DNA of 20,564 nucleotides, taken from the IMG/VR virus record IMGVR_UViG_3300023180_000507, positions 1 through 20,564 of that record. One strand, 5' to 3'. Within the stretch, counting starts at the first letter, position 1; every line of letters starts with the position of its first letter. Under the pieces are notes generated by a model that was given only the letters and a program-made list of their open reading frames with translations, had not been told where the DNA came from and made no database searches. Below are positions 1-20,564 of the stretch, piece after piece. Source of the DNA: a virus. The position numbers and the translations under genes were made by a program.

Positions 1-532
1 CGCCACTTGCACGACCGCCTAGTGTCCAATCTTCTGAGTCTAGGTTATAGTCACCGCTTGCTGTAATTGATGCAAAACCTGCACCTACAGTGTAAGCACC
101 TTGAACATTTGAAATGTCTGAGATGTCTGTGTTCCAGTCTGTAAAGCCTAGTGCAATCTGTGCATCGCCTACAGATACTTTAAGTGATTCTGCCATTGCT
201 GGTGCTGCTAGTGTTGCACCGTTTTCGCCTTCAACAAATACACCATCTTGGTCACCAAACGATAGTGTTGCACCTGCAACGTCTGCACCAATTTGCCATT
301 GGTCTAGTGTAAAAGTGCCGCCGTCTACTGATTCGACATTGAATGAACCAAATGCTACATTACCTGCACTTAGGCCTGCACCTAGTGTAAGTGTTGCTTC
401 TTTATCGCTGTTAACTTCAACTTCCATTGAGCCAGAAAGCATTGCACCTGCTGGCGCTGGGTTAACAGTGTCTGCGTTTGCTACAGACGCAACGAACGCT
501 GCGGCTGCTGCTAAAATAAATACATTGCGCAT
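1..532 (-). CDS. Porin-like outer membrane beta-barrel protein, N-terminal part (truncated by window edge)
   Basis: The frame is open from an ATG at 532 to the window start, giving 177 codons of an incomplete protein. Residues 1-20 form a signal peptide (MRN, then an Ala/Val-rich core ending VANA). The mature part is rich in Gly, Ala, Ser and Thr and alternates short polar and hydrophobic stretches, with segments such as TLGAGLSAGNVAFGSF and YTVGAGFASITASGDYNL. That pattern is typical of porin beta strands. An AAGG Shine-Dalgarno lies 7 bases before the start. No catalytic motif is seen. The secretion signal and barrel-like pattern are visible directly; porin function is inferred. A surface-exposed virion protein is less likely because of the signal peptide. 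Confidence 0.65.
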   Translation of the reverse strand, partial: MRNVFILAAAAAFVASVANADTVNPAPAGAMLSGSMEVEVNSDKEATLTLGAGLSAGNVAFGSFNVESVDGGTFTLDQWQIGADVAGATLSFGDQDGVFVEGENGATLAAPAMAESLKVSVGDAQIALGFTDWNTDISDISNVQGAYTVGAGFASITASGDYNLDSEDWTLGGRASG

Positions 533-568
533 TAATTTACCTTTCGTTTATTTTTTATTATTGCGTAG

Positions 569-597
569 AAAAGGGCAAGTGATCAGCTTGCCCTTTT
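569..597 (-). terminator. Strong hairpin: terminator of upstream genes or 5' hairpin of the porin-like mRNA
   Basis: An 11-bp perfect stem (AAAAGGGCAAG with CTTGCCCTTTT) encloses a 7-base loop. Reading on the minus strand, the stem ends in TTTT, as in an intrinsic terminator for the pseudoazurin transcript. It also lies about 2 bases after the start expected from a TGTAAATA motif at 605-612, so it could instead be a 5'-terminal hairpin on the porin-like mRNA. It could serve both roles. Confidence 0.7.
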
Positions 598-604
598 GAC
601 TTTT

Positions 605-612
605 TATTTACA
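605..612 (-). promoter_or_regulatory. TGTAAATA, possible variant late promoter for the porin-like gene
   Basis: The minus strand reads TGTAAATA, one base from the T4 late consensus TATAAATA. It lies upstream of the porin-like start, and the same octamer recurs before the genes starting at 2200, 5255 and 15490. The rest of 598-688 holds no gene, only a 15-base inverted repeat at 639-653. Confidence 0.35.
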
Positions 613-668
613 TACTTAGAGCTGTGTATAACCCTAAATAAGAACTATTCTTAACTAGAAAAGCAATA

Positions 669-690
669 AGTGTTGTATCTGTGCAACACT
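669..690 (-). terminator. Weak hairpin at the pseudoazurin stop codon
   Basis: A 7-bp stem (AGTGTTG with CAACACT) encloses an 8-base loop, overlaps the TAG stop, and is followed on the minus strand by a T-rich stretch broken by other bases. It may be a weak terminator or a 3' mRNA-stabilising hairpin. Confidence 0.3.
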
Positions 691-1162
691 AAGATAGGTT
701 AGCTAAAAGCTCTGCAAATTTCTTTTTTGATTTGCCTTTCATTTTAGCATTTCGAATTGCGTCTACACCTTCTTGTGTAAGATCGCCTACAACTACAATA
801 CCAATCATACCCATTGATGCGTGTGGTGTGCAAACATAAACATACACACCTGGATCATCAAGTGTAACCATTACATCTTCTGAGGTTTTTGACTTCTTAG
901 GTAGATCAACACCATCTGGTCCTGCAATGAATTGTATGTTATGTCCTTTGTCTGTTGCTACAAACTGAATCAAGTCTCCTGGTTGTACAGCAAGAATCTC
1001 TTCTGAGAACACCATCTTGCGTTTCTTATCTTCTGGATCCTTGTTCAACATCTCAACAAAATATTGAGCTGGAGGTTGAGTTACTTCTGTTTTATTAGCA
1101 AGAGCGGGTGACGCCGTCGCTAAAGCGGCTGTAAGTGCCGCTATCAAAATTTTTTGTTTCAT
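689..1162 (-). CDS. Secreted pseudoazurin-type blue copper protein
   Basis: This is a periplasmic electron carrier with a type 1 copper site. From the ATG at 1162 the protein has 157 residues. Residues 1-22 are a signal peptide (MKQK, hydrophobic Ala/Leu core, SPALA). The copper ligands are visible: H74 in KGHNIQF, then C111, H114 and M119 in VCTPHASMGM. The C-x2-H-x4-M spacing and the 37-residue gap from H74 match pseudoazurin. The C-terminus is Lys-rich. A GTG at 1201 would extend the frame by 13 residues, but 1162 fits the signal peptide and sits at the predicted +1 of the promoter at 1169-1197. Pseudoazurins pass electrons between cytochromes and terminal reductases. Here it would be a virus-borne metabolic gene, comparable in role to plastocyanin in cyanophages. 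Confidence 0.88.
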   Translation of the reverse strand: MKQKILIAALTAALATASPALANKTEVTQPPAQYFVEMLNKDPEDKKRKMVFSEEILAVQPGDLIQFVATDKGHNIQFIAGPDGVDLPKKSKTSEDVMVTLDDPGVYVYVCTPHASMGMIGIVVVGDLTQEGVDAIRNAKMKGKSKKKFAELLANLS

Positions 1163-1168
1163 AAAGAT

Positions 1169-1197
1169 AGTATAACACATTTTTTTGTTTAAGTCAA
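1169..1197 (-). promoter_or_regulatory. Sigma70-type promoter giving a probably leaderless pseudoazurin mRNA
   Basis: The minus strand carries TTGACT (1192-1197), a 17-base spacer and TATACT (1169-1174), close to the bacterial consensus. Only six bases separate the -10 box from the ATG at 1162, so transcription should start at or next to the A of the start codon. No Shine-Dalgarno is present. The -35 box overlaps the stop codon of the upstream gene. Confidence 0.75.
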
Positions 1198-1412
1198 CCA
1201 CTTACATAAACTCCTTGTTGAGGTCTATACCAATTCTTTTGATTGTGTATGCGTCCTAGTAGGTCTTTAATTTCTTTTGCTTCAGACATTAATATTTCAG
1301 GATCTTCGCCTTCAAGTATACGCTGACTTCTGCGGTTTACTTTGTTGTTGAGTGCTTCTTCAATAATTTTTATATCTTTAACTGATAGTTCAAATTTTGT
1401 ATTTGGTTTCAA
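1194..1412 (-). CDS. Small protein of unknown function (72 aa)
   Basis: I do not recognise this family. The start is a TTG at 1412, chosen because AAAGGAG lies 7-8 bases upstream and the frame is intact. The protein is hydrophilic and mostly helical in character, with many Lys, Glu and Ile residues, and ends in a short aromatic/Pro/Gly tail (NWYRPQQGVYVSG). There is no signal peptide or membrane segment. It lies just downstream of the tmRNA terminator with no clear promoter of its own, so it may be transcribed by read-through. Confidence 0.65.
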   Translation of the reverse strand: MKPNTKFELSVKDIKIIEEALNNKVNRRSQRILEGEDPEILMSEAKEIKDLLGRIHNQKNWYRPQQGVYVSG

Positions 1413-1430
1413 TGTGTGTCTCCTTTATAC

Positions 1431-1455
1431 AAAAGAAAGCACCCGAAGGTGCTTT
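1431..1455 (-). terminator. Intrinsic terminator after the tmRNA
   Basis: An 8-bp stem (AAAGCACC with GGTGCTTT) is closed by a C(UUCG)G tetraloop, an exceptionally stable loop. On the minus strand it is followed by CTTTTGT. It lies about 50 bases after the tag stop codon and marks the 3' end of the tmRNA transcript. Confidence 0.9.
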
Positions 1456-1784
1456 CCTGCTATTTTTGGTAACAAGGTATAACTACCCCGCGAAATAAAT
1501 TCGATTAAGCTGCTAGTGCAACCTCATCAAAAAATACTTCAGGTGCAAAGTTTTTGTTTGCATTTGTAGTGTTTGCTGATTTACGGTCTCGCCTACCGGT
1601 AACTCCACGTTCTCTCTTACACTGGTCGATCCTAGTTCATCCCCATCATAAACGCACTTTCTTGGCTCGGTTAGGAGTTGTGTGCTGCATCACACCTATT
1701 ATGCAGATAGGCGAAATGCGTTTATGGTGGAGATGCGCGGTACTGCCCCGCGGTCCCATATGTCGTTGATTGGCTTCAACGTTA
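1456..1784 (-). ncRNA. ssrA: Circularly permuted two-piece tmRNA (alphaproteobacterial type)
   Basis: tmRNA rescues stalled ribosomes and tags the unfinished protein for proteolysis. Reading the minus strand, the acceptor piece comes first (about 1784-1725). It has a 5-bp T stem CGCGG/CCGCG with loop GGCAGTA (1752-1736), then acceptor strand CATCTCC and encoded ACCA ending at 1725. After about 80 bases the coding piece starts at 1644 with GGGGATG, which pairs fully with CATCTCC and includes a G3-U wobble, the alanine identity mark. ACTAGGATCGAC follows as the D-loop region. The resume frame at 1561 reads ANKNFAPEVFFDEVALAA then TAA (1505-1507). CATAAACGCA and TGCGTTTATG, flanking the two mature ends, form a 10-bp helix that would hold the precursor together. 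The exact mature ends, including the 3' end of the coding piece, are not determined. The T loop is not the usual TTCRANY; I believe similar loops occur in alphaproteobacterial tmRNAs. Confidence 0.93.
1505..1561 (-). other. tmRNA resume codon and proteolysis-tag reading frame (18 aa + stop)
   Basis: The frame starts at GCA (1561-1559), encodes ANKNFAPEVFFDEVALAA, and ends with TAA. The terminal ALAA matches the hydrophobic degradation signal read by ClpXP and SspB-like systems. Eighteen residues is long for a bacterial tag; the E. coli tag has 11 including the alanine charged on the RNA. Confidence 0.9.
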
Positions 1785-1789
1785 CAGTT

Positions 1790-1797
1790 TATTTATA
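1790..1797 (-). promoter_or_regulatory. T4-type late promoter TATAAATA for the tmRNA
   Basis: The minus strand shows an exact TATAAATA. With T4 late spacing (-13 to -6) the transcript would begin near 1784, just before the hairpin CGTTGA/TCAACG (1764-1781) of the acceptor piece. No open frame lies between this motif and the tmRNA. Confidence 0.75.
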
Positions 1798-2010
1798 CTA
1801 CCACTTGGCTACTGTTGTCAACCGTTTTTGTGAACGAATAGCATCCATAATACGAAGTATTTGTTTCTTTTTGTTACCAGGACGATCATAATGATTTTTT
1901 GACGCCCAGGTTTGATCTGCTTCTAGTTGTTCAGCAAACTTTTCACCTAACAACTTTTCTAAGTAAGTGAAGTCTGCTTCACTTAACTCCTGTATCTTAC
2001 GTGATACCAT
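1798..2010 (-). CDS. Small protein of unknown function (70 aa)
   Basis: I do not recognise this gene. It encodes 70 residues, hydrophilic and probably helical, with an N-terminal part rich in Glu and Leu (QELSEADFTYLEKLLGEKF) and a basic C-terminal third (RPGNKKKQILRIMDAIRSQK). It overlaps the end of the upstream frame by 14 bases, which suggests translational coupling. Its stop codon directly abuts the tmRNA late promoter. Confidence 0.6.
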   Translation of the reverse strand: MVSRKIQELSEADFTYLEKLLGEKFAEQLEADQTWASKNHYDRPGNKKKQILRIMDAIRSQKRLTTVAKW

Positions 2011-2200
2011 TTTGTCTTTCTTTCCAAGCTAGTTCGAACTGTTCATCGTAATCGTACAACGGAGCGCCATTACATCCATCAGCCCATAGGCGTCTGAAGT
2101 ATCCATTTGCACTTGCTACAACTGTTTCGGGGGATGCGTCAAGGTGGCCCTTGACTAAGTAAAATAATCTGTATTCTTCTTTAAGATCATTTCTTAACAT
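1997..2200 (-). CDS. Small protein of unknown function (67 aa)
   Basis: I do not recognise this gene. The 67-residue product is rich in aromatic residues and has two short clusters, GYFRRLWADGCNGAPLYDYD and EQFELAWKER. No signal peptide or transmembrane helix is evident. The ATG has no Shine-Dalgarno, and a TGTAAATA motif ends only 4 bases before it, so the mRNA may be leaderless. Translation of the next gene overlaps its end. Confidence 0.6.
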   Translation of the reverse strand: MLRNDLKEEYRLFYLVKGHLDASPETVVASANGYFRRLWADGCNGAPLYDYDEQFELAWKERQNGIT

Positions 2201-2204
2201 AACG

Positions 2205-2212
2205 TATTTACA
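2205..2212 (-). promoter_or_regulatory. TGTAAATA immediately before the gene starting at 2200
   Basis: The minus strand reads TGTAAATA, then CGTT, then ATG. Late-promoter spacing would place +1 within the start codon, so either the mRNA is leaderless or the motif is fortuitous. Confidence 0.35.
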
Positions 2213-2238
2213 AAACTATTAGTAGTTAGGCGCTAACA

Positions 2239-2412
2239 TTAATCCGTTTCTTCAGATTTCTTTTTCTTCTTTTTAGTTCCATAAAAGCCTGTGGTATATT
2301 CTACTTCATCACTTCTTTTATATTTTTCACATTTAGTAACTTCGTTATTTTTTAGCCATTCATCGATTAATTTTTTATCTTCATCATCTAATGTTCTTGG
2401 TACTGGATTCAT
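2239..2412 (-). CDS. Small basic-tailed protein (57 aa), unknown function
   Basis: An intact frame runs from ATG at 2412 to TAA at 2239. The product begins MNPVPRTLDDEDKKLIDEWL, continues with a Cys-containing segment (VTKCEKYKRSDEVEYTTGFYG) and ends in a run of six lysines plus an acidic tail. To my recollection, short proteins with the pattern RS-E-x-E-Y-x-x-GFYG followed by a Lys run occur in T4-like marine phages, but no function is known to me. It fills the gap between the terminator at 2425-2461 and the gene starting at 2200. No Shine-Dalgarno is clear; GAAAGATAAAAA precedes the start. Confidence 0.7.
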   Translation of the reverse strand: MNPVPRTLDDEDKKLIDEWLKNNEVTKCEKYKRSDEVEYTTGFYGTKKKKKKSEETD

Positions 2413-2424
2413 TTTTTATCTTTC

Positions 2425-2461
2425 AAAAAAAAAGGTTGTAATTTTAAACTACAACCTTTTT
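2425..2461 (-). terminator. Intrinsic terminator after the 2466-2648 gene
   Basis: A 12-bp perfect stem (AAAAAGGTTGTA with TACAACCTTTTT, 2429-2461) encloses a 9-base loop. On the minus strand it runs into nine consecutive T residues. It ends the transcript from the promoter at 3267-3295 and lies 4 bases after the stop codon of the preceding gene. Confidence 0.9.
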
Positions 2462-2465
2462 GGTT

Positions 2466-2648
2466 TTACATTGCGTTCTTTTTTTCTTGTATTTCTGCTC
2501 GACGATTTTTAGTTAGTTTTCCTAAATCGCCTAGTGCTTTGCGAGCGCGAGTAGCTGCCGCCTTTACACCTTTTTCTTCGAACGTTTCGTGTTCTTTAAG
2601 ATAGTTATTAAATGCCAATACGATTTCTTCGTGTGTTGGTTGTGTCAT
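2466..2648 (-). CDS. Small Lys/Arg-rich protein (60 aa), conserved marine-phage type
   Basis: The start is set at the ATG at 2648 (MTQPTHEEI), which has an AGGAG about 7 bases upstream and forms an ATGA overlap with the stop of the HAD gene. Upstream in-frame codons lack such a signal. The product is helical and basic in its second half (VKAAATRARKALGDLGKLTK, then NRRAEIQEKK), suggesting nucleic-acid or protein binding. I recall similar proteins in marine T4-like phages but know no function. It is the last gene before a strong terminator. Confidence 0.75.
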   Translation of the reverse strand: MTQPTHEEIVLAFNNYLKEHETFEEKGVKAAATRARKALGDLGKLTKNRRAEIQEKKNAM

Positions 2649-3229
2649 ACATTTTCTCCTGTAATGATTTTGTATATTTTTTTCCAGTCCCACACACAAA
2701 TTGCATCACCGTGATAATCTTTGTTGTGGTTATGGTTTATCAAAATACCGTTGAGTCCTATACTTATGCCAAGGTCAACGTTTTGTGGTTTATCTTCGAT
2801 CCAGTAACATCCTGAATCTCGATAACATTCAAGTGCTTCATCTTTGTCTGCACCTGTATCTAAATAAACATATTTTTCAAATACTGTTGGTCCAAACATT
2901 TCAATCAAGTTCTTTGTACGCAAATGCTGTGCATAATAATCGTCACTCAAACTTGTAATTGCGTGAAACACATATCCGTGATCTTCGTGTAACTTTTTTA
3001 CATACTTGATAGAATCACGTAATGGTGGAAGTTTACGTATCCACGCACTTTCGTTAAACATACGACACAACTTTTTTGCTTCTTCTTTTGCAATGCCGTA
3101 TTTAATATCCATATTATAATTGCCATCTGCAACTATTTTATAACCGTGTTTACTCATCCAACGATGAAATGCATATTCCCAATCAAATAGAACACCGTCG
3201 CAATCAGTTAAAATAACTTTATTTTTCAT
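2645..3229 (-). CDS. HAD-superfamily hydrolase, possible 5'(3')-deoxyribonucleotidase-like phosphatase
   Basis: The 194-residue protein starts with a classic HAD motif I, LTDCDGVLFDW (nucleophile D9, general acid D11). Motif II is the T92-S93 region (HAITSLSDD), the motif III lysine is probably K129 (TGADKDEAL), and the acidic motif IV is WIEDKP (E145, D146). A helical cap of about residues 18-75 lies between motifs I and II, as in NT5C-type nucleotidases. The family removes phosphate from small phosphorylated substrates. In a phage with ribonucleotide reductase, a nucleotide-pool role is plausible but inferred. A GAGG Shine-Dalgarno precedes the ATG. The gene has its own sigma70-type promoter and overlaps the next gene by 4 bases. 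Confidence 0.82.
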   Translation of the reverse strand: MKNKVILTDCDGVLFDWEYAFHRWMSKHGYKIVADGNYNMDIKYGIAKEEAKKLCRMFNESAWIRKLPPLRDSIKYVKKLHEDHGYVFHAITSLSDDYYAQHLRTKNLIEMFGPTVFEKYVYLDTGADKDEALECYRDSGCYWIEDKPQNVDLGISIGLNGILINHNHNKDYHGDAICVWDWKKIYKIITGENV

Positions 3230-3266
3230 TGAGCCTCTTTCTTTGCCTTATTCTTTATGATAATTT

Positions 3267-3295
3267 ACAGTAACACAAGAAAGACTATTTGTCAA
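3267..3295 (-). promoter_or_regulatory. Sigma70-type promoter for the HAD gene
   Basis: The minus strand has TTGACA (3290-3295), a 17-base spacer and TACTGT (3267-3272). The expected start is near 3260, leaving a leader of about 30 bases with a GAGG ribosome site. The -10 box overlaps a TGTAAAT sequence. The region 3230-3301 contains nothing else recognisable. Confidence 0.75.
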
Positions 3296-3301
3296 CCTTT
3301 T

Positions 3302-3598
3302 TTAAGAATCAGCTACAAATACATCCGGAGAACCTTCAGCTGTAGAAGGACCACAATGTGAACCACCTGGACAAGATCCGTCCGGGGCAGCTGGGTCTGC
3401 TGAATGATTAACAACTAATTTGTTATTGACATAAACCTTTTTTGTTCCGGATGCATCAAGATTGCCGGCGCCGCCTGTGTTAGGATCTTGATCGACTGAA
3501 ACAAGAAGATTATTTGCATAGACATTGTCTTGGCCAGTTACTACTGTTGTATGACCACATATTCTTAAATCAGAATGTCTATGAATTGGTATTGTCAT
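3302..3598 (-). CDS. PAAR-repeat spike-tip protein (T4 gp5.4-like)
   Basis: The protein has 98 residues, matching the usual length of phage PAAR tips. PAAR proteins form a small zinc-bound cone that sharpens the baseplate spike. Visible hallmarks are an N-terminal His-rich start (IPIHRHSDLRICGH), repeated 'VYxNN' strands (VYANNLLVSVD, VYVNNKLVVNHS) and a C-terminal Cys/His/Gly segment (CPGGSHCGPSTAEGSPDVFV). The start shares a TAATG overlap with the upstream gene, so it is probably translated as the last gene of the nrdB-grx operon. Its pairing with an early-type promoter is odd for a virion part; a second promoter may exist but I do not see one. Confidence 0.82.
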   Translation of the reverse strand: MTIPIHRHSDLRICGHTTVVTGQDNVYANNLLVSVDQDPNTGGAGNLDASGTKKVYVNNKLVVNHSADPAAPDGSCPGGSHCGPSTAEGSPDVFVADS

Positions 3599-3888
3599 TA
3601 TGCCATTTGTATCCCGGTTGTGCTGCTCACATACTGTTTAGCCATTTCAGGATCAGTTTTGTGAATTACAAGTACTGCATTTTTATTTATATCTACTTTT
3701 GCATCAGGATTGATTGTAAATGTAAATGGTCCTAATCCAATACCTTGTTGTGTTGCCATAATAGCCATTGGTTTTTGTACTGTGATAAAATTACTATCTT
3801 CTTCTACAAAACGAGCAACTAATTCTTCTCCTGCTGTAGTTTTAATTGTAATTGTATCTTGTGCCTTGTAAGGTGTTTCTAATAACAT
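3598..3888 (-). CDS. Conserved phage protein of unknown function, possible Sm-like beta barrel (96 aa)
   Basis: I recall similar proteins in marine T4-like phages without a function. The N-terminal 50 residues (DTITIKTTAGEELVARFVEEDSNFITVQKPM) show alternating beta strands like the opening of an Sm/LSm fold. That fold assignment is only an inference from pattern. The middle is rich in Met, Gln and Gly, and the end (KQYVSSTTGIQM) resembles a conserved tail. It lies 9 bases after the glutaredoxin stop, has a weak TAGGT ribosome site, and overlaps the PAAR start. Confidence 0.75.
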   Translation of the reverse strand: MLLETPYKAQDTITIKTTAGEELVARFVEEDSNFITVQKPMAIMATQQGIGLGPFTFTINPDAKVDINKNAVLVIHKTDPEMAKQYVSSTTGIQMA

Positions 3889-3897
3889 AATTTTTAC

Positions 3898-4155
3898 CTA
3901 GCTGATTGAATGTCCTGTTCCGTTATAATTAGTGTCTTCTAATTCTTGTATTAAATTGTCTACACCGCCTATTTTCTTTCCGTTCATAATAATTTGTGGA
4001 AATGTACGTGCGTCTGGAAATGTTTCTAATATTTTATCTCTATCAAAGTCTGTGCCGAGTTGTAAATATTCAAAAGCAATATTTCTGTTCAATAATATTT
4101 GCTTTGCCTTTTCACAAGAAGGGCAAGCTGGTTTCCCCCAAATCTGTATTGTCAT
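3898..4155 (-). CDS. grx: Glutaredoxin (dithiol, CPSC active site)
   Basis: This 85-residue protein is the usual size of a phage glutaredoxin. The active site is C11-P-S-C14 in KPACPSCEKAK, the cis-proline is P53 in TFPQI, and the glutathione-binding GG lies at 63-64 (IGGVDNL). The family returns electrons to class I ribonucleotide reductase through the C-terminal cysteines of NrdA. Its ATG overlaps the nrdB stop as ATGA, so the two are made together, which fits the same pathway. The C-terminal tail (NYNGTGHSIS) is short and polar. Confidence 0.93.
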   Translation of the reverse strand: MTIQIWGKPACPSCEKAKQILLNRNIAFEYLQLGTDFDRDKILETFPDARTFPQIIMNGKKIGGVDNLIQELEDTNYNGTGHSIS

Positions 4156-5255
4156 AATGAAAACCCTTTCAGTTTATCTTTGTCTACGTCTTGTTTGATA
4201 CCGCCTACAATATAAGACTCAACTTCTGTCTCTTGAGGAGCAACTTGTAATCCTGAGCTGCTTAACCAATGTGTAGTCCAAGGAAGTGGATTAGTATTTA
4301 CAGGTTGATCAAAAATAGCATTTAAACCTAATGCCTTTAATCTACGATTAGCAATATATTCTACATATTGGTGCAGTAATGTGGTATTCAAACCAATCAT
4401 TGAACCATTTTGGAATAGATATTCAGCCCAATCTTTTTCTTCTGCAACGCATTCACGCCACAGTTCGTAAACTTCTTCTTCACACTCTTTTGCAATCTTA
4501 GCCATCTCTGGATCGTCTTTGCCTTGAGCCCAAAGTTTAAGAACGTGTGTTGACAGCGCCAAATGTTGTGCTTCATCCCTAGCGATAAGACTAATAATCT
4601 TAGCACTACCTTCCATTAGCTTTAGTTCCCCAAAGCCAAATGTACACGCAAAACTTACGTAGAAACGCAATCCTTCTAAGATATTAACAGTCATCATAGC
4701 AAGGTAAAGTTTCTTCTTTACTTCGTGCATAGAACCTTCGCCGCGATGCATAAAAGCATCAGCTGCTTCATTAAATGCGTCATAGTGTTTTGTTACACTT
4801 ACAGCTCGTGCAATAATTTTGTCATCATCAAGAATTGTGTCAAAGACTTCACTTGGATCCGGATACACATTTTTCATAATATGTGTATATGAACGGCTAT
4901 GAATAGTTTCAAAAAAGTCCCAAGTAACAATACAACCTTCTAGTTCTGGTAGCGATACGTATGGCAGGAATGCCAAACACGGACCACGTCCTTGTACACT
5001 ATCTAACAGTGTTTGATACTTTAGATTAGCAGTAAAGATATGCTTCTGCTCAGGACGGAAGTTAGCATAGTCTGCACGATCTTTTTGCAGTGACACTTCT
5101 TCTGGTCGCCAAAAGTAACCAAGCATAGTTTGATTCAATTTGTCAAACACAGGAAATTTGAATGTGTCATATCTCTGTGTGTTTTGTTCTGCTCCAAAAA
5201 ACATTGGTTGTTTTGTGAAGTCAACTTTTTCTTTATTAAAAACTGTCTTTGACAT
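4152..5255 (-). CDS. nrdB: Class Ia ribonucleotide reductase beta subunit
   Basis: NrdB carries the diiron-tyrosyl radical that starts reduction of ribonucleotides in NrdA. At 367 residues it is near the usual length of about 375. All key residues are present: iron ligands D85, E116, H119, E194, E228 and H231, and the radical tyrosine Y123 in ETIHSRSYTH, corresponding to D84, E115, H118, E204, E238, H241 and Y122 of E. coli. The C-terminal tail that binds NrdA is present and ends GFSL. An AGGAT ribosome site precedes the ATG. It heads an operon with glutaredoxin, the 96-residue gene and PAAR. Confidence 0.97.
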   Translation of the reverse strand: MSKTVFNKEKVDFTKQPMFFGAEQNTQRYDTFKFPVFDKLNQTMLGYFWRPEEVSLQKDRADYANFRPEQKHIFTANLKYQTLLDSVQGRGPCLAFLPYVSLPELEGCIVTWDFFETIHSRSYTHIMKNVYPDPSEVFDTILDDDKIIARAVSVTKHYDAFNEAADAFMHRGEGSMHEVKKKLYLAMMTVNILEGLRFYVSFACTFGFGELKLMEGSAKIISLIARDEAQHLALSTHVLKLWAQGKDDPEMAKIAKECEEEVYELWRECVAEEKDWAEYLFQNGSMIGLNTTLLHQYVEYIANRRLKALGLNAIFDQPVNTNPLPWTTHWLSSSGLQVAPQETEVESYIVGGIKQDVDKDKLKGFSL

Positions 5256-5276
5256 TTTATATCCTATATAATTAAC

Positions 5277-5313
5277 TATTTACAATAGTACACTCTATTT
5301 TTTAGTTTGTCAA
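5277..5313 (-). promoter_or_regulatory. Sigma70-type promoter for nrdB, with an adjoining TGTAAATA
   Basis: The minus strand has TTGACA (5308-5313), a 17-base spacer and TACTAT (5285-5290). Directly after the -10 box comes TGTAAATA (5277-5284), which by late-promoter spacing would start transcription near 5271. Host-type and late-type transcription may both feed nrdB. It lies between the nrdA stop and the nrdB start, so nrdB is not wholly dependent on nrdA transcription. Confidence 0.75.
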
Positions 5314-5315
5314 TA

Positions 5316-7616
5316 CTAAATTGCACACGCTTCGCACATTTCGTCGTCTTCAACAGACAACGGTTGTGCTAGTTCAATTTGTACTTCTTCTTTCAGATCA
5401 CTTGGATCTTCTTTGTAATCATAAGTGTTTTGATAGTAACTAGTTTTCCATCCATACTTATAAGTGTTTAACAAGTCTTGCATCATAACGCTCATAGGTA
5501 CTTCGTTGTCTGGATACTGTGTTGGATTGTACGACCAGTTACCTGAAATAGCTTGGTCAAAGAATTTTTGCATTACCGCAACAACATTAATATAACCTTC
5601 ATTTGATGTCATATCCCAAAGTAAGGTATAAGAATTCTTTAGTGTTTGAAATTGTGGAACAATCTGTTTAAGAGGCCCTTTTTTCGACTTCTTAACGGAC
5701 AAGTAACCTCTAGGTGGCTCGATTCCATTTGTTGCGTTCGACACAACGGAACTGCTCTCCGAAGGCATTTGTGCGGACAGAGTTGAGTGCCTAAGTCCGA
5801 ACTCTTTAATATCAGATCGTAAAGATTCCCAATCATAATTTAACTTGTTCTCCACAATAGTATCAACGTCTTTCTTATATGTATCAATAGGAAGGATACC
5901 ATCACTATACTTAGTACGGTCAAAATAATCACAAGCACCACGTTCTTTTGCAAGTGTGTTTGATGCTTTGAGCAAGTAGTATTGGAATGCTTCTGATAGA
6001 TTATGTACTAGTTGCCAGGCAGCAGGATCTGCATAATTTGCTTTATTTTTTGCAAGATAGTGTGCTAATCCAATATAACCTACGCCCAACGACCGACGGG
6101 CCTTAGTTGAAATTTCTGCTGCACGTATTGGATAGCGTTGATAATCAATAATTTCTTCTAGCGCACGAACAGCAAGATCGCATAGTTCTTCTAAGTCAGT
6201 TAGATCACGGATAATACCTACATTAATAGCACTTAGAATACATAGTGCTATTTCACCATTCTCATCGTCGATATGCTGAAGAGGTTTAGTTGGTAATGTA
6301 ATCTCTTGACACAAATTGCTCATAAACACTGTGTCTTTAAATGAACTATGAGTATTGCAGTGATCTACATTCATAATATAGATACGTCCTGTTTCTGCAC
6401 GTTCTTTGATTAGTGCTGAAAACAATTCCATTGCATCAATTTTCTTTTTCTTGATACTTGTTTTGCGCTCATACATTTCGTACATCTCTTTAAACGCATC
6501 AGGATCACCAAAGTATGCTTCGTATAATCCAGGCACATCGTGTGGCGAGAAAAGAGTTATTTCGTCTCCAGATAAAAGTCTTTCATACATAGTTTTGTTA
6601 AGCTGGATTGAATAGTCTAGTTTGCGTACACGATTATCTTCTGTACCTTTGTTGTTCTTTAGTACAAGAATGTCTTCAATCTCTTGATGCCAAAACGGGA
6701 AATGTGTAGTAGCACTGCCACCACGTACACCATTCTGTGTGCAACATCTTACAGTTGCTTCAAACTTCTTTAGGAATGGAATTATACCTGTGTGTGCTAC
6801 TTCGCCGCCTCTGATCTTCGCATTGACTCCTCTGATGCGCCCTGCATTGATGCCGATACCTGCTCTTTGTGCAGTGTATCTACCAATCGACATATCACTA
6901 GCGAAGATACTATCAAGGGTGTCGTCGCTATCAACAAGGACGCACGAAGCAAACTGTCGAACAGGTGTTCTGACTCCGGCCATAACAGGTGTTGGAATGT
7001 TGAGTTTAAAAAGCGAGGTCGCATCGTAATATCTCCTTACATAATGCATACGTGTTTCTTTTGGATAATTTGCAAATAGTGTTGCTGCAATCATCATATA
7101 CATAAACTGCGGAGTTTCGAAAATCTCTCCAGAAGATCTATCTTGACAAAGGTATTTGTCTACTACCTGACGTAAACCTGCATAGGTAAAGTTTTCGTCA
7201 CGCTTGTGATGAATGTAACTGTCTAATCTTGCAAGCTCGTCGTCGGTATACTTTTCTAAAATTTCAGGATCATAAACACCACGGTCAATATTTTTTTGAA
7301 TCATTTCAAATAAACTAATTGGTTTATATTCGCCAAACACTTGCTTGTTAACGCCATAACTTAAAAGTCGAGCTGCGGCAAATTGGTAATTAGGATTGTC
7401 TAAGCTGATAAGATCGTTTGCACTTCTAACAAGAACTTCTTGAATTTCATTTGTTGTCATTCCATCAAAAAATTGTATATTAGCATTCATTTCAATTAAG
7501 CTACTGCTTACTCCTGCTAAACCCTCACAAGCGTGTTCAACTACTTTATGAATTTTATCAATATTCAAGTGTTCTTTAGTGCCGTCGCGTTTGACGATCA
7601 TCGTTCCGTTAGACAT
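5316..7616 (-). CDS. nrdA: Class Ia ribonucleotide reductase alpha subunit
   Basis: NrdA holds the catalytic and allosteric sites that make dNTP precursors for phage DNA. At 766 residues it is full length. An ATP-cone domain occupies about residues 4-95 (MIVKRDGTKEHLN start). The redox pair C225 (FASCVLV) and C459, the thiyl radical site N434-L-C436-Q-E438, the radical-relay tyrosines Y727-Y728 and the C-terminal shuttle C761-E-A-C764 are all present. An AGAGGAAG ribosome site lies 7 bases before the start. An AATAAATA late motif at 7644-7651 lies upstream. The nrdA-nrdB-grx order supports a complete reductase system. Confidence 0.97.
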   Translation of the reverse strand: MSNGTMIVKRDGTKEHLNIDKIHKVVEHACEGLAGVSSSLIEMNANIQFFDGMTTNEIQEVLVRSANDLISLDNPNYQFAAARLLSYGVNKQVFGEYKPISLFEMIQKNIDRGVYDPEILEKYTDDELARLDSYIHHKRDENFTYAGLRQVVDKYLCQDRSSGEIFETPQFMYMMIAATLFANYPKETRMHYVRRYYDATSLFKLNIPTPVMAGVRTPVRQFASCVLVDSDDTLDSIFASDMSIGRYTAQRAGIGINAGRIRGVNAKIRGGEVAHTGIIPFLKKFEATVRCCTQNGVRGGSATTHFPFWHQEIEDILVLKNNKGTEDNRVRKLDYSIQLNKTMYERLLSGDEITLFSPHDVPGLYEAYFGDPDAFKEMYEMYERKTSIKKKKIDAMELFSALIKERAETGRIYIMNVDHCNTHSSFKDTVFMSNLCQEITLPTKPLQHIDDENGEIALCILSAINVGIIRDLTDLEELCDLAVRALEEIIDYQRYPIRAAEISTKARRSLGVGYIGLAHYLAKNKANYADPAAWQLVHNLSEAFQYYLLKASNTLAKERGACDYFDRTKYSDGILPIDTYKKDVDTIVENKLNYDWESLRSDIKEFGLRHSTLSAQMPSESSSVVSNATNGIEPPRGYLSVKKSKKGPLKQIVPQFQTLKNSYTLLWDMTSNEGYINVVAVMQKFFDQAISGNWSYNPTQYPDNEVPMSVMMQDLLNTYKYGWKTSYYQNTYDYKEDPSDLKEEVQIELAQPLSVEDDEMCEACAI

Positions 7617-7643
7617 AATTCTTCCTCTTCCGTTAATGTTTGA

Positions 7644-7651
7644 TATTTATT
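7644..7651 (-). promoter_or_regulatory. AATAAATA late-type motif before nrdA
   Basis: It matches NATAAATA, and its central TAA is the stop codon of the preceding gene. The expected start near 7638 leaves a leader of about 22 bases with a good ribosome site. A late promoter on nrdA is unexpected; in A+T-rich DNA it may be fortuitous. Confidence 0.4.
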
Positions 7652-8072
7652 GTAGTGGGGGCATCTTATATTCAATCTCTGAGTAGGCAGTGGATGGTAT
7701 TTTACCTTTATGAACATAAGTGTCTCCGTTGAATCCGATAACAAGGCCATTTACATAGAGTAGATAATATGTACTACAATTAGCATTGTCTCGTACAATA
7801 TGTATCTCATACGATGCCTGGGATAAAACATCTGATAACTGCAAGGTGTAACAAATTGCAAGAATTTTAACAAAGGGACAATAATTATTTTCCTTTAGTA
7901 ATTCCCAAGGATCAGGCCAAGTGCTTTGAGTATAAGGATCTGCTGCGATAGTTACAACTGGTGCTTTATTATACAAATCTATTGTGTCTTGTATAGGATC
8001 GTCAGAATGTTTAAGACTATTTCGGAAGTCACTCCAGTATTGTAATCTATCTTCGTATTTTAGGTTAAACAT
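7647..8072 (-). CDS. Unknown phage protein (141 aa) with WPDPWEL motif
   Basis: I cannot name the function. The product has 141 residues with a hydrophilic N-terminus (RLQYWSDFRNSLKH) and a distinctive central block (AADPYTQSTWPDPWELLKENNYC). The C-terminal half has beta-strand character (YEIHIVRDNANCSTYYLLYVNGLVIGF). I recall the WPDPWEL block from marine T4-like phages. It starts 4 bases after the stop of the beta-helix protein, so the two are probably co-transcribed from the late promoter at 9709-9716. That context suggests a tail or tail-fibre accessory role, which is inference only. Confidence 0.72.
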   Translation of the reverse strand: MFNLKYEDRLQYWSDFRNSLKHSDDPIQDTIDLYNKAPVVTIAADPYTQSTWPDPWELLKENNYCPFVKILAICYTLQLSDVLSQASYEIHIVRDNANCSTYYLLYVNGLVIGFNGDTYVHKGKIPSTAYSEIEYKMPPLQ

Positions 8073-8076
8073 CTAC

Positions 8077-9681
8077 TCACTGTTTAGTTGTAATTTTGTA
8101 AGTGAATTTTGCATTATCTCCACTAGTAGAGTTTAACATAGTTATGGCGGCTGTGTCAACCGTTGTATCTGCATTTTCGTCATAAAGTTCTGCATCGAAT
8201 CTTAAATTTTCAGAAAATGCACTATCACCAGTGTAAACAAATTCATCAACTATCTGAATGTTGTTATTTCCTGGATCAACATTAATTTCAATTCTTCCTG
8301 TTCTTCCTGCATTTACTGCTGTGCTTGCATAAACATAATCGATAATAAAAGATTTTCTTGCGTTTGCAGGTAGACGTAATATTTTTTCGTAGGTATTTGT
8401 ATTTCCTATTGACAAATCGTAAGTATAACTAGATGTTGTAATATTACTGCCTGTTATCTCAGGAATGTAAGGATAATTGTTTAAGTACAAAGGACTAAAT
8501 CCAAGAGTTTCTGTTCTTGTAAAATAGTCTCCATCGGAACTATTAATTGATTTAAAAAATGCTATATTAGCAGTTTGTGCATTACCATAGTTTCCGCCGT
8601 GGTTGCCTACATTATAAAAATTATTGTTACAACTTTTGTTATAATATCCTTGAACTATTTTAATACCTTCTTCATAGATATCATCAAAAGTACAATTTTC
8701 AATCAAATTGTTAAGAGGTCCTGATATTTGTCCCTGTGTACCTACAACAGAAGCTGCACCAAACAACACACTTACATAATTATTTTCAAAATTAATGGAT
8801 CTAAAGGTATTATCTTTAACATCATAATCAGAATAAACGCCTTCACTATATCCATTAATTGAAATGTTTTCAAATATATTATTATTAGAGCTAACAACTG
8901 AACTTAAACTATTCATTTTTATTGCTGCACCTAGTAAAGGGTCATTTCCTAGTTGCCAAGTTCCTACTAATTTTATGTCTGAAAAAATACTATCCTTACA
9001 ACTTTGTAAAATAATACCATCTACATCGTGATTAGATCTTATAGTTAACCCACTTATTTCTATATTTCGAGGTTGGTTTAATGTTGTACTAGTAGAATCA
9101 TTTGCATAAGATCCTGGAATACTATTTTCGTTAACAGTTTGGAATGCAGTAACTGATCCTGCATTAATTATAGTTTTTTCTGATCCTGCGCCTCTGATAA
9201 TAGCAAACGGAGGTACATAGATTGTACTTGTAATTTGATACTCGCCTGCTTCTAAATGTAACACTACTCTTGAGCGTGGAGTTCCTTTATTGGCTGCATT
9301 TAGATACAATTGATCAACTGCTCTTTGTAATTCTTCTGTTTGATCAGTACCGTCACCTGAAGCGCCAAACGCTCTTACACTGACAATGTCATCTAATCGA
9401 TCTTGTAATGTTCTTAGTACAGGATTGTTTGGAGAATCACCAGTTTGTACATAACCGTCAACACTTTTATATGAATAAGAATTTGCAAATTGGAATAAGT
9501 TATCGTGTTCACTTAAAAGTTTAGTGTTACCTACATACGGTGCGCCTTCTGATACTGCACCATTTCCTATGTAAAGCTCTTGCGAATCAACTGACCAACC
9601 AAACTCGCCAGAAGCAAGCTGCGGTAAATTTGTTTTTCTTCCTCTTCGGATCTGTATTCTTGATATTGATACGACAGCCAC
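8077..9681 (-). CDS. Tail-spike-like structural protein: Mtd-type N-terminus and right-handed beta-helix
   Basis: The 534-residue product begins at a GTG with a GTAGGAG ribosome site. Residues 5-50 (IQIRRG, then LASGEFGWSVDSQELYIGNG) match the N-terminal domain seen in major tropism determinant-type tail proteins. Residues about 99-121 (VSVRAFGASGDGTDQTEELQRAV) are the characteristic opening of pectate-lyase-like beta-helices. From about 130 to 400, Asn/Gly/Ile-rich turns form short repeating strands. The C-terminal 130 residues look like a separate beta domain. Such proteins bind or cut host surface glycans. No catalytic residues can be fixed from sequence alone, so binding versus cleavage is open. 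Confidence 0.85.
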   Translation of the reverse strand: MAVVSISRIQIRRGRKTNLPQLASGEFGWSVDSQELYIGNGAVSEGAPYVGNTKLLSEHDNLFQFANSYSYKSVDGYVQTGDSPNNPVLRTLQDRLDDIVSVRAFGASGDGTDQTEELQRAVDQLYLNAANKGTPRSRVVLHLEAGEYQITSTIYVPPFAIIRGAGSEKTIINAGSVTAFQTVNENSIPGSYANDSTSTTLNQPRNIEISGLTIRSNHDVDGIILQSCKDSIFSDIKLVGTWQLGNDPLLGAAIKMNSLSSVVSSNNNIFENISINGYSEGVYSDYDVKDNTFRSINFENNYVSVLFGAASVVGTQGQISGPLNNLIENCTFDDIYEEGIKIVQGYYNKSCNNNFYNVGNHGGNYGNAQTANIAFFKSINSSDGDYFTRTETLGFSPLYLNNYPYIPEITGSNITTSSYTYDLSIGNTNTYEKILRLPANARKSFIIDYVYASTAVNAGRTGRIEINVDPGNNNIQIVDEFVYTGDSAFSENLRFDAELYDENADTTVDTAAITMLNSTSGDNAKFTYKITTKQ

Positions 9682-9708
9682 GTGTGTCTCCTACATATTA
9701 ATTATATG

Positions 9709-9716
9709 TATTTATT
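9709..9716 (-). promoter_or_regulatory. AATAAATA late promoter for the beta-helix gene
   Basis: It matches NATAAATA and overlaps the TGA stop of the metalloprotease gene. The predicted start is near 9703, giving a leader of about 22 bases with a strong GGAG ribosome site. A 17-base inverted repeat, ACATAT-AATTA-ATATGT, lies directly downstream. Confidence 0.55.
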
Positions 9717-11035
9717 CAATCAACAACTTCTTTTTTAATATACCTTCCACGTGATTGTATATTCATAAGCTCATCCTTTTCAATCCTTTTGTATTCGTTA
9801 TGTATTAGACTAACGTCATACCTAACTCTGTTTATAGAATAGGCAGAATCAGACCATAATCTATCGCCTGCTGGTGTTTTAAAATCTATAGGGTAAAGCA
9901 TAGAGCAAAGTAATGAAGAATTTGAATGAAAATAACCTTGACTGCCATAGGACATTATCTCGTCATAGTCTCCACATATATTATTCCATCCGTGTCCAAA
10001 TTGTGGGAAAATATATCCTGATGCTTCATTAAATTGATTTTCTGGTCCGTGTGCTAAACCTACACTATGACCTATCTCGTGTAAATCTGTATACTGATCA
10101 CACCTACTCATAGAAGCAGGAGGCTTACCTTCTCTAAAAGTTGTGTTAACATTTGCAACACCGCAGGTATTAGGATATGATGTGCCGTATCCTAGTACAA
10201 TATCAACTGGATAATTTGTTGTCATTAATTCTAATTCCCGAGCTGAATGCCAATGAGCATAATACATTTTTGTAAGAACAAAGTTGACATATATCCTAGA
10301 ACGTGAATAAATTTTATTATACTTTTCTATTGTTTTAAGCCAATAATTCCAAAGCTCATTATCTTGCGGAATTTCTTCCAAAATGCCATTAGTAATGTTG
10401 TCTCCGTATGTTTTATGAGAAGCATATATTAGAATACCTAATTCCCAATTTACTACTTTATTATCATCTTCTCCGTAGTATATAAATTCTTGGGGACTAT
10501 CTTGGTCATATCCTTGACAATCTATACCGTTGTATCGTTCGCAAACAGGTTCTTCCTCTATACGAAATTGTATTTCTTCTTCTCTTAAAGTAAAAATACC
10601 ATCTCCTGTTTGGCCGTCGCCATAAATTGCAATAGTATCTTGATTAAGTCTTATTGCTTTGCCTATAGTTGTAGTATGATGTACCATATCCCAACGTTCA
10701 GTTCGACCAAGCATATCTTTATAATCTACTTTGATTATGACAGGATCAAATCTATCTCCATATTCTTTCTTTGTAGAAAGTTTAAGATATCTTTCGTATC
10801 CGCAATTTGTAGATTTTGGATCTTTTTCTACTATTTTATTTCCGTTAAAATCTTTATAAACAAACCATTCTACACCAAGATAGTCTTCTGAACAACCAGA
10901 ATTAATAAGTTTATATCCTTGACTTGTTGCAAGTAATTTTTTAAAAAGTAATTCTGGATTTCCGTAAGCTGCTCCGCACCAAAAACCTACAACAAAAAAT
11001 GTTAAAAATAAAAATAATTTACGCATACCTTTCAT
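9716..11035 (-). CDS. Secreted metzincin (reprolysin-like) zinc metalloprotease
   Basis: From the ATG at 11035 the protein has 439 residues. Residues 4-25 form a signal peptide (MRKLFLFLTFFVVGFWCGAAYG). The zinc site is complete: H319-E320-x2-H323-x5-H329 in HEIGHSVGLAHG, with the Met-turn M361 in IMSYGS. This is the HExxHxxGxxH plus Met-turn signature of metzincins. A segment CGVANVN before the site resembles reprolysin-like peptidases. At least ten cysteines suggest disulfides. Residues 26-270 form a large unassigned N-terminal region, perhaps a propeptide or substrate-binding part. Starts at 11026 or 11044 are also possible; none has a good ribosome site, and overlap with the nuclease gene suggests coupled translation. 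Likely targets are envelope or external proteins, by inference. Confidence 0.88.
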   Translation of the reverse strand: MKGMRKLFLFLTFFVVGFWCGAAYGNPELLFKKLLATSQGYKLINSGCSEDYLGVEWFVYKDFNGNKIVEKDPKSTNCGYERYLKLSTKKEYGDRFDPVIIKVDYKDMLGRTERWDMVHHTTTIGKAIRLNQDTIAIYGDGQTGDGIFTLREEEIQFRIEEEPVCERYNGIDCQGYDQDSPQEFIYYGEDDNKVVNWELGILIYASHKTYGDNITNGILEEIPQDNELWNYWLKTIEKYNKIYSRSRIYVNFVLTKMYYAHWHSARELELMTTNYPVDIVLGYGTSYPNTCGVANVNTTFREGKPPASMSRCDQYTDLHEIGHSVGLAHGPENQFNEASGYIFPQFGHGWNNICGDYDEIMSYGSQGYFHSNSSLLCSMLYPIDFKTPAGDRLWSDSAYSINRVRYDVSLIHNEYKRIEKDELMNIQSRGRYIKKEVVD

Positions 11036-11702
11036 AATAATCATACACTCTATTCCACCATTCTTTTTCCCATTCAGCAAATTCGTCTGGCCAAATATCA
11101 AACTGCTGGTATTCTCCTGCACGGCTGCACATAAAAACGTGTCCTTCACGTATGTCAGTGCCGTGTACTTCGTTGTGTGCAATAGCATAGGCGGTTAATT
11201 GTAAAAAATAATCAACTACCCATTCTTCTTTCTTGGGCTTGTTAGTTTGTTTAAAATCCATTATGCAGGGCTGGCCTTTGTAGGTGCCAACTAGATCTGT
11301 AGTACCTGCATAGATGTTTGGAACATATAAAGGAACTTCGCTGCCCCATATTTCGTCTACATCTACCATTGCTTGTTCTTTAATTTGTGTAGCCATCATA
11401 TGGGCTTGTTGAGCATAAGGATTACTGCCGGGATCAGGCCAGTCACCTGTATCAATATAATCTTCTAAATATTTGTGCATTCGTGTACCCACGCCTGCTG
11501 CTTCAGTTACAATTTCTTGTGCTTTCTTTTCACCTACACGTTTTCTCCACGCAATAAGGTGTGTCTTATCTTTTGTTGCATCAAGTATTGTTGTTACACT
11601 TGCAACAGGAACACTTCCAGGTGCAGCATATTTTCTTTTTCCGTTTTCTTCAACTCTTTTAAGTTTTTCGTAGGTATATTTTTCAGTTATCAAGCTCATC
11701 AT
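11019..11702 (-). CDS. PD-(D/E)XK superfamily nuclease (RecB-type exonuclease fold)
   Basis: The 227-residue protein carries the RecB-like nuclease core: H76 (GTRMHKYLE), E122 (SEVPL), D136 (GTTDLVG), D149-F-K151 (CIMDFKQTN) and Q168 in QLTAYA. Together these bind metal and cut DNA. Single-domain proteins of this kind in T4-like phages are thought to act in recombination, DNA processing or host DNA degradation; which applies here is unknown. Two adjacent ATGs (11702 and 11699) are possible starts. It overlaps the Nfu gene by about 20 bases and the protease start by 17, within one operon. Confidence 0.85.
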   Translation of the reverse strand: MMSLITEKYTYEKLKRVEENGKRKYAAPGSVPVASVTTILDATKDKTHLIAWRKRVGEKKAQEIVTEAAGVGTRMHKYLEDYIDTGDWPDPGSNPYAQQAHMMATQIKEQAMVDVDEIWGSEVPLYVPNIYAGTTDLVGTYKGQPCIMDFKQTNKPKKEEWVVDYFLQLTAYAIAHNEVHGTDIREGHVFMCSRAGEYQQFDIWPDEFAEWEKEWWNRVYDYYERYA

Positions 11703-12033
11703 CTATATCTTTTAAATCTAAGTATTCCCAATCGTATTCAGTAAAAGGATCTACACTAAAGTATGGGTCTACGTCTGAGAATGGATCATCAATACCTTCT
11801 ACACGTTCTACTTCAACAATCATATTACGAAGTATATTTTCGATTCCACTCTTTAGGGTGTGGTAACTTCCTGCACAACCTGAGCAAGCACCACTTAGTT
11901 CTACTAATACAGTACCTTTTTCAAAGTTAATAAAATTGACTGCACCGCCGTGCTGTTCTACTGCCGGTGTTACATATTCGTTGATAACTCTGATAATGTG
12001 TTCTACAATCTCGTTGTGAGTGCGTCCAGTCAT
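11683..12033 (-). CDS. Nfu/NifU C-terminal-type Fe-S cluster carrier
   Basis: Nfu domains hold a [4Fe-4S] cluster between paired CxxC motifs and pass it to target proteins. The 116-residue product has the domain at residues 5-80 with C50-S-G-C53 in GACSGCAGSYHTLKSGIE, which is diagnostic. The C-terminal tail (80-116) is very acidic and rich in Asp, Tyr and Phe (DDPFSDVDPYFSVDPFTEYD) and is not part of the usual domain. AGGAGGT lies 5 bases before the ATG. It is the first gene after the promoter at 12053-12081. A phage may use it to maintain Fe-S enzymes during infection; that is inference. Confidence 0.9.
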   Translation of the reverse strand: MTGRTHNEIVEHIIRVINEYVTPAVEQHGGAVNFINFEKGTVLVELSGACSGCAGSYHTLKSGIENILRNMIVEVERVEGIDDPFSDVDPYFSVDPFTEYDWEYLDLKDIDDELDN

Positions 12034-12052
12034 ACGACCTCCTAGTTTTTAT

Positions 12053-12081
12053 ATACTAGCACATAAATTATTGATTGTCAA
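12053..12081 (-). promoter_or_regulatory. Sigma70-type promoter for the nfu-nuclease-protease operon
   Basis: The minus strand has TTGACA (12076-12081), a 17-base spacer and TAGTAT (12053-12058). The predicted start is near 12046, leaving a short leader with an AGGAGGT ribosome site before the ATG at 12033. Confidence 0.78.
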
Positions 12082-12086
12082 GTGTT

Positions 12087-12440
12087 TTACAGATCTTTAA
12101 GATCAACAGCATTTTTCGCCATTTTTGCCACAGTGTCTTTAGGACGACCTGGATTACCAGGTAATCCTTCTACATCATCTAATTCACTTGTTTTGAACTC
12201 GATTTTATCTTGATCAAAGTTTTTAACTAGTTGCTGAAGTTTTGGATCAGCATCATATGCTGCTTTGAATATTTCGTAGTTAAACTGGCCACGACCTTGA
12301 TTCTGCATAAACTTGTCTAGTTTAGCCATAGATAAAGCGGCTACTCCGGCCGCTTTCTGTTGTCTTAAGACATTGTAAATGAAGTCGCTATCTACGCCTT
12401 CACTTACTTTTTTTTTGAACTTTCGTTCATATTGCTCCAA
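12087..12440 (-). CDS. Unknown phage domain, probably expressed by frameshift fusion to the core protein
   Basis: The open frame runs from a TTG at 12440, but that codon has no ribosome site and lies inside the preceding gene. The first in-frame ATG is at 12329, already well into the sequence. The credible part begins near 12407 (VSEGVDSDFIYNVLRQQKAAG), followed by KLDKFMQNQGRG, YDADPKLQQLVKNFD and a C-terminal KDTVAKMAKNAVDLKDL. These blocks resemble small proteins of marine T4-like phages as I recall them; function unknown. The frame is exactly -1 relative to the preceding gene across an A9 run, so translation by frameshift, or a one-base sequencing error, explains it better than independent initiation. 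Confidence 0.7.
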   Translation of the reverse strand: MEQYERKFKKKVSEGVDSDFIYNVLRQQKAAGVAALSMAKLDKFMQNQGRGQFNYEIFKAAYDADPKLQQLVKNFDQDKIEFKTSELDDVEGLPGNPGRPKDTVAKMAKNAVDLKDL

Positions 12441-13270
12441 GTTTCGGCATTTTCTTTGCCGTACTTCTTGATAAAGGCTGCTTTAGACATTTTTTCTGCA
12501 TCTGCCATCATCGCACTTTTAGTAGCACCTTCTTTGATACGCTTGCCTTTAGGTGTAGCTGACTCACGCTTTTCACGGCCGGCTTCTTCTTCGCCGCCTG
12601 CTGCTGCATCATCTGCTTCAAAATCGTCGCCGTCTGGTTCAATATCCATATCCATATCGTCGCCGTCAACAGTTGGCTCCATATCCATATCGTCGTCGCC
12701 CATTGTGTCCATTGGCTCAGCTTCGCCAGTTAACATACCAACACCTTGTGTAAGTGTTGCACGAGTTGATTCCATTGTAGCATACATTGCTTCTAGAGCA
12801 GGTTTGACTGTGTTAGTAAATGATTCGCTTGCTTCTGATCCCATCTCATCACGGATAGCATCTGCAAGTTCTAGCATTGACTCTGTTTGCATTTCAGCTG
12901 TGTCTTCCATCCAACCTGTAACACGGTCGACCATATCTTTAGCTGCCATTACTAGTTCTGCTTTATCTTCTTCGCCTTCATTTACTTGTTCAATTGCTTC
13001 GTCAATTGCAACTGTTACATCATCACGCTCTGACAATGCAGCATTAAGAACGTCAAGGAAGAGTTTGTTTTTTGAATATTCTTCTTTTTGAACTGCATCA
13101 AAACTTTCTGTTGTTTCAACATTGAATACTTTGGTGCGTAATTTATTACGAACATCTTGTAGCTGTTCTGTAGTAAATTCGTCAATATTAATCTTTGCGC
13201 CGAAGCGTTTTGCAAGACTTTCATTTAGCGTCTTTGCTGTGACAGGTTTTGTAAATTCTCTAATGTTCAT
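12404..13270 (-). CDS. Probable prohead core/scaffold or internal virion protein
   Basis: The 288-residue protein starts MNIREFTKPVTAKTLNESLA, with a capsid-targeting-like N-terminus and an L-N-E|S site as used by T4 prohead protease. Residues 60-180 are strongly helical and acidic. Residues about 187-232 are a Met/Asp/Glu-rich low-complexity stretch (MDTMGDDDMDMEPTVDGDDM). The end is Lys-rich (AAFIKKYGKENAETWSNMNESSKKK). Charge pattern, helicity and late promoter fit a head core protein, but no homology can be proven here. The last codons read A-AAA-AAG just before TAA, a classic -1 slippery site. The ATG has a GGAAGAG ribosome site. Confidence 0.65.
   Translation of the reverse strand: MNIREFTKPVTAKTLNESLAKRFGAKINIDEFTTEQLQDVRNKLRTKVFNVETTESFDAVQKEEYSKNKLFLDVLNAALSERDDVTVAIDEAIEQVNEGEEDKAELVMAAKDMVDRVTGWMEDTAEMQTESMLELADAIRDEMGSEASESFTNTVKPALEAMYATMESTRATLTQGVGMLTGEAEPMDTMGDDDMDMEPTVDGDDMDMDIEPDGDDFEADDAAAGGEEEAGREKRESATPKGKRIKEGATKSAMMADAEKMSKAAFIKKYGKENAETWSNMNESSKKK
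12407..12413 (-). other. Candidate -1 ribosomal frameshift site A-AAA-AAG next to a stop codon
   Basis: In the reading frame of the core gene the minus strand reads TCA AAA AAA AAG TAA. Slipping back one base leads into GTA AGT GAA and 106 further codons, giving a 394-residue fusion. A GAAC-GAAA-GTTC hairpin with a GNRA-type loop lies just upstream (12417-12428), and an 8-bp hairpin (AAAGCGGC with GCCGCTTT) lies about 50 bases downstream (12334-12356). The downstream spacing is longer than in classic cases. Confidence 0.55.
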
Positions 13271-13299
13271 TATCTCTTCCCAAATGAATGTTTATATGT

Positions 13300-13307
13300 T
13301 ATTTATC
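13300..13307 (-). promoter_or_regulatory. GATAAATA late promoter for the core-protein gene
   Basis: It matches NATAAATA in the short gap after the stop at 13309. The expected start is near 13294, leaving a leader of about 24 bases with a GGAAGAG ribosome site before the ATG at 13270. Confidence 0.6.
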
Positions 13308-13308
13308 T

Positions 13309-13728
13309 CTACGAAAAAATATAATTGTCTAAAAGACTCCTAACTTTCTCCGATTCGGATATTGCAATATCTAAGCGAGTTTCGGTTATTTCTCTTTTTA
13401 CAGGATCTTTAGATGTTTTCATAGAATGTTTGTAAAACAATGCATCGTTATAGTGCTTGGACATTTTGTCTTCTAGTATTAATATTTTTTCTACTAGGTC
13501 TTTACCTTGTGCAAGATTTTTTGCTATTGCAAGGGCCGAGCATTTAAATACCGTTCTAGCAACTTGTTGATTTTCTTTTGCGTCATAAATTAAAAAACCT
13601 TTAGGGCTTTTTCTCACTACAATATGTTTGATACGAATAGAATTACCTTTAGAATAAGGAATAGGCAATTCTTCTAAACCTTTATTAACTATTTCTTCTA
13701 ATTGTTTGGCTATGTATTCAGAATTCAT
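13309..13728 (-). CDS. Conserved phage protein of unknown function (139 aa)
   Basis: I recall relatives in marine T4-like phages but no function. The N-terminal half has strand-like segments (IRIKHIVVRKSPKGFLIYDAKENQQVARTVF), followed by an Ala/Lys-rich helix (SALAIAKNLAQGKDLVEKI). The C-terminal third is helical and charged, ending SLLDNYIFS. It is the last gene of a translationally coupled chain that starts at 14758 and overlaps its upstream neighbour by 11 bases. The chain's composition suggests virion or assembly proteins. Confidence 0.72.
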   Translation of the reverse strand: MNSEYIAKQLEEIVNKGLEELPIPYSKGNSIRIKHIVVRKSPKGFLIYDAKENQQVARTVFKCSALAIAKNLAQGKDLVEKILILEDKMSKHYNDALFYKHSMKTSKDPVKREITETRLDIAISESEKVRSLLDNYIFS

Positions 13729-13921
13729 TAGGCATCACCATAACTATATCGTTGTAAAGTATTTTACTTATTACACTTTTTCGAATAAGGTTATTGATAA
13801 TGACTTGATCTCTTTCGTCAAATGAACTCAAGGGAACAGGCTTTGTTATATTTTCTAACAATGACCTTTCTTCGTTGGAGACAAATATTTCAAAACTCGA
13901 TATAAGTTCGTTTAGTTTCAT
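13718..13921 (-). CDS. Small phage protein with capsid-targeting-like N-terminus (67 aa)
   Basis: The sequence starts MKLNELISSFEIFVSNEE, a motif shared in form with neighbours (M-K-x-N-E-L). The rest is a compact helical domain (PLSSFDERDQVIINNLIRKSVISKI) ending in NDIVMVMPNEF. That layout resembles a small winged-helix-like regulator, though the resemblance is weak. I recall similar proteins in marine T4-like phages, with no known function. Its ATG overlaps the upstream stop as ATGA. Confidence 0.7.
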   Translation of the reverse strand: MKLNELISSFEIFVSNEERSLLENITKPVPLSSFDERDQVIINNLIRKSVISKILYNDIVMVMPNEF

Positions 13922-14121
13922 CTTATTGCTGCCAATTGTTGCTGTAAATTCTTGAGTTGCATTTGGGTTGCTTTAATTTGCTGCTGGAGCTGCTTTTTCA
14001 TCATATTTTTTTGTTTTGGATCAGGTGCCATCTGATCAGGAGCTCCCATTTGCTGCTTTGCTTGACCCGCTGGTTGTTGTCCTTGAGGAGCAGAATTAAT
14101 ACCTAATTCATTAATTTTCAT
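13918..14121 (-). CDS. Small Gln/Met-rich coiled-coil protein with capsid-targeting-like N-terminus (67 aa)
   Basis: It begins MKINELGINSAPQGQQ. Residues 12-35 are Pro/Gln/Met-rich and probably disordered. Residues 36-67 (KQKNMMKKQLQQQIKATQMQ, then LKNLQQQLAAIR) have heptad-like Leu/Ile/Met spacing, typical of a coiled coil. It has ATGA overlaps at both ends, so it is made with its neighbours. Function is unknown; a structural linker or internal head protein is a reasonable guess. Confidence 0.68.
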   Translation of the reverse strand: MKINELGINSAPQGQQPAGQAKQQMGAPDQMAPDPKQKNMMKKQLQQQIKATQMQLKNLQQQLAAIR

Positions 14122-14462
14122 ATTCTACCTCCTCTGCCACTTATTGCGCCTTTGCGCTTACGTGGTTTTATCCTTTTACTTCCTACATTAATTTTTGATA
14201 AACGTCTTGTAGTAGGACTTGTTCTAAATGTTCTTGCCCTTTTAATATCTAAAGTACGGCCTTTACTTCTTCTAGTTTTCTTTAAGGTCATACTAGCTTT
14301 AATATTTTTTGGTGCATTACAAGTTGCTGCTTTTGCTACAATTCTTCCTTTTCTAGGACCACTTGTGCAACGATACTTACGTCCAACGTGACTTTTTGTT
14401 CCGGATCGTCTTTTATGTCCGAATACAGTTGTTACACCTTCTGTAATTTCTCTTAAAAGCAT
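14118..14462 (-). CDS. Highly basic virion-type protein, paralogue of the next gene upstream (114 aa)
   Basis: It starts MLLREITEGVTT, with an I-T-E|G site. Residues 26-60 contain KYRCTSGPRKGRIVAKAATC and NAPKNIKASMTLKKTR, aligning closely with KYRCSSGPRKNRIVSKMAQC in the neighbouring gene. Both retain two cysteines about 17 residues apart. The remaining sequence is nearly all Lys, Arg, Ser and Thr, implying nucleic-acid binding. It overlaps its paralogue as TAATG. Likely a DNA-associated internal head protein, by inference. Confidence 0.72.
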   Translation of the reverse strand: MLLREITEGVTTVFGHKRRSGTKSHVGRKYRCTSGPRKGRIVAKAATCNAPKNIKASMTLKKTRRSKGRTLDIKRARTFRTSPTTRRLSKINVGSKRIKPRKRKGAISGRGGRI

Positions 14463-14758
14463 TAACGCTTCCTTTTATTTAAAGCTTGTACTCTACGACT
14501 TGCTGGGTTTATCTTTTTTGTTTTACGTGCTTTTCTAATCATTTTTGCACCTAGTCTTGCCTTTGTTCTTTTAAATGTCATTCTCTTTTTTATATTTGGT
14601 GCTGCAAAGCACTGAGCCATTTTAGATACGATCCTATTTTTTCTAGGACCTGAAGAACAACGGTACTTGCGCACAACCTTCTTACCAGATCTTGCCCAAG
14701 TTTGACCTTCTTCTAAGTCATCGATATTTTGGTCATTAAAAAACTCACGTAGTAACAT
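14462..14758 (-). CDS. Highly basic virion-type protein with capsid-targeting-like N-terminus (98 aa)
   Basis: The first 20 residues (MLLREFFNDQNIDDLEEGQT) are acidic and contain L-E-E|G, a good prohead-protease-type site. The rest is very basic: KKVVRKYRCSSGPRKNRIV, then RMTFKRTKARLGAKMIRKAR and INPASRRVQALNKRKR. An acidic leader followed by a basic body fits a masked DNA-binding protein activated by cleavage. It is the head of the coupled chain down to 13309. No Shine-Dalgarno is present; CATAAATA ends 5 bases before the ATG, suggesting a leaderless late mRNA. Confidence 0.72.
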   Translation of the reverse strand: MLLREFFNDQNIDDLEEGQTWARSGKKVVRKYRCSSGPRKNRIVSKMAQCFAAPNIKKRMTFKRTKARLGAKMIRKARKTKKINPASRRVQALNKRKR

Positions 14759-14763
14759 ATAGT

Positions 14764-14771
14764 TATTTATG
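14764..14771 (-). promoter_or_regulatory. CATAAATA late promoter, predicted leaderless start at 14758
   Basis: It matches NATAAATA. With T4 spacing (-13 to -6), +1 falls exactly on the A of the ATG at 14758, and no ribosome site lies between. Confidence 0.55.
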
Positions 14772-14775
14772 TGAG

Positions 14776-15027
14776 TTAGGATAGGTTTATTAATATAACG
14801 ACGATTGTTGAAAGAAGCCCGGCAATAATAGTTCCTGTTGCTCCTATCAAAACTTTTGTCATAGATTGCTGACCTTTTGTAATTAGGTCCGCAAGATCGT
14901 CAACTTTTTCTTCAACTTTAGTCAGCCTACCTTCTAGCACCTCATAACGCTGAGCACAAAGATCGACGTGAGCTTCTAAGTTCTCTCTTTCAAGTTGAGT
15001 TGTTGACACATTATTCTCCATAATCAT
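14776..15027 (-). CDS. Coiled-coil protein with C-terminal membrane helix, possible holin/XhlA-like (83 aa)
   Basis: Residues 10-55 are a charged amphipathic helix (LERENLEAHVDLCAQRYEVL, then EGRLTKVEEKVDDLADL). Residues about 58-82 are a hydrophobic membrane span (VLIGATGTIIAGLLSTIVVILINL). This layout, N-out coiled coil then one C-terminal span, resembles XhlA-type proteins and some holin accessories, but no homology is certain. The start is uncertain: ATG at 15027 or 15021, or a GTG at 15012 that has GGAG at good spacing. I recall similar marine-phage proteins with the ERENLEAHVDLCAQRY block. Confidence 0.75.
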   Translation of the reverse strand: MIMENNVSTTQLERENLEAHVDLCAQRYEVLEGRLTKVEEKVDDLADLITKGQQSMTKVLIGATGTIIAGLLSTIVVILINLS

Positions 15028-15075
15028 AAAGTAAACTCGTAGTTGGCCTTTTTATATAGTCTTGTAATGTGCCTG

Positions 15076-15103
15076 GTTACTTAAAGTAACACAATTATTT
15101 ATC
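15076..15103 (-). promoter_or_regulatory. GATAAATA late promoter with a palindrome at the mRNA 5' end
   Basis: GATAAATA (15096-15103) overlaps the TAA stop of the upstream gene. The predicted +1 at 15090 coincides with the first base of a 15-base palindrome (GTTACTTTAAGTAAC, 15076-15090), so the mRNA would begin with a hairpin. A leader of about 63 bases follows before 15027. Confidence 0.5.
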
Positions 15104-15490
15104 TTCAGATTCAAATATTATATTGATTTTATCAGGATTTTGCGTATCAAAAACTGAAATATTCAGCAAAATTTCTTCGTCTAAACCTGTTATCACCGGC
15201 ACCATATGAAAGTCATTTTTTAAAGTTTCAATATTTAGTGCATCTTCATATTCTATTTCAAATGTATAGTACCAGAATTTACTTACATTTAAGTATTTTT
15301 TACCAAATTCTATGTGGTTAGGTAGCGTATCTTTTACAACAGGTGCTTTTATGTATGTTGGATTGACCCTTAAACCTATCGTCTGTAAAACTGTGAGAAA
15401 GTTTTGTTGTTGACGCATAAGTTTAGGATCCTCGCCTCGTCTTGCGCCAGTTTCAGTTATGTCAACAAGTGTATATAAACTAAATCTCAT
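15095..15490 (-). CDS. Conserved marine T4-like phage protein of unknown function (131 aa)
   Basis: Hallmarks I recall from marine T4-like phages are the start FSLYTLVDITETGARRGEDP, the block QQNFLTVLQTIGLRVNP, and EIEYEDALNIETLKNDF followed by VPVITGLDE. The function is unknown to me. Strand/helix alternation suggests a compact domain, and its place among late genes suggests a structural or assembly role. There is no Shine-Dalgarno; TGTAAATA ends 4 bases before the ATG. Confidence 0.78.
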   Translation of the reverse strand: MRFSLYTLVDITETGARRGEDPKLMRQQQNFLTVLQTIGLRVNPTYIKAPVVKDTLPNHIEFGKKYLNVSKFWYYTFEIEYEDALNIETLKNDFHMVPVITGLDEEILLNISVFDTQNPDKINIIFESEDK

Positions 15491-15494
15491 AGTG

Positions 15495-15502
15495 TATTTA
15501 CA
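15495..15502 (-). promoter_or_regulatory. TGTAAATA directly before the gene starting at 15490
   Basis: The minus strand reads TGTAAATA, CACT, ATG. It sits between the terminator at 15508-15539 and the start codon, where a new promoter is needed. That position is the best support for TGTAAATA being a functional variant of the late motif. Confidence 0.45.
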
Positions 15503-15507
15503 GACAT

Positions 15508-15539
15508 AAAAAAAGAGCCCACATAAATGTGAGCTCTTT
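15508..15539 (-). terminator. Intrinsic terminator after the 15576-15848 gene
   Basis: A 12-bp stem (AAAGAGCTCACA with TGTGGGCTCTTT, one G-U pair) encloses the 4-base loop TTTA. On the minus strand it continues into a T run. It lies 37 bases after the stop of the preceding gene. Confidence 0.9.
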
Positions 15540-15575
15540 GGTGTGCCTAAGCACGGTCCCTAAGGTAGTTAGGAA

Positions 15576-15848
15576 TTATGGGTTGCCGTCAAAATCGCAA
15601 ACAACTGTAAATGCTTGACCATAAGGTGTAGTTGCGTCACCGCCACCTTGTAGAGCAAAGTGCATTACACCTGCGTTGTTAGCTGTACCAGCTACTGCTG
15701 CGATTGTGTGTCCAGCTTGCTCAGCTGCTAGACGAATAGCTGTTAGAGCTGCGTCATCTGCTACTGCTGCGTCTGTTACGATGATTTGTGTACGTGGACC
15801 TAGGCCGTTACCTGCTTTTGCCACTGCGTTATTTGTTACTTCTGCCAT
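15576..15848 (-). CDS. Small late-expressed, probably structural protein (90 aa)
   Basis: The start is the ATG at 15848 (MAEVTNNAVAKAGNGLGPRT) with AAGGAG 8 bases upstream; an upstream in-frame TTG is less likely. The product is small, rich in Ala, Gly, Thr and Val, with little charge (IIVTDAAVADDAALTAIRLA, then TIAAVAGTANNAGVMHFALQ), like virion decoration proteins. I recall similar proteins in marine T4-like phages with unknown function. The gene is a single-gene unit with its own GATAAATA late promoter, a stable 5' hairpin and a strong terminator, which suggests high-level late expression. Confidence 0.78.
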   Translation of the reverse strand: MAEVTNNAVAKAGNGLGPRTQIIVTDAAVADDAALTAIRLAAEQAGHTIAAVAGTANNAGVMHFALQGGGDATTPYGQAFTVVCDFDGNP

Positions 15849-15872
15849 TTTATTTCTCCTTTTATCTAATGG

Positions 15873-15897
15873 CAAAACGCACTTCTCTTGCGTTTTG
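15873..15897 (-). promoter_or_regulatory. 5'-leader hairpin of the 15848 gene
   Basis: A 9-bp perfect stem (CAAAACGCA with TGCGTTTTG) encloses a 7-base loop and starts about 3 bases after the predicted +1 near 15900. The ribosome site is outside the stem, so a role in mRNA stability is more likely than translational blocking. Confidence 0.6.
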
Positions 15898-15905
15898 TAT
15901 AATAT

Positions 15906-15913
15906 TATTTATC
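15906..15913 (-). promoter_or_regulatory. GATAAATA late promoter for the 15848 gene
   Basis: It matches NATAAATA in the gap between the gene ending at 15938 and this gene. The predicted start near 15900 gives a leader of about 50 bases with the hairpin at 15873-15897. Confidence 0.65.
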
Positions 15914-15937
15914 AATAATAAGAAAAAATACGTTTTA

Positions 15938-16801
15938 TTAGCGTTTTTTTGCTCTGGAATGTAGAGTTCTTAGGTTCTGCACAAAGGCCGGCCCTGCTTT
16001 AACAATATCATCAAGCATTTCGATTGCAGGCAAATATGCATTTACCATACTTGCGCTTGCTGCTTTATTATTTTTTGCAGAATCTAAAAATTTCTTTGTA
16101 AGTGCAAGGTTTTTATCACCTACCAAATATCGATAGAGTGCAAGATCTCCTTGTTTAGTTGAAATGTCTGGAATACTTACACTAGGTTCAGGATCATTTA
16201 CATTAGCCTTTTCTAAATTTTTAATTGCAGCAAATTTTTCAAAATCCTCTATTATATCAGAATTTCGTAACTTAGCTCTTACTGCAAAAATTAATCTAGT
16301 TACAAGTAATCTTTTTTCTGATCTTGTTAATTTATTAAAATTTGATAGGTTTCGTCTTATTGCCTTGTAATCAGAATTTGTAATACCTAAGGCGCCTTCT
16401 AGTTTTATAAACAATCCAGAGTTTTGCATCGGTTCTCTGCCTTGGCCGAGATATTGAATATATCTATTTAGGTCTAAAATAGGTAATTTTGTTTTTCTTT
16501 TTAATTGCTTGGCTGCACCCGGATCTTTAAGTTTGTCTTGAGCACTATCATCACCTACAAGGAAATAGATAAAGTTATATAAGTCAGTGCCCATTATGCG
16601 ATAAAATTTATACAGTTCAAATCCTGATGTTTTCTTTGCATAACGTTGCACATAATCTTTAAAATCAGAATACTGCCGCATTGTCTCCAAAGCCATTAGA
16701 GTTAAGAATAATCTTTCACCACAATCAGTGTACGTCAGCTTGCGAGAGCTGCCGTTATCTTTTGTCATTCTTGCCTCGTGTAGGTCTTTGATAAATTCCA
16801 T
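15938..16801 (-). CDS. Large helical phage protein of unknown function (287 aa)
   Basis: I cannot assign a function. The start MEFIKDLHEARMTKDN contains L-H-E|A, a prohead-protease-type site. The body is helical and basic, with blocks such as LFLTLMALETMRQYSDFKDY, LPILDLNRYIQYLGQG and RLLVTRLIFAVRAKL. It ends in a basic tail (LHSRAKKR). The start codon shares an A with the upstream stop (TAATG), so it is translated with the 16801-17199 gene. Context favours an internal head or assembly protein. Confidence 0.68.
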   Translation of the reverse strand: MEFIKDLHEARMTKDNGSSRKLTYTDCGERLFLTLMALETMRQYSDFKDYVQRYAKKTSGFELYKFYRIMGTDLYNFIYFLVGDDSAQDKLKDPGAAKQLKRKTKLPILDLNRYIQYLGQGREPMQNSGLFIKLEGALGITNSDYKAIRRNLSNFNKLTRSEKRLLVTRLIFAVRAKLRNSDIIEDFEKFAAIKNLEKANVNDPEPSVSIPDISTKQGDLALYRYLVGDKNLALTKKFLDSAKNNKAASASMVNAYLPAIEMLDDIVKAGPAFVQNLRTLHSRAKKR

Positions 16802-17199
16802 TAACGACCTCTAGCTACCATATCAGCTTGACGAGCTGTTTCATCGTCGTCTGGAGCATCCATATTATCTTCTGGTTCATCTTCTGGTTCAGGATCAGGT
16901 AAGCTAACTGCACGAGCTTGTTTAGCCTTAGCAATAATATCTTCTAGTTCTTCCTTATTAACTCCTGCTTTCTTGAGTGCTTCTGCAGGTGTTTTTGCTT
17001 GACCATCAGGTAGTTCAGATAACATTGTGCCGAGCATACTTGCCTTGTTCCATACTTCATCGTCTGGCCATTTTACACCTGACGCTGGTTCTAGTGAATT
17101 TGTTATTTGTTGTCCTAGTCTGCGAATATCTGCAAACTTTGATGCGCCACGATCGTAAATTGAATCACGTGGTCCTTCTGTAACTTCATTAATTTTCAT
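16801..17199 (-). CDS. Acidic phage protein with capsid-targeting-like N-terminus (132 aa)
   Basis: The start MKINEVTEGPRDSIYDRG carries both I-N-E and V-T-E|G. The middle is helical (KTPAEALKKAGVNKEELEDI), and the last 35 residues are a Pro/Glu/Asp-rich linker (SLPDPEPEDEPEDNMDAPDD) like the tails of T4 core proteins. No catalytic motif is seen. GGAAATAGAT precedes the ATG. It lies 10 bases after the KWDG gene and overlaps the next. Confidence 0.68.
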   Translation of the reverse strand: MKINEVTEGPRDSIYDRGASKFADIRRLGQQITNSLEPASGVKWPDDEVWNKASMLGTMLSELPDGQAKTPAEALKKAGVNKEELEDIIAKAKQARAVSLPDPEPEDEPEDNMDAPDDDETARQADMVARGR

Positions 17200-17209
17200 A
17201 TCTATTTCC

Positions 17210-18415
17210 TTAATTTGGTTGCCATCTTGTACGTGGCACTAGTTTAGTTTTTGATCCAAGGGCAACGTAACCTTCGCCGCCTTTTTCGCCTTTTGTAGTT
17301 GCCTTAACGTCTGCGTCAGCATCGTCTAATTGATCTATGATATGATCCTTAACAGACATAATTTGTTTTACAAGCCCTAGTATTGCTGCTAGACCGTTCG
17401 TTTGTTTATCTAGTTCTGCTAGTTTTGCTTGCTGTCCTTGACTTACTTTTGATGTTTTCAGCCAGTCAAAAAACCCTGTTTCTAATTTATCTAACTGCCT
17501 TGCTCTAGTCATTTGATTAACATAAGTGTAAATGATTCCTGCGGGATTACTTAAACCTTTTGTTCCTTGCAAGAATGTATCTACTGCTTTAGAGCTACTT
17601 TGCACTCTTTTCCTTATGCTGTCAACCTCTTTTGTATTCACTTTAGGTTGATGTGTGACATATGTTTGTCCTAGCACTACTGCGTCTTGAGAATTAAGTT
17701 CTTTTACATCTTTAATAGGTGTGCCAGACTTGCTGCCCCACTCGTCAAACTTTGAATGGACTACTACACCGACTTTTGAACCTGCTATGCGTCCACCAAG
17801 AGGGCTTCGTGTATCAACTGTGTATTTGACATTGTTGGGTTCAAATTCTACTGCGCCATCAGTAGTGCTAAACGGTTTACGAGGACTGTATAGTAAGTCA
17901 CCATACACATATCCTCTAAAATTTGGAGGTGTTGCTGATTTCATTATGTTAAACACTTCAGCCATTTCTTGCCCAAAGTCTTTGCGCCAAGGTTCTTCTT
18001 CGGCACCTTTACCGCTGTTTTGAATAAAACGGTTTAAATCTTCTGCACTTGTACTTTTATTACGTCCCCAACCGTTCTTGCCTACAAGAACAAATTGTCC
18101 ATCTGGCTCACGCCCCCAATAGATAGTTGGGTTACCGTCCCACTTGATAGCAACATCTCCTGAGTCGCTTCCTAGTTTCTCAAGTATATCAGCAGCTTCC
18201 ATTCCGCCTTGTGATCCTTTTACAAACACAAGATCCTCTAGATGTTGGTACTCACGACCTACTTTTGCTGCTTCTGTAAGACTCTCACCTACTAAACGAC
18301 CACGCATTGGATGTGGAGTTTCATTACCTCCAGGTTTTGATTTTTTAGGCGCTGGTTCTTTTCCTTTGACTTTATCGGCTTTCTTTCCGCCGCTTTTAAT
18401 TTCAAAAAATCTCAT
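17210..18415 (-). CDS. Ligase/nucleotidyltransferase-like protein with KWDG motif (DUF6267-type), possible packaged enzyme
   Basis: The 401-residue product has a basic N-terminal leader (MRFFEIKSGGKKADKVKGKE) and an L-T-E|A site at residues 46-49, suggesting removal of the first 48 residues during head maturation. After it come HLEDLVFVKG and VAIKWDGNPTIYWG, where K91-x-D-G matches motif I of covalent nucleotidyltransferases (DNA and RNA ligases). GYVYGDLLYS and AVEFEPNNVKY may be motifs III and IV. The order HLED, KWDG, YGDLLY, EFEPN, SKVGVVVHS resembles DUF6267 of marine T4-like phages, as I recall it. Enzyme activity is unproven. It overlaps the nucleotidyltransferase gene as ATGA. Confidence 0.72.
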   Translation of the reverse strand: MRFFEIKSGGKKADKVKGKEPAPKKSKPGGNETPHPMRGRLVGESLTEAAKVGREYQHLEDLVFVKGSQGGMEAADILEKLGSDSGDVAIKWDGNPTIYWGREPDGQFVLVGKNGWGRNKSTSAEDLNRFIQNSGKGAEEEPWRKDFGQEMAEVFNIMKSATPPNFRGYVYGDLLYSPRKPFSTTDGAVEFEPNNVKYTVDTRSPLGGRIAGSKVGVVVHSKFDEWGSKSGTPIKDVKELNSQDAVVLGQTYVTHQPKVNTKEVDSIRKRVQSSSKAVDTFLQGTKGLSNPAGIIYTYVNQMTRARQLDKLETGFFDWLKTSKVSQGQQAKLAELDKQTNGLAAILGLVKQIMSVKDHIIDQLDDADADVKATTKGEKGGEGYVALGSKTKLVPRTRWQPN

Positions 18416-19194
18416 TTTACCAATGTACTCGCTAATGTTACAATTCTATTTAATTGACGATCAGCAAGAGTTTCTACTTTTACTTTTGCTTTGTTCCAAG
18501 GATGCTTTGGATCTTCGTTTGCATCTAGTTCTGCTGCAAGTTCTTTTGCTTTAGGACTTACTTTAACCATTGCTTCAACTGATCCTAGATCCTTTGCTGA
18601 CGCATTTCCGCCTAATAATATTTTAGCAATCTCGTCTAGGTCACTTGAAATTAAACTGTCGTCTTTACGATCTAGCAGACCTTTGTAGGCACTCCATTTC
18701 ATACCTTCTGGATGCTCGTCTGTCATATTGTTTTTTGCAAGGTCTGCTATAAGAATTTGTTTGTGTACGCCTTTGTATGGCGAACCTTTTGGAATATCGT
18801 GTACGTGAAACTTTTGTGCTGTTTCGCCGTTGTCAACTACCATAATGTCAACCTGCTGTGCAGAGCCACCTACTTTAGTCTTTACGTGTACACTTGTACC
18901 AGTTTTCTTTGTGTCAAAGCCTGCTGCTTGAAATAGTTTTTCTAATTCTACCCTAGCATCTTTTGGAGTTTTTACATTAAATGCTTTGAACAAGGTGCCT
19001 GCATCAATAATCATATCTAAGTCACCTGAACGTTTACCTGGAGTAGGTGTTGCGCCTGATCCAATTGGTAATGCTTTTGCACCTGTTTTAGATACAACAC
19101 TATTAATCTGCTTCATCATATCGCCTATGATAGCGTGGTCAAAATCTTCAGTTTCATCTGGCCAAATATTGCCGCCTTCATTCAAAACTGTCAT
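18412..19194 (-). CDS. DNA polymerase beta-type nucleotidyltransferase-fold protein
   Basis: The start is set at ATG 19194 (MTVLNEGGNIWPDE), preceded by GAAGG at good spacing; an upstream TTG is weaker. Of 260 residues, 41-65 carry the family signature ALPIGSGATPTPGKRSGDLDMIID: GS at 45-46 and metal ligands D58 and D60, with the third carboxylate D116 in QQVDIMVV. Such enzymes transfer nucleotides to RNA, protein or small molecules; the substrate here is unknown. L-N-E|G at residues 4-7 is a prohead-protease-type site. It is directly followed by the ligase-like gene with an ATGA overlap, suggesting joint function. Confidence 0.78.
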   Translation of the reverse strand: MTVLNEGGNIWPDETEDFDHAIIGDMMKQINSVVSKTGAKALPIGSGATPTPGKRSGDLDMIIDAGTLFKAFNVKTPKDARVELEKLFQAAGFDTKKTGTSVHVKTKVGGSAQQVDIMVVDNGETAQKFHVHDIPKGSPYKGVHKQILIADLAKNNMTDEHPEGMKWSAYKGLLDRKDDSLISSDLDEIAKILLGGNASAKDLGSVEAMVKVSPKAKELAAELDANEDPKHPWNKAKVKVETLADRQLNRIVTLASTLVK

Positions 19195-19444
19195 TTTTCT
19201 TACCTTCAATTATACGGTTCATAGATCTTTTAAACTTTCTAGGATCGCCACTTTTAATACTATTTAGAAATCTTCTTTCTAATTCAGATGCAGTATCTAC
19301 ATCATATGAAGAATGTATCCTACTGAGAAGATTAATACTACTTTCTATAATATTATTAGCAGTAGCGTTAATAAGATAATCTTTATCTCTGCTACCGTGA
19401 ACTGTATTAAGTTCTTCTAGAATTGATCGTGTACGTTTCTTCAT
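19178..19444 (-). CDS. Small conserved phage protein of unknown function (88 aa)
   Basis: Marked blocks are MKKRTRSILEELNTVHGSRD, ATANNIIESSINLLSRIHSS and SELERRFLNSIKSGDPRKF, followed by a basic tail. I recall near-identical organisation in marine T4-like phages but no function. Helical and charged, it may be a small regulator or assembly factor. GGAA precedes the ATG. It overlaps the nucleotidyltransferase start by 17 bases, and a CTAAATA motif upstream may drive the whole run. Confidence 0.74.
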   Translation of the reverse strand: MKKRTRSILEELNTVHGSRDKDYLINATANNIIESSINLLSRIHSSYDVDTASELERRFLNSIKSGDPRKFKRSMNRIIEGKKNDSFE

Positions 19445-19482
19445 TTTTCATTCCGTATAGTAGTATTGCGTGTTTATTACTG

Positions 19483-19508
19483 TATTTAGTGTCTTTCAAT
19501 TATAAATA
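19483..19508. promoter_or_regulatory. Divergent late promoters: CTAAATA (minus) and TATAAATA (plus)
   Basis: TATAAATA at 19501-19508 on the plus strand is an exact T4 late motif 24 bases before the lipase start, with GGAGGG at 19520-19525. CTAAATA at 19483-19489 on the minus strand would start transcription near 19477 toward the gene at 19444. The whole divergent gap, 19445-19532, is accounted for by these signals. Confidence 0.6.
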
Positions 19509-19532
19509 TTACAAACACTGGAGGGTAAACTA

Positions 19533-20312
19533 TTGTCAATATCTAAACTACGTTTTGAGGAACGTTCGCTATTGTTTGCAAAACTAGCAAAGATAGCATA
19601 TAATAACTTAAAAAAGGCAAAAACGCAAGCAGAAAAATTAGGTTTTACTGAAGTAGAATTTTACAACAAAGATGGCGCACAGGCATACCGATTTGCAAAT
19701 AAAACAGATATGGTAATTGCGTGTCGTGGTACTCAACCAACAGAATTTAATGACATTAAAGCAGACCTAAAAGCAATGCCTGTTGTAGCAGAGACCATAA
19801 GCCGTGTGCATCAAGGATTTAAAGCAGAGGTAGACGAGTTATGGCCAATGGTAATGGCAGATCTTATGTCAAAACAACCAAAACAAGATTTATGGTTCTG
19901 TGGTCATTCATTAGGTGCAGCAATGGCAACTATAATGGCAAGTCGTTGTTTGTACAATACTAAGGTTCCTGATCCTAAAGAGCTATACACCTACGGTTCA
20001 CCTAGAGTAGGCTGGAAGAAATACTGTGTACATCTTGGTGTGGAACATCATCGTTGGGTTAATAACAATGACATAGTCACAACCGTACCCCTACGCATTA
20101 TGGGGTATACACACCACGGCACAGAACACTATCTAAATGCCTACGGTAATGTACGTAAGATCACAGGTATGCAAAGATTCAAAGACAAGATGCGTGGGCT
20201 ATGGATGGGTCTAAAGAAAGGCGGAGTAGACAGCTTTTCAGATCATTCTATAGACAACTATGTAAACTATCTAGAGTTTTACGCTAAAGGCAAAGAAAAC
20301 TCACAGCACTAA
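19533..20312 (+). CDS. Class 3 lipase (alpha/beta hydrolase)
   Basis: This is the only plus-strand gene. It has 259 residues from a TTG start, chosen because GGAGGG lies 7 bases upstream and TATAAATA precedes it. Class 3 lipase marks are CRGTQPTEFNDIKADL, the nucleophile elbow GHSLG with S126, YGSPRVG, the acid D180 in NNNDIVTTVP and a probable catalytic His in GYTHHGTEH (194 or 195). It has no signal peptide, so it acts in the cytoplasm, is released by lysis, or is carried in the virion. The family cuts acylglycerols or phospholipids. Its stop overlaps the convergent stop of the UDP-glucose dehydrogenase gene by 3 bases. Confidence 0.92.
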   Translation: MSISKLRFEERSLLFAKLAKIAYNNLKKAKTQAEKLGFTEVEFYNKDGAQAYRFANKTDMVIACRGTQPTEFNDIKADLKAMPVVAETISRVHQGFKAEVDELWPMVMADLMSKQPKQDLWFCGHSLGAAMATIMASRCLYNTKVPDPKELYTYGSPRVGWKKYCVHLGVEHHRWVNNNDIVTTVPLRIMGYTHHGTEHYLNAYGNVRKITGMQRFKDKMRGLWMGLKKGGVDSFSDHSIDNYVNYLEFYAKGKENSQH

Positions 20313-20563
20313 GGCTTACGAATACGACGATTGTATTCTAATGCTTCTTGCAGTATAGACAGCTCAACGTTATCTCGTTGGGCTGTTCTTATGAGTGCCT
20401 CTACATCTTTAGGGAAGCAGTGTCCACCAAATCCTCGTTCTTTAGTTACAACACTATGACTATCTCCTATGCGTGGATCTATCACAGTATAGTGTGCAAC
20501 TGCACCATAGTCTATTCCTAATGCTTTACACAGGTCATACATTTGATTAAAGAATGCTACCTT
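20309..20563 (-). CDS. UDP-glucose 6-dehydrogenase, C-terminal fragment (gene continues beyond window)
   Basis: The frame is open from the window end to a TAG at 20309-20311; the visible part (KVAFFNQMYDLCKALGIDYG) is internal, with no start. The catalytic block is GFGGHCFPKDVEAL, whose Cys forms the thioester intermediate in the two-step oxidation of UDP-glucose to UDP-glucuronate. The visible part ends soon after (EALEYNRRIRKP), so if this is the full C-terminus, the usual third, UDP-binding domain is missing. A short form or related nucleotide-sugar dehydrogenase is therefore possible. A role in modifying host envelope sugars is inferred. Confidence 0.85.
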   Translation of the reverse strand, partial: KVAFFNQMYDLCKALGIDYGAVAHYTVIDPRIGDSHSVVTKERGFGGHCFPKDVEALIRTAQRDNVELSILQEALEYNRRIRKP

Positions 20564-20564
20564 T

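Follow-up and report, generated by a model that had tools for sequence, protein, structure and literature searches.

Two-piece tmRNAs are already known from phages. Published searches found 53 of them in 18,146 phage genomes, mostly aquatic (PMC9004378), and the tmRNA database contains 79 unique phage tmRNA sequences when all forms are counted (PMC11915505). A two-piece ssrA is carried by the Methylophilales phage Melnitz (MZ577097) and by 17 of 47 Melnitz-like contigs (PMC9004378). The Melnitz tmRNA was assigned to an early promoter in an analysis in which late motifs outside intergenic regions were ignored (PMC9004378). The gene reported here is therefore not new as a kind, phage two-piece tmRNAs having been on record since 2022 (PMC9004378). 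It is a well-supported addition to a small set, and what is added are strong covariation, a mosaic structure, invisibility to the program ARAGORN, and a composite promoter.

The stretch of DNA analysed, referred to as the window, is a virus fragment of 20,564 bases. Its nrdA product is about 70-72% identical to cyanophage nrdA at the protein level, nrdB and several neighbouring genes match phage families, and the carrier of the tmRNA is a T4-like marine phage. As judged from these sequences, the locus quite likely specifies a functional phage-encoded permuted tmRNA, which would be made from early to late infection from the composite promoter and would work with host factors.

Structure and covariation of the tmRNA gene

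Scanning the window with Rfam models (cmscan) revealed a complete circularly permuted tmRNA gene on the minus strand at approximately 1785-1456. The permuted tmRNA model RF04321 was matched over its full length (model positions 1-213) by 1785-1505, with 113.2 bits and an E value of 8.7e-22 (cut-off 47). The alpha_tmRNA model RF01849 gave a full-length match to 1824-1456 with 83.1 bits (cut-off 50), the alignment being weak at many positions towards its 5' and 3' ends. The betaproteobacterial model RF01850 remained at 58.1 bits, below its cut-off of 84, and RF01849 is thus the top-scoring tmRNA subtype. ARAGORN missed the gene in the window. The gene and its surroundings consist of the following parts:

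1798-2010, minus strand: gene X (70 aa, without an assigned family), which holds the minus-35 box at its 3' end and serves as syntenic anchor (38 viral relatives)
1816-1821, minus strand: TTGACA, minus-35 box of the sigma-70 type, within the final codons of gene X (6/6 match, 18-bp spacer)
1790-1797, minus strand: TATAAATA, octamer of a T4-type late promoter, which can also be read as sigma-70 minus-10 box (TATAAA)
1725-1785, minus strand: acceptor piece with 5' arm, T arm, acceptor 3' strand and ACCA (RF04321 alignment)
1781-1785, minus strand: 5' strand GUAAC of the long helix joining both pieces (RF04321 consensus pairing; partner GUUAC at 1603-1599)
1736-1752, minus strand: T arm, 5 bp with a 7-nt loop (fold and RF04321)
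1729-1735, minus strand: 3' strand of the acceptor stem (CAUCUCC), with ACCA adjoining at 1728-1725
1645-1724, minus strand: intervening segment of 80 nt, presumably removed during maturation
1638-1644, minus strand: 5' strand of the acceptor stem (GGGGAUG), where the coding piece begins, with a G3-U wobble to the 3' strand
1505-1561, minus strand: reading frame of the tag, ANKNFAPEVFFDEVALAA-stop, with 18 aa and GCA as resume codon (from the sequence)
1456-1504, minus strand: 3' portion of the coding piece, as far as the terminator (RF01849 alignment reaches 1456)
1435-1456, minus strand: terminator-like hairpin GAAAGCACC-UUCG-GGUGCUUUC, 9 bp, then UUUUG (sequence and stem scan)

The first-pass annotation had described a permuted two-piece tmRNA and proposed a covariance-model search with the alpha-tmRNA family as a check. 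Both the RF04321 and the RF01849 matches agree with it, and all elements it described were found, on the minus strand. The acceptor piece precedes the coding piece, with the CCA end at 1725, the intervening segment at 1724-1645 and the coding piece starting at 1644; CATCTCC-ACCA lies at 1735-1725 and GGGGATG at 1644-1638, and the two acceptor strands pair in 7/7 positions including G3-U. The UUCG-loop terminator stood in part: the hairpin is present at 1456-1435 and is kept in several relatives in the alignment, but the U tail, with only UUUUG on the minus strand, is short and falls below the 5-T rule of the scan.

When 1785-1624 was folded alone, a long stem of the intervening segment appeared together with the T arm and the acceptor stem; the z-score of -3.1 was equalled by no shuffle. 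In this fold, the ends of the intervening segment (1724-1714 and 1659-1649) pair with each other over 11 bp and extend the acceptor stem by a stacked helix.

When viral contigs were scanned with the acceptor motif, at least 120 loci carrying it were obtained, and two-piece tmRNA genes are therefore common in marine viral contigs. Only two acceptor pairs were left free by the search pattern, all other positions being fixed and uninformative. Both free pairs are formed in 99 of 100 distinct viral tmRNAs, compared with a mean of 27 and a maximum of 40 in shuffles, and nine complementary dinucleotide combinations occur, with one exception. This exception, CAGCUCC with GGGGCAG, is found in L046 and L155, which belong to the same contig. 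Formation of the pairs far above the shuffles indicates that the RNA is maintained by selection. Among the 89 relatives whose intervening segment measures 24 nt or more, 70 have a stem of at least 8 bp adjoining the acceptor stem; the proportion in shuffled segments is about 1%. Judged by the z-score of the fold and the acceptor-stem covariation across relatives, the tmRNA gene is more than a product of chance.

ARAGORN detected 72 of 120 viral tmRNA test sequences; counts of phage tmRNAs based on this program are therefore probably too low. In annotated phage records, only short matches of the T-arm type were found when close relatives of the window gene were sought. Two annotated phages contain permuted tmRNAs missing from their annotation, one in Ruegeria phage vB_RpoS-V10 (L160, 2470-2773, 111.6 bits) and one with a long intervening segment in Sinorhizobium phage Phosso (L161, 2033-2635, 113.3 bits). 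In the former, a GOLLD RNA (1844-2277, 151.4 bits, cut-off 150) is located directly before the tmRNA.

A composite promoter in front of the acceptor piece

The promoter in the window, TTGACA-N18-TATAAATA, joins a sigma-70 minus-35 box to a T4 late octamer. Taken as TTGACA-N18-TATAAA, it agrees with the sigma-70 pattern of TTGACA, a spacer of 16-18 bp and a TATAAT-like minus-10 box. A strict sigma-70 scan left it unlisted, as TATAAA lacks the T at position 6. If the geometry of T4 late promoters applies, transcription would start at about 1785-1784, at the first base of the acceptor piece, and there would be no 5' leader to remove. A late promoter had been proposed for this gene, and its octamer is indeed present at 1797-1790; the promoter is not simply late, however, for the perfect TTGACA 18 bp upstream had been missed. 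From the combination of boxes, early and late expression of the tmRNA appears the better reading than late expression alone.

The arrangement recurs among the relatives. Of 103 distinct viral tmRNAs, 59 have TATAAATA between -54 and -71 relative to the acceptor strand (expected 0.0025 per locus), and in 45 of these 59 the position is -62 to -64. None of the 118 bacterial alpha tmRNAs that were collected with the same T-arm motif has it. A 6/6 TTGACA is present 15-19 bp upstream, mostly 17-18 bp, in 44 of 60 octamer-bearing tmRNA promoters including that of Melnitz, and at 0.27% of control positions. Spacers and flanks of the tmRNA promoters have diverged, and both boxes are retained.

It could be argued that the tmRNA is functional but made only early, from the sigma-70 promoter, and helps to break down or recycle host proteins ahead of the production of virion proteins, as proposed for Melnitz (PMC9004378). 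The perfect TTGACA at 17-18 bp would suit this reading, and the Melnitz tmRNA was published as early (PMC9004378). Comparison of TTGACA promoters within the same loci argues against it. In L002-L159, those at tmRNA genes are followed by TATAAATA in 46 cases and by TATAAT in 2, while elsewhere the numbers are 1 and 63 (P 8e-28, a value not to be taken literally because the tmRNA promoters are homologous and the counts not independent). The single case of TTGACA with TATAAATA outside tmRNAs precedes a tRNA. In the complete Melnitz genome, 25 octamers are found, and only that of the tmRNA, which is covered by the annotated tmRNA (45984-46436), has a 6/6 TTGACA; many of the others directly precede annotated virion or other late genes. 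Exclusively early expression is thus considered rather unlikely, and the composite promoter predicts early plus late transcription, contradicting the early-only reading of Melnitz.

T4-type late promoters require a phage late sigma factor (gp55). Matches to the late sigma factor of Melnitz were obtained in two large tmRNA-bearing phages, G018 and G019 (34-35% identity, E 6e-11 and 1.5e-13). None was found in the close group of the window, which is represented by fragments of up to 98 kb. TATAAATA could also serve sigma-70 alone.

That the composite promoter is exclusive to tmRNA genes was considered and rejected. An unbiased scan of viral contigs for TTGACA combined with TATAAATA revealed 114 distinct new sites, 19 preceding tmRNAs and 3 preceding tRNAs. 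At least 14 sites lie before Hsp20 genes according to a loose motif test, several before gp32-like genes and one before psbA, these names being given by motif and eye. In the wrong-spacing control, 0 of 119 sites preceded stable RNAs and two loose Hsp20 matches were obtained. In eight contigs (L289, L300, L305, L313, L315, L322, L327, L392), TTGACA-N17-TATAAATA is followed by a short hairpin leader and then the Hsp20 gene; the psbA gene (photosystem D1) is preceded by the composite promoter at L301:2015. The composite promoter therefore favours genes that are plausibly needed throughout infection.

It is tentatively proposed, with somewhat less than even confidence, that marine T4-like phages possess a hand-over promoter, in which host sigma-70, together with TTGACA, would use the minus-10 region first and the phage late sigma factor would use the same region later, so that the rescue RNA would be made during the whole infection. 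If this holds true, the composite promoter before tRNAs, Hsp20, gp32 and psbA may mark a regulon of functions needed throughout infection.

Tags, mosaic structure and genomic context

Tag reading frames could be read in 93 of 100 distinct viral tmRNAs, and 86 of them end with LAA or IAA; the window tag keeps the usual -LAA end. Most viral tags are 13-14 aa long, which makes the window tag with its 18 aa a long one, and a few reach 29-31 aa (L078, L087, L079, L085, L107; for example ANDNALSNVTFVDFSAPVTAVNEDFALAA). L137, L059 and others initially appeared to be without a tag; this was an artefact of the search range, and their tags are present.

Long tags such as these could be taken to mean that the tmRNA does not rescue ribosomes, but chiefly competes with the host tmRNA, acts as a decoy for it, or alters the fate of tagged proteins by its own tag. 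A precedent for a decoy exists: mycobacteriophage DS6A is reported to have another phage-encoded tmRNA relative, which is devoid of a tag frame and inhibits the host tmRNA (cited in PMC11915505). The window gene differs from it by a full tag frame, and a complete frame, a stop codon and a standard -LAA end, found in almost all relatives, would be needless for a decoy. This explanation is therefore regarded as quite improbable.

The window gene was compared segment by segment with individual relatives. Two segments match L132 at every position: the 35 nt comprising the T arm and the acceptor strand, and the first 26 nt of the coding piece. For the intervening segment between them, identity to L132 falls to 33%, whereas L032 reaches 99%. 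The stretch preceding the tag shows 98% identity to L061, and the end of gene X with the promoter 94% to L123. As the closest relative differs from segment to segment, recombination inside the tmRNA gene is indicated, and these identities point to a mosaic gene. L032, L123, L061 and L132 themselves score highest with the betaproteobacterial model RF01850 (93-107 bits, cut-off 84). The alphaproteobacterial type assigned in the first-pass annotation is thus borne out in so far as RF01849 is the top Rfam subtype, but given the mosaic gene and relatives of the betaproteobacterial type the label 'alpha' should be held loosely.

The tmRNA gene is located between gene X and an ORF of 72 aa (1194-1412), and the three share the same orientation (minus strand). 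With protein X as query, 38 viral contigs were identified, many with a tmRNA directly behind X, and an identical tmRNA is contained in a second contig, L122. Eight contigs with a 90%-identical X have no tmRNA behind it; there, a different gene follows, the ORF MLPKLLVVGHGRHGKDTVCEML..., which by its P-loop-like start probably specifies a nucleotide kinase. In four longer fragments of this group (16-98 kb), no tmRNA was found elsewhere either, so that the gene appears dispensable. The presence of another gene at the site indicates that the tmRNA was replaced rather than cleanly deleted.

Other genes of the neighbourhood were noted as well. Shortly downstream of the tmRNA, a secreted copper protein of the plastocyanin/azurin family is encoded (689-1201, minus strand; PF00127, E 1.8e-15; PHROG PetE). 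Proteins with a signal peptide and outer-membrane-like features occur near several viral tmRNAs, in the window at 2-532 (minus strand, cut by the window end and without a Pfam match) and just downstream in L059, L047 and L022. The window also contains genes for a NifU-like domain protein (PF01106; 11683-12033, minus strand) and a class 3 lipase (PF01764; 19533-20312, plus strand).

The patchy presence at this site and the mosaic structure would also be expected of a functionless passenger acquired from a host, for example via recombination at tmRNA genes. Covariation, conservation of the tag, the phage-specific promoter and the wide spread speak against a passenger, and no close bacterial relative that could be its source was detected in a sample of 398 Pseudomonadota genomes. 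A first genome scan for a host by tmRNA similarity found nothing, and the window gene has only short conserved stretches in common with 119 genome loci that carry the same T-arm motif. A passenger is therefore very improbable. Host chromosomal DNA or a host tmRNA misassembled onto a phage contig, conceivable for a metagenomic contig of 20.6 kb, has a practically negligible probability and was rejected in view of the T4-like genes on both sides (nrdA, nrdB and others), the identical copy in L122, the syntenic tmRNAs in many independent contigs and the phage late octamer missing from all 118 bacterial tmRNAs.

Predicted function and comparison with known systems

With a functional tmRNA expressed from early to late infection as the preferred reading, a course of events can be predicted from the gene, its structure and covariation, the tag frame, the promoter anatomy and the absence of SmpB from the records searched. 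Host RNA polymerase would transcribe the gene early and the phage-modified polymerase late. The precursor would fold with the intervening segment extending the acceptor stem, and host processing enzymes would excise the intervening hairpin. The acceptor piece and the coding piece would then remain joined through the acceptor stem and the second long helix. Host AlaRS would charge the tmRNA via G3-U, and host SmpB would bring it to ribosomes stalled on broken messages. After moving to the tag frame, the ribosome would terminate at the tag stop, and host proteases would degrade the tagged product via its -LAA end. The benefit for the phage is probably that ribosomes are kept free while host and phage nucleases cut mRNA. 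Marking of host proteins for destruction, also raised in the first-pass annotation, is possible, and nothing favours it over plain ribosome rescue. A search of 23 related phage records, among them the 204- and 216-kb records of G018 and G019, detected no SmpB, and the same search was positive in 10 of 14 control genomes. Therefore, the phage presumably relies on the SmpB of its host.

With the permuted tmRNAs of alphaproteobacteria (RF01849; Caulobacter type), the window gene shares the gene order, the acceptor stem with G3-U, the T arm and the -LAA end of the tag. It differs by the tag of 18 aa and by a phage promoter that replaces the 5' end of the bacterial genes. The cut-off of the betaproteobacterial model (RF01850) is passed by the closest phage relatives but not by the window (58 bits).

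Among phage tmRNAs, Melnitz ssrA is likewise a permuted tmRNA of a marine T4-like phage with a tag frame and an intervening stem, and like the window it has a composite promoter, TTGACA-N17-TATAAATA, just upstream of the acceptor piece. The two differ in genomic neighbourhood, show no close sequence identity, and the tag of Melnitz is shorter. Melnitz also carries a glutamine riboswitch, which was not found in the window (Rfam cmscan).

For a tmRNA, no report of overlapping early and late promoters was found in the literature consulted. Such overlapping promoters have been described in the phages RB49, S-PM2 and Syn9 (reviewed in PMC2984593). There, as in the window, an early and a late promoter serve one gene, but theirs are located at middle-class genes (PMC2984593), whereas the pair in the window shares one minus-10 region and is located at a tmRNA gene.
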